Shown here: positions 1 through 50,194 of the stretch, piece by piece
How positions within the stretch are numbered: position 1 is the first letter of the stretch
Layout of the letters: each line of letters starts with the position of its first letter
Assembly: GCA_025454925.1 (NCBI GenBank)
Contig: JALONM010000021.1
Coordinates: 1 to 50,194, forward strand
Length of the DNA: 50,194 nt
Direction: 5' to 3'
Origin: Cytophagaceae bacterium
GTDB taxonomy: Bacteria; Bacteroidota; Bacteroidia; Cytophagales; Cytophagaceae
Translations under genes and position numbers: made by a program
The notes under the pieces: generated by a model
Told to the model about the DNA's origin: nothing
Databases searched by the model: none
Seen by the model: the letters and a program-made list of their open reading frames with translations, nothing else

Positions 1-122
1 TGAAAAATAAAATAAAAGAAATCGAGGGGGTAAACGAAGTGACGGTAGAAGTTACCTTCGACCCACCCTGGAACCAGGACATGATGACTGAAGTAGCGAA
101 ATTGGAACTTGGCTTTATGTAA
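1..122 (+). CDS. MIP18/SufT-like Fe-S assembly factor, C-terminal end (5'-truncated)
   Basis: Only the last 39 codons are inside the window, read from base 3 to the TAA at 120-122. The tail contains DPPWNQDMM and AKLELGF, which match the C-terminal signature of the MIP18/DUF59 family (SufT, PaaD-like metal-sulfur cluster assembly factors). In Bacteroidota this gene normally sits at the end of a suf locus, and those genes would lie upstream, outside the window. The start, the conserved N-terminal region and the cysteine cannot be seen. It lies 44 bases upstream of the bacilliredoxin gene, on the same strand, so co-transcription is likely. Confidence 0.75.
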   Translation, partial: KNKIKEIEGVNEVTVEVTFDPPWNQDMMTEVAKLELGFM

Positions 123-166
123 ATCTGTTACTAGTATATTACAAAACTGATTAAAAAAAAGAAGAT

Positions 167-583
167 ATGTACCCTGAACATTTAGTAGCCCCGATGAGAA
201 AAGACCTGACTGATGCAGGCTTTCAGGAGTTAAAAAATACAACCGAAGTAGATGCCGTTCTAAACGAAACACAAGGCACCACCTTGCTGGTAATTAATTC
301 AGTATGTGGTTGTGCGGCTGGCGCTGCTCGCCCAGGCGTAAAGCTGGCTGTAAACCGCAGTGATAAAAAACCATCAAAGCTGGTGACGGTATTTGCAGGG
401 GTTGATAAAGAAGCGGTTCAAAAGGCTCGTGAGTACACATTGCCCTATCCACCCTCTTCACCATCCATAGCTTTGTTTAAAGATGGTAAATTGGTCCATT
501 TTATTGAACGTCACATGATCGAAGGACGCAATGCCGAAATGATTGCTGCCCATTTGGAAGAAACCTTCAAAGAATACTGTTAA
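167..583 (+). CDS. BrxA/BrxB family bacilliredoxin
   Basis: A 138-residue protein of the YphP/YqiW (DUF1094) thioredoxin-like family. It begins MYPEHLVAPMR, typical for the family, and carries the active-site motif C47-G48-C49 followed by AAGAARPG. Family length is about 140 residues, so the gene is complete. Known members reduce mixed disulfides between proteins and bacillithiol, or act as weak disulfide isomerases in the cytoplasm. The Fe-S assembly gene just upstream fits a thiol/Fe-S homeostasis unit. No Shine-Dalgarno is present, only an A-rich leader, as usual in Bacteroidota. Family assignment is firm; the actual thiol partner in this organism is inference. Confidence 0.93.
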   Translation: MYPEHLVAPMRKDLTDAGFQELKNTTEVDAVLNETQGTTLLVINSVCGCAAGAARPGVKLAVNRSDKKPSKLVTVFAGVDKEAVQKAREYTLPYPPSSPSIALFKDGKLVHFIERHMIEGRNAEMIAAHLEETFKEYC

Positions 584-611
584 TTATTTTTAAAAAAAAT
601 ATTGGAAACAG

Positions 612-641
612 TTTGAAAGTTATAAAATTAACTTAACTTTG
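612..641 (+). promoter_or_regulatory. Bacteroidota-type promoter of tRNA-Leu
   Basis: TTTG at 612-615 and TAACTTTG at 634-641 match the -33 TTTG and -7 TAnnTTTG elements exactly, with 18 bases between them. Transcription would start near 648, about ten bases ahead of the mature tRNA 5' end at 659. Confidence 0.8.
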
Positions 642-658
642 CAGCCCGTATCCAATAT

Positions 659-741
659 GCCTAGATGGCGGAACTGGTAGACGCGCACGACTCAAAATCG
701 TGTTCCCTCGCGGAGTGTCGGTTCGATTCCGACTCTGGGTA
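659..741 (+). tRNA. tRNA-Leu (anticodon CAA)
   Basis: The 83-base sequence folds as a class II tRNA. The acceptor stem is GCCTAGA with TCTGGGT, and the discriminator is A741. The anticodon arm is CACGA-CTCAAAA-TCGTG, placing anticodon CAA at 693-695 (reads UUG). The variable arm is long (TTCCCTCGCGGAG) and the T arm contains GGTTCGATTCC. CCA is not encoded. A consensus promoter lies just upstream and a terminator just downstream, so it is a single-gene transcription unit. Confidence 0.96.
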
Positions 742-750
742 CGAAATAAA

Positions 751-775
751 AGCCACGCAATTGCGTGGCTTTTTT
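751..775 (+). terminator. Rho-independent terminator of tRNA-Leu
   Basis: A perfect palindrome AGCCACGCAATTGCGTGGCT (751-770) is followed by six T residues (770-775). It starts nine bases after the tRNA discriminator. Confidence 0.9.
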
Positions 776-1184
776 AATTTATGCAGTATTGAGTTTGCTG
801 CTCTATTCTCCAACCCAACTTTTTTGCTGCTTAACGTTTTCTCCCAAGGTTCATAGGGAAAATACTCCCAATTTAGTTTTACTGCATTCCAGCATAGTTC
901 TAGATACAGTTTTAATGCTGGCTTACAACGTCCTTCAAAACGTTTGAAAAACCTTTCAGTGTATAGCATTTAAGGGAAAGGAGGTTATTGGGTTAGACGA
1001 TCACTCAACCGATAATACTTCAGGACTAACAGCGATCTTGGATTATAAGGATCATTCGTCATGATAAAATAAGTGCTTTGACGGGAATGATAAAAACTGA
1101 AAGCGCTTTACTTGGAGGTACACCTCTTTCTAAATATTGATTTAATGTCGAGTATTTTAATTCTGAAACTTAAATAAAAAGGAA
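776..1184. other. Intergenic region, no supported gene
   Basis: About 400 bases between the tRNA terminator and the terminator of the next, minus-strand gene. A minus-strand frame opens with an ATG at 969, but it runs through the antisense of the tRNA and its terminator, so it is not a real gene as it stands. Its first 60 codons (969 down to about 790) could be the remnant of an element inserted next to the tRNA; no family was recognised. Nothing else was seen. Confidence 0.4.
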
Positions 1185-1217
1185 ACGATTCTACATAACC
1201 AAAGCCTGTAGAATCGT
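1185..1217 (-). terminator. Hairpin terminator of the lipoprotein at 1247-1696
   Basis: ACGATTCTACA (1185-1195) is exactly complementary to TGTAGAATCGT (1207-1217), with an 11-base loop. On the minus strand the stem is followed by TTTCCTTTTTATTT, and it lies 30 bases after the stop codon. Confidence 0.7.
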
Positions 1218-1246
1218 ATTATTGGATTTGCAGGAAAGCTACCCGC

Positions 1247-1696
1247 TTATTTTATCTTAGCCAAATGATAGGTATACATGGTTCCTTCAAAGTCATTTAT
1301 TAAGATAAGTGAATCGCTGTTGATTTTTTTGATTGAATATACTTCATCAGCCATCTTTAGGTTTTCATCATTATTAAATAATGACCATGTTGAAAGCTCC
1401 TCCGAGCTTGGTTCACATTTTATTTCACCATCTTGGTTTTCATACGTATCATTTTTAAAAATGGCTACATCATCTAATGTACATTCTTCTAATTCCTGGT
1501 AAGAAAGTACTCCATTAGATAGTTTGCTGACCTGAACCAACCTCCATTTGCCATCCATGATTTGTGTTTTCACAACGGAATTGCTAGTGGCTGGTTCTTC
1601 CTCTTTTTTTTCTTTTTTACAAGCGAAGAAGCCAAACGTCGCGGTAAACAGAGTTATAAAGATGATTCGGTTGCTTGAGGAGTTAATCGTTTTCAT
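1247..1696 (-). CDS. Lipocalin-like lipoprotein, hypothetical
   Basis: 149 residues. The N terminus is a hydrophobic signal ending FGFFACKKEKKEEE, a lipobox with acylated cysteine about position 26 followed by a charged tether. The body has the pattern of small lipocalin-like Bacteroidota lipoproteins: DGKWRLVQV near residue 49, a Cys-Thr-x-Asp-Asp segment (CTLDDVAIF), DGEIKCEP and a final WSL..L..Y strand series. The two body cysteines may form a disulfide. It would sit in the periplasm, anchored to a membrane. Ligand and role are unknown. It is followed by its own hairpin terminator and precedes, on the same strand, two larger lipoproteins to which it is not obviously related. Confidence 0.75.
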   Translation of the reverse strand: MKTINSSSNRIIFITLFTATFGFFACKKEKKEEEPATSNSVVKTQIMDGKWRLVQVSKLSNGVLSYQELEECTLDDVAIFKNDTYENQDGEIKCEPSSEELSTWSLFNNDENLKMADEVYSIKKINSDSLILINDFEGTMYTYHLAKIK

Positions 1697-1838
1697 GATG
1701 TTTATTTAGCGGTTGAATGAATTAATGTTTTTTTAAATTGTATAGTTTGGTTTTCAAGGAAAGAATCAAATGATCCGAAAATCTGGAATAAATTCCTGCT
1801 AATGATGTCCAAAAGTTTTACTTCGAATGGTCACTCTG

Positions 1839-2759
1839 TTATTTTAGCTGATAAAAGGTTCCACTTCCGCTGGCGGTTGCTTCAGTCATAACAGAGTTTT
1901 TGGTCTTGATGGCTTGTACATTTTCAAACGAGAACGAAATTTTTCCATCTTCATGTTTGGTGACCGACATGGTTTTGTTTGGATCGTTGACAAGGAGGGT
2001 TTCATTGCTGTATTTTAGTTTTACTAAAACTTTAGAGTCGCTATTGGGGTTGCTTTGAGTAAAGGTGTACGTTTTGGTGGCATTAGGCAAGGAATAGAAA
2101 ATGATTTCCATTTCGCTGGAGCTTAGAAAGGATGTGTTTTTAAAGGTAAAACGCTGATAATAGGGAACGCTATAATACACAATCATGTCGGATGTTCCAT
2201 AGGTATGCGTAGCATTGCCGAGATATGTAATGCTTGGTCTTTTGGTGGCAAATTTTATTCTCCCGGATACTTTTTTACGATCAAAAGCGCTGAAAACGGT
2301 GGTAAGGACATCTTTGAAAATTACTTCTATGGAATCACCGGTGTTTACAACTTGAACTTTGTTGATAGAATCTGGAATGGAATAGTAATTGGTACCATTA
2401 ATTTTAATAGTTAATGAAACCTTTCCGTTTCCCGGATAAGCCTGGTCATAGCTGTACCAGCTAATGGAATAATCACCGCTGGCAGCATTGCTATTCGGCA
2501 AACAAATATTAAAATCCGCAATGGTGGAAGTGTTTATGAATTTTCCTGTGCTGTTGTAGGGGGTATTGAAATACGCAGCCATATTTTGCCGGAAGGTTGT
2601 ACTGTCAATAATCAACGTTTGGGCACTCATTCCATAGTATTCTGGTTGTTTTGGACTAACGGAGTTGTACGTATTTTCTTTGTCTTTTTTACAAGAGCTG
2701 AATAAATTCACTAACGAAATAAGGACTAAAATCTTAATGGATGGGAAATGAATTTTCAT
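1839..2759 (-). CDS. Lipoprotein, paralogue of the gene at 2921-3868
   Basis: 306 residues of unknown family. The signal ends VNLFSSCKKDKEN, a clear lipobox with Cys about position 23. The rest is beta-rich and polar, without catalytic motifs. It shares with its upstream neighbour the order: N/SNxASGxYS, YPGxxKxSxxI, NxGDSIEVIxK, SGRxxxxTKxP, GNATxTxGT, TKTYT, and a final DxxKTxSVTxxxDGxISxSFxNV. These place the two genes as tandem duplicates with the same fold. The 161-base gap to the upstream paralogue allows either co-transcription or a separate promoter. Function is unknown; a cell-surface or periplasmic binding role is only a guess. Confidence 0.75.
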   Translation of the reverse strand: MKIHFPSIKILVLISLVNLFSSCKKDKENTYNSVSPKQPEYYGMSAQTLIIDSTTFRQNMAAYFNTPYNSTGKFINTSTIADFNICLPNSNAASGDYSISWYSYDQAYPGNGKVSLTIKINGTNYYSIPDSINKVQVVNTGDSIEVIFKDVLTTVFSAFDRKKVSGRIKFATKRPSITYLGNATHTYGTSDMIVYYSVPYYQRFTFKNTSFLSSSEMEIIFYSLPNATKTYTFTQSNPNSDSKVLVKLKYSNETLLVNDPNKTMSVTKHEDGKISFSFENVQAIKTKNSVMTEATASGSGTFYQLK

Positions 2760-2862
2760 AAAATAACAGGTTGGATTTTTTGTTCTTCTTTAGTTTGATT
2801 CTAACATGTAAGTAGTCATTCTCTTTCTGGAACTAGAAATGTCGGAAATGAGGCTGCGTTTG

Positions 2863-2904
2863 AAAGGGATGAAATGTTCCTGATTCGGCTATCCCATCCC
2901 TTTT
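2863..2904 (-). terminator. Possible hairpin terminator after the lipoprotein at 2921-3868
   Basis: AAAGGGATG (2863-2871) pairs with CATCCCTTT (2895-2903) across a 23-base loop. The T-run on the minus strand is only CCCTTT, so termination would be weak. Confidence 0.3.
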
Positions 2905-2920
2905 AATTGAGCGGTTTTTA

Positions 2921-3868
2921 TTATTGTTGAGTCATGGTGGCGTTGCCACTACAGGTAATATTTGTGCTGGAACCACCCAATCCTACCTTCCTCGTGGCCG
3001 CAACATTGGAGAAGGAAAGACTTATGCTTCCATCGGAATTCGCAGTCACTGATAAAGTTTTATCGGTATCCGTAATGTCTATTAAATCTAAATTGCTCGC
3101 CATCATATCAATGTAAACCTCATTGGTTGTAGTTGGATAAATGGTGCTGATCGTATAGGTTTTGGTGGTCGTTGGTTTTTCTTTGAATATAAACTTCAGT
3201 AAACTAAAATTTCCAAGAGTTGAACTTTTGAACTCATACTCGTGATTTTCATTGATCACCTCGTAGTTTACTTTATTTGCTGTTCCAAATGTAAAGGTGG
3301 CATTGCCGGTATAAAATGGCTTGGGAGTTTTGGTGCCTATAGTAAATCTTCCGGATGCAATGATGGTTAGTTCTTCCTGGAAGGTAATAGCCTTTAGGGT
3401 TATATTTTTGTAAATCACCTCAATGGAATCTCCTTTATTAATGATCTGAACTTGTTGGGTTGAATCTGAAATTGACTTGTAATTATTTCCACCATAGTAT
3501 ATAGCGATGGATGCTTTATTTTTTCCTGGGTAAGTGTAAGAATCAGTAAATTTTTCTAAGCTGTAATATCCTGAAGCTGGATTGCTGCTTGGTAAATTAA
3601 TATAGGAATAAATGATTTTGAATGTGGAGGCCGTTTGAAAATAGGTGGTATTGTTAAAATAACTATCAAAGGTTGTTGCCTGTTTTTTCAAGAATAATTC
3701 TTTGTTGATATAAATGCTATTGGGTGAGGGCTCTGGATTATTTTTGGTGTTTTCTTGGTTTTGAATCTCTGGCTCAGGACTCTCTTTTTCCTTTTTACAA
3801 GAGCTGAATATCGTGGCTAGTGTAAAACCCAATAATGCCGTCAGCACAATCCGTTGGAAGATAATCAT
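2921..3868 (-). CDS. Lipoprotein, paralogue of the gene at 1839-2759
   Basis: 315 residues. The signal peptide ends LATIFSSCKKEKESPEPE, with the lipid-accepting Cys about position 24 and then a long Glu/Asn/Pro tether. The body aligns along its full length with the next gene downstream: NPASGYYS, YPGKNKASIAIYYGG, NKGDSIEVIYKN, SGRFTIGTKTP, GNATFTFGT, TKTYT, DTDKTLSVTANSDGSIS. Divergence is high, so the duplication is old. No enzyme motif is visible. Probably an exported beta-sandwich lipoprotein; function unknown. Confidence 0.75.
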   Translation of the reverse strand: MIIFQRIVLTALLGFTLATIFSSCKKEKESPEPEIQNQENTKNNPEPSPNSIYINKELFLKKQATTFDSYFNNTTYFQTASTFKIIYSYINLPSSNPASGYYSLEKFTDSYTYPGKNKASIAIYYGGNNYKSISDSTQQVQIINKGDSIEVIYKNITLKAITFQEELTIIASGRFTIGTKTPKPFYTGNATFTFGTANKVNYEVINENHEYEFKSSTLGNFSLLKFIFKEKPTTTKTYTISTIYPTTTNEVYIDMMASNLDLIDITDTDKTLSVTANSDGSISLSFSNVAATRKVGLGGSSTNITCSGNATMTQQ

Positions 3869-4102
3869 AGTAAATGAGTGTTGGTTGAGTTATTTAAACT
3901 TTACCTATAAGACTTCGGAACCTAAAAAACGTTTCAAAGAAAAATGAAAAAAACTGAGGGCATGGGCTTATTGGGCCACTGGGGCAATACAAACACCCAT
4001 TAGCAATGCTTACTACCATGAGAATTTCGTGAAGGAAAAAGTAGCTGGGAAATAAAATCTTAACCTCAGGTTGGAGGGCTGAATGGATGTCTAAATGAAA
4101 AT

Positions 4103-4139
4103 TCCGGCGATAAAATCTTTTTTTGTTTTTATCGCCGGA
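4103..4139 (-). terminator. Hairpin terminator downstream of sbtA
   Basis: TCCGGCGATAAAA (4103-4115) pairs with TTTTATCGCCGGA (4127-4139) around an 11-base loop. It lies 21 bases beyond the sbtA stop. The following minus-strand bases AATTTTCATTT are only moderately T-rich. Confidence 0.6.
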
Positions 4140-4160
4140 GTTGATAAAAAATAACCGGAA

Positions 4161-5120
4161 TTATAAGTTGGCGAGGTATAAATACAGGGGCATACCTACT
4201 GTTATGTTCATGGGAAACGTAATAGCCAATGCCATCGGGAGGTATAAGCCTGGATCAGCTTTTGGATTGGCCAGGCGCATGGCCGCAGGCACCGCAATAT
4301 ACGAAGCGCTGGCAGCCAATACTCCAAACATGAATTTGTTGCCTACGTCCTGGGTGATTAGTCCACTCATCAACGCTACACAGCATCCGTTAATCAGCGG
4401 TATCAGGATAGCAAACAACACAGGAAACCACCCATGGCTAAGAAACGAATCAAGTTTTTTCCCACTTGAAATTCCCATATCGAGTAAAAAGATAGCCAGA
4501 AATCCTTTGAAGATATCGTTGGTAAAGGGCTTGATTCCTTCTGCTTGTGATGGGTTCGCCAAAAATCCAATGATGAGGCTTCCTATAATCAGGAATACAC
4601 TACCATTGGTCAATGAGTGCCTGAGAATGGTTGGAATGGAAATGGATCGTCCTTCTTCCTTCTTAAATAAGCTCAATAAGAAGATTCCTGCCACAATGGC
4701 TGGCGATTCCATTAAGGCCATGATTGCTACCATGTGGCCATGAAAAGTAGTTTGATGCGATTCCAAAAAAGAAACACCTGTAACAAACGTCACGGCGCTT
4801 ACCGAACCATACGCTGCGGCCAATGCGGCAGAGTCGTAAGTAGAAAATTTTCTTCTCAGAATAAAGTATATATAAAAGGGTATTAATACGCTTAGGCTAA
4901 TCCCAAATAATATGGAATAGAATATTTCCATGTCCCACGCCTCGTGTGAAAGTTCTTGTCCTCCTTTGAATCCGATGGAGAACAATAAATACAGGGAGAT
5001 AAATTTAGAGGTTGGTCCGGGTATTTCTAAGTCACTTTTTAGTTTAACTGCCAATATTCCCAAAATGAAAAACATAAAGGCAGGATTACTAAGGTTGGAT
5101 ATAAGTAAATCGAAGGACAT
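4161..5120 (-). CDS. sbtA: SbtA-type sodium-dependent bicarbonate permease family protein
   Basis: 319 residues, almost entirely hydrophobic, with about ten membrane segments in two halves, as in the SbtA (DUF897) family. Conserved stretches include IPGPTSKFISLYLLFSIGFKGG near the N terminus, AAAYGSVSAVTFVTG in the first half, and FGVLAASASYIAVPAAMR followed by ALAITFPMNITVGMPLY at the C terminus. Cyanobacterial SbtA takes up bicarbonate with Na+; Bacteroidota members are presumed anion/Na+ permeases of the inner membrane, so the substrate here is inference. No SbtB-like PII gene is adjacent. The divergently transcribed LysR gene at 5457 is the likely regulator. Confidence 0.87.
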   Translation of the reverse strand: MSFDLLISNLSNPAFMFFILGILAVKLKSDLEIPGPTSKFISLYLLFSIGFKGGQELSHEAWDMEIFYSILFGISLSVLIPFYIYFILRRKFSTYDSAALAAAYGSVSAVTFVTGVSFLESHQTTFHGHMVAIMALMESPAIVAGIFLLSLFKKEEGRSISIPTILRHSLTNGSVFLIIGSLIIGFLANPSQAEGIKPFTNDIFKGFLAIFLLDMGISSGKKLDSFLSHGWFPVLFAILIPLINGCCVALMSGLITQDVGNKFMFGVLAASASYIAVPAAMRLANPKADPGLYLPMALAITFPMNITVGMPLYLYLANL

Positions 5121-5373
5121 AATTGAGAATGGATTTAACTTAGCAGATGAAATGAATGATAAAACGATTCCTTGAATCGAGGCTTAAATGTTGGCAAGGA
5201 AGTAGGTTTCCATAATTTTCGGGGGCAAGTAAAGACCTGACGTTTCCTTAGTTCGTCGATGCCTGCCAGAATATTCCAACGGCGTAAACCGATAGAATGA
5301 AAAGCCCTGGCCTTTTGGCGATGGGCTGGTATTTCTGAAAAAATCACCTCTTTCAGAATAGAAAAGGAATGTA
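5121..5373. other. Divergent intergenic region between sbtA and the LysR gene
   Basis: Two overlapping minus-strand frames are open here (5135-5386 and 5184-5393), but neither encodes a recognisable protein and both begin inside the operator-like dyad. The stretch 5190-5345 is richer in G+C than the flanking leader DNA, which is unusual for a Bacteroidota intergenic region and could be the remnant of an inserted repeat or gene. No function can be assigned. Confidence 0.3.
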
Positions 5374-5392
5374 TGACATGTTTCATATGTCA
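5374..5392. promoter_or_regulatory. Operator-like dyad, candidate LysR binding site
   Basis: TGACAT-N7-ATGTCA is a perfect 6+6 dyad with the 7-base spacer typical of LysR-type sites. It ends 64 bases before the LysR start, the usual place for an autoregulatory site in divergent LysR/target pairs. Binding by this regulator is inference. Confidence 0.45.
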
Positions 5393-5404
5393 AAATTGAA
5401 GCTT

Positions 5405-5432
5405 TTTGTTTATTTATTTTTATTTATATTTA
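5405..5432 (+). promoter_or_regulatory. Candidate promoter of the LysR gene
   Basis: TTTG (5405-5408) and TATATTTA (5425-5432; one mismatch to TAnnTTTG) are separated by 16 bases. The start codon follows 24 bases later. Confidence 0.35.
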
Positions 5433-5456
5433 CTATGATTAACATAAGAATTCGTT

Positions 5457-6362
5457 ATGAATTACACCCTTCATCAACTCTTGGTTTTTACTAAAGTGGT
5501 GCAATGTCAAAGCATCACGAAAGCTTCAGAAGAGCTCTTTATGACTCAGCCGGCGGTGTCCATACAAATGAAAAATTTTCAAGATCAGTTTGAGATTCCT
5601 TTAACAGAAGTAATCGGAAGACAACTTCAGATTACTGATTTTGGAATGGAAATATATGGTATGGCCAATCGGATTTTACAGGAGGTTCATGCCATTAATT
5701 ATAAAACAATGGCTTATAAGGGCCTGCTGAGTGGGCGTTTACTTATTGGGGTGGCTTCTACTGGCAAATATGTAATGCCCTATTTCTTATCGGAGTTCAT
5801 GCATCAAAATCAAGGAATTGACCTGGTGATGGATGTAACCAACAAATCCAAAGTAGTAGAAAGTTTGGCCAAAGGTAGCATTGAGTTTGCTCTTGTTTCC
5901 GTGCTTCCCGATAAATTGGAAGTGGAAGAAGAGCTTATCATGGACAATGAATTATATTTTGTTTCCAGCAAACATTTTAAAAAGGACAAAGAAAAATACT
6001 CCAAAGAAGACCTCGAAACCCAAGCTTTAATTTACAGAGAAGAAGGTTCTGCCACCCGTAAAGTGATGGAGTTATATTTCGAAAAGAAAAACATCAGAGC
6101 GCGGAAAAAGATGGAATTAACCAGCAATGAGGCCGTTAAACAAGCTGTTTTGGCTGGATTAGGAATTTCGATCATGCCTGTCATTGGCATCCGCGACGAG
6201 TTGAAGCGCAAATCCATGGTGATTTTGCCAGTAGCTGGCTTACCCATTCGCACTCAATGGAGACTTATCTGGTTAAAAAATAAAGCCCTTAGTCCAGTTG
6301 CCCAATCTTATATCCGTCACTTACGTGAAAACAAGAAAAAAATTATTCAACGGTTTTTTTAA
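5457..6362 (+). CDS. LysR-family transcriptional regulator (CbbR/CmpR-like)
   Basis: 301 residues. The N-terminal winged helix-turn-helix (about residues 3-62) shows ITKASEELFMTQPAVSIQMK, the classic LysR recognition-helix pattern. The rest is the two-lobed effector domain: GRLLIGVASTGKYVMPYFL, GSIEFALVSVLP, and AVLAGLGISIMPV. Overall it resembles the CbbR/CmpR/RbcR branch that senses carbon status. It is divergent from the SbtA-type permease gene, so control of inorganic carbon or anion uptake is a reasonable inference. A dyad in the shared upstream region suits autoregulation. The effector is unknown. Starts at the ATG at 5457; no in-frame upstream start gives a better N terminus. Confidence 0.9.
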   Translation: MNYTLHQLLVFTKVVQCQSITKASEELFMTQPAVSIQMKNFQDQFEIPLTEVIGRQLQITDFGMEIYGMANRILQEVHAINYKTMAYKGLLSGRLLIGVASTGKYVMPYFLSEFMHQNQGIDLVMDVTNKSKVVESLAKGSIEFALVSVLPDKLEVEEELIMDNELYFVSSKHFKKDKEKYSKEDLETQALIYREEGSATRKVMELYFEKKNIRARKKMELTSNEAVKQAVLAGLGISIMPVIGIRDELKRKSMVILPVAGLPIRTQWRLIWLKNKALSPVAQSYIRHLRENKKKIIQRFF

Positions 6363-6460
6363 ATAAAAATAACTATTCTGTAAAATTCTGTTTGAGCAAC
6401 TTGACTTCCTGTTTGATAATAAATTTTCTAAGAAAACGAAATTCTCAATGGTGGTAACAG

Positions 6461-6487
6461 TTGAATGGTAATCCTTTTGTATCTTTG
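6461..6487 (+). promoter_or_regulatory. Candidate promoter of the PKD lipoprotein
   Basis: TTG (6461-6463) and an exact TAnnTTTG box, TATCTTTG (6480-6487), are spaced by 16 bases. The ATG follows at 6520. Confidence 0.5.
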
Positions 6488-6519
6488 CCTACCAACGCAT
6501 TATCAACTTAGTCGATTGT

Positions 6520-7299
6520 ATGAACGCATCCCGCCTCGTTTTCTCAAGTCTTTTCATTGTGGTGTTCTTACTTATTTCCTGTCGCGAAAAGAACAAAGAC
6601 GCAGTAAAATCAGCAGACTTTACTTACCGCATTCTGGAAAATGGAGAAGTGGAATTTACCGCCAATCAATCCATGGGGGATCAGATAAAATATGCCTGGA
6701 ATTTCGGGGATGGACAAACTCTTTCAGCTTCTTCGGATCTTAAAACCGTTCGGCATTTTTTTTCTTCCGATGGTAGTTATCAGGTAAACCTGAAGGTAAC
6801 AGGCAACGATGAAAAATATTTCTCCACTACCAAAGAAGCCTCGCAATCGGTTACCATAGGGAATGTTCCTAATCGTGTTAAAATTGTTTCGATGCAGTTG
6901 GTCTCTTACGATCCCGATTATCGCTGGGATCCCGACAACAGTGATCCGGATGTGTATGTGAAAATATGCCAGCACACCACCATGTGCAGCAATCAGGTGG
7001 TTAAGAGCTCTACTAGCCCTGATGTCTCTCAAAGTAACCTTCCTCTTACCTTTATCCTATCGCCATCATTGGAGCTGCAATCCAGTACGCCCCTCTCTTT
7101 TGGATGTTTTGACGATGATGGTTTTGGACTTTGTGGCGCACAGGAAGATCTACAACTACTGATGGAGGTGGGTACCTATTCTCTCGATACTTTTCGATCG
7201 CTTTCCAATAACGATGTAAACGATAGTTATCCATCTTCTTATCAATTAAAACAAGGTAAAACTACTATTCGCCTCGGATTGGAATGGTATAGAGAATAA
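6520..7299 (+). CDS. PKD-domain lipoprotein with C2-like second domain
   Basis: 259 residues. The signal peptide ends FLLISCREKNKD, a lipobox with Cys at position 21. Residues about 32-115 form a PKD domain: the YAWNFGDGQT motif is the hallmark, followed by HFFSSDGSYQVNLKVTG. The second half (KIVSMQLVSYDPDYRWDPDNSDPDVYVKI onwards, given here in part only) is rich in Asp and looks like a Ca2+-binding C2-type beta sandwich, with DDDGFG later. Likely a surface or periplasmic lipoprotein; role unknown. It converges on fbp, with only four bases between the stop codons. Confidence 0.8.
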   Translation: MNASRLVFSSLFIVVFLLISCREKNKDAVKSADFTYRILENGEVEFTANQSMGDQIKYAWNFGDGQTLSASSDLKTVRHFFSSDGSYQVNLKVTGNDEKYFSTTKEASQSVTIGNVPNRVKIVSMQLVSYDPDYRWDPDNSDPDVYVKICQHTTMCSNQVVKSSTSPDVSQSNLPLTFILSPSLELQSSTPLSFGCFDDDGFGLCGAQEDLQLLMEVGTYSLDTFRSLSNNDVNDSYPSSYQLKQGKTTIRLGLEWYRE

Positions 7300-7303
7300 C
7301 CGA

Positions 7304-8302
7304 TCATGAAATTCTGTTTTTATTTCGGAATAAATTTTCAAGCACCTCTATATTTCTCGCAGATCCAATGTAAAAGGGACACCGCTCATGCAGGTGGTGA
7401 ACTTTTTTGTTGAGGATTTCCGAAAACCCATCGCTGGCTTTTCCATCAGCCTGCGAGGCCAGAAAGGCTAGAGGATTGCATTCATACACCAGCCTCAGTT
7501 TTCCACGTTCATGTTTGGCTGTTGGTGGATACATGAAAATTCCACCATGCATCAGTATTCGGTGAAAATCTGCTACCAGCGCTCCGCTGTACCGATGCTG
7601 CATAGGGCGCAAATCTTCCGGATCATGTATCTTGGCAAATTTTAAAAAATGACGAATGGCAGGTGGAAAAGTAAAATCATGACTTTCATTGATGCAATAG
7701 TACATGCCAGGATTAGGGATTTTTACATGTGACTGCTCCAGGCAATACACTCCTAGTTCATGGTCGTAGGTAAATACATGTACTCCATTTCCTGTGGAGT
7801 ATACCAATACCGTGGCAGGCCCAAACAAAACATAACCTGCCGCTACCAATTGTTTTCCTGGTTGCATAAAATCAAGTTCCGATACAATATGCCCGGAAGA
7901 TATGCGCTTATAAATTCCAAAAATAGTACCGCTACTTCCGTTGCAACTCAAGTTGGAACTGCCGTCTAAAGGGTCTGCGACTACAATATATTCGCCTGTT
8001 AATGGGGTTTTACTATCAAAAGTATGGAAATCTTCCATTTCCTCAGAAGCATATCCCGCAACGGAAGCTGTGTTTCCAAGTGCCATTAATAATTGTCGGT
8101 TGGCATACAAATCCATTTCTTTTTCCCTGGAACGCCAATCTGTTGCCTGCTCAAACGATTGCTGAGGACGCCGCAATGTGAATTGAATTTTTTTTGTCGC
8201 CTGATGTAAGGATTGAAGTATGTCGTATAACTCAGAAGGGAAAAATTCGGAATTCCATTGTTCTTCCAATATGAATTCCTGTAGTGTGATGGCCGTTTTC
8301 AT
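7304..8302 (-). CDS. fbp: Class 1 fructose-1,6-bisphosphatase
   Basis: 332 residues, the normal length for FBPase I. It hydrolyses fructose-1,6-bisphosphate to fructose-6-phosphate in gluconeogenesis, in the cytoplasm. Metal-binding residues are visible: SEE at 86-88 and ADPLDGSSN starting at 109 (Asp110, Asp113). Further family motifs are RYSGALVADFHRILMHGGIF and PTAKHERGKLRLVYECNPLAFL, which contains the substrate-binding and catalytic-site Lys/Glu. The start is the ATG at 8302 (MKTAITLQEF). Nothing unusual is seen in the sequence. It stands alone, convergent with the PKD lipoprotein. Confidence 0.96.
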   Translation of the reverse strand: MKTAITLQEFILEEQWNSEFFPSELYDILQSLHQATKKIQFTLRRPQQSFEQATDWRSREKEMDLYANRQLLMALGNTASVAGYASEEMEDFHTFDSKTPLTGEYIVVADPLDGSSNLSCNGSSGTIFGIYKRISSGHIVSELDFMQPGKQLVAAGYVLFGPATVLVYSTGNGVHVFTYDHELGVYCLEQSHVKIPNPGMYYCINESHDFTFPPAIRHFLKFAKIHDPEDLRPMQHRYSGALVADFHRILMHGGIFMYPPTAKHERGKLRLVYECNPLAFLASQADGKASDGFSEILNKKVHHLHERCPFYIGSARNIEVLENLFRNKNRIS

Positions 8303-8678
8303 AGTAAGGTTTTTTTATGTTGAAATACTTTAGAATTGTTATAGCTTGTTCCATAAATAAGAAATCAAATGTGTTGCCCGTTTTTATTTTTATTTCCAAT
8401 TGCTGATTGTTAGAATCTTATGAATCAACACCCCAAAGAATAAGGATAGGTATTTCCTGAATCTGGAATGGTTTATCTTTATTTGGGAACAAGCGATAGG
8501 AAAATCGCATTCAATGGGATTTAGGTTGTTATCCCAAGGAATAAGAATAATCGCCATGTTGATAAATAAGTAGGAAGAAGTTCTAATAAAAAAGTAAATT
8601 GATTTTATACTTGGAGGTGGTTGCAGAATATTCACACAAGTGCGCCTCTTTCTCAGAACTCGTAAACTTTTTTAAGAT
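8303..8678. other. Divergent intergenic region, no gene seen
   Basis: AT-rich leader DNA between fbp (minus) and the membrane protein gene (plus). A minus-strand frame of 81 codons (8390-8635) has no domain, no similarity to a known family that I recognise and the composition of the surrounding leader, so it is not called. A TATACTTG box near 8607 is one mismatch from TAnnTTTG and may serve the plus-strand gene. Confidence 0.4.
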
Positions 8679-9119
8679 ATGGAAAATGATAAAAATTTAT
8701 TATCGGATCAATTCTCGCTATTTGATCAACAAGAACTTATGGCTTACCTTTCCGAAATTGCCCGATGGGGGAAATTTCTTTCCATCGTTGGTTTTGTCAT
8801 GTGTGGAATTTTAGTGCTGACTTCCTTTTTTTTCATGTTTGGACTGAGTTCTTTTTCTAATTTACCAGGAATGGGAAACATGTCTTTTTTGGGGATCTTT
8901 TATTTATTGTTTGTAGTCATATACTTTTTCCCTATCTACTACATGTATAATTTCTCTGTAAAACTGGGGACTTCAATACGTGAACAAAGTTTTGACTTGT
9001 TTTTGATGGGCTTTCAAAATTTAAAATCCGTATTCCGATTCATCGGAATTTTCACACTCATCTTGCTATCCTTTTATGCCATCGCTCTTTTGATAGGATT
9101 GTTAGCGGTTATCTTTTAA
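8679..9119 (+). CDS. Small membrane protein, DUF5362-like
   Basis: 146 residues. A soluble N-terminal segment (about 1-27) is followed by membrane helices at roughly 33-58, 70-90 and 118-143. The motif MAYLSEIARWGKFLSIVGFV resembles the start of the DUF5362 family found in Bacteroidota, where the function is unknown. The cytoplasmic loop contains SVKLGTSIREQSFDLFLMGF. A small gene of unknown function follows 75 bases downstream on the same strand and may be co-transcribed, ahead of a strong terminator. Confidence 0.75.
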   Translation: MENDKNLLSDQFSLFDQQELMAYLSEIARWGKFLSIVGFVMCGILVLTSFFFMFGLSSFSNLPGMGNMSFLGIFYLLFVVIYFFPIYYMYNFSVKLGTSIREQSFDLFLMGFQNLKSVFRFIGIFTLILLSFYAIALLIGLLAVIF

Positions 9120-9194
9120 TAGAATGGCATACCATTTGAAAGGGTTACTCGTTATAAACAAGTATATAGTCAATTACCAAACAGAAAATGGGTT

Positions 9195-9416
9195 ATGAAA
9201 ATAGGATATAAGAAAATTGTGGAAGAACTGAGTTCGGAAACTTTAATTTATTTTATTGACCTGTTGGGCAGAAAGCAGGGAACCCTGAGAGCGTATTCCA
9301 ATGCTGGCAGTCAAATCCGTGAAAACATGCTCCTTTATACCCAAGAATACCTGGATGGTGAGGTGCAAGGAAATACGGTATATTACCGTTTGTACAAGGA
9401 ACCCGTCCTGAAATAA
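9195..9416 (+). CDS. Small hypothetical protein
   Basis: 73 residues, no signal or membrane segment and no recognised domain. It reads as a compact soluble protein (helix about 6-25, then mixed charged segments, ending YYRLYKEPVLK). The support for it being real is the ATG, balanced composition, same orientation as the membrane protein upstream, and a strong rho-independent terminator 26 bases after its stop. Function cannot be assigned. Confidence 0.6.
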   Translation: MKIGYKKIVEELSSETLIYFIDLLGRKQGTLRAYSNAGSQIRENMLLYTQEYLDGEVQGNTVYYRLYKEPVLK

Positions 9417-9441
9417 GTCTTGATTTACATTGTGTTCATAG

Positions 9442-9473
9442 ATCCTGGTCTGTAAAGACCAGGATTTTTTTTT
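9442..9473 (+). terminator. Strong rho-independent terminator
   Basis: ATCCTGGTCT (9442-9451) pairs perfectly with AGACCAGGAT (9456-9465) over a GTAA loop, followed by a run of nine T. It separates the 9195 gene from the CHAT gene. Confidence 0.92.
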
Positions 9474-9546
9474 ATCTTGAAAAGAAAAGATAGTTTCGGT
9501 AAAAGACTATTCTTGGGTTTCTTACTTTTATTTTTTGGGTTTGAAT

Positions 9547-12159
9547 ATGAAAATAAAAATGAACTACTGGTTACTTCTTTTTTTTGTCTGTACTCTTTTA
9601 CCCTTAAAAGCTCAGGAAGCATGGGATTCATGGTTAGAAAAAGCCAACGCACAGGTAGAACGAAAGAATTTTAATCAAGCGTTGTTGTGCGCAGAAAAAG
9701 CCCAGGCCATGGTTTATGAGCTTCATGGAAAACAATCAAGAGAAGCACTTTATGTGCATGGCTCTCTTGAATTTTTATACGACAAACTAGGTTATTTTAA
9801 TAAAGCACTGGCCTTGTATCAGTTGGATGCAGAAATACTTACCACTTTAAAAAAAGAAAATACCAACTTATATACCGATGTTTTGACCAATACGGGCTTA
9901 CTCTTGGAGCGTTATGGGAGGTATACTGAGGCCGAAGCTTTATATAGGAAATCATTGGATTTGCAGGGAGCACACACACCATTACAGGAAGTCTCTTATT
10001 ACAACACACGGAAATACCTGGCCAATATTCAATTTTATTTTCGTCAATACGAGGTAGCCCTGGAACAATACAAACAAGTGCTAGATTGGGAAACCTCGTA
10101 TTATGGAGAAGATCATCAACTTCGTTCTATTACCTTGCACAACATAGGTGTTGTGTATTTACACCAACGTCAATGGGAGCCAGCCCGTGCTTATCTATTA
10201 CAAGCCTTGAATCTGGCAGAACAAATTTTTACTCAGAAAAGTGAATGGTATGCGGATTATGCCAATAGTATCGGGAATTTATATCTCGAAAAAAATAGTC
10301 TTGATTCCGCATTTACCTGGTTTAAAAAAGCAGAAACCATTCGACGTCAAGTTTCCGATGTTAATCATCCGGATTACGCCAGCATTATCGCTAATCAGGC
10401 GAAGGTGTACAAAGAGCAGGGCCGTTGGGAACTTGCCCTGCAGCGTTATCAGAATGCCCTGGAAGTCATTGCCCGCGCAGTAGGAGAAAATTGTCCTTTA
10501 TACATTCAGGTTTTATACGAATACATTGAAGTATTGGAAAAGAAGAATTCTTTCCCAGAAACCAATGCGGCCTACCAGCAATTGCATTCCTTACTAATGT
10601 ATCAGGTAGAACAGGTATTTCCGGGATTAAGCGAATCGGAAAAATCTTCCTACTGGCAGCGATTTGCCCCGTACATAAATGCCTATCGAAAATTTTGTTT
10701 AGTTCACTATGCACAACATCCGGAGTTGAAAGAAGCTTTATGGAAGCAAGTACTCCAAACCAAAGGCATCATTGCGGAATCCATGAAAGAAATGTTGCGG
10801 CCCCCTGCCGATTCAAACCAACAAGTATGGCACGATGCCTGGAGAGCACTTCGATACCGCTATGCCGATGCCCTGCGCATGTCCCAATCCGAAAGAGAAA
10901 AGAATGCCATGGATCTAAAGCAGTTATCGTATGAGATCAATGAGTTGGAGAAAAAAATGGCTTCTTCTGTTCAGCGCCCTAAGACAGATTGGGTGCCAGG
11001 ATCAGAACAATGTAAACTTCAATTAAAAAAAGGAGAGGTCGCAATAGAATGGGTGCGCATTGAAAAGAGCGAAGACGAAATTATTTACCTGGCCTTAGTG
11101 CTTAAACCTGAAAATACGGGTTTGGAATGTGTTGTATTTCCGAATGGGAAACTGATGGAAACAAAATGGCTGAAGTATTATCAAAATTGCATTCGATTTA
11201 AAACACAAGACACCTTGAGTTATGCGTCATACTGGAAATCCTTGCAACCATATATGGAAGGATGCACTACATTGGTTATGGCGCCAGACGGAGTTTACAA
11301 TAAAATCAATGCACTTACTTTTTGGAATCCGGAAAATAAAAAGTACCTGGCCGATCAACTGCACTTGAAATGGGTTCATAGTTTGAGATTTTTAAAAGAG
11401 CCAACGCCTGTATTTTCGATGCCCACGAATGGATTATTGTTGGGAGCTCCGGCGTTTTACCATCCTTCCGATTCCAACACTTTATCCGATAGGAAAAGTG
11501 ATCAACGGGCTTTGTTGCAAGGGCAAAACATAAGTGCTTTGCCTGGAACGGAAAAGGAATTGAATTCAATAGCTTCAGTGCTTATGCAATATAAGGTTTC
11601 TCATGTACAAAGATTAGGACTTCAAGCCAGCGAAAAAACACTTAAACAAGCGGCTTCTCCGGAGGTGCTGCATTTGGCTACGCATGGATTTTTTAACGAA
11701 GAAAATACTCAGGCAAAGGCACCATTAAAAGGCATTAGCCCTTTCGCTACCTCGGCTTCCAATCCTCTTTTTAATTCCGGTTTGATTTTAGCCTTGGCAG
11801 GATCACCGTCTAGGCTGGAAGGTTCAGAAGATGGGATCATCACCGCGTATGAAGCATTGTCCTTGCCGCTTGAAAAAACAAAGCTCGTGGTTCTTTCAGC
11901 TTGCGAAACCGCTTTGGGAGAAATTAAAAATGGGGAAGGGGTTTATGGCTTGCAACGTTCTATGAAGTTAGCCGGCGCTAATTATTTACTCATGTCCTTG
12001 TGGAAAGTGAACGATGAAGCTACTGCCGAATTGATGCATCATTTTTATAAGTATCTGTTTGCTGTAAAAGATCCGGTAATGGCACTGCAGATGGCTCAAG
12101 CGGAGGTGCGTAAAAAATATCCCTCTCCGTATTTTTGGGGAGCCTTCATTGTGTTATAA
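9547..12159 (+). CDS. TPR repeat protein with C-terminal CHAT protease domain
   Basis: 870 residues. A short signal-like segment (LLLFFVCTLLPLKAQ) is followed by TPR repeats over about residues 25-340 (YGRYTEAEALYRKSLDLQ, LHNIGVVYLHQRQWEPARAY, IIANQAKVYKEQGRWELALQ). A helical linker leads to a CHAT (caspase-like) domain over about 585-870. The catalytic His lies in LHLATHGFF (His713) and the Cys in VLSACETALG (Cys786), both present, and the protein ends YFWGAFIVL as CHAT proteins usually do. Such TPR-CHAT proteins are common in Bacteroidota and cyanobacteria; substrates are mostly unknown. The signal peptide suggests export. Start chosen at the ATG 9547; an in-frame TTG at 9535 and ATG at 9559 are alternatives. 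Confidence 0.9.
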   Translation: MKIKMNYWLLLFFVCTLLPLKAQEAWDSWLEKANAQVERKNFNQALLCAEKAQAMVYELHGKQSREALYVHGSLEFLYDKLGYFNKALALYQLDAEILTTLKKENTNLYTDVLTNTGLLLERYGRYTEAEALYRKSLDLQGAHTPLQEVSYYNTRKYLANIQFYFRQYEVALEQYKQVLDWETSYYGEDHQLRSITLHNIGVVYLHQRQWEPARAYLLQALNLAEQIFTQKSEWYADYANSIGNLYLEKNSLDSAFTWFKKAETIRRQVSDVNHPDYASIIANQAKVYKEQGRWELALQRYQNALEVIARAVGENCPLYIQVLYEYIEVLEKKNSFPETNAAYQQLHSLLMYQVEQVFPGLSESEKSSYWQRFAPYINAYRKFCLVHYAQHPELKEALWKQVLQTKGIIAESMKEMLRPPADSNQQVWHDAWRALRYRYADALRMSQSEREKNAMDLKQLSYEINELEKKMASSVQRPKTDWVPGSEQCKLQLKKGEVAIEWVRIEKSEDEIIYLALVLKPENTGLECVVFPNGKLMETKWLKYYQNCIRFKTQDTLSYASYWKSLQPYMEGCTTLVMAPDGVYNKINALTFWNPENKKYLADQLHLKWVHSLRFLKEPTPVFSMPTNGLLLGAPAFYHPSDSNTLSDRKSDQRALLQGQNISALPGTEKELNSIASVLMQYKVSHVQRLGLQASEKTLKQAASPEVLHLATHGFFNEENTQAKAPLKGISPFATSASNPLFNSGLILALAGSPSRLEGSEDGIITAYEALSLPLEKTKLVVLSACETALGEIKNGEGVYGLQRSMKLAGANYLLMSLWKVNDEATAELMHHFYKYLFAVKDPVMALQMAQAEVRKKYPSPYFWGAFIVL

Positions 12160-12214
12160 CGTTAAACTCATGCGCGCTTATGGTGTTACATCTATGGAAA
12201 ATAACGTATAGACG

Positions 12215-12805
12215 ATGCAAAATTTATTGCCCCGGGATGGTGAGTTGTATTACCAGCCTTCTGCCTGGAATATAGAGGAAGCCCAGCATTGGCAGCAGGA
12301 ACTTATACATACCATTCCCTGGCAGCACGACGTTGTTAAGATGTATGGCAAACTCATTACCACACGCAGGGAAGTGGCTTGGTTTGGAGATTCTGCCTTG
12401 AGTTATACCTATTCCGGAAGTACTAAAATTGCCCTTCCCTGGACACCAGCCTTAAAGCTCATCAAAGAAAAAGTAGAGCGTTTGTCAGGTACATCATTTA
12501 ATACTTGTTTGATTAATCGATACCATCATGGAGGAGAAGGGATGTCCTGGCACAGTGACGACGAGCCGGAATTGGAGCCTAGAAGCACCATTGCGTCCGT
12601 TAGTTTTGGTGCCGCACGCAAGTTTGAATTCAAACATAAGCATACATCGCAAACACTAGATCTGCTGTTGGAAAACGGTAGTTTGTTGCTCATGAAAGGC
12701 GTCATTCAAGAATTCTGGAAACATCAACTTCCTGTTTCTTCCAGAATAAAGGAAGAACGCCTCAATCTTACCTTTCGGGTGCGAAGGACTACGGCTCCAG
12801 AATAA
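12215..12805 (+). CDS. alkB: AlkB-family 2-oxoglutarate/Fe(II) dioxygenase
   Basis: 196 residues, the size of the short ALKBH2/3-like AlkB proteins. These repair alkylated bases in DNA by oxidative dealkylation using 2-oxoglutarate and O2. The double-stranded beta helix is clear: NRYHHGGEGMSWHSDDE supplies the His-x-Asp iron ligands, WKHQLP the distal His, and ERLNLTFR the Arg that binds 2-oxoglutarate. IASVSFGAARKFEFKHK and SLLLMKG are further family motifs. It lies 55 bases after the CHAT gene on the same strand and overlaps the end of the convergent bglX by 17 bases, so no terminator is found between them. No Ada/adaptive-response gene is adjacent. Confidence 0.93.
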   Translation: MQNLLPRDGELYYQPSAWNIEEAQHWQQELIHTIPWQHDVVKMYGKLITTRREVAWFGDSALSYTYSGSTKIALPWTPALKLIKEKVERLSGTSFNTCLINRYHHGGEGMSWHSDDEPELEPRSTIASVSFGAARKFEFKHKHTSQTLDLLLENGSLLLMKGVIQEFWKHQLPVSSRIKEERLNLTFRVRRTTAPE

Positions 12806-15047
12806 ACTCTTCGGTAAGCAGTGTTGCCGAGCTATTGCCTGCCATTACCTTAAATTTTCCTGGTTCAGTTCGGAAATTCAACTGAGAGTCGTGGAAACCG
12901 AGCGATGCTATTGGGATAGCAAAGTACACTTCTTTTTCCATTCCAGGCGCCAGGGTGATTTGTTCAAAAGCTTTTAATTCTTTGATGGGCCTTACGACCG
13001 AGCCAGTGACGTCTTGCAGGTAAAGTTGAACGGTTTCTTTACCCATAGATTTCCCTGTGTTTTTTACAAGCAAACTCACCCGGAGAGTATCATCGGATTG
13101 ATAGATTGATTGCTTTAGATGAAGTTGGGAAAAGGAAAACTCAGTATACCCCAATCCATGTCCAAATGGAAATTGAGGTGCATATCCGAGGTCAAGATAG
13201 TGCGAAGTATTTCCGAGGCTGCTTTGCCAGGCTCCTACGGGAATGCTATCCAGGGGTATAAAGCTGCTTGCTGAGGCTGGTCTTCCAGTGTTGGTGTGGT
13301 TGTAATACAAAGGAAGTTGAGCGCCCGATTTGGGCCAGGTTACCGGAAGTTTGCCGCTGGGATAGGAGGTACCATAAATCAAGTCAAACAAAGCGGGACC
13401 TCCCATGGTGCCAGGATGCCACATCATAAGCACCGCATGCACATGAGGCAATACCGCTTGAATATCCAACGGTCTTCCTGCCATCAGAACCAAAATAATT
13501 TTCTTTTTTGTTTTGGCTAATTCTAAAATTAATTTTTCCTGATTACCTGGTAATCTAATATCGGCGCGGCTATGGGCTTCTCCGGATAAAATAGCTTCTT
13601 CTCCGCCAACAAAAATAATCACCTCTGATTTTTTTGCCGCAGAAATTGCCGCCTTGAAATAGCTTTCGTCTTTGCTACGGCTGTAAGGAAGTCCTGCGGC
13701 ATATTGAAACGGAATGCCTTTTTGTTCCCAGGCTTTTTTAGGGGTAATGGCGTCGTTTGGATTTCCATCAAAGGTCCAGGTACCAAGCTGTTCTCTTGCC
13801 GCATCAGCAAGCGGACCTAGGAGTGCTATTGAAGTTTTCTGGGACAGTGGCAAGGTGGATGCCTGGTTATGGAGTAATACAGCGCTTTTAATAGCCGCGT
13901 CTTTCGCTTGGCTCAGATGTTCCTGAGATAAAACAGGAAATAAATTTCGATCTTTAAAATACGGATTCTCAAAGAGGCCGAATTTGAGTTTGGTGCGAAT
14001 AATGTTTCGCACCGCCTCGTTCAGTTGTTCTTCTTTTAAAAATTTTTCTTGGATCAATTGTTTCAGAAATCGTTCGTAAGTTTTACTAGTCATTTCCATA
14101 TCCAATCCGGCGCTCATGGCTTTATAGGCCGCATCCTTTTCGTCTTCAGCATACCCGTGTGCAATTAATTCCTTGTTGGCATTCCAATCGCTAACCAGAA
14201 ACCCGGAGTATTTCCATTTTGTTTTCAATATGTCTTGAATGAGATAGCGGTTGGCTGTGCATGGAACACCATTGAGATCCTGAAACCCTGCCATAAAAGT
14301 TCCGGCACCGGCTTCTACTGCGGCTTCAAACGGTTTTAAATAGACATCGTGTAAAACAGGCAAAGATACCTGAGCCGTATTATAATCACGTCCTCCCTCT
14401 GCCGCTCCATAAGCGGCAAAATGTTTGGCACAAGCAATCAGGCTGCCCGGTTTGCCAGGTGACGATCCTTGAAAGCCCCGGATATAGGCAACAGCCAGCT
14501 TGCTGGCCAGGTAAGGGTCCTCGCCAGGAGATTCAGCAATACGCCCCCAACGAGCATCCCTGCAAATATCCAGCATGGGTGCAAAGGTCCAATGAATGCC
14601 TTGAGAATAGGCTTCATGTGCTGCAATCGCAGAGGTGGTTTCTACCAGTTCCATATCCCAGGAGGCTGCCAATGCCAATGGAATCGGAAACATTGTTTTA
14701 TATCCGTGAATTACGTCACGGCCAAACATCAAAGGTATTTTAGACCTGCTTTCTTTCATGGCAATTTCCTGCAAAGCCATTACCTGCTGCGGGTTGGTGA
14801 GGTTAAGAACAGCACCCACTTCTCCTTTTCGTACTTGTTCTATTAATTCCTGGCTAAGTTCTTTGGAACGACTGGATGTTCCACGCAAATTGAGTTGCCC
14901 AATTTTTTCTTCTATACTTAATGTTTTTAAAATGCTGTCTACCCTGGCTTCCAAAGTATGCTGAGCCCAACAACCCTTCGTAGAATCAAAATAAAATATA
15001 CATGCTATACTAAGGATAAGGGTAAGGAAATAACGGGATCGGAGCAT
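12789..15047 (-). CDS. bglX: GH3 beta-glucosidase, BglX type, exported
   Basis: 752 residues, close to E. coli BglX in length and layout. A signal peptide (residues 1 to about 29, ending GCWAQ) targets it to the periplasm. Then come the GH3 N-terminal barrel (PLMFGRDVIHGYKTMFPIPL, AESPGEDPYLASKLA, CAKHFAAYGAAEGGRDYN), with the nucleophile Asp in GFLVSDWN, the C-terminal alpha/beta sandwich (VGGEEAILSGEAHSRADIRLP, around residue 480) and a fibronectin-III-like tail (GKETVQLYLQDVTGSV). It would release glucose from beta-linked oligosaccharides. No SusC/SusD or other glycan-utilisation genes are nearby, so it is not part of a visible PUL. Confidence 0.93.
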   Translation of the reverse strand: MLRSRYFLTLILSIACIFYFDSTKGCWAQHTLEARVDSILKTLSIEEKIGQLNLRGTSSRSKELSQELIEQVRKGEVGAVLNLTNPQQVMALQEIAMKESRSKIPLMFGRDVIHGYKTMFPIPLALAASWDMELVETTSAIAAHEAYSQGIHWTFAPMLDICRDARWGRIAESPGEDPYLASKLAVAYIRGFQGSSPGKPGSLIACAKHFAAYGAAEGGRDYNTAQVSLPVLHDVYLKPFEAAVEAGAGTFMAGFQDLNGVPCTANRYLIQDILKTKWKYSGFLVSDWNANKELIAHGYAEDEKDAAYKAMSAGLDMEMTSKTYERFLKQLIQEKFLKEEQLNEAVRNIIRTKLKFGLFENPYFKDRNLFPVLSQEHLSQAKDAAIKSAVLLHNQASTLPLSQKTSIALLGPLADAAREQLGTWTFDGNPNDAITPKKAWEQKGIPFQYAAGLPYSRSKDESYFKAAISAAKKSEVIIFVGGEEAILSGEAHSRADIRLPGNQEKLILELAKTKKKIILVLMAGRPLDIQAVLPHVHAVLMMWHPGTMGGPALFDLIYGTSYPSGKLPVTWPKSGAQLPLYYNHTNTGRPASASSFIPLDSIPVGAWQSSLGNTSHYLDLGYAPQFPFGHGLGYTEFSFSQLHLKQSIYQSDDTLRVSLLVKNTGKSMGKETVQLYLQDVTGSVVRPIKELKAFEQITLAPGMEKEVYFAIPIASLGFHDSQLNFRTEPGKFKVMAGNSSATLLTEEFILEP

Positions 15048-15306
15048 AAGAGTCCTACGTGGGTTCGGTTCAGGTATAAGTGAATGGTAAGGTACTCATT
15101 GAAATGATAAAATACAAAGTACTTCCCCTTGAAAATAATAGCTTCCTCGAATGGAAACAACGGTTTCTTTTGCTGCGTTGAAGCCAGACAAAAGACCCTT
15201 AAAACCCGTTTTTTCCTTTTTATTCTTTGTTCATATTTAGTACATTGGATGGATTTTGTTCAGGCATGGTAATTGTTTTTTTACTGGCATGTCTGTTAAA
15301 CAGGTG

Positions 15307-17379
15307 ATGAATATGGTACGATTTTTTAATAGTCAAAAAGCCACTCTGGGCTTTTCTTTATTGTTTCTCCTCAATTGTTCCTCGGTGTTTACCGACGATG
15401 GGGATAAGAAAACCAAACAAATGCGCTTGGTACTTCAATCCATGAAGGATCAGCATTTTGTAAATCCATCGGTGGACGACTCTTTCTCGAAAAAAGTTTT
15501 CAAACTATACCTGGAGCAGATGGATCATAGCAAACGATTCTATACGCAACAAGATTCATTAGCCCTGGCCTCTTATTTTACTAAAATTGATGATCAGTTA
15601 AATGCGAATCAGTTTGAGTTTTTTGAAAAAGCCAACACCTTGTATGAAACCAGACTTCAATCGGTAAATGGATTTTACAAAAGTATGCTTGAGTCTCCTA
15701 TGGATTTTTCCAAAGATGAGTTTATTCAATTAGATCCTGAAAAGCGCCCCTTTGCCAAGGATGAAAGCGAATTAAAAGATCAGTGGAGGAAGTACTTAAA
15801 ATACCTGGTTTTAAACAACGTCCAGATCAAATTAGAGCAACAGGAAAAGTCCAAAGATTCGATCAAAATAGTTAAGCCTTTCGATACCCTGGAAGTGGAG
15901 GCAAGAAAAAAGATTTTAAAAGATCATGAAGATATGTTTAAGCGCTTGTTGCGCGAAACCAAAGAAGAACGCTTCGATGATTTTATCAATGCAGTGGTTC
16001 ATGCCTATGATCCGCACAGCGACTTTTTCCCTCCTAAAGAAAAAGAAAATTTTGATATACAGATGTCGGGAAAACTGGAAGGAATTGGGGCAACCTTGCA
16101 AGAAAAAGACGGCTACATCAAAGTTATTTCCATTGTACCTGGTTCTCCTTCGTTCAAACAAGGCGAGCTTAAGCCGGAAGATTATATTTTGAAAGTAGGA
16201 CAGGGAGAAGAGGAACCGGTAGATATCGTTGATATGCGACTGGATAATGCCGTAAAACTTATTCGCGGGAAAAAGGGTACTACAGTAAAACTTACCATTA
16301 AAAAGCCCGATGGAAAAATTAAAGTAATATCCATTGTTCGCGATGTGGTAGTAATGGAAGAGTCCTATGCCAAATCGGTAATCATTAATGATGAAGTAAA
16401 TAAGCAGAAAATAGGATATATCAATTTGCCTTCATTCTATGCGGATTTTAATGATCGCAAAGGCCGCACCTGTTCCGAAGATATTCGCAAAGAGTTGATC
16501 AAACTCAAAGCGGAACAAGTCGACGGTATTGTGCTGGATCTAAGAAATAACGGAGGTGGTTCTTTGTCGGACGTGGTGACCATGGGCGGATATTTTATTG
16601 ACCAAGGCCCTATCGTACAGGTGAAAGCCAGAGAAGACGAGCCATACATTCTTGCCGACGAAAACTCGGGCACCATTTACGATGGTCCCTTGGTTATTTT
16701 AGTGAATCATTTTTCCGCCTCCGCTTCAGAAATTTTGGCTGCTGCGATGCAGGACTATAAAAGAGCAGTAATTATTGGAAGCAGCAGTTTTGGTAAAGGC
16801 ACTGTACAACGCTTCTTTGAATTGGCCGGTGATCCGGTAAATGGGTCCATTAAAATCACCACTCAGAAATTCTATCGTGTAAATGGTGGTACCACCCAAT
16901 TAAAAGGTGTTATCCCTGATATTGTTTTGCCGGATGTGTATCAGGATCTTGATATCGGAGAAAAAGAATTGGATTACGCTTTGGCATGGGATGAAATCAA
17001 AGCATCTCAGTATAATTCATGGAATGCTAAATTCAAGATGAAAGATATTCAATCAAAGAGTAAAGCGCGTGTAGAAAAAAATGAGGTGTTCAAAAAGATT
17101 AAAACAAATGCTCAATATTTGAAGACCAAACAAGCGAGTACTTATTATCCATTAAGCTTAAAGGCTTATCAGGCTGAAATGATACGCAGTAAGAAAGAAG
17201 AAGAAAGTTATAAAATAGAAACGTCGGACATTTCAGGTATTTCCATTGAGGCCTTAAAACCGGAAAAAGCATTGTTAGCGGATACCAACAAATTAGCACG
17301 CCACAATGAATTCATCAAACCTTTGAAAAAGGATATTTATCTTTTTGAAGCTATTCAGGTAATCAAAGACCTAAGATGA
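15307..17379 (+). CDS. prc: Carboxy-terminal processing protease (S41, Tsp/Prc)
   Basis: 690 residues from the chosen start. The N-terminal signal (TLGFSLLFLLNCSSVF) may be a lipobox with Cys or an ordinary signal. Then: an N-terminal Prc domain with LDPEKR-type segments and HSDFFPPKEKENF, a PDZ domain at about 248-335 (GIGATLQEKDGYIKV), and the S41 protease core with VDGIVLDLRNNGGGSL. The catalytic Ser is in FSASASEI and the Lys in FGKGTVQ. A long C-terminal DUF3340-like helical region follows. It degrades or trims misfolded or tagged periplasmic proteins. ATG 15307 is chosen, because it gives a normal signal; TTG at 15256 and ATGs at 15289 and 15313 are alternatives. Confidence 0.93.
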   Translation: MNMVRFFNSQKATLGFSLLFLLNCSSVFTDDGDKKTKQMRLVLQSMKDQHFVNPSVDDSFSKKVFKLYLEQMDHSKRFYTQQDSLALASYFTKIDDQLNANQFEFFEKANTLYETRLQSVNGFYKSMLESPMDFSKDEFIQLDPEKRPFAKDESELKDQWRKYLKYLVLNNVQIKLEQQEKSKDSIKIVKPFDTLEVEARKKILKDHEDMFKRLLRETKEERFDDFINAVVHAYDPHSDFFPPKEKENFDIQMSGKLEGIGATLQEKDGYIKVISIVPGSPSFKQGELKPEDYILKVGQGEEEPVDIVDMRLDNAVKLIRGKKGTTVKLTIKKPDGKIKVISIVRDVVVMEESYAKSVIINDEVNKQKIGYINLPSFYADFNDRKGRTCSEDIRKELIKLKAEQVDGIVLDLRNNGGGSLSDVVTMGGYFIDQGPIVQVKAREDEPYILADENSGTIYDGPLVILVNHFSASASEILAAAMQDYKRAVIIGSSSFGKGTVQRFFELAGDPVNGSIKITTQKFYRVNGGTTQLKGVIPDIVLPDVYQDLDIGEKELDYALAWDEIKASQYNSWNAKFKMKDIQSKSKARVEKNEVFKKIKTNAQYLKTKQASTYYPLSLKAYQAEMIRSKKEEESYKIETSDISGISIEALKPEKALLADTNKLARHNEFIKPLKKDIYLFEAIQVIKDLR

Positions 17380-17404
17380 TTTTAGAAAATAATTAAATCT
17401 TGTA

Positions 17405-17441
17405 ATGCCCATTAAAACTTATTTTAATGGGCATTTTTTTT
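17405..17441 (+). terminator. Rho-independent terminator of prc
   Basis: ATGCCCATTAAAA (17405-17417) pairs with TTTTAATGGGCAT (17422-17434), loop CTTA, followed by eight T. It starts 25 bases after the prc stop. Confidence 0.9.
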
Positions 17442-17511
17442 GTGATGAAATGCATCGTTGCAGAAGGGATAAACGAGCGAAGGAGATGCACTCGATTGGT
17501 CTCCAAAGGAA

Positions 17512-20322
17512 TTAACGACTGGCTTCTTCCAACAAATATAGGATGGACGAAAAGGATAAGCCGGAAGACTCCTGGAGCGATAATTCACATGTTTTGGCAC
17601 TTGAATAACAAGAAGCAACATCGTTGTTTTTAATTTCCTGAATTTCCATGGCACTGGCAGTAGCAGTGAGTTCAGGGAAGTAGAAGCCTCTGTCTCCCGC
17701 CATGCCACAGCAGCCGGCGTGTTTAGGTATGAGAACTTCTGTGGCACAGGCTTCTGCCACTTGATTGAGCTTATGTTTGTTGCCCATTTTGGTAAGCGAA
17801 CAAACGGGGTGCAAAGCCACTTTCTTAGGTAATTTCTGCACCTTTAATCGGGGTAATAACCAATCAGCTGCAAAATCAACTGAATCCAAAAGTTTTAATT
17901 TTTCCCATTTGAGTCGATACGATTCTTGTAAGCTCGCTCCCGCACCCAGCAGGGTATAGGTGCAAGAACTGGCATCCATGACAATAGGCAACGCTCCCGC
18001 CTTACTGACTTTCCACAACAGATCAATTGTTTTTTCTGTAATCTCTTGTGATGCTTTAGTAAATCCTTTGGAAGAGAATGCTTGTCCGCAGCAATGTCCG
18101 CTTATTTCATTCGGAATATGTATGTGAATGCCTGCTCTTTCGGAAAGACGAATTATCAATTCGGGCACGCTTAACTCTTCTACATCACCTATGCATCGGC
18201 TAATACAGGTGGTGAAATAAATTACCTGCGGAGAGGAATCCTTGGTTTGAGGAAGTTTCCTGGCAGGTTTGAGTTGATTGTTCCACAATGGAAAACCAGG
18301 TATTACTTTTCTTAGAAGCCAGGTACTTTTACGAGTATTTTCACTTCCTATGAAACTGTTTATTGCAGCACCGAAGCGCAATCCCAAACGGAGCGATTTT
18401 TCAGTCCATGTAAAGTGCTTGGCAGCCAGCCATGCCATTCGATTGGCGAAATCAGAATGATTTTCTTTTCTCAATCGTTTTACCAGTTCTCCTGTGTTTA
18501 TTTGAACTGGACAGTCGGTAGCGCAGAGCCCATCTACTGCGCAGGTGTCGATGCCCTGATACTGATACGCTTTCAGAAGTTCCTGGTATTCTTGGTTCCT
18601 TCCTTCCGCTTTACTTTTTGCCAATTCTCTCCTCAGTACAATTCTTCGGCGAGGCGAAAGAGTAATATCCTTGCTTGGACAATTATGCTCGCAAAATCCA
18701 CACTCAATGCATTTGTCCACTTCAGTTTCAACCACAGGTAGTTGCTTTAAGTGTTTCAAATGCGCTTTAGGATCCTGGTTAATGATTACTCCCGGATTGA
18801 TAAGGTTGGCAGGGTCTACCACGTGTTTGATACGACACATGATCTCATAAGCCTCCGCCCCCCATTCTGTTTCCACGAAGGGAGCCATGTTCCTGCCGGT
18901 GCCATGTTCCGCTTTCAGGGTGCCCTGATACCGATGCACTACCAGGGATACGACCTCATCAATAAATTTTTCATACCGGAGAGTATCTTCGGTATTCTGA
19001 AACGCTTGAGTAACTACAAAATGTAAATTTCCATCTTTGGCATGTCCAAAAATAATTCCGTTTTCATAGCCATGTTTTTTGAATAATTCCTGAAGGTCGA
19101 GTACCGCTTGGGCCAAATGTTCCAAGGGGAAGGCTACATCTTCCAATACTACGGTAGTGCCTTGTTTGCGCACGGCACCCACCGATGGAAACATTCCTTT
19201 TCGTATTTTCCAGAGCAAGGCCTGTGTTTCTGTATCTCTGAAAAATTCAGCTTTCTCTAATAAGGCAAGAGATTCCAATACCTGAATTCCATGTCCAATT
19301 TTAGATTGCAATTCGGATTCCTGGCTGGATTGAAATTCGCATAAGAGTGCCGCTGCTTTTTCAGGCAAGCGCGCCACTTGAGCTGGTATGCCTTGCATGT
19401 TTTCCACCGAACGTAAAGACGCTCGGTCCATCAATTCAAGGGCCTCAGCACCGGCCTCTTTGAGCGGCAAAATAGCTTCGCAGGCTTCCTGTATGTTAGC
19501 AAAATATAAAAGAGCTGTGGCCTTGAAGGGATGATCGGGAAGTGTTTGGAGCACGGCTTCGGCAATGAATCCAAGTGTACCTTCTGCTCCAATCATTAAA
19601 TGCGCCATGATGTCGAGCGGATGCTCAAAATCGAGGAATGCATTTAGTGAGTAGCCAACAGTATTTTTGGTCTTATACTTTGTGCGTATTTTAGTGAAAA
19701 GAGAAATATTGGAAAGTATTTCTTCTCTGCAAGAGAGTAAGGTATTCGACAAGCGGACTTCTTGTTGAAGAAAACGCTCATAGTCTGCATTGACTGCCGT
19801 GGTATACGCGGCACCATTCGGTAAAATCAACCGCAAGGAACGAAGTGTGTGATAGGAGTTGTTTTCAACCCCGCAGCACATGCCACTGGCATTGTTGGAG
19901 AGAATTCCTCCCATCATGGCCGCCTGTATGGAGGATGGATCCGGACCGATTTTTCGTTGGTATTTTTTTAAATATGCATTGACCATTCCTCCGGTTGCCC
20001 CAGGAGCTACGCGAACCTCCAACCCATTTTGCATAGGTTCAATGGTTCTCCATGACCTGCTTAAATCAGCCAAAATACCATCCGATAAGGACTGCCCGGA
20101 TAAACTGGTGCCTCCAGCCCGGAAAGTAATCGGAAGGTGATGCTTATGCACCCACTGAAACAAGGCTATGATCTCTTTTTCATCCTGAGGATGTACTACA
20201 GCTTGAGGGATCAGTTGGTAAAAACTAGCATCCGATGCATAGGCATATCGATCCAATAAAGAGGTTTTAATTCTTTCTTTTGGTAAAATTTCCTCAAGTA
20301 GTTTTCCAATGGAAGCATTCAT
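17512..20322 (-). CDS. FAD-linked D-2-hydroxyacid (D-lactate) dehydrogenase with Fe-S and CCG domains
   Basis: 936 residues in one chain. Residues about 35-275 form an FAD-binding domain of the VAO/GlcD type (PITFRAGGTSLSGQSL), followed by an FAD-oxidase C-terminal domain (EHGTGRNMAPFVE). Then a 4Fe-4S pair: CIECGFCEHNCPS and CAVDGLCATDCPVQ. The last third carries cysteine-rich CCG domains (GHCCGQAFSSKGF, KHAGCCGMAGDRGF) as in GlpC/LldE/heterodisulfide reductase. Fusions of this kind oxidise D-lactate or similar D-2-hydroxyacids at the membrane and pass electrons to quinone. The substrate is inferred. It starts 16 bases after the winged-helix regulator stop, so it is probably the third gene of that operon. 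Confidence 0.9.
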   Translation of the reverse strand: MNASIGKLLEEILPKERIKTSLLDRYAYASDASFYQLIPQAVVHPQDEKEIIALFQWVHKHHLPITFRAGGTSLSGQSLSDGILADLSRSWRTIEPMQNGLEVRVAPGATGGMVNAYLKKYQRKIGPDPSSIQAAMMGGILSNNASGMCCGVENNSYHTLRSLRLILPNGAAYTTAVNADYERFLQQEVRLSNTLLSCREEILSNISLFTKIRTKYKTKNTVGYSLNAFLDFEHPLDIMAHLMIGAEGTLGFIAEAVLQTLPDHPFKATALLYFANIQEACEAILPLKEAGAEALELMDRASLRSVENMQGIPAQVARLPEKAAALLCEFQSSQESELQSKIGHGIQVLESLALLEKAEFFRDTETQALLWKIRKGMFPSVGAVRKQGTTVVLEDVAFPLEHLAQAVLDLQELFKKHGYENGIIFGHAKDGNLHFVVTQAFQNTEDTLRYEKFIDEVVSLVVHRYQGTLKAEHGTGRNMAPFVETEWGAEAYEIMCRIKHVVDPANLINPGVIINQDPKAHLKHLKQLPVVETEVDKCIECGFCEHNCPSKDITLSPRRRIVLRRELAKSKAEGRNQEYQELLKAYQYQGIDTCAVDGLCATDCPVQINTGELVKRLRKENHSDFANRMAWLAAKHFTWTEKSLRLGLRFGAAINSFIGSENTRKSTWLLRKVIPGFPLWNNQLKPARKLPQTKDSSPQVIYFTTCISRCIGDVEELSVPELIIRLSERAGIHIHIPNEISGHCCGQAFSSKGFTKASQEITEKTIDLLWKVSKAGALPIVMDASSCTYTLLGAGASLQESYRLKWEKLKLLDSVDFAADWLLPRLKVQKLPKKVALHPVCSLTKMGNKHKLNQVAEACATEVLIPKHAGCCGMAGDRGFYFPELTATASAMEIQEIKNNDVASCYSSAKTCELSLQESSGLSFSSILYLLEEASR

Positions 20323-20338
20323 GCAGAGCGGGGTACTA

Positions 20339-20644
20339 TTATTTTTTTTCTGAATCTTTAATGAGTTTTTCTAAAGCATCCAGGTGATCTTTAAAGGCTT
20401 TCTTTCCAGCTTTGGTTGCGGCGTAGCTGGTATTGGGCTTTTTGCCGACAAACGATTTGTTGACTATTAAGAATCCTGCTTTTTCAAGCGCGGCTACATG
20501 GCTGGCCAGGTTGCCATCAGAGGTATTTAATAATTCTTTCAGCGCCGTAAATTCAATCCAGTCGTGCACCATGAGCAACGACATAATGCCCAGGCGTATG
20601 CGGCTTTCAAAAACTTTGTTAATATTTTCTATCAGGTTTTTCAA
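20339..20644 (-). CDS. Winged-helix transcriptional regulator (PF13601-like), TTG start
   Basis: 101 residues when started at TTG 20644. No ATG gives a sensible protein; the frame stays open upstream but that part is antisense-free overlap with the preceding gene. The TTG overlaps the upstream stop as TTGA, giving a translationally coupled start, and the product then begins (M)KNLIENINKVFESRIRLGIM, the usual N terminus of this family. The wHTH shows FTALKELLNTSDGNLASHVAALEKAGF and the wing KSFVGKKPNTSYAATKAG. It is a MarR/ArsR-like dimeric regulator, normally encoded with a membrane protein as here. The 39-bp palindrome upstream of the operon is its likely operator. Confidence 0.87.
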   Translation of the reverse strand: MKNLIENINKVFESRIRLGIMSLLMVHDWIEFTALKELLNTSDGNLASHVAALEKAGFLIVNKSFVGKKPNTSYAATKAGKKAFKDHLDALEKLIKDSEKK

Positions 20645-21252
20645 TTCCTGTCGTATTTGAAATACATGAAGGTGCCATACCCGATATGGAAAACTCCAAA
20701 GCCGATCGCCCAAAATAATAAACCGTGGTAAAGATAAAAGCTGGCAACCAAGCCTAGCGCTATTTCCAGGATTCCCAGGCTTCGTATGTCTCGCAATGTA
20801 AAGTTGCTTCCGTTTATGAGCGCTAATCCATAAAAGATTAAGGTACTAGGTGCTACTAACTCAGGATTCCCTTTAAGCAATAAAATCAGACACCAAATAC
20901 CTCCCGTAATTAATGGAATGCCTAAGTTAATCAGCAGTCGCCGGGTAGATCCATCCCACAAGGCTTGCTGATTTTTTTTGGCTTTGCGACTCGTAAAATA
21001 CCAGGCCGCGCTCAAAGATATTATCAGCACTAAAGAAAAATTAAGGATGGTAAAAGTGATGAACTTGGTGTCGATTCCCAGATAATATCGGTAGGTCCAC
21101 CGGTGCGACATATATAGGTACTGTGCCATAGAACCCAATAAGGCTGCTGTTCCAGCTATTACTCCCGACATTCCGCTTAAGGAAATGAAACGTGTGGAAC
21201 GCTCCATCATTTGGCGGATGTGACGAATGTCTTCCAGGGACTTGTCTTCCAT
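20641..21252 (-). CDS. Conserved membrane protein, partner of the wHTH regulator
   Basis: 203 residues: a charged N-terminal helix (EDKSLEDIRHIRQMMERSTRF) then about five or six membrane segments (near 25-45, 63-88, 106-128, 134-150, 156-176 and 178-197). No catalytic motif. This family is regularly found one gene before a short winged-helix regulator in Bacteroidota; the function is not known to me. The start ATG lies inside a perfect palindrome (21251-21289), so the leader is extremely short and repression could act on both transcription and translation initiation. The stop is overlapped by the start of the regulator. Confidence 0.82.
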   Translation of the reverse strand: MEDKSLEDIRHIRQMMERSTRFISLSGMSGVIAGTAALLGSMAQYLYMSHRWTYRYYLGIDTKFITFTILNFSLVLIISLSAAWYFTSRKAKKNQQALWDGSTRRLLINLGIPLITGGIWCLILLLKGNPELVAPSTLIFYGLALINGSNFTLRDIRSLGILEIALGLVASFYLYHGLLFWAIGFGVFHIGYGTFMYFKYDRN

Positions 21253-21289
21253 AATTTACTTACTTTGAATCTCAAAGTAAGTAAATTAT
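21251..21289. promoter_or_regulatory. 39-bp perfect palindrome, operator of the wHTH operon
   Basis: Arms 21251-21268 and 21272-21289 are complementary over all 18 positions, with the spacer ATC. The core is TACTTTGA-ATC-TCAAAGTA. It covers the first two bases of the membrane-protein ATG. Size, symmetry and position suit a dimeric winged-helix repressor; binding is inferred. Confidence 0.75.
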
Positions 21290-21354
21290 TCACTCATTTC
21301 AAGGCCTGTGAGGGTATTTGAACGATAAGAAATAGGCTTGATTTTACCGGTGAA

Positions 21355-21831
21355 CTAGCGACTGGTGCTAAGCTTGCCTTCTTCCTTCGCCTCTTTAAAG
21401 TATTTCAGTGGTACGATTAACATGCCAAAACAAGAGCTACCTTCTTTCCCTATTGTTTTATGATGAATCTTGTGGGCTCTTCGAATTCCTTTAAAATACC
21501 AGTGATCTAGTTTGCGGAGAAATTTAAATCGTTGGTGAATAAAAATTTCATGAAGTACAAAGTATACAAAACCGTAAACCGCAATGCCGATGCCTGTGAT
21601 AACGCTGTATTGGTTTTGGTACATCATTCCCAACATAATGGTTAGCCAGCTAGGAATGGCGAAAATTAAAATGAAATAGTCATTCTTTTGAAATAGTTTG
21701 TGGTTTTCGCTGTGGTGGTCTTCGTGCAAATGCCAAAGAAAACCGTGCATAATATACTTGTGACTAAACCATGCCACGAATTCCATCCCAAAGAAAGCGA
21801 GTATAAAAGTTAAAATATGTAACGGAGTCAT
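21355..21831 (-). CDS. crtZ: Beta-carotene hydroxylase (CrtZ) family protein
   Basis: 158 residues from the ATG at 21831 (MTPLHILTF); the frame opens earlier only at a TTG (21861). Four His clusters typical of CrtZ and fatty-acid hydroxylases are present: HKYIMHG, HEDHH, HEIFIHQRF and HKIHH. Four membrane helices alternate with them. CrtZ adds 3-hydroxyl groups to beta-carotene to give zeaxanthin, in the membrane, with a di-iron centre. No other carotenoid gene (crtB, crtI, crtY) lies in the window. An exact -7 box is found 19 bases upstream. Confidence 0.9.
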   Translation of the reverse strand: MTPLHILTFILAFFGMEFVAWFSHKYIMHGFLWHLHEDHHSENHKLFQKNDYFILIFAIPSWLTIMLGMMYQNQYSVITGIGIAVYGFVYFVLHEIFIHQRFKFLRKLDHWYFKGIRRAHKIHHKTIGKEGSSCFGMLIVPLKYFKEAKEEGKLSTSR

Positions 21832-21849
21832 GTTAGAATATTTATATAA

Positions 21850-21857
21850 CAAAGGTA
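21850..21857 (-). promoter_or_regulatory. -7 box of crtZ
   Basis: CAAAGGTA on the plus strand is TACCTTTG on the minus strand, an exact TAnnTTTG element. No clear -33 element is seen. Confidence 0.4.
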
Positions 21858-21901
21858 ACAATATAGCACCTAAATTTGTTTAGTTTGTAGAATAATTTCA
21901 A

Positions 21902-23383
21902 ATGAACGGCATGAAATTTACAAGGCCTTTACTTCGGTTACACTTCCTCTTGGCGAGCGCATGGCTTTTCGCTCAAACGAATATAGTCTCCGTGCAACAA
22001 GCATGGAAACAATTTCAGCAAAATGAAATATTCAAACGAGCAAATGTATCCTTATCCGTACAGCGTTGCGACAACCAGGAGTTTCTTTTGAAAGAAAATG
22101 CCAAAGCCTTGTCTCCGGCTTCCAATCTGAAATTAGTTACCACTGCAACAGCTCTATGTTTACTGGGAAAGGAGTATCGTTACGAAACGTTATTATTTTA
22201 TTCCGGAACCATTAAAGGTGATACTCTGGAAGGTGATTTGATATTGCAAGGGAACGGAGATCCCAGTTTAGCCTCCGAGCGCTTGCCTGCGCCCTACGCC
22301 ACTCCTGATTCGTTGATGCGAAGATGGGCGTTGGCCGTGAAAGCAGCAGGAATACAATACATCAAGGGGAATTTACTATTGGATCTAAGCGCCTATGAAT
22401 ATAATCCCTATCCGGATTATTGGCCATGGGGAGATTTAGGCAATTATTATGGCGCAGGAATTTATGCTTTGAATTTTTACGACAATCTATTTCGGGTTTT
22501 TTTTGATGGAGGAAAGCAGGAAGGAGATCCAGCCCGTGTGGTGAAGATGTATCCAGATCCTGGATTTCTGCAATTAGAAAATCAAGTGTTGAGCGGGCCC
22601 AAAGGCAGTGGTGATGATGCGTACCTGTATTCAAGTCCCTGGAGTCAAACACTATTTATGAAAGGAACCATACCGGCAGAAAGTAAAAATTTTGCTGTTC
22701 GCGGAAGCATTCCATCCCCACCAATGCTAGTAGGAAATAGGTTGATAGCAGAATTGGCTTACCATAAAATTAAGTTTCAGTCAGATAAAGTAATCTTGAA
22801 TTATAAAGGATTATCTCCGCGCCCCTCTACTGTTTTATATACCTATTACAGCCCGCCAATACGTGAAATTGCAAAACTGACTAATGTGTATAGTTTGAAT
22901 TTATATGCGGAATGTTTGTTGCGTACATTAGGAAAGAAGTTTGGGAAAGAAGGCAGTACCTCGGAGGGGGCCAGGGTGGTGAAAGAATTTTGGAAAAGCA
23001 AAGGCTTGGATGTACAAGGTTGGCATATGCAGGATGGTAGCGGATTGTCGTTTAACAACGCTATTTCAACTGCTCAGTTATGTTGGATTTTATCTTTTAT
23101 GAAAAAGGAATCGTGTTTTTTAGATTTCTATGCCACCTTGCCGGTAGCTGGGGTCTCTGGTACCGTATATAAACTTGGGAAAGGTAGTTCATTGGCCGGC
23201 AATGGTCGCATAAAGAGCGGGTCATTATCTCATGTGAGCTGCTACAGTGGGTATATTTCCAGCTCGGATGGTGTAATGCTTTCGGTAGCACTTTTTACCA
23301 ATCAATACGAGGGCAGCGCTGGCGGGGTACTTCCTAAAATGGAAGATGTACTAAAACAACTGGCTATGTTAAAAGTTAAATAG
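21902..23383 (+). CDS. dacB: D-alanyl-D-alanine carboxypeptidase/endopeptidase (PBP4, S13)
   Basis: 493 residues with a signal peptide (LLRLHFLLASAWLFAQ). The three penicillin-binding motifs of family S13 are present: SNLK (Ser74 to Lys77), SLN in NVYSLNLYAE, and KSG in RIKSGSLSH, which replaces the commoner KTG and is frequent in PBP4 proteins. The large insertion between SxxK and SxN, characteristic of S13, is present (PYPDYWPWGDLGNYYGAG). It trims or cleaves peptidoglycan cross-links in the periplasm. The ATG at 21911 is an equally good start. It is transcribed divergently from crtZ. Confidence 0.93.
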   Translation: MNGMKFTRPLLRLHFLLASAWLFAQTNIVSVQQAWKQFQQNEIFKRANVSLSVQRCDNQEFLLKENAKALSPASNLKLVTTATALCLLGKEYRYETLLFYSGTIKGDTLEGDLILQGNGDPSLASERLPAPYATPDSLMRRWALAVKAAGIQYIKGNLLLDLSAYEYNPYPDYWPWGDLGNYYGAGIYALNFYDNLFRVFFDGGKQEGDPARVVKMYPDPGFLQLENQVLSGPKGSGDDAYLYSSPWSQTLFMKGTIPAESKNFAVRGSIPSPPMLVGNRLIAELAYHKIKFQSDKVILNYKGLSPRPSTVLYTYYSPPIREIAKLTNVYSLNLYAECLLRTLGKKFGKEGSTSEGARVVKEFWKSKGLDVQGWHMQDGSGLSFNNAISTAQLCWILSFMKKESCFLDFYATLPVAGVSGTVYKLGKGSSLAGNGRIKSGSLSHVSCYSGYISSSDGVMLSVALFTNQYEGSAGGVLPKMEDVLKQLAMLKVK

Positions 23384-23473
23384 CAGGCAGGTGTATAATC
23401 TCAAGTTCTTCAACATAGGATGATTAATTAGAATCAAGTACATTGCATCTGATTTTGAAGAAACATTGTTAGC

Positions 23474-24520
23474 ATGGAACGTATTTTTCCTTCTGAGTTA
23501 GGGTATCGCTTTCCCGCCGAATGGCATCCACATCGTGCAACCTGGTTGAGCTGGCCGCATAAAGAAGCCTCGTGGCCAGGTAAATTAGAAACCATTTTTC
23601 CTGTTTATGCCGCGTTTATTAAAGCCCTTACAGAAGGAGAGCGAGTGTGCATAAATGTGAAAGACGAAGCGATGAAAGCGTTTGCCACGCAACACTTATT
23701 ACACGTGTCTTGCGATCTTAGTAAAGTAGATTTTTACTACCATCCTACCAATGATGCCTGGTGTAGAGATCACGGCCCAGCCTTTTTAATACAGCCTGGT
23801 CATCAAATACCTAAAGTCGTGGTCGATTGGGGGTATAACGCTTGGGGTGATAAATATCCTCCTTACGACCTTGATGATGTAATCCCAACCATGATTGCGG
23901 GTAAATTTAATTTACCTGTATATTATCCGGGAATAGTGATGGAAGGCGGTTCTGTGGAGTTTAATGGAAAAGGAACCTTGCTGACAACAACAGCCTGTTT
24001 ACTCAACCCCAACAGAAATCCACATTTAAATCAGGAACAAATTGAAGCCTTGTTGCGCGGTTATTATGGCGTAGAACAAATTTTATGGTTAGGTGAAGGC
24101 ATCGTAGGGGATGATACCGATGGTCATATCGATGACATAACCCGATTTGTCAATGAAGATACAGTGCTAACAGTAATAGAAGAAAACAAATCTGACGAAA
24201 ATTATCATTTGCTTCAGGAAAATCTTTCCGAATTAAAGAAAATGAGGTTGCTTAGTGGGAAACCTTTGAATATAATAGAGCTGCCAATGCCTGCTCCTGT
24301 CATTTTTGAAGATCAACGCCTGCCTGCCTCCTATGCCAATTTTTACATTGGAAATAGTGCTGTCATTGTTCCCACTTTCAGAGACGATAAAAATGATACC
24401 AAAGCATTAGATATTATTGCATCGTGTTTTAAAGATAGAAAAGTAATAGGTCTTGATTCAACAGATATCATTTGGGGCTTGGGAAGCTTCCACTGTCTTT
24501 CTCAGCAAGAACCTATCTGA
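23474..24520 (+). CDS. aguA: Agmatine deiminase / porphyromonas-type peptidyl-arginine deiminase family
   Basis: 348 residues, standard for AguA. It converts agmatine to N-carbamoylputrescine and ammonia in polyamine synthesis. Active-site segments: EWHPHRATWLSWPHKEASWPG at the N terminus, NDAWCRDHGPAF, VMEGGSVEFNGKGTLLTT, GDDTDGHIDDITRF, and the nucleophile Cys341 in GSFHCLSQQ. No aguB (N-carbamoylputrescine amidase) follows in this window, though it is often adjacent in Bacteroidota and may lie elsewhere. No strong terminator follows at once; hairpins occur at 24574-24595 and 24647-24678. Confidence 0.93.
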   Translation: MERIFPSELGYRFPAEWHPHRATWLSWPHKEASWPGKLETIFPVYAAFIKALTEGERVCINVKDEAMKAFATQHLLHVSCDLSKVDFYYHPTNDAWCRDHGPAFLIQPGHQIPKVVVDWGYNAWGDKYPPYDLDDVIPTMIAGKFNLPVYYPGIVMEGGSVEFNGKGTLLTTTACLLNPNRNPHLNQEQIEALLRGYYGVEQILWLGEGIVGDDTDGHIDDITRFVNEDTVLTVIEENKSDENYHLLQENLSELKKMRLLSGKPLNIIELPMPAPVIFEDQRLPASYANFYIGNSAVIVPTFRDDKNDTKALDIIASCFKDRKVIGLDSTDIIWGLGSFHCLSQQEPI

Positions 24521-25329
24521 TTAAGATACTACCAACCTCTAAGGTTCAGAAAATCTGGATTTGTTTACTATTCATCCTTCTGAACGTTGAAGGATGCCAC
24601 TTTTATGAGGGTTGGACAAAATGATAATTACTCATTCCTATAAAAGCAAATACCCCCGATGTGGACCGGGGGTATTTGAGTAAAACTAAACAGGTTATGA
24701 ACTAATTGTGTTATCTGATCATGGATACCTTTTCAAGCTAATTAGGTAAACATGAAATACTGAAAAATGTTAATTTTCTTAGATTTTCATCTTTTTTTGT
24801 TCGTTTAATTCTATTTGCAGCTGGTTTTTCTCTTTTGATCAGTTAATTCATCCCAATTTCATTTTTTTCAAAAGACTAATTAACTCTTTCTTTTCTATCG
24901 GAACTATGCTAATGATACTATCCGTTCACGGATTGCATATCCTGGTTAATAATTCATTTCTTAGAAAATAAAGGTGTTTATTATATAGATTTCCATTTAG
25001 TCAAATAACTCAGGTGAAGAATTTCTGTTGAGAAATTAGATTTTAATAACCAACCTCAGCAGAGTGTTGAGATGGATTAGGAACGAATTTAGTGATGGGG
25101 AAATAAATTTCACCAAGGAGGCTGAAAACGGAAACATAAGAATAAGGATCATACAGGCAGGTCATCAAAACAAATGGAGACCGATCAAAAAGAAGATCAG
25201 TAGTCACGAATAGACCCAATGAATCAGTAAGGGTACGCCAATATGTGTGACTGAATTACTATTAAAATGTGGGAAACATATTTTTTAATTCTACTAATGA
25301 AAATAAATACCAAACAATCTTTCTAGATC
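24521..25329. other. AT-rich intergenic region without a supported gene
   Basis: About 800 bases downstream of aguA. A weak hairpin ATCCTTC / GAAGGAT lies at 24574-24595 and a strong one at 24647-24678. One short plus frame (25064-25213, 49 codons from a GTG) has ordinary amino-acid composition but no recognisable family and could be debris. Frequent stops in all frames elsewhere. No tRNA, repeat array or insertion sequence is seen. Confidence 0.4.
24647..24678. terminator. Strong GC hairpin, probable terminator
   Basis: CAAATACCCCCG (24647-24658) pairs with CGGGGGTATTTG (24667-24678), loop of eight. It has T-rich flanks only on the minus strand (GTATTTGCTTTTAT), but on the plus strand it lies 126 bases after aguA and may end that transcript. 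Confidence 0.55.
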
Positions 25330-25533
25330 TTATCGAATGTAGAGAAGATTCGTCTTTTTAAGTAAGCTAGAAGTCATGGAAGTGTTAGAAGACTTAGTCG
25401 TAACTTCTTTTGTTTGAAGTTCCGGGTGATTGTTAAACGTATTTTTACTGGTAACAAATCCCATCAGAACTAATGCAAATAGACATGACATTTTGCCCAA
25501 AAAGAGCTTATCAGAGTAATCCAACTTCATCAT
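25330..25533 (-). CDS. Possible small exported protein
   Basis: 67 residues starting MMKLDYSDKLFLGK, with a hydrophobic stretch (MSCLFALVLMGFV, about 15-27) and a polar Ser/Thr/Lys tail. It resembles a small signal-bearing or single-pass protein. No homologous family is recognised, and the surrounding DNA is AT-rich and otherwise empty, so it may be a chance frame. Confidence 0.35.
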   Translation of the reverse strand: MMKLDYSDKLFLGKMSCLFALVLMGFVTSKNTFNNHPELQTKEVTTKSSNTSMTSSLLKKTNLLYIR

Positions 25534-25976
25534 ATTCCACTGTAATTAGTTAAAATTAATACTTTTAATTGTTAAAACGTAACCATTTTAAGAAAAAATT
25601 ACATTATTTAAACTTTAAAATAGTTAATCTTCTATCAATGAATTAATTATTGTAATTAAGTCGTACGATTAAAAACGTATTATGATTCGTTTTGGTTACC
25701 ATCGGAGGTTTGTTTTTAAAGCGAATTACATTTTTACATTTTTTCAAAAGGTTTTAAGTCGTAACGGGATTTCATTGTCACCGCAATCACTTTCGTTTTT
25801 GATTTTACATCCAGATGGAATTTTTTTACGGAATGGATAAAAATGCTAATGAATTCTTCTAAAATAAAAATGATCTACGACGATCTACCTAATTTGTACG
25901 TTTAATAGTTTTAATGACACTTCATAATTATTGATATTTGTCAATTATTACGTGATATTTTTTTTTAGGTTATACC
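25534..25976. other. AT-rich leader region upstream of the phosphatase gene
   Basis: About 440 bases with no open frame of interest. It must carry the promoter(s) of the phosphatase gene and perhaps of the small minus-strand gene; no exact TAnnTTTG box was found. GATATTTG near 25930 is two mismatches from it. Confidence 0.4.
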
Positions 25977-26456
25977 ATGAAAATAAAAATCCTATTTGTG
26001 TGTCTGGGGAATATTTGTCGATCGCCAATGGCAGAGGCTGTTTTTAAAGAAGAGCTGAGAAAGAATGGCTTAGAAGAGAAGGTGGATTGCGATTCTGCCG
26101 GAACAGCGGGCTATCATATTGGATCTTCGCCGGATAAACGAACCCTGCAAGTGCTGGCAGAACATGGAATATCAACACCTCATCTGGCCAGAAAGTTAGA
26201 GAAGGCAGATGCTAACCGTTTCGATTATGTGATGGTGATGGATGAATCAAATTATTCCGATACGGTTTCTTTGATCGGAATTCAGCATTCTTCAAAAGTG
26301 TTTTTGTTTCGGGAATTCGATCAGGCAGACTCCATTGATCTGGAAGTGCCTGATCCGTATCATGGAACCATGAAGGATTTTAATTTTGTGTACGAGCTCT
26401 GTTTAAAATCCAGTCAAGGACTTATTCGATATCTAAGAGTCAATCATTCTATGTAA
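25977..26456 (+). CDS. Low-molecular-weight protein tyrosine phosphatase
   Basis: 159 residues, normal for the family. The active-site loop CLGNICRS gives the Cx5R motif (Cys9 to Arg15) directly after the first beta strand, and the general-acid Asp lies in VPDPYHG near residue 124. FDYVMVMDESNY matches the conserved middle strand. Bacterial members dephosphorylate tyrosine kinases of exopolysaccharide synthesis or act on small phosphoesters. No kinase or capsule genes are in the window, so the partner is unknown. A metallophosphoesterase gene follows after 79 bases. Confidence 0.93.
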   Translation: MKIKILFVCLGNICRSPMAEAVFKEELRKNGLEEKVDCDSAGTAGYHIGSSPDKRTLQVLAEHGISTPHLARKLEKADANRFDYVMVMDESNYSDTVSLIGIQHSSKVFLFREFDQADSIDLEVPDPYHGTMKDFNFVYELCLKSSQGLIRYLRVNHSM

Positions 26457-26535
26457 AGAATGGTATTCATACGCTTTTCATAATTTCTTGCCCGTATGGA
26501 TAAGATCAGATTAATTACAGCTAAAAGTTTTAAGC

Positions 26536-27777
26536 ATGCAGCAGAATAGACTATTGTTTTTCGGAATCATTACCAGTGTTATTTTTCTTATTGACTGGTA
26601 TGCATTTCAGGGAATAAAAGAATTGATTAGTGGATTTGGAGTAACGACCAGAAGAGTATTAACGATTGTATATTGGGGCTTTACGGTTTGTAGTTTATTG
26701 CTTGCCCTAGGCATTGGAACCGGAGTGTTGGAAAGATCGGGCGGAGTGCCCAGAATGATTACAATGGGTATGTTTATGACGATCTTTGTAACAAAGCTGG
26801 TATTCATTTTATTTGTTGCGACGGATGATGTTATTCGACTGATGCGATGGGCGTACCAATCGTTGTTTCCTTCTATGAACGCAGCGCAAGATGTTTCTCG
26901 ATTGAAATTTTTATTAAAAATAGGAGCGGGGGTAGCGTCCATTCCTTTTGTTGGAATGACCTGGGGCGTGGTGAATGGAGCTCATGATTATAGAATACGA
27001 AGAGAACGAATCGCTCTTCCTAACTTGCCAGGTTCATTCAAGGGTTTAAAAATTGCCCAACTATCGGATGTTCATGCCGGCAGCTTTTATAATAAGGCGG
27101 CTGTTCAACGGGGGATTGATATGTTGATGGAACAAAAGCCGGACGTCATTTTTTTTACAGGAGATTTAGTGAATAATGTAGCTTCTGAAATGCTGGAATA
27201 TAAAGAGTTGTTTGCCCAGCTAAAAGCTCCTATGGGCGTATATTCCACCTTAGGAAATCATGATTATGGAGATTATGTTCCATGGGAAAGCCTTGAGGAA
27301 AAACAAAAAAATCTTCAGCAATTGATGCAGATACACAAAGAAATGGGCTGGGATCTATTGATGAATGAACATCGTGTTTTAGAAAAAAATGGGGAGAAAA
27401 TTGCAGTCATCGGAATTGAAAATTGGGGAGCGAAAGGTCGTTTTCCCAAATATGGAAAGCTCCATAAAGCTTATGCAGGTACCCAGGAATACCCTGTAAA
27501 ATTATTGCTATCCCACGACCCTAGCCATTGGGACGCACAAGTACGTAAAGACTATCCTGATATAGATATAATGTTTGCTGGTCATACTCACGGTATGCAA
27601 TTTGGTGTAGAAAACACCATTGTAAAATGGAGTCCGGTAAAATATATGTACCAGCAATGGGCAGGATTGTATGCAGAAGGCAATCAATACTTGTATGTAA
27701 ATCGTGGATTCGGATTCATCGGTTTTCCCGGGCGCGTGGGTATTTGGCCAGAAATTGCCATGATTGAATTGGTATAA
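26536..27777 (+). CDS. Membrane-anchored metallophosphoesterase (YkuE/YaeI-like)
   Basis: 413 residues. The first about 150 form four membrane helices (near 5-23, 38-62, 74-97 and 125-147). The rest is a calcineurin-type phosphoesterase: AQLSDVHAGSF, FFTGDLVNN, LGNHDYGDY, LLSHDPSHW and FAGHTHGMQFG supply all five metal-ligand motifs. Related YkuE/YaeI enzymes act on UDP-diacylglucosamine or similar lipids at the membrane surface; the substrate here is inference. The site may face either side, as topology was not resolved. Probably co-transcribed with the phosphatase upstream. Confidence 0.9.
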   Translation: MQQNRLLFFGIITSVIFLIDWYAFQGIKELISGFGVTTRRVLTIVYWGFTVCSLLLALGIGTGVLERSGGVPRMITMGMFMTIFVTKLVFILFVATDDVIRLMRWAYQSLFPSMNAAQDVSRLKFLLKIGAGVASIPFVGMTWGVVNGAHDYRIRRERIALPNLPGSFKGLKIAQLSDVHAGSFYNKAAVQRGIDMLMEQKPDVIFFTGDLVNNVASEMLEYKELFAQLKAPMGVYSTLGNHDYGDYVPWESLEEKQKNLQQLMQIHKEMGWDLLMNEHRVLEKNGEKIAVIGIENWGAKGRFPKYGKLHKAYAGTQEYPVKLLLSHDPSHWDAQVRKDYPDIDIMFAGHTHGMQFGVENTIVKWSPVKYMYQQWAGLYAEGNQYLYVNRGFGFIGFPGRVGIWPEIAMIELV

Positions 27778-28089
27778 ACTCGTAGTCTGCTGATACCATA
27801 ATACTTCTTTTTACGTAGTAAAAGTGCGGAATTTGCATTTCGTATACTTCTATTATTTTTTGGAAAAGGCCTTTTTTAAATATTAAAAAGGTCGGATGTT
27901 CTCCGTTAATATTTTACTTCCTTGATTTTTAGCGGTTGAGCAAGTATGTTGAAAAATTAACAAACCTTGCATTCTCTTCTCCGTTAAATCCAAATGAAAT
28001 TAGTACCCAAAAACCAAACCTTACTGACGGTCTTTTTTCACTGATCACTTTCAGTGTCCTATTTAATAATTGTTTAACTAATTGCTGAG
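27778..28089. other. Leader region of the SprB-repeat gene
   Basis: 312 bases without a gene. An imperfect inverted repeat GGCCTTTTTTAA / TTAAAAAGGTC lies around 27867-27893 and may end the upstream transcript. A small perfect hairpin CACTGA-N6-TCAGTG occurs at 28039-28056, inside the presumed 5' leader of the next gene. No exact consensus promoter was found. Confidence 0.4.
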
Positions 28090-31000
28090 ATGAAAAAAAT
28101 AAGTTTTTTTCTACTGGGACTCGTCTGCACTTTTTTGTTCCTGGAAAGCCGTGCGCAGGTATCACCTCCAAGCGGAGTGCGAGTAACTCAGGCCCCTATC
28201 ACGGTGGTCAAGTTGGTATATGCCAAACATAACCTCTGTAGTGGCGACAAAAAAGGTGCCATTAATATCGATGTATCAGGAGGTGTTCCGCCTTATTCCT
28301 ATCGATGGAGCAATGGTTCCACTACTCAAGATATTACGGGTTTGCAAGCGGGTACCTATAAGGTAATGGTGGCTGACGCAAATAAATGTAAGGATAGTTT
28401 AACAGTAGAAATTACGGAGCAACCACGATTAGTTCTGACGGAAGATTCTGTTTCTGATATCTTGTGTTACGGATATAAAAAAGGAGCGGTTCACATCAGT
28501 GTTAAAGGTGGTACAGCTCCCTATAAATACAGTTGGAGCAATGGAGCTACAACGGAAGATATATCCAATATTAATGCTGGCTCTTACTCAGTGTTAGTTT
28601 CGGATGCTAATAACTGTCAGGAAATTCTTTCTTCAGAGGTTAAGCAAAACCCTCTGATTGTACGATCCATCGACGATGTTAAAAATATTAAATGTAATGG
28701 TGATTCTACCGGCAAGGTAGATATTACTGTTTCTGGAGGTATTCCACCTTATTCATACATTTGGAACAATGGGTCCACCAGCGAAGATCTCGCTAATCTA
28801 AAGGCCGGTAAATATACTGTTATTGTAACGGATGCCAACGGATGTAAAGAGGCTTCCAACACAACCGTTTCAGAACCATCCAAAATGTCTGTTCTGGTAG
28901 AAGAAGTAAAGCATATCAAATGTAACGGAAGCAATAGCGGTGCCATCAGTATTTCTGTAAACGGCGGAGTTGCTCCTTATAAATATAAGTGGAGCAACGG
29001 AGCTGTTTCGCAAGACATTAATGGTGTGGTAGCCGGCTTTTACAAAGTACTGGTAACTGATGCGAATGGATGTTCCATGGAAGCTTCCGCTACCATCAAT
29101 GAACCCGAGTTGTTAATTGCCGCGGTATCACAACAAGTGAATGTTTCTTATTTCGGAGGATCAAACGGATCCATTCAGGTGAAAGTATCGGGTGGTGTTG
29201 CTCCGTATAAGTATACCTGGAGCAATGGAGCCACTACAAAAGATATTTCTGGATTGAAAGCAGGCAGTTATTCCTTGCTTGTTACAGATGCAAACGGATG
29301 TAGCAAAAATATTTATGTGATGATTACAGAACCAAAGCTTCTGGTTTTGGCATTGGAACAAGTGAAAAACATCAAGTGTAACGGTGATAAAGTGGGAGCT
29401 ATTCAAGTAGCCGTTACTGGAGGTGTTACTCCTTATACATACAAATGGAATAACGGAGCAACGACCGAAGATATTACTGAATTGCCGGCTGGAAATTATA
29501 CGTTGGAAGTGACCGATGCTAATGGAATTAAGAAAAGTATTTCGGCTACCATTACTCAGCCAGAATATTTTGATGCAAAATTACTTTCGGTAACCAATAT
29601 TGATTGTTACGGAGAGTATAAGGGAGGTGTATCTATAGGAGTAAGCGGTGGAGTGCTGCCGTATAAGTTTAAATGGAGTAATGGCGCCAATACTCAGAAT
29701 ATTACTGCGGTTCCCTTTGGAAATTATTCCGTTGAAATTCACGATGCAAACAGTTGTGTGCGCACCATAAGCACCACCGTAAATCAATCGCCCGAAATTA
29801 TTGCCAACATTGGTGAAATTAAAAATGTACTTTGTTATGCAGACAAGACAGGTGCAATCAATGTTTCGGTTTCAGGAGGGGTTGCACCGTATACCTATGT
29901 TTGGAGCAATGGAACTATGAGTCCTAATTTATCTAATGTGGCTTCTGGAGAATATTCAGTGACAATCAAAGATGCAAAGAGTTGCACGAAAATGTTGAAA
30001 GCAAAAGTTACTCAACCTAATTTGCTTACGGTTGCCAAAGAAACTCAAAAAGAAGTATCGTGTTTTGGCAAAAGCAATGGTTCGGTAAACCTGACAGTAG
30101 AAGGTGGGGTGGCTCCATATAAGTATGCATGGAGTAATGGGACTTCCAATAAAAGCTTGAACAATGTTCCTTCCGGTGCCTACTCTGTAAAAGTGTCGGA
30201 TGTTAACGGATGTACGGCGTCGTTAAGCACTACCATAGCTCAACCAACCAAGTTGATAAGTTCTTTAGATGGTGTCAACAATGTATTGTGTAACGGTGAT
30301 GCAAAAGGCGCGGTAAATATTTCGGTTACCGGTGGAGTGGCACCTTATTCGTATAAGTGGAACAATGGTTCCGCTACTCAGGATTTGATCGATGTGAAAG
30401 CGGGATCCTATTCTGTGCTGATAGCCGATGCGAATGGTTGCAAGGATACGATTAAAGCAACCATTACTCAAAATACCTCCTTGTTGGCTAAAGTACTGAA
30501 CGAAAAAGACATCAAATGTAATGGAGATAAAAAAGGCGCCATCGATATTTCTGTAAGCGGTGGGGTAGCCCCATATACCTATAAATGGAGTAACGGAAGC
30601 ATCACTCAGAATATCTTAGATGTTCAAGCGGGTATGTATACCGCCATTATCACCGATGCTGTAGGTTGTGTGAAATCGATTACTTCTAAAATTTCTGAAC
30701 CTCCATTGTTCACTGCTCGCATGGACGCTAAGTCGGATGTGAAATGTTTTGGTGATAGCACTGGTTCTATCAGTATTTCTGTAAAAGGTGGCGTAGCACC
30801 ATATGCCTATAAATGGTCGAATGGATCCTCTGAACAAGATATTACTTCTTTAAGAGCGGGTGAGTATTCTGTGAAAATCAATGATGCGAACGGTTGTTTA
30901 CAAAACATCACGGCCCGCATTACTCAGCCTACCACCTTGTTGGCGAATGTAGAATCTGTTTCGAATTTGAAATGTGCTGGAGATAATAGTGGAGTCGTGA

Positions 31001-34000
31001 ACATTTCAGTGAAAGGCGGTACCAGTCCGTATTCTTTCTCCTGGAGTGATGGATCTGCGGCTGAGGATTTAACAAATGCGTTGGCTGGTAATTATCAGGT
31101 AAAAATTAACGATGCCAATGGCTGCTCAAGATCGCTGAAAGCTACCATCACTGAGCCTGTTAAAATGGAAGTTGAACTACTTTCCAAGAAGGATATCAAT
31201 TGCTTTGGAGAGAAGAAAGGAGCAGCCAGCATTTCAGTTACGGGTGGTGTTGCACCTTACACATATAGCTGGAGTAACGGTAGCACGACCAAAGATATTT
31301 TGGATGTGCCAGCAGGAAATTATACAGTTATTGTAAAAGACTCCAAAGGATGTTTGGCAAGCTTGAGTGTAAGCATTGCTCAGCCTTCCTTGCTTAGCGC
31401 AAAAGTAGACGAAGTAAAGAATGTGTTGTGTGCCGGTGATACAACCGGTTCCGTTAATGTTTCTGTAAAGGGTGGTTCGGCACCGTATTCTTATAAATGG
31501 AGTAATTTATTTACCTCGGAAGATTTAACACAAGTAAAGTCCGGAAATTATTCCATGACAGTAACCGATGCGAAAGGTTGTACACAGAGTTTAAGCGCTA
31601 CCATTACCAGTCCTCCGGCACTTGTGCCATATTTTGAATCGGTTCGAAATGTGCTTTGTTCAGGCGAAAAATCTGGGATTGTGAATATTTCTATCAATGG
31701 GGGTGTTGCTCCATATCAATACAAGTGGAACAATGGCGCTACCACGCAGGACCTTACCAATATTGGAGCAGGAGATTATTCCGTAAGCATTCGTGATGCC
31801 AATGGATGTGTGGGCAAATCCATCACCGCCAGTATCAAAGAACCATCAGAATTAGTTGCTGAAGTGGCTGAGGTTAAAAATGTGCAACATTATGGCGAGT
31901 CCAATGGAGCCGTTTCCTTGAAAGTTTCTGGTGGTGTGGCTCCTTATAAATTCAGTTGGAGTAACAGTGCCATCACTCAGAATTTATCATTGGTTCCTGC
32001 CGGTAATTATAGTTGTCTGGTTACCGATGCGAATGGATGTTTAAAAACCGTTGATCAATTGGTAACTCAACCATCTTCGCTCGAAGCAATCGTAGAGTCC
32101 GTTCGTAACATCAAATGTTTTGGGAATACTGATGGAGCGGTAAGTGTGGCGGTCAAAGGCGGAACGCCTCCTTACACGTATACCTGGAGTAACGGTGCTA
32201 AAACGGAAGACTTAGCGGAAGTTGCAGCAGGGAATTATTCGGTAACAGTATCGGATGCCATAGGTAATAAAAAGGTGTTGAATGCAACAGTAACTCAGCC
32301 ATCAGCTTTCCAATTAAAAATAGAAAAGGTGAAAAGCCTAAGTTGTTTTGAAAGTAATAATGGATCGGTTATTACCAGTGTTTCCGGTGGAACGCCTCCG
32401 TATCGATTCGATTGGAGCAACGGAAATAAAACCAATGATCTAATGAATGCACCAGGTGGAGATTATACGGTAACAGCCACCGATGCGAATGGTTGCGAAC
32501 GTAATGAAAAAGTGAGTATTAAAGAGCCTTCAGAATTATTGGTTAAAACTGTTGCTGTAAAAAATCTGAAATGTGCTAACGATAAAAATGGATCTGTAGA
32601 CATCGACGTTACGGGTGGGGTAGGTCCTTATTCATACAGTTGGTCAACAGGTGCTAAAACACAGGATTTGGTAAACGCCAGTGCTGCTAGTTACTCAGTG
32701 AGAGTGATGGATGCTAATGGTTGCGTTAAAACCCTTGCCGAAACAGTTACCGAGCCAGATATGCTAAGCGTAGATATTGCCTCTTTAAAGCATAATAATT
32801 GCGCCAAAGACAAGAATGGTTCGGTTCAGTTAAACGTGACAGGGGGTGTGGCTCCGTATAAATATACTTGGAAGCATGGTGCCACCACGCAAAACATTCA
32901 GAATTTGAGCTCCGGAGATTACATGGTAACGGTTTCGGATTCCAATGGATGCGTAGCAAAAGCAGAAGCGGAAATTGAAGAACCAACACCATTGGTGGTT
33001 ACCAAAGATCTACTTAAAAATGTTAAATGTTCTGGTGATAATACAGGAGAAATCAATGTTTCTGTTTCTGGCGGTGTGCAACCTTATTCATACAAATGGT
33101 CTAATGGTGCCACCACCCAAGATTTGACTCAATTGCCTGTTGGAAATTATACTTTATCTGTTTCGGATGCGAATGCTTGCTCGAATAATGATATAGCTAT
33201 TTCATTGAACGAACCAGAAAAATTGCAAGTGGCACTTGATTCTGTAAACAATATCTCTTGCAGTGGAAGCCGAATCGGTGGTGTGTATATTTCAGTGAAA
33301 GGTGGTGCGAAACCATACATGTTTAATTGGAATAACGGTTCAATTTCTGAAGACTTAACAAGAGTTTCTTCGGGAGATTATACAGTTGTAATTAAAGATG
33401 CAAATGGATGTACTGAAACCATTTCTACCAAAGTGAGCGAGCCATCTTTATTATCGTTATCACTTACCAACACTAAAAATGTTAAATGCGCCGGTGACAA
33501 TGATGGAGCTATCGACATTGCGGTGAACGGTGGAACAGCTCCCTATGAGTACAAATGGAGTAATGGTGCAAACACACAAAATATATCCGGCATTGCAGGA
33601 GGAGAATATTCTGTGTTAGTAAAAGATGCCTTAGGTTGTACTCAAAATCTTAAGGTCTCCATTGCTCAACCTCCAACACTTATCAAGTCTATCGATGCGG
33701 TAACAAATTTGAAGTGTAACAACGATAATTCCGGAGAAATTCACCTTACCGTGGTTGATGGGGTTCCTCCTTATACTTATCAGTGGAGCAACGGATCTTC
33801 TTCCCAGGATTTAATTGGTGTTCCTGCTGGAAAATATTCAGTGGTGATAACTGAAGGAAACGGCTGTCAGCATACTATTACATCCGATATTACGGAGCCT
33901 TCTGTCTTTACTTCCGAAATTGTTAATGTAACCAATATCAAATGTCACGGACAAAAAACAGGTGCCATTGATTTAAAAGTAAACGGTGGTGTAGCCCCGT

Positions 34001-34734
34001 ATAAGATTCAGTGGAGTAATGGTGCTATAACCGAAGATATTACTGAAGTGAAAGCGGAGAGTTATTCAGTTATGGTGATGGATGCCAACGGCTGTATGCG
34101 TTCTGCGAGCGCTGTGGTAGCTCAGCCAGCACCATTGCAACTAGCCATCGACTCCTTGTATTCAGTTAAATGTTGCGGGGATAGCAGTGGTGCCATCTTT
34201 ATCTCAGTTACGGGAGGAGCAGGTCCTTATAAATATCAATGGAGCAACGGTGCTAAAACAGAAGACATCACCGGTTTGAAAATGGGACAATATACGGTAG
34301 TAGTAACCGATCAGAATGGTTGTACTGTGGCTACGCCGAAAGAAGGAATGACCTTGTACGATCAAATTATTTCTCAAGGTAAATTCGTAACGCGTAACAT
34401 CTTGTTTGATGTAGGAAAGTCAACCATCAAACCGGAATCTTTTGCTGAGATCTTAAAGATTGCAACACTGATGAAAGATCACCCAGATTTGATGTTCTCC
34501 ATTGAAGGCCATACAGATGCAGACGGCGATGATAACAGCAATAAGATTTTATCACAAGATCGTTCAGAGGCCATTCGTACCGCTTTAATTAAAATGGGTA
34601 TCGATGATTACAGATTGGAAGCAAAAGGCTGGGGTGAAACCAGGCCGATTGATACTAATTTGACTAAGGAAGGAAAGGCCAACAACAGACGTGTAGAGTT
34701 TATTCTACTTCTGCCGCCATCGTCCAGTCGATAA
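28090..34734 (+). CDS. Giant SprB-repeat protein with C-terminal OmpA-like domain
   Basis: 2214 residues. A signal peptide (FFLLGLVCTFLFLESRAQ) precedes 27 tandem SprB-like beta-sandwich units of about 76 residues, each with a core like ISVSGGVAPYTYKWSNG, an AGxYxVxVxDANGC end and a Q/EP linker. The last 120 residues (from about 2095) are an OmpA-like peptidoglycan-binding domain: NILFDVGKSTIKPES, IEGHTDADGDD, and NRRVEFIL with the Asp and Arg that bind diaminopimelate. No type IX secretion C-terminal domain is visible. SprB is the Flavobacterium gliding adhesin; here the same repeats seem tethered to the cell wall instead. A second OmpA-domain gene follows after a terminator. Confidence 0.92.
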   Translation: MKKISFFLLGLVCTFLFLESRAQVSPPSGVRVTQAPITVVKLVYAKHNLCSGDKKGAINIDVSGGVPPYSYRWSNGSTTQDITGLQAGTYKVMVADANKCKDSLTVEITEQPRLVLTEDSVSDILCYGYKKGAVHISVKGGTAPYKYSWSNGATTEDISNINAGSYSVLVSDANNCQEILSSEVKQNPLIVRSIDDVKNIKCNGDSTGKVDITVSGGIPPYSYIWNNGSTSEDLANLKAGKYTVIVTDANGCKEASNTTVSEPSKMSVLVEEVKHIKCNGSNSGAISISVNGGVAPYKYKWSNGAVSQDINGVVAGFYKVLVTDANGCSMEASATINEPELLIAAVSQQVNVSYFGGSNGSIQVKVSGGVAPYKYTWSNGATTKDISGLKAGSYSLLVTDANGCSKNIYVMITEPKLLVLALEQVKNIKCNGDKVGAIQVAVTGGVTPYTYKWNNGATTEDITELPAGNYTLEVTDANGIKKSISATITQPEYFDAKLLSVTNIDCYGEYKGGVSIGVSGGVLPYKFKWSNGANTQNITAVPFGNYSVEIHDANSCVRTISTTVNQSPEIIANIGEIKNVLCYADKTGAINVSVSGGVAPYTYVWSNGTMSPNLSNVASGEYSVTIKDAKSCTKMLKAKVTQPNLLTVAKETQKEVSCFGKSNGSVNLTVEGGVAPYKYAWSNGTSNKSLNNVPSGAYSVKVSDVNGCTASLSTTIAQPTKLISSLDGVNNVLCNGDAKGAVNISVTGGVAPYSYKWNNGSATQDLIDVKAGSYSVLIADANGCKDTIKATITQNTSLLAKVLNEKDIKCNGDKKGAIDISVSGGVAPYTYKWSNGSITQNILDVQAGMYTAIITDAVGCVKSITSKISEPPLFTARMDAKSDVKCFGDSTGSISISVKGGVAPYAYKWSNGSSEQDITSLRAGEYSVKINDANGCLQNITARITQPTTLLANVESVSNLKCAGDNSGVVNISVKGGTSPYSFSWSDGSAAEDLTNALAGNYQVKINDANGCSRSLKATITEPVKMEVELLSKKDINCFGEKKGAASISVTGGVAPYTYSWSNGSTTKDILDVPAGNYTVIVKDSKGCLASLSVSIAQPSLLSAKVDEVKNVLCAGDTTGSVNVSVKGGSAPYSYKWSNLFTSEDLTQVKSGNYSMTVTDAKGCTQSLSATITSPPALVPYFESVRNVLCSGEKSGIVNISINGGVAPYQYKWNNGATTQDLTNIGAGDYSVSIRDANGCVGKSITASIKEPSELVAEVAEVKNVQHYGESNGAVSLKVSGGVAPYKFSWSNSAITQNLSLVPAGNYSCLVTDANGCLKTVDQLVTQPSSLEAIVESVRNIKCFGNTDGAVSVAVKGGTPPYTYTWSNGAKTEDLAEVAAGNYSVTVSDAIGNKKVLNATVTQPSAFQLKIEKVKSLSCFESNNGSVITSVSGGTPPYRFDWSNGNKTNDLMNAPGGDYTVTATDANGCERNEKVSIKEPSELLVKTVAVKNLKCANDKNGSVDIDVTGGVGPYSYSWSTGAKTQDLVNASAASYSVRVMDANGCVKTLAETVTEPDMLSVDIASLKHNNCAKDKNGSVQLNVTGGVAPYKYTWKHGATTQNIQNLSSGDYMVTVSDSNGCVAKAEAEIEEPTPLVVTKDLLKNVKCSGDNTGEINVSVSGGVQPYSYKWSNGATTQDLTQLPVGNYTLSVSDANACSNNDIAISLNEPEKLQVALDSVNNISCSGSRIGGVYISVKGGAKPYMFNWNNGSISEDLTRVSSGDYTVVIKDANGCTETISTKVSEPSLLSLSLTNTKNVKCAGDNDGAIDIAVNGGTAPYEYKWSNGANTQNISGIAGGEYSVLVKDALGCTQNLKVSIAQPPTLIKSIDAVTNLKCNNDNSGEIHLTVVDGVPPYTYQWSNGSSSQDLIGVPAGKYSVVITEGNGCQHTITSDITEPSVFTSEIVNVTNIKCHGQKTGAIDLKVNGGVAPYKIQWSNGAITEDITEVKAESYSVMVMDANGCMRSASAVVAQPAPLQLAIDSLYSVKCCGDSSGAIFISVTGGAGPYKYQWSNGAKTEDITGLKMGQYTVVVTDQNGCTVATPKEGMTLYDQIISQGKFVTRNILFDVGKSTIKPESFAEILKIATLMKDHPDLMFSIEGHTDADGDDNSNKILSQDRSEAIRTALIKMGIDDYRLEAKGWGETRPIDTNLTKEGKANNRRVEFILLLPPSSSR
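28216..34335 (+). repeat. 27-unit SprB-like coding repeat array (about 228 bp per unit)
   Basis: Units recur every 76 codons on average (conserved Trp codons from about 28304 to 34240). 25 of 27 have a head Cys (IKCNGD-like) and 25 of 27 a tail Cys (DANGC). Units k and k+12 share private features, suggesting an older duplication of a 12-unit block. At DNA level units are well diverged, so recent expansion is unlikely. Confidence 0.9.
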
Positions 34735-34747
34735 TCAAAAGATAAGT

Positions 34748-34787
34748 AAACAGCCACTCTTTCAAAGGAGTGGCTGTTTTGTTTTTA
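34748..34787 (+). terminator. Rho-independent terminator of the SprB-OmpA gene
   Basis: AAACAGCCACTC (34748-34759) pairs with GAGTGGCTGTTT (34768-34779), eight-base loop, followed by TTTTGTTTTT. Confidence 0.9.
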
Positions 34788-34934
34788 ACCTAATTCAAAC
34801 CCGAAAAAAAGTAATGGAATACGCTAACGGGTGATATCTTTTCAACGTAGATGCCATTAATATTTTGGGAATTCGATATCTGGCATATTATTGGACATAT
34901 TGGTGGTAGGGATTAAAGTGTTAAAATATAAAGT

Positions 34935-35684
34935 ATGGGAATGATGGAATTATTTTCTAAACGATTATTAGTAAACTTGATTTTTATTATTTGCACAGGG
35001 ATGCATACCTGCTTTCTTTCAGCTCAGAATGTATCGGCTAATAATACAGGATTAAGGGCGACAGAGAAAGAAGTATTGTTTGTGGCATTTGTCACGGATT
35101 TAGACAAAGTCGCAGAAAAGGGTGTCGCTGTTTTAATAAAAAGCGAAGATAAATCGGTGACACGAAAAGGAATAACCGATATTGATGGACGCTATGTGTG
35201 TTTGGTGCCCAAGGGTAAAAAATACATGGTTACCGTGACAAAAACTTCTTATGATTTTAATTTTGTTTCCAACGTACCAAACGTAAAAGGCCCAGTTGAG
35301 TTTGTGCAAAATTATGTAATCAATTTATTTTTAGATTTCAAGCGTTCGTATGTATTGGATGCTGTGTATTTCGATCCTGGCAAAGCTGAAATCAAACCAG
35401 AATGTTTTTCTCCTTTGGATACCCTGGTTCTTACATTTCAGAATAATTCCAGATTCAGGGCTGAAATAGCGGGATTTACAGATAACGTAGGCAACGATAA
35501 TGAAAACATGCGTTTGTCGCAGCGTAGGGCCGATGCTATTCGTGATTACCTGATTAGCAAAGGCGTTCCAGCGCATCGTGTGTTGGCAAAAGGGTATGGT
35601 GAAAAATTCCCCATGGCCTCTAACGATACCGAGGTCGGAAGAACCAGAAATCGTCGAACTGAAGTAAAAGTAATACAGGAATAA
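34935..35684 (+). CDS. OmpA-family protein with carboxypeptidase-regulatory-like domain
   Basis: 249 residues. A signal peptide (about 1-30, ending CFLSAQ) is followed by a beta-sandwich like the CarboxypepD_reg fold (about 45-120: ITDIDGRYVCLVPKGKKYMVTV) and then an OmpA-like domain (about 140-249): VYFDPGKAEIKPE, IAGFTDNVGND, LSQRRADAIRDYL, GYGEKFP and NRRTEVKV. It would anchor the outer membrane or a surface complex to peptidoglycan. It follows the SprB-OmpA gene by 200 bases, but a strong terminator lies between, so it has its own promoter. A shared peptidoglycan-linked function is plausible but not shown. Confidence 0.9.
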   Translation: MGMMELFSKRLLVNLIFIICTGMHTCFLSAQNVSANNTGLRATEKEVLFVAFVTDLDKVAEKGVAVLIKSEDKSVTRKGITDIDGRYVCLVPKGKKYMVTVTKTSYDFNFVSNVPNVKGPVEFVQNYVINLFLDFKRSYVLDAVYFDPGKAEIKPECFSPLDTLVLTFQNNSRFRAEIAGFTDNVGNDNENMRLSQRRADAIRDYLISKGVPAHRVLAKGYGEKFPMASNDTEVGRTRNRRTEVKVIQE

Positions 35685-35709
35685 AAAAGGGGCTTGTAGC
35701 CCCTTTTTT
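35683..35709. terminator. Bidirectional terminator between OmpA and ABC-F genes
   Basis: AAAAAAGGGGC (35683-35693) pairs with GCCCCTTTTTT (35699-35709) with a five-base loop; A- and T-runs make it work for both convergent genes. Confidence 0.9.
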
Positions 35710-35730
35710 ATTCCTGATCTTGAAGAAAGA

Positions 35731-37371
35731 TTATTTGACTTTACGTTCAATATCTTTCAGGTTTTCCATTTTTTTGATTTTAAGGAATCCTGCAATATCA
35801 TAAAGGTGTTCTTTTACTTTCTTATTCCCAAATTCAAATACTTTCGTGGCTAGTCCATCCAGAAAATCTCGGTCGTGGGAAACAAGAATGACCGTTCCGT
35901 CAAAAGCTTTGATAGCATCTTTCAGGATATCCTTTGTTTTTATGTCCAAGTGGTTAGTCGGTTCGTCAAGGATTAAAAGATTTACTGGTTGCAGTAATAG
36001 TTTAATCATTGCTAATCGGGTTTTTTCTCCTCCGGAAAGGACTTTTACTTTTTTGTTGATTGCATCTCCACTAAACATAAAAGCTCCCAGTATGTCTTTA
36101 ATTTTTGTTCGAATTTCACCTACTGCAATATTGTCTATGGTTTCAAAAACCGATAATTCTTCATCCAGCAGCGAAGCTTGATTTTGAGCAAAATATCCGA
36201 TGATGGAGTTATGGCCAAGTTTCATGTTTCCTTCAAAGTCAATTTCTCCCATGATGGCCTTAATCATAGTCGATTTTCCTTCACCATTTCTTCCAACAAA
36301 GGCTATCTTTTCTCCCCGTTCAATAGTAAGATTGGCATCTGCAAACACCAGGTGATCCCCGTATTTTTTGGTAAGCCCTTCTACTATTACCGGATAATTA
36401 CCCGAACGTGGAGCAGGGGGGAACTTTAAATTCAATGCGGAGGTGTCGACTTCATCGACTTCAATGATTTCAATTTTTTCCAACATCTTTACCCTCGATT
36501 GAACCTGTAAGGTTTTGGAATAGGTGCCTTTAAAGCGTTCAATGAATTCTGTGATTTCAGCTATTTGTTTTTGTTGGTCATCAAATTGCTTTTGCTGTTG
36601 TTCCCTTCTTTCTTTCCGTAGTTGTAAGTAATGGGTGTAGGGGACTTTGTAGTCATAAATACGACCCATCGTTACTTCAATGGTTCGATTGGTGATTGCA
36701 TCTACAAAGGCACGGTCGTGGGAAATAACGATTACCGCTTTGGCTTGATTGATTAGGAAATCCTCTAACCACTGTATAGACTCAATATCCATGTGGTTGG
36801 TAGGTTCATCCAACAAGATTAAGTCTGGATTTTGAAGAAGTATTTTGGCCAATTCAATGCGCATTCTCCAGCCGCCGCTAAACTCGCTGGTGGGACGTTG
36901 AAAGTCACTTCTTAGGAACCCAAGACCTAAAAGTGTTTTTTCAACTTCTGAATCAATGTTTATATCTTCAATGGAATAATATTTTTCACTCAGGGAAGTT
37001 ACCTTTTCAATAATTTCCATGTATTCGTCAGACTCGTAATCGGTCCGTGTTTCCAATTGCTTGTTCAATTCTTCCATTTCAGTTTTCATGGAAAGAATAG
37101 CAGAAAATGCTTTGGATGTTTCTTCAAATACGGTGCATTGGTCATGAGTGAGCAAGTGCTGCGGAAGGTATGCGATAACAGCATCTTGAGGAGCTGAAAT
37201 TTTTCCACGCGTAGGTTTTTCTACACCGGCTATAATTTTTAACAACGTTGATTTGCCTGCGCCGTTTTTGCCCATTAAGGCGATACGGTCTTTATCGTTG
37301 ATATTAAAAGTTATGTCACTAAACAATGTTCTTCCGCTGAATTCTACAGCCACGGCATCTACTGATATCAT
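35731..37371 (-). CDS. ABC-F family ATPase (ribosome-associated type)
   Basis: 546 residues from the ATG at 37371 (MISVDAVAVEFSGRTLF); the frame runs further upstream but without a reasonable start. Two ABC domains lack membrane segments: Walker A GKNGAGKST and GRNGEGKST, signature motifs FSGGWRMRIELA and LSGGEKTRLAM, Walker B LILLDEPTNH and LLILDEPTNH. They are joined by the charged P-site tRNA-interaction motif linker (about 240-310). Family members act on ribosomes as translation factors or give resistance to ribosome-targeting antibiotics. Which role applies cannot be read from the sequence. Confidence 0.93.
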   Translation of the reverse strand: MISVDAVAVEFSGRTLFSDITFNINDKDRIALMGKNGAGKSTLLKIIAGVEKPTRGKISAPQDAVIAYLPQHLLTHDQCTVFEETSKAFSAILSMKTEMEELNKQLETRTDYESDEYMEIIEKVTSLSEKYYSIEDINIDSEVEKTLLGLGFLRSDFQRPTSEFSGGWRMRIELAKILLQNPDLILLDEPTNHMDIESIQWLEDFLINQAKAVIVISHDRAFVDAITNRTIEVTMGRIYDYKVPYTHYLQLRKERREQQQKQFDDQQKQIAEITEFIERFKGTYSKTLQVQSRVKMLEKIEIIEVDEVDTSALNLKFPPAPRSGNYPVIVEGLTKKYGDHLVFADANLTIERGEKIAFVGRNGEGKSTMIKAIMGEIDFEGNMKLGHNSIIGYFAQNQASLLDEELSVFETIDNIAVGEIRTKIKDILGAFMFSGDAINKKVKVLSGGEKTRLAMIKLLLQPVNLLILDEPTNHLDIKTKDILKDAIKAFDGTVILVSHDRDFLDGLATKVFEFGNKKVKEHLYDIAGFLKIKKMENLKDIERKVK

Positions 37372-37392
37372 ATATTGGTGTTGTTCGTGCTG

Positions 37393-37400
37393 CAAAGATA
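37393..37400 (-). promoter_or_regulatory. -7 box of the ABC-F gene
   Basis: CAAAGATA on the plus strand is TATCTTTG on the minus strand, an exact TAnnTTTG element 22 bases from the ATG. No clear -33 element. Confidence 0.45.
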
Positions 37401-37405
37401 AGGAA

Positions 37406-37438
37406 AGAATGGGAAATTTGATCTCATATTCCCATTCT
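37406..37438 (-). terminator. Hairpin after the aminotransferase gene
   Basis: AGAATGGGAA (37406-37415) pairs with TTCCCATTCT (37429-37438), 13-base loop. On the minus strand it is followed by TTTCCTTATC. It lies 25 bases after the aminotransferase stop and upstream of the ABC-F -7 box. Confidence 0.5.
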
Positions 37439-37462
37439 TCCTCAAGCATTATCCATCAATAT

Positions 37463-38644
37463 TTATTCATTCAAAACCTTTTTAAATAGATTTATACCCT
37501 TTTCTATTTCTTTAATACTTGATTTTGTGAAATTAAGCCGAATGGTATGAGGGTCTTTTTCTTTGGTATAAAAATGATGCCCTGGCACAAATACTAAATT
37601 TTCTTGCATGCATCGATGTAAAAGCCTTTCTGAATCCATGCGGTGGAGACGAGCCCACAAAAACATTCCTCCTTTTGCTTTTTCAATATTCAAGTGCTCA
37701 TGCAAGGGGGTTAATAATTCATACATACATTCCATTTGATGTTGGTAGCGATTTCGAATTTTCAACATCTGGGCGTCATACACATTTCGATGTAGAAGTT
37801 CTACTATGATTTCTTGCGATAAGCCATTGCTATGAAGGTCACTTGCTTGTTTCAATAATTTTAAAGAAGGGATAATTTCTCTTGGTGCTACGATCCAACC
37901 CATGCGCAATCCCGGACATAAGGTTTTGGAAAACGAACCCAATTGAATGGTTTGTTCTGGGAATAGCTCAAGCATACTAGGCAAGCGCTCTTCTTGAAAA
38001 CTGATGTCTGCGTAAGGCGCATCTTCAATGAGATAAAATTCTTTTCCCTGAGCGATGTTTCCTAATTCCTGACGCTTTTCCAGGCTGTATTGTGTTCCAC
38101 TGGGATTTTGAAAGTCAGGAATAAGATACATAAATGGAATGTGCTGTTCTTCACTCCAGAGTACTCGTTTCAATGATTCTATGTTGATGCCATCATTTTG
38201 TAGTGGAATTTCCAGAAACCGACTTTCGTATTGACTGAAACATTGAATAGCTCCAAGATAGGTTGGGCCTTCTACCAATACCGGCGTATTTTTATTCAGG
38301 AATAGTTTTCCAATTAGGTCCAATCCTTGTTGAGAGCCATTGGTAATTAAAATTTGTTCTTCATGTATGTCTGCGCCTTTTTGTTGGTATCTACGGGAGA
38401 TCCATTTTCTAAGGTCTGAATTTCCTTCAGTAGATTGATATTGCAAGCTTCTAGTCCATCGGTTCGAGTTTAAAGAGGAAAGTATATGAGTAATTTCTTC
38501 TATGGGAAATAAGGATTCATCCGGTATTCCTCCTGCAAAGGAAATTACTCCAGGACTTTGTGCAACTTGTAAAATCTCTCTTATAAATGAAGTGGGTATA
38601 TGTTGCAGGCGAGAAGCCAAATGTTGATGATGGTTCTGTTTCAT
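37463..38644 (-). CDS. PLP-dependent aminotransferase, class I/II (2-aminoadipate/LysN-like)
   Basis: 393 residues from the ATG at 38644. It opens with RLQHIPTSFIREILQVAQSPGVISFAGGIPDESLFP, written only in part here; the FAGGxPD motif is typical of the LysN/kynurenine/MocR-type group. ITNGSQQGLDLIGKLFLN binds the cofactor phosphate, PDFQNPSGTQYS and EDAPYADISF follow, and the PLP Lys is in LGSFSKTLCPGLRMGW. Broad-specificity enzymes of this clade act on aromatic, branched or 2-aminoadipate substrates. No GntR domain is attached. The neighbouring EamA exporter gene upstream suggests a link to amino-acid metabolism, which is inference. Confidence 0.9.
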   Translation of the reverse strand: MKQNHHQHLASRLQHIPTSFIREILQVAQSPGVISFAGGIPDESLFPIEEITHILSSLNSNRWTRSLQYQSTEGNSDLRKWISRRYQQKGADIHEEQILITNGSQQGLDLIGKLFLNKNTPVLVEGPTYLGAIQCFSQYESRFLEIPLQNDGINIESLKRVLWSEEQHIPFMYLIPDFQNPSGTQYSLEKRQELGNIAQGKEFYLIEDAPYADISFQEERLPSMLELFPEQTIQLGSFSKTLCPGLRMGWIVAPREIIPSLKLLKQASDLHSNGLSQEIIVELLHRNVYDAQMLKIRNRYQHQMECMYELLTPLHEHLNIEKAKGGMFLWARLHRMDSERLLHRCMQENLVFVPGHHFYTKEKDPHTIRLNFTKSSIKEIEKGINLFKKVLNE

Positions 38645-38708
38645 AAATAACAAGCGTTTTTTGGGATAAAGAAATATCGGCCCCTCGTAAAATTCTTTAC
38701 AGGGTGTG

Positions 38709-38753
38709 CAATTCCATTGAATGGAAGCGATTAGCTCTAAGTCAATGGAATTG
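38709..38753. promoter_or_regulatory. Inverted repeat with three AATGGAA half-sites
   Basis: CAATTCCATTGA (38709-38720) is exactly complementary to TCAATGGAATTG (38742-38753), 21-base loop. A third half-site makes TTCCATT-G-AATGGAA at 38712-38726. It lies between the EamA stop and the aminotransferase start, without a T-run, so an operator is more likely than a terminator. Confidence 0.4.
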
Positions 38754-38771
38754 TAGTATATGTATTGTTTA

Positions 38772-39671
38772 TTAAGAGTTTTTTGATTTGACCGATTCTA
38801 AATACCACATTAGAATCACTGCCCCAATAAGCAGGGCGGATGGAATGAGTAGTTCAGGGCTTAAAATTTTTTCACCTAACAGCAAACCCAATCCAATTGC
38901 AACCAATGGATTTACAAAAGAGTGCGTAGCAACGGCGTTGGCACTTACCTGATGGCAGAGGTAATTAAACGCAGTATAAGCAATGATGGAACCAAAAAGC
39001 ACCAGATAAATGAATGCATACCATCCTTCAGCTTTAATCGAGGAAGGTGAAAATTTTGCGTATTCTCCGGTAGCGAGCAATATCATTCCGCTCACCAACG
39101 AAGCGGTCATCATTTGTATGCAACTATTCCACCAGGGGGAAGGAGGAATGTCTAATCTCCGGGATAATATGGCTCCTAAAGCACCGGCAAAAGATCCGGC
39201 CAATAGTAAAAACCAATAGAGTGAAACGTTCGAATGGTCTTGTTCCATGCCATGCAGCAAGGCAATGCCTCCGGTTCCTAATGCGATTCCAATAAATAAA
39301 ATAATCGACATGCGTGTCCGGTCTACCAGATGATTCATCAAGGCGATAAATAATGGTTGACTGCACATTAGTAATGCAACCACACTGGAATCAAGGTATT
39401 GTTGGGCCCAAAGTATAGAAGAATTGCCGATCACAAAAAACAGAATGCCTAAGCCAATGGAATTATAGATTTGCGTCTTGGTAGGTGTTTTTTCTTTGGC
39501 CAAAAGAGCAATTAAAAATAATAGAAAGCTTGCGCAGGCCAGGCGCATGAATATTAATTGAAAGGGACTAAAGCTGTATAAGGCTGATTTTACTACCAGG
39601 TAGGTAGAGCCCCAAATGAAGTAGATACAGCCAAAATTGATAATTATCCAGTTTTTGTTATTCGTTTTCAT
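38772..39671 (-). CDS. EamA/DMT-family transporter, probable metabolite exporter
   Basis: 299 residues with about ten membrane helices in two EamA repeats: IIINFGCIYFIWGSTYLVVK begins the first, and YWFLLLAGSFAGALGAILSRR the second. VALLMCSQPLFIALMNHL and VATHSFVNPLVAIGLGLLLGEK are characteristic of the family. Members such as RhtA and YddG export amino acids. The long leader with an in-frame hairpin upstream suggests expression control by translation of a short peptide, consistent with an amino-acid link. The substrate itself is unknown. Confidence 0.88.
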   Translation of the reverse strand: MKTNNKNWIIINFGCIYFIWGSTYLVVKSALYSFSPFQLIFMRLACASFLLFLIALLAKEKTPTKTQIYNSIGLGILFFVIGNSSILWAQQYLDSSVVALLMCSQPLFIALMNHLVDRTRMSIILFIGIALGTGGIALLHGMEQDHSNVSLYWFLLLAGSFAGALGAILSRRLDIPPSPWWNSCIQMMTASLVSGMILLATGEYAKFSPSSIKAEGWYAFIYLVLFGSIIAYTAFNYLCHQVSANAVATHSFVNPLVAIGLGLLLGEKILSPELLIPSALLIGAVILMWYLESVKSKNS

Positions 39672-39687
39672 GGTCGTTCAAAAGTAA

Positions 39688-39711
39688 AAAGCCCGGAATT
39701 TTCCGGGCTTT
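39688..39711 (-). terminator. Hairpin with T-run just upstream of EamA
   Basis: AAAGCCCGG (39688-39696) pairs with CCGGGCTTT (39703-39711); on the minus strand it is followed by TTACTTTT and, 16 bases after the stem, the EamA ATG. It is a near copy of the hairpin at 39866-39891. Confidence 0.6.
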
Positions 39712-39749
39712 CTGGATTTCGAAACCGAATCCAATTTTCCCGGATACTA

Positions 39750-39962
39750 TTAGTAAAGAGGTTGACGTTTGCCTGGACGGCGCGCCAAATGCTGGCTACC
39801 AGCTTTCTGTGCATGAAGTTGACGGTTTTCATAAGGGTATTTTGGTTTGATTTGTTAAAATAAAAAAGCCCGGATGCAGGTCCGGGCTTTGAAGAAATGA
39901 AATAAATATTCGTTCATCATACGCACCGAACCTCTGATAAGCAGACTGCTGCTGCTTTCCAT
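39750..39962 (-). CDS. Candidate 70-codon leader ORF or small protein ahead of EamA
   Basis: ATG at 39962, stop TAA at 39752-39750. The product begins MESSSSLLIRGSVRMMNEY, then reads KPGPASGLFY across the terminator hairpin at 39866-39891, and ends in a very basic tail, HLARRPGKRQPLY. A second near-identical hairpin follows after the stop, and EamA after that. A candidate promoter at 40014-40044 would start the transcript about 45 bases upstream of the ATG. It could be a leader peptide for attenuation (Ser run, Leu-Leu-Ile early in the peptide) or a genuine small basic protein. I do not recognise a family with certainty. Confidence 0.5.
39866..39891 (-). terminator. Intrinsic terminator/attenuator inside the leader ORF
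   Basis: AAAGCCCGGA (39866-39875) pairs with TCCGGGCTTT (39882-39891) around a six-base loop. On the minus strand it is followed by TTTATTTT. It lies inside the 70-codon frame and about 115 bases after the presumed transcription start, the usual place for an attenuator. Confidence 0.7.
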
Positions 39963-40013
39963 AGGACGATATGTGATGTCATTGGTTTCATTTGATGAAT
40001 TTATTTTCGTTTA

Positions 40014-40044
40014 CAAAACAAGTAAAAAAGAATATGACTTTCAA
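40014..40044 (-). promoter_or_regulatory. Candidate promoter of the EamA leader transcript
   Basis: On the minus strand, TTG (40044-40042), a 20-base gap, then TTGTTTTG (40021-40014), one mismatch from TAnnTTTG. It lies just after the alpha-2-macroglobulin stop at 40059. Confidence 0.4.
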
Positions 40045-40058
40045 CTAGAATTATGAAT

Positions 40059-43000
40059 TTATTTTTTTGGTAGACTATTTTCTTGTATTTCGATCTTTAA
40101 TGGCGTATTCCAGTTTTTAAATTCTGCTGTATAATATAGATAAGCATAAGAGGCTTGCCCTTCAAAAGAACCAGGCATACAAGCTTTCAGGTCTAGTTGA
40201 AAAGATCGAATTTCAGAGGGTTTCATTTGACGGTAATACACAACTAATCGATTTCCTCTCAATTCATAAAAGTCTATTACTTGCTTGTCCTGTAATTCTT
40301 TAATCTGCCAGGCTTGTATTTGCAACCCCGCGGGTATGCCGATGCAGGCCATTGTCATTGGCAGTCCCTGAGTGCTGGTGTTTTGAACGGTACATTCAAG
40401 CCGAACTAATTCAGAGAGCTTGGCTGTATGTTTAGATAAACGACTGGATAAGATAACCTGGCATTCTTTATCTGAGCTGGGCTGGGTGGTATTCCATCCT
40501 ATAGTCATCGCATAGGGCAAGGCTTCACGGGTTTCTTCAAAAGTAAGCTGAACCAGATTTTCTCCTTCTTTCAGAAATTTTTCCATTCCGCTTATGCTCA
40601 AAATTTCTTTTTCTCCGGCTTGATAGATTTTCTTGCCTGCCAGTTGTTTGTTGATCCGAATGTTAATCTGGCCAGCTTCTTTGGTAGTCTTCATAACCGA
40701 TGCATAAGAGGTGAGTGCTTTGAGCGCCAGCACGGTAGCTTGCGTTGAACCAAATCCACCAAATCCACTTCGGTTTGAAATCAGGAACTTTATTCCCTTG
40801 TCAACAGAAGCTTGATGCAAACGATGAGGAAGGAGGGCCAATATAGCCAAGGCAGAAGTTTCAATTTCCAATGATTTTCCTCCGGATCGTGTGATTGAAT
40901 GGTCGGCTAGTTTCCATGAACCATCTTCTGCCTGTTGATTCTTTAGAACCTCGACCAACTTGGCGCTTCGCTGAATTTGTCCTGCATTGAATAAAGCAAT
41001 GGCGTTGAGTGCTAGCAAATACGAATCTTTTTTTCGAAGAGAGCGTTCTTCACTTACGGAAATTTCTTTTTCAATGTCTTGGTGAAAACCAGCTTCTGAT
41101 AAAGCAAACACAATGTATGCGTCCGTTACTTCTTCGCTGGCTCTGCCAAATTGATCCAAGGCTTGTTCGCTGCGCATAAATCCTCCCTGACCGTTTTTCC
41201 TTGATAACAACCATTTTGCCGTGCGCTCAATCATACGTTCATCCACTCCTGGGTAAATTTCTTTCATGTCCTGGAATTGCATCAGACCATAAGCTGTAAG
41301 ACCTTCATGTGCCGGACTTTGTCCGAACCACTCGTATCCTTTTGTCTTAGTTTCAAAGGAGGTTAATCGTTTATAGCCTCTGTCCAATAAATCGTCCAGG
41401 TATTTTTCTTTTTCAAACGATTGACCACTTTCTTTTAAATATTTTTTTGCCATTACATTGGGGTAATTGCTGGTTGAAGTTTGTTCGAAGCAACCATAAG
41501 GTTCCCGAAGGATCGATTCTACGCCGCTCATGAGGTCATTCATGACGTTGGGATAAGCATGGTAGGAAGTATACATTGATCCGGGAACAACATTGTTGAT
41601 GTCGAATCTGAATTCTTGCCTCAGTTCTTTTCCTGCCACCTGTACTTCCATTGGATAGCCCCGTGCTAGGACATTTAGTTTTTGTTTTACCACATCTGAA
41701 AATTGATTCGTTTGAATTTGAACCCGTATGCTATCAGATCCAGGATTGTTGGCTTTCATGTTCCAGTAAATTGTTTTTGATTCGTTGGCATTGACTGAAA
41801 CCTGCATGGTAGCTTGTGGGCTAGTCCAGTTGGATGGTAAACTCATAGTTACCTCACAAGGCAATGCTGAGGCGGTGTTGTTCCGAATCAAAACAGGTAA
41901 CGACAAGTGATCGCCCTGTGTACATTCGGAGGGCGCTTGAAATTGTACTGATAGAGGAAGGGTGGTGGTATAGTTTTTTACGGCACTTCCTGGCAGTCCG
42001 TCATGAGAGATTCCTTCGATATAAATCCGATACGAAGCTACCTCGTCTGAATTATAAAATTGGGTGGTGTATTTTCCTGTACGGTCTACCAATATTCCGC
42101 CTGACCAAAATATAGTGTTTCGAAAATCTCTTCGATCTGATTCCGATAATGGAGCTGGCTTTTTAATTTCAAACACTCGAGCTCTGTAATACGGAGTATT
42201 TTCAGGATTTTTGATGTCTTCATATTCTCTAAGGATTCTCGGTTCAAATTCAATAATGGTGTCGGCTGCGATTGCCCTCATTTTGGGTGCCATGGCCACT
42301 GGCTTGATTTCAGCTTTTGATTTGACCGCCAAGCCCATGTTGTTTTTTTTATTCATCCGTACTTCTGCGTTCTTCATGGGAACCAATGGGGCCTGCACTA
42401 CAATATTTCGCTCTGCTTGATCCATTTTCATCAATTCATCCTGTACACCTCCCATGGGAGCCATTTCTAAATGTCGGCGATGCATACCAAAGAGATAGGT
42501 CATCGTTTGCTCTCCGTATTCACTGATATGGATGGACGAATATCCAAGCCCACTTTGTTCAATCTTCATCAATATGGGTTGGTAGAGTTCTATGCCGCTC
42601 AGTTGGTAATGACCTTGAGCATCGGTTACTGCGATTTTTTTTCCATCGATGGACAATAAAGCTCCTACGGCTGGTTGGTTGGTATTGCCATTCATAACAA
42701 TACCTGTGATGATGGCTTTTTCTGGGGCTTGCACAAATTTTTTTACTTCACCTTCGGTAATTTGCTCCCAGGTAAATCTTCTCCATCCTTCGGTAAGCAA
42801 CAAAGCATTCAATGCTTCATCAGCTTTCGTTTCTTGTGGATCAAAATAAAATCCTGGTTTTTCTAAACTGCATGTTAATTCTTGTTCCAATAGCAGAGAA
42901 GAAAGCAAATGGGAGGGATGCTCACTGATTTCTTTGAATATGGATTCTTTCACTACAGATACCCCAAGTGACGCAGGAACAGGCAACCCTCGTTCATCTT

Positions 43001-44384
43001 TAACTTGAACTTGAACGGTTACTTTTTCTCGAGGCTGGTACGATTCTTTATCCGTTTTAATTTCTATTGAAATTTTTTTGTGCTTGTTAACAAACATCAA
43101 TCGTTCTGATCTTGCAATTCCTTTGGAGTCCACCAAGGTGAGTTGATGAATACCTATTGGCAGCATTGCGGTAGGAATGTTAAAATGATTTTCACCGGCA
43201 ACTATTTGATATGATTTAGTCCATTGCAATTGATTGCGGCAACTTAATACAGCAAATACGCTATCGCGAAGGGTGGAAAAAACAGAAACAGAAATATTTT
43301 CATGGTGCACCTTGCAATGCATAGCAAAACCACCAACAGCGCTGCTAACTTCTACTGGAATTCTTTGAACGGTAGGTTTTTGTATTTCTACTTCCATCCG
43401 ATCTCCTTCTTTTATTGTAATAGGGAAATAGCCTCTTCCCTGGTGAATAGAATGGAATTGACCAACTTCTTTATTGTTGATCAATACAATGCCAGATACA
43501 TCCTGAAATGCTCCAGAAGCGCTAAAGGCCTTAAATGCTAAATGACATGGAACGCCGTAAATCAAGTCGCCACCTTCGGGATAAAACCTCATGCTTACTT
43601 TTTTTACAGATACTGGAACGCGTCGTGTATAGGAATCGGCCTGGCCAAAGCGATTCCAGGATAGCGTTAATAAAACATCTTCGGAGCTTAAATCCGACGG
43701 AATAGAGATTGGTAATTCTGTTTTCTGAGCTTCAGTTTGGATCGTTTTGCTGCTTACGATTTTGGAATCTATTCGTAATTCACATGTTAGTTTCGTTTGA
43801 ATATTTTTTAGTTGTTGGTCTTTCATTTCAAATGCATAGGTACCAGACTCTCCTGGATTAAATGAAGATTTAGAGAAGACTCCTTGAATCATAACTTCCG
43901 GCATAATGACATCTTGCACCTGAATGGTTTTTTCTACAAAACTGCTGTCGTTTTCCTGGTACGAAGTCCAAACTTTTATTTTGTATAAACCACCAGGCGC
44001 TTCTTCTGCCAGCTTAAAGTCTCCGTTCGCAATTCCTTTTTTGGCAATCAAACGAATCGATTTTTCTTTCACACCTTGAGGATTGATTAAATCAGCATAC
44101 ACTATGTCACTGAAATGGGAGGTGCTTAAGTCAGAGTCTTTACGCAAATAGGCTGTAAACCAAATGTCATCTCCCGGTTCTGCTATTGGTTTATCGAGTT
44201 GAATATATATGCGTTCCCCCATTGATTGAGTGCTGTAAAATTCCCATCGTTGCAGCAAAGGCCCCATCAATGGGTGATTCATTAAACCGTTCCATCGACC
44301 AGAGAAATAAAAGTGTTGTGTAGCCATGAGCATACTTCCAATAAGCAAGGCAAGTATCCAATAGAATCGTGAGTTAGATTTCAT
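40059..44384 (-). CDS. Alpha-2-macroglobulin-family protein with thioester
   Basis: 1441 residues from ATG 44384 (MKSNSRFYWILALLIG), which gives a normal N-terminal signal or anchor; the open frame extends 39 codons further without a signal. Order: anchor (about 8-30), macroglobulin domains starting YIQLDKPIAEPGDDIWF, an inserted carboxypeptidase-regulatory-like domain (about 558-622, ITGIVMNGNTNQPAVGALLS), the A2M domain near 765, and the thioester loop YGCFEQ (Cys965-Gln968) in an alpha/alpha toroid, then a C-terminal receptor-like domain. Bacterial A2Ms trap proteases in the periplasm. No pbpC partner is adjacent. It is divergent from an ECF sigma gene. Confidence 0.88.
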   Translation of the reverse strand: MKSNSRFYWILALLIGSMLMATQHFYFSGRWNGLMNHPLMGPLLQRWEFYSTQSMGERIYIQLDKPIAEPGDDIWFTAYLRKDSDLSTSHFSDIVYADLINPQGVKEKSIRLIAKKGIANGDFKLAEEAPGGLYKIKVWTSYQENDSSFVEKTIQVQDVIMPEVMIQGVFSKSSFNPGESGTYAFEMKDQQLKNIQTKLTCELRIDSKIVSSKTIQTEAQKTELPISIPSDLSSEDVLLTLSWNRFGQADSYTRRVPVSVKKVSMRFYPEGGDLIYGVPCHLAFKAFSASGAFQDVSGIVLINNKEVGQFHSIHQGRGYFPITIKEGDRMEVEIQKPTVQRIPVEVSSAVGGFAMHCKVHHENISVSVFSTLRDSVFAVLSCRNQLQWTKSYQIVAGENHFNIPTAMLPIGIHQLTLVDSKGIARSERLMFVNKHKKISIEIKTDKESYQPREKVTVQVQVKDERGLPVPASLGVSVVKESIFKEISEHPSHLLSSLLLEQELTCSLEKPGFYFDPQETKADEALNALLLTEGWRRFTWEQITEGEVKKFVQAPEKAIITGIVMNGNTNQPAVGALLSIDGKKIAVTDAQGHYQLSGIELYQPILMKIEQSGLGYSSIHISEYGEQTMTYLFGMHRRHLEMAPMGGVQDELMKMDQAERNIVVQAPLVPMKNAEVRMNKKNNMGLAVKSKAEIKPVAMAPKMRAIAADTIIEFEPRILREYEDIKNPENTPYYRARVFEIKKPAPLSESDRRDFRNTIFWSGGILVDRTGKYTTQFYNSDEVASYRIYIEGISHDGLPGSAVKNYTTTLPLSVQFQAPSECTQGDHLSLPVLIRNNTASALPCEVTMSLPSNWTSPQATMQVSVNANESKTIYWNMKANNPGSDSIRVQIQTNQFSDVVKQKLNVLARGYPMEVQVAGKELRQEFRFDINNVVPGSMYTSYHAYPNVMNDLMSGVESILREPYGCFEQTSTSNYPNVMAKKYLKESGQSFEKEKYLDDLLDRGYKRLTSFETKTKGYEWFGQSPAHEGLTAYGLMQFQDMKEIYPGVDERMIERTAKWLLSRKNGQGGFMRSEQALDQFGRASEEVTDAYIVFALSEAGFHQDIEKEISVSEERSLRKKDSYLLALNAIALFNAGQIQRSAKLVEVLKNQQAEDGSWKLADHSITRSGGKSLEIETSALAILALLPHRLHQASVDKGIKFLISNRSGFGGFGSTQATVLALKALTSYASVMKTTKEAGQINIRINKQLAGKKIYQAGEKEILSISGMEKFLKEGENLVQLTFEETREALPYAMTIGWNTTQPSSDKECQVILSSRLSKHTAKLSELVRLECTVQNTSTQGLPMTMACIGIPAGLQIQAWQIKELQDKQVIDFYELRGNRLVVYYRQMKPSEIRSFQLDLKACMPGSFEGQASYAYLYYTAEFKNWNTPLKIEIQENSLPKK

Positions 44385-44510
44385 AGTAACATCGTTTCCT
44401 CTTAGATGCCTGCCGAACCTAAAATCCATAAACACATAGGCCCAAATTTCAATTTCTTTTGTTAATACTTGAAAATGAAAAAGATAATTTAGTATCTTCA
44501 AGCATCTTGT

Positions 44511-45113
44511 ATGAAATTGTTCGGAAGAAATAAAACTGTTAAAACGGATTTGGAACTCTTGGCTGAATTTCGGCGAAGTGGCTCGTTGGAAGTTTTAGCG
44601 GATTTATTTTTACGCTATAATCACTTGGTTTTAGGTGTTTGTTTTAAATATCTGAAAGATCCGGAGGCCAGCAAAGACATGACCATGCAAATATTTGAAA
44701 AGCTTACGTATAAGTTGCCTCAATTTGAAGTAAGCAACTTTTCAAGTTGGTTGCATACGATGGTTCGTAATGAGTGTTTGATGGAGTTAAGAAGAAGAGC
44801 GCAACGTTCCGATTCCGAGAGACTTGAAGTGGGGGATGAAAATTCTGAATTTCGCACTATGGAATTTTCAATAGCGGAGCATCCAACAGAAAATGATTCA
44901 TTAGAAGGTGATTTGTCCAAGTTAGAAGAATGTATTCAAACCTTGGCATCGGAACAGCGGGTTTGCGTAGAGTTATTCTTTTTAAGAGAAAAGTGTTACA
45001 AAGAAATTACGGAAGAAGTGGGATTTGATTTAAAAAAAGTAAAAAGCTATATACAAAACGGAAAACGGAACTTGAAAATATGTATGGAACGAAAATTGGT
45101 TGAATCGAAATAG
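44511..45113 (+). CDS. ECF-type RNA polymerase sigma factor
   Basis: 200 residues. Region 2 is visible as FLRYNHLVLGVCFKYLKDPEASKDMTMQIFEKL (about 31-63, quoted in part elsewhere) followed by FSSWLHTMVRNECLMELRRR; region 4 lies at about 140-195, ending KEITEEVGFDLKKVKSYIQNGKRNL. It is the Bacteroidota ECF type without a zinc-binding domain. Its stop is three bases from the start of the next gene, so they are translationally linked. The 9-base overlap of promoters with the A2M gene and the shared 126-base region make A2M a candidate target. Confidence 0.9.
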   Translation: MKLFGRNKTVKTDLELLAEFRRSGSLEVLADLFLRYNHLVLGVCFKYLKDPEASKDMTMQIFEKLTYKLPQFEVSNFSSWLHTMVRNECLMELRRRAQRSDSERLEVGDENSEFRTMEFSIAEHPTENDSLEGDLSKLEECIQTLASEQRVCVELFFLREKCYKEITEEVGFDLKKVKSYIQNGKRNLKICMERKLVESK

Positions 45114-45116
45114 AGA

Positions 45117-46253
45117 ATGCATAAAAAAGGATCCATATCGAAAGCACGATTGCAAGAATACTTGCGCACCCAGGATGCTTCTCTAAAGCATCAATTCGAA
45201 AAGGATGCGCTTGCGGATCCTTTTGTATACGAAGCTCTAGAAGGCCTAGATGAGATGGAAAACGCTTCTGTGCATATTTCAGATTTAAACAATCGCTTAA
45301 AATCAAAGAAAAAACAAAATCGGTTGATTCTTGTTGGTGGTGCTGCTGCAATAGTACTGCTATTGTCCCTAAGTAGTTTTTGGGTTTGGCAAATGTTATC
45401 TATAAACAATTCTCCTGAAATGGCGCAAAAGAATACTTCAGGTCAGAATGATGATCCTCAGGTAGGATTGATGGATACATTACCTCCTATGGCCGTGATT
45501 CCAAATCAAGTTAAGCCGTTACATCAACATAATTCTGACGGATTCCAGCCGAAACAGATGGAAGAAATTCATGCTCCTTCCGTATCTGCCTTGGAAGAAA
45601 ATATAGGTAGTAAACTTGAAGAACTTCCTGAATTATCTCGAACTATATTACCGTTGTCCCCCACCTCACCGATAACTAAAAATGATATTGAGAGTATCAA
45701 CGATTCTATCATGCCAGACTTTCAAATGTATGAATATGAAAAGAATACAGCCTCTCCCAAGCCTGCTATTGTGCCACAGTTTGGTAGAAAGGAGGCGAAA
45801 CGGGCAAAGGAAAAAAATAAAAAGTCTAATGGTTCGGATTTGGAATTAACAATTCCTTCAGTGGCAAGTAAATCGGAAGTAAAAGAACAAAAAGATGCTG
45901 CTTTGAAAGATTCAGTCTTGTTAGCCTCTCTTTTGGAGGATGCGATTCAATTGCATAATAATAAGTCCTATGATGCTTCGAGGAGAAAGTTAGAGGAGTA
46001 TTTAGAATCGTTTCCTTCAAATGGGAAGGCACTTTATTATTCTGGATTAAATGAAAAATTTCTAGGGAATAAACAACGTTCTCTTTTGTATTTGGAGAAA
46101 GTTAAAAAGGGGGATGATTTTTACTTTAAGGCAAAATGGGAAATCTATATTCAATATAAGGATCAACCAGAAATCTCAAAAACAATTTTATCAGAGTTGG
46201 CCGCAGAACCGAATGAGTATCAAAAGGAGGCCCAAAAAATTCTTGGGTTTTAG
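45117..46253 (+). CDS. Membrane protein with N-terminal DPF..EAL segment and C-terminal TPR
   Basis: 378 residues. The N terminus (about 1-60) contains FEKDALADPFVYEALEGLD, a segment common in membrane partners of Bacteroidota ECF sigma factors. One membrane helix at about 67-92 (LILVGGAAAIVLLLSLSSF) is followed by a low-complexity Pro/Ser/Lys-rich region (about 100-265) and a TPR-like C terminus (DAIQLHNNKSYDASRRKLEE, KALYYSGLNEKFLGNKQRSL). It probably is the anti-sigma or signal-coupling partner of the sigma factor encoded three bases upstream. No classical anti-sigma (ZAS or FecR) motif is seen, so the role is inferred from context. Confidence 0.75.
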   Translation: MHKKGSISKARLQEYLRTQDASLKHQFEKDALADPFVYEALEGLDEMENASVHISDLNNRLKSKKKQNRLILVGGAAAIVLLLSLSSFWVWQMLSINNSPEMAQKNTSGQNDDPQVGLMDTLPPMAVIPNQVKPLHQHNSDGFQPKQMEEIHAPSVSALEENIGSKLEELPELSRTILPLSPTSPITKNDIESINDSIMPDFQMYEYEKNTASPKPAIVPQFGRKEAKRAKEKNKKSNGSDLELTIPSVASKSEVKEQKDAALKDSVLLASLLEDAIQLHNNKSYDASRRKLEEYLESFPSNGKALYYSGLNEKFLGNKQRSLLYLEKVKKGDDFYFKAKWEIYIQYKDQPEISKTILSELAAEPNEYQKEAQKILGF

Positions 46254-46657
46254 TTATCAATCCGCTAAAACGTAAATTATTGTGGAATGGTTGTTAATGT
46301 TGGTGGGATTATTTTTTTTTGCATAAATTCAGTGAGATATAATCGTTTACGAGATTTTTTGAATCACTTTTTTTTTCAATATGGGATAAATGGATATTCA
46401 GATAGTGCTTATTAAAAGATTTATCTTGCCATTGGTTGGTTTAAAGTCTTAAGAGGATTTTCTATATTTCATTAAATAGGGGTGGATTTTTTTGGCTTGA
46501 AATTGGCAATGGTGTCAGTCTGAAAAAGTTAGGCGCAACAATGTGGGGTAAAAATACGTAAAGTCATATGGATTATTGTGCGAATAACGCTCTGGATTGG
46601 ATTATTATTAGAGTGTATTAGATTAAGAGTAGCAATAGTTGTTTTATAGATACTATC
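46254..46657. other. AT-rich intergenic region upstream of the giant repeat gene
   Basis: About 400 bases, stops in all frames, with T-runs but no clear hairpin with a T-tract and no exact TAnnTTTG box. It must contain the promoter of the following gene. Nothing else was recognised. Confidence 0.4.
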
Positions 46658-49600
46658 ATGTGGGATTTATTTGTTAATGTTTCAAAAAGGAAAATTTGGA
46701 CGGCAGTTTTGCTTGTCACATTTTTTCCTCTTTTAAATGCTCAGGTTGCAACAAACATGGCATTTACAAATGCATCCACAACTTATACCCCCATTACGGG
46801 AGGTTCAGTACTTGGAGCTGGGTTGGGTGTTGGATGTGATGATCAGTTTTTTATTGATCCTGCCAATTTAAACGGCGCTACTATAAATGGAGGAGGTAAT
46901 AACGATTTAGGACCAGGTTTTCCAATAGGATTTACATTTAATTTTAATGGAAATGCTTACGATAGAGTCGGAATCAATAACAATGGTTGGATCTCTTTAG
47001 GTCAATCAGCCTTGGCAAATCCAATCAACTTAGGTATTACCAATGCATTAACCACTCAAACTCGTCCTATTAGTGGTGCATACGATTTGGGAGGGGGAGA
47101 TGCAATTCCAGCAGTGAATCAGGCTCGTATATCAGCATTAGGCTACGACCTTCAACAACAACCAACAGGATCTGAATTGAGGATTGAGACTATCGGTACG
47201 GCACCCAACCGGGTCTTGGTTGTGCAATGGACCAATTATAGAACCTACGATGTTTCAGCAGGAGCTACCGGCGATTTATATAATTTTCAAATTCGGTTAA
47301 ATGAAAATTCGGATGTGGTTGAAATTGTCTATGGTTCCATGTCGGAGAATTCTACTGAATATCCACAAGTCGGTTTGAGAGGTCAACTGAATGACTATCA
47401 AAACAGATTTGTAGCAGATAACGGTACCATGACATGGGCTACTTCTACCAATGGAGGTACTCAGAATACTTCAGCAGCATTAGATGGAACACTATCAATT
47501 CTTCCTGCCTCTGGCGCATCTTTTCGGTTTTACCCTTGGGATTTACAACCAATTGCTTTGGTTAGTCCGGTATCTCCCTTATGCGGCGCCGTCAACCAAA
47601 CTGTAACAGCTCAGATAAGAAATAACGGACCAACCACAATTAATTTCGCTACTAAAAATCTTGTTATTGGTGGTTCTGTAACAGGACCAAATCCACAAAC
47701 ATTTGCAAACGTCACCTTGAATTCCGGGACACTTGCTTCTGGCGCAACTTTGAATGTTACGCTTTCCACTACTTACAATATGAGTGTTGGGGGAGTGTAT
47801 GCCTTTACTATTACATCTGGTCCGGATGGTATATTGACAAATAATATGCAAGTGTATAACGTTACAGTAGACAGTCCGATTGCAAATAATACGATAACCG
47901 CGGCACAAGCACTATGTGGTTTTGGGGATCCTGCTTTGTTAAATGGCTCTTTGCCTACAGGAGGAAATGGTGTTTACTCCTATCAATGGCAAAGTTCATT
48001 AGATAATATTACTTTCAATAACATTGGAGGGGCTACATCGCAAAATTATGATCCTACACCTATTGCTATAACAACCTATTATCGAAGAGGTGTTTCAAGT
48101 GGTAGTTGCGCCTCATCGTTTTCTGCCTCTATACAGATTACGGTTGATCCTGTTTTGGCAAATAATACCATTGGTTCTGCCCAAACTTTTTGTGGTTCAG
48201 GTGACCCAGCCCAATTAAATGGATCGTTGCCGACGGGAGGAAATGGAATATATGCCTATCAATGGCAGAGTTCTTCAGACAATAGCACATTTACCGATAT
48301 TGGAGGAGCTACTGCCCAAAATTACGATCCATCAATCATTTCGGCTACTACCTATTATCGCAGGGGTGTAAGCAGTGGAGGTTGTGCCTTAACGTATACG
48401 AGTTCGGTTCAAATCACCATCGAACCGGCCATCGCTAATAATACGATCAGTGCTGCGCAAACATTCTGCAGTTCAGGGGATCCAGCTAACTTAAATGGAT
48501 CAATTCCTACTGGAGGCACTGGTTTGTATTCTTTTCAATGGCAAAGTTCTCCAGATAATAGTACGTTTACCGATATTCCTGGTGCCACTTTTCAAAATTA
48601 TGATCCGACCACCATTTCCGCTACTACTTATTACCGAAGAGGCATAAGCAGTGGAACTTGTGCAATGACGTATTCTGGCTCCGTTCAAATCACCATTGAA
48701 CCATCTCTTGCAAACAATACCATATCAGCAGCGCAGACCTTTTGCGGATCGGGTGATCCAACTCAGCTAAATGGTTCTTTGCCTACAGGTGGCAATGGGG
48801 TATATTCATATCAATGGCAGAGTTCATCCAACAATATAACTTTCACAGATATTTCTGGGGCCACTTTGCAAAATTATGATCCGTCAACCATTTCATCTAC
48901 GACCTATTATCGAAGAGGTGTAAGCAGTGGCACTTGTGCTATTGTTTATTCGGCATCGGTCCAAATCACCATCGAACCGGCCATCGCTAATAATACCATC
49001 AGCGCAGCTCAGACTTTCTGCAGTTCAGGAGACCCAGCTCAGTTGAGTGGTTCCTTGCCAACGGGAGGGAATGGTGTATTTGCGTATCAATGGCAAAGTT
49101 CTCCAGACAATAGTACGTTTGCCGATATTTCTGGGGCCACTGCTCAAAATTATGATCCATCAACCATTTCATCTACGACCTATTATCGAAGAGGTGTAAG
49201 TAGTGGGACTTGTGCTATTGTTTATTCGGCATCGGTTCAAATCACCATCGAACCGGCCATCGCTAATAATACCATCTCCGCATCTCAGACTTTCTGCGGT
49301 TCAGGAGACCCAGCTCAGTTGAATGGCTCCTTGCCAACGGGAGGGAATGGTGTATTTGCGTATCAATGGCAAAGTTCTCCTGATAACATTACGTTTACAG
49401 ACATTTCTGGGGCAACTGCCCAAAATTATGATCCATCAACCATTTCATCTACGACCTATTATCGAAGAGGTGTAAGCAGTGGCACTTGTGCTATTGTTTA
49501 TTCGGCATCGGTCCAAATCACCATCCAACCCTCCATTGCTAACAATACGATATCTGCGGATCAGACCTTTTGTGGTTCAGGTGATCCTTCTTTATTGAAT

Positions 49601-50194
49601 GGCTCTTTACCAACCGGAGGCAATGGAATATACCTATATCAATGGGAAGCTAGTCTTGATAATTTAACCTATTTTCCAATTCCAGGAGCTAATTCTCAAA
49701 ATTATGATCCTCCTGTTATTGCGGTAAGTGGTTTTGTTCGTCGATCAGTGTTGAGCGGCTCATGTGCTGTTTCCAATTCAAATGTTATCACTTTAATAGT
49801 AAATCCTAAGCCGGTAACCCCCATAGTCGCTTCGACGGTACAACCTACCTGCGCGGTACCGACCGGAACAGTCACTATAACCACAGTAGTCGGAGAAGAA
49901 TATAGTATTGATGGAGGAACTACCTGGCAGACGACCGCCAGCTTTGCGGGTCTGGCAGCAGGCACTTATACCATTGATGCGAGATTAATAGCTGATAACA
50001 GTTGCATGTCTACCTTAGGTGCTAATGTAACGATCAATGCTGCACCGACAGCACCAACTACGCCTGTAATTGCTTCGACTATACAACCTACCTGCGCGGT
50101 TCCAACGGGAACAGTGACAGTGACAACCACCGCGGGAGTAGAATACAGCATCGACGGAGGAGCGACCTGGCAGACGACGGCCAGCTTTGCAGGT
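46658..50194 (+). CDS. Giant exported Ig-like repeat protein, 3' end outside window
   Basis: 1179 codons are visible from the ATG at 46658 with no stop up to base 50194. A signal peptide ends FFPLLNAQ (about residue 29). Residues 30 to about 300 form a beta-rich N-terminal domain (GFPIGFTFNFNG, GINNNGWISLGQ). A CARDB-like domain follows (about 307-408, SPLCGAVNQTVTAQIRNNGP). Then seven 92-residue Ig/PKD-like repeats (GSLPTGGNGVYSYQWQSS, TTYYRRGVSSGxC) and the start of a second repeat type (PTCAVPTGTVTVTT, YSIDGG, TWQTTASFAG) of 81 residues. Such proteins normally end in a T9SS or CHU C-terminal domain, which would lie beyond the window. Probably a surface adhesin. Confidence 0.88.
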   Translation, partial: MWDLFVNVSKRKIWTAVLLVTFFPLLNAQVATNMAFTNASTTYTPITGGSVLGAGLGVGCDDQFFIDPANLNGATINGGGNNDLGPGFPIGFTFNFNGNAYDRVGINNNGWISLGQSALANPINLGITNALTTQTRPISGAYDLGGGDAIPAVNQARISALGYDLQQQPTGSELRIETIGTAPNRVLVVQWTNYRTYDVSAGATGDLYNFQIRLNENSDVVEIVYGSMSENSTEYPQVGLRGQLNDYQNRFVADNGTMTWATSTNGGTQNTSAALDGTLSILPASGASFRFYPWDLQPIALVSPVSPLCGAVNQTVTAQIRNNGPTTINFATKNLVIGGSVTGPNPQTFANVTLNSGTLASGATLNVTLSTTYNMSVGGVYAFTITSGPDGILTNNMQVYNVTVDSPIANNTITAAQALCGFGDPALLNGSLPTGGNGVYSYQWQSSLDNITFNNIGGATSQNYDPTPIAITTYYRRGVSSGSCASSFSASIQITVDPVLANNTIGSAQTFCGSGDPAQLNGSLPTGGNGIYAYQWQSSSDNSTFTDIGGATAQNYDPSIISATTYYRRGVSSGGCALTYTSSVQITIEPAIANNTISAAQTFCSSGDPANLNGSIPTGGTGLYSFQWQSSPDNSTFTDIPGATFQNYDPTTISATTYYRRGISSGTCAMTYSGSVQITIEPSLANNTISAAQTFCGSGDPTQLNGSLPTGGNGVYSYQWQSSSNNITFTDISGATLQNYDPSTISSTTYYRRGVSSGTCAIVYSASVQITIEPAIANNTISAAQTFCSSGDPAQLSGSLPTGGNGVFAYQWQSSPDNSTFADISGATAQNYDPSTISSTTYYRRGVSSGTCAIVYSASVQITIEPAIANNTISASQTFCGSGDPAQLNGSLPTGGNGVFAYQWQSSPDNITFTDISGATAQNYDPSTISSTTYYRRGVSSGTCAIVYSASVQITIQPSIANNTISADQTFCGSGDPSLLNGSLPTGGNGIYLYQWEASLDNLTYFPIPGANSQNYDPPVIAVSGFVRRSVLSGSCAVSNSNVITLIVNPKPVTPIVASTVQPTCAVPTGTVTITTVVGEEYSIDGGTTWQTTASFAGLAAGTYTIDARLIADNSCMSTLGANVTINAAPTAPTTPVIASTIQPTCAVPTGTVTVTTTAGVEYSIDGGATWQTTASFAG
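47882..49813 (+). repeat. Seven 276-bp in-frame tandem repeats
   Basis: Units start at 47882, 48158, 48434, 48710, 48986, 49262 and 49538, exactly 276 bases apart (92 codons), each with an ANNTI start. Units 4 to 6 are nearly identical in DNA over their 3' part (for example the CATTTCATCTACGACCTATT segment), while units 1 and 7 differ more. Recent duplication within the gene is likely. Confidence 0.93.
49814..50194 (+). repeat. Second tandem repeat type, 243 bp period
   Basis: CAACCTACCTGCGCGGT occurs at 49841 and again at 50084, a spacing of 243 bases (81 codons). The second copy is cut by the window end; more copies are likely beyond. Confidence 0.85.

Follow-up and report, generated by a model that had tools for sequence, protein, structure and literature searches.

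Does the long leader of an EamA-family transporter gene in a Cytophagaceae genome sense translation, and through which of its short reading frames? The original prediction, for a window of 50,194 nucleotides (the whole stretch of DNA analysed), was of an attenuator-like leader ahead of an exporter, and this reading is supported, with a different peptide and a different geometry from those claimed. The leader ORF A, its R2 segment and the hairpin T1 probably form a ribosome-mediated (leader-peptide) transcription attenuator of eamA, with ORF2 and the hairpin T2 as a possible second layer.

EamA/DMT transporters are widespread, many of them with no known substrate or signal, and a leader reporting the stalling codon or drug would give a direct handle on the cargo of an EamA pump. 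The available text on Flavobacterium psychrophilum gives strong indications that amino-acid biosynthesis operons there have leader-peptide attenuation upstream of them (PMC9723704), and that on B. thetaiotaomicron describes 5' UTRs with short ORFs that resemble leader peptides (PMC7366714); an EamA leader would add transporter genes to this repertoire. For a 2010 survey of premature terminators, a word search of the main text gave neither 'Bacteroidetes' nor 'EamA' (PMC2965389), and in literature searches joining leader-peptide attenuation with EamA or Bacteroidota names, the titles and abstract openings among the matches listed held no EamA leader-peptide attenuator.

Anatomy of the eamA leader

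The transporter gene (38772..39671, minus strand, as are all features of the leader) encodes 299 amino acids matching PF00892 at 102.5 bits and the NCBIfam YedA profile at 170 bits, under its cut-off of 270; no similarity to PDB chains was found at E ≤ 0.01. The eamA leader is 388 nt long, and a candidate promoter (40014..40044, minus strand; TTG-N20-TTGTTTTG) was scored against TAnnTTTG, which we take to be the -7 motif of Bacteroidota and from which it differs by one mismatch. The leader ORF A (39917..39991; 24 codons, MKPMTSHIVLWKAAAVCLSEVRCV, stop TGA) holds in its last codons the candidate antiterminator segment R2 (39923..39932; GGTTCGGTGC), complementary to the 5' arm of T1 (39865..39890; AAAGCCCGGACCTGCATCCGGGCTTT plus a T tract), a predicted intrinsic terminator whose stem lies 26 nt downstream of the leader A stop. 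Beyond T1, ORF2 (39668..39832; 54 codons) contains the candidate T2 antiterminator R2' (39739..39744; TCCGGG within the conserved CCGGGAAAA) and runs through the terminator-like hairpin T2 (39688..39711; AAAGCCCGGAAAATTCCGGGCTTT), which ends 16 nt upstream of the EamA start, and its stop overlaps that start as ATGA. A short ORF followed by an intrinsic terminator is placed in the 5' leader of eamA, with which it would be transcribed jointly. This arrangement and its complementarity, like the recurrence before other EamA genes, are read directly from the sequence, from which we infer promoter activity, termination, antitermination, pausing and coupling.

The two minus-strand hairpins with a common AAAGCCCGG stem that had been predicted ahead of EamA were confirmed (39890-39865 and 39711-39688, before the gene at 39671-38772), with a start-to-start distance of 177 nt. 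A consensus terminator scan called T1 and not T2, and a second, in-house scanner called both. The 4.52-Mb genome of this organism contains the pattern AAAGCCCGG-N2..12-CCGGGCTTT three times, two of them being T1 and T2; because the stem is so rare, the likeness of the two hairpins does not derive from a common genomic terminator type, an explanation that was rejected for the exact stem.

The candidate sensor frame differs from the one first proposed. A 70-codon ATG frame running straight through the first hairpin does not exist, having been assembled from three pieces of two frames joined across a stop. Its MESSSSLLI... beginning belongs to a frame of 35 codons (ATG 39962, stop 39855) that ends in the T tract of T1; the KPGPASGLFYF stretch, assigned to it by way of T1, lies in the other frame, in which the first ATG (39832) comes only past T1; and the RRPGKRQPLY tail is in the MESSSS frame but beyond its stop. 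The short reading frames of importance here are leader A, this 35-codon frame and ORF2. Leader A was preferred to the MESSSS frame because comparison with G010, the one ortholog found, supports leader A: the MESSSS frame has no counterpart there, and only one ATG/GTG/TTG frame of at least 8 codons overlaps the G010 T1, beginning with a GTG located 3 nt upstream of that hairpin. The four serines at the predicted start are an out-of-frame reading of GCA GCA GCA GTC (AAAV) in leader A, and a serine sensor based on them was rejected as lying in the wrong frame. The proposal that translating ribosomes open the first hairpin fails for T1, which leader A ribosomes do not cross, and fits T2, which lies inside ORF2.

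Downstream of EamA is a class I/II PLP aminotransferase gene (37463..38653, minus strand), which is possibly co-transcribed with it; in G010 the aminotransferase does not adjoin EamA, and the gene that follows is presumably GlyA-like. The aminotransferase (38653-37463) looks like the PLP domain of a MocR-type regulator that lacks the N-terminal part, matching NCBIfam PdxR at 228 bits, under the cut-off of 320, over profile positions 91-447. Near the window start is a tRNA-Leu gene (anticodon CAA; 659-742, plus strand).

Pairing of R2 with the T1 arm

The duplex of R2 with the 5' arm of T1 has a computed energy of -17.0 kcal/mol, a value reached by 2 of 500 shuffles, and by this computed pairing the antiterminator and the terminator are mutually exclusive. 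In a selection-free test, a fixed zone from 75 to 10 nt before each stem was scored against the 5' arm with 300 dinucleotide shuffles each, for the 44 terminators that the scanner gave for 160 EamA genes plus the window and G010. The window R2:T1 pairing reached -14.4, equalled by none of the 300 shuffles. Where no long frame ended in the 150 nt preceding an EamA-upstream terminator, 12 of 15 terminators had p ≤ 0.033 (median 0.007). Among these 12, L195 lacks a short ORF and four come from closely related species of a single genus; the other three of the 15 were the T1 of G010 (0.10), L105 (0.14) and the T2 of the window (0.30). None of the 29 terminators that follow long frames had p < 0.05 (lowest L131, 0.053; median 0.28). 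L117, L132, L159 and L162, which were counted as leaders by peptide likeness and not by this test, fall within the 29 and are individually non-significant (0.12-0.34).

In a cross-pairing matrix over 10 lineages, R2 zones averaged -15.8 kcal/mol with their own T1 arm vs -10.2 for cross pairs (0 of 100,000 permutations), and only 7 of the 15 rows had the own arm as the best of the 15; its rows were chosen partly on pairing, so that the matrix is biased and the selection-free test is the one to trust. A specificity census covered 1.46 Mb from three genomes and gave 213 intergenic terminators, 83 of them no more than 450 nt upstream of a gene. When these 83 were scored, the three EamA leaders of the sample ranked 4th to 6th by pairing energy, behind L238 (a terminator right after a gene), L263 (a tandem Cys leader) and L239.

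These pairings bear on the view that T1 and T2 are ordinary terminators, T1 ending an upstream or independent small transcript and eamA having a promoter of its own. T1 begins about 170 nt after the macroglobulin gene stop, as such a terminator might, and by eye a sequence fitting the assumed TAnnTTTG, TACTTTTG, lies between T2 and the EamA ATG. However, no TTG box was seen by eye at the right distance from TACTTTTG, a transcript starting there would have almost no leader given the 16 nt between T2 and the ATG, and R2 pairing exceeds shuffles here and in relatives but not after long frames. We regard ordinary terminators as quite unlikely, although the fit to TAnnTTTG before the ATG, together with a weak T tract in the T2 of G010, slightly lowers trust in the attenuator and raises it in this explanation.

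Conservation of the layout in an ortholog

EamA relatives were sought in the family (19 genomes) and in samples from the order (390 genomes) and the phylum (395 genomes), and the one close relative of the window EamA found there is G010 (49-50% identical). Its parts are in the same order, namely a leader ORF (MLNNSLHKASRIAVALCEMPVRTLCKK), R2, T1, an ORF2 of 51 codons, T2 and the ATGA overlap. The layout of T1 and T2 is kept, with differences in detail: the leader and T1 sequences of G010 are different (T1 AGGCCTCCTGACG...), the T tract of the G010 T2 is weak, and the in-house scanner does not call that hairpin a terminator. Both R2 and its T1 partner have changed, from GGTTCGG:CCGGACC in the window to GTCAGGA:TCCTGAC in G010. 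This change in both partners, with the layout kept, would be compensating, and comes from a single ortholog whose pairing (-12.2; 0.184 of shuffles, and 0.103 in the selection-free test) is not significant alone.

Recurrence before other EamA genes

The 160 EamA genes comprised 50 of 50 matches of the L005 type and 110 of 114 of the C100 type (G041, G056, G114 and G121 were left out, their N-terminus being unmatched). Inspection of the scanner output revealed similar leaders before 15 of these genes of the order, six of the L005 type (L075-L078, L100 and L143) and nine of the C100 type (L105, L117, L124, L125, L128, L132, L159, L162 and L165). L105 is a second EamA in the genome of the window (contig C100); for five other EamA matches of that genome, among them L022 with its uncertain gene start, no such leader was seen by eye and the scanner gave no terminator within 450 nt upstream. 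No such leader was detected before the remaining 145 of the 160 relatives, a point in favour of ordinary terminators.

The leaders scored further were 15 in number, namely the window, G010 and 13 of the 15 relatives, L076 and L077 having been set aside as near copies of L075 and L078. A complete TAnnTTTG occurs within 70 nt upstream of the leader in 6 of the 15, against 0.76 expected, the window having one mismatch there and G010 two. R2 lies at -10 to +19 nt from the short ORF stop in 15 of 15, partly by construction as the search zone was set around the stop; the zone was left free in other leader scans, including that of the EamA relatives.

The proximity of R2 to a stop, subject to this construction, argues against a riboswitch, T-box or protein-bound leader acting independently of translation, to which the strong fold of the leader region (better than 100 of 100 shuffles, z -3.8) might otherwise point. 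The 22 Rfam matches in 35000-45000 included none at gathering score (highest 33.1 bits vs 99), and a translation-independent leader appears very improbable.

Ribosome position and the proposed switch

For the ribosome-mediated attenuator, partial transcripts up to the T1 loop were folded by ribosome A-site position in the 15 leaders. In the window, 8 R2:R3 pairs form while the A site is at any of codons 3-16; the number falls to 4.5 at codon 17 and 1.8 at codon 18 and is 0 from codon 19, and the antiterminator is lost before the stop in 15 of 15 leaders. In these foldings the position of the ribosome on leader A therefore masks or frees the antiterminator.

RNA polymerase would start just upstream of leader ORF A. 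Were leader A translated to its stop, the terminating ribosome would cover R2, the T1 arms would pair and transcription would end; a ribosome paused at or before about codon 16 would leave R2 free to pair first with the 5' arm of T1, allowing transcription into eamA. Candidate causes of such a pause are slowing of the ribosome by a drug, shortage of a charged tRNA, e.g. tRNA-Trp (the Trp codon of the window leader A is codon 11), and a small molecule acting on the nascent peptide. T2 would then be passed only if ribosomes translating ORF2 melted it or, less surely, if R2' paired with a T2 arm, and the ATGA overlap would couple translation of ORF2 and EamA. That overlap alone is weak evidence, since its TGA follows from the ATG-AAA start of EamA.

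In transcripts that carry no ribosome the leaders differ. R2 is hidden in two (L117 and L132) and largely hidden in three (L125, L159 and L165), all five resembling classical attenuators, and L128 is intermediate. In the other 9 of the 15, including the window and G010, the antiterminator stays largely intact, so that failed initiation on the leader ORF would also give read-through of T1. T2 would close without ORF2 translation and may thereby add to T1 when initiation fails.

The geometry of leader stop, antiterminator and terminator is that of the trp/leu-type amino-acid leader attenuators, from which the window differs in having no codon run, no biosynthesis operon and no predicted protector pairing that hides R2. 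TnaC has 24 residues, a Trp near position 12 and a final Pro, and works through Rho termination; leader A shares the 24 residues and the Trp near position 12 but has no final Pro and is followed by an intrinsic terminator. A TnaC-like arrest at the stop codon was rejected on geometry, as a stall there would close the switch.

The signal and the EamA subfamilies

The signal was examined through the codons of the leader peptides. Of the 15 leaders, 10 carry an in-frame TGG positioned 12-30 nt upstream of R2, and by lineage the count is 6 of 10, compared with 1 and 0 of 10 for the other two frames; the binomial value for this position is 6e-5, for a range picked after the leaders were seen. For Trp the total is 6 where 2.9 would be expected (Poisson 0.07); Cys shows as much enrichment (6 vs 2.1; 0.018), and Ile (24 vs 12.9) and Leu (28 vs 19.2) are also raised. 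All 9 C100-type leaders have this TGG, as opposed to none of the 4 L005-type leaders scored (L076 and L077 are also without Trp); of the window-type leaders, the window has it and G010 does not. C100-type EamA matches the aromatic exporter YddG weakly (E 4e-10; 39.7 bits vs a cut-off of 300), and L005-type EamA passes the YedA cut-off (273.9 vs 270), but neither match settles what the leader senses.

The division of TGG between subfamilies and the YddG match, far under cut-off as it is, favour a true amino-acid attenuator, in which shortage of one charged tRNA (often Trp; Cys or branched-chain elsewhere) would turn the transporter on. Amino-acid attenuation in the form originally predicted is not upheld: leader A has a single Trp codon and three Ala in a row, no single-codon run longer than that, and no Ser run in the supported frame. 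G010 lacks this Trp codon, and an exporter induced by starvation would be odd unless it imported or expelled a synthetase inhibitor. A true amino-acid attenuator is thus doubtful.

It is possible, though short of probable, that leader A senses ribosome-targeting drugs instead, drugged ribosomes pausing in it and turning on a drug exporter, as with bmrCD and mef(E). EamA resembles the drug/metabolite exporter YedA, under cut-off in the window and above it in a relative with a leader, and the layout of ORF2 and T2 is that of bmrB; the leader peptides, however, vary. From the available text on mef(E)/mel, the likeness lies in a leader peptide, an antiterminator and a Rho-independent terminator before an efflux gene, and the difference in the 8-residue MTASMRLR needed there for macrolide induction, a sequence absent here (PMC4335068).

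ORF2 and the second hairpin

The layer formed by ORF2 and T2 may be functional, through a mechanism that would depend on ORF2 being translated. A small protein gene bracketed by two terminators had been offered as an alternative, and ORF2 lacks the protein-level conservation this would lead one to expect. Over the last 25 codons including the stop, comparison with G010 showed 1 synonymous and 15 non-synonymous codon changes, with substitutions at codon positions 1/2/3 of 10/10/6. ORF2 had no Pfam or NCBIfam match and no convincing homologue past G010 in the 19 family genomes (next matches E 0.007 and worse). A conserved small protein was rejected on these grounds; in this comparison the peptide is fast-evolving, without sign of purifying selection. 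An ATG frame of at least 48 codons, however, occurs in only 0.0105 and 0.010 of shuffles for the two genomes. Two RNA elements, CCGGGAAAA and the T2 hairpin, are conserved between the window and G010, and the CCGGG of R2' lies 26 and 27 nt before the T2 stem (window and G010), its pairing with the T2 arm being no better than shuffles (0.158 and 0.386).

A terminator inside a small ORF directly before an exporter gene, the bmrB-type arrangement, is present in the window, with a weak T tract in G010. In bmrB-bmrCD of Bacillus subtilis, as described in the available text, a 53-codon ORF contains a terminator and its translation is needed for efficient, inducible read-through (PMC4191407). ORF2 is alike in length (53 aa vs 54), in its position right before an exporter gene and in its internal intrinsic terminator; the window differs in having a separate leader ORF and terminator (leader A and T1) first and an EamA rather than an ABC transporter. 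In mgtCBR of Salmonella, two short ORFs and two attenuators likewise share the leader of one transporter operon, according to the part of the article available, the signals there being ATP and proline, whereas in the window ORF2 runs through the hairpin and overlaps the transporter start (PMC3641672).

Together the two layers could form a two-step gate, T1 opening with leader A paused or untranslated and T2 only during translation of ORF2, so that the transporter would be made only when one codon is slow and translation is otherwise running, e.g. if one charged tRNA runs low because of a synthetase inhibitor or a metabolite. Such a gate, with the pausing codon matched to the EamA subfamily, is unlikely and is offered as speculation.

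Other leader-like sites

The third AAAGCCCGG stem of the genome is a hairpin at C118:31763-31786 (L012:1356-1526), directly 3' of a 48-codon frame (MRANKTIYTKRSDKRF...YYE) and followed by a short frame that ends after 97 codons and is possibly RtcB-like; the candidate antiterminator at this site is weak (-9.6, 0.55 of shuffles).

At L263:16110-16529, minus strand (G015:C19:791110-791529), two attenuator-like leaders that contain paired Cys codons (MILIQNIFFFCCSPDFIRPEEDLY and MTFTYSHTFCCFIIHSSV) stand in tandem, each with a terminator hairpin after it, and a tRNA-Cys gene (anticodon GCA) lies downstream of both. This gene could be regulated by the codons that it reads. Both leaders, with their Cys pairs, are conserved in G017, where the alignment fails inside the tRNA and no tRNA was found.

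A leader-like ORF (MKQQSIFNIFKSLKRSGNPLCFFRDCCY) with an AAAGCCCGGA hairpin, whose pairing is -12.1 (0.108 of shuffles), lies between RlaP and Hen1 at L010:1407-1547 and L263:10253-10393 (G015:C19, about 785,250-785,390), both on the plus strand. The RlaP-Hen1 RNA-repair gene group continues with a Pnkp-ligase gene.
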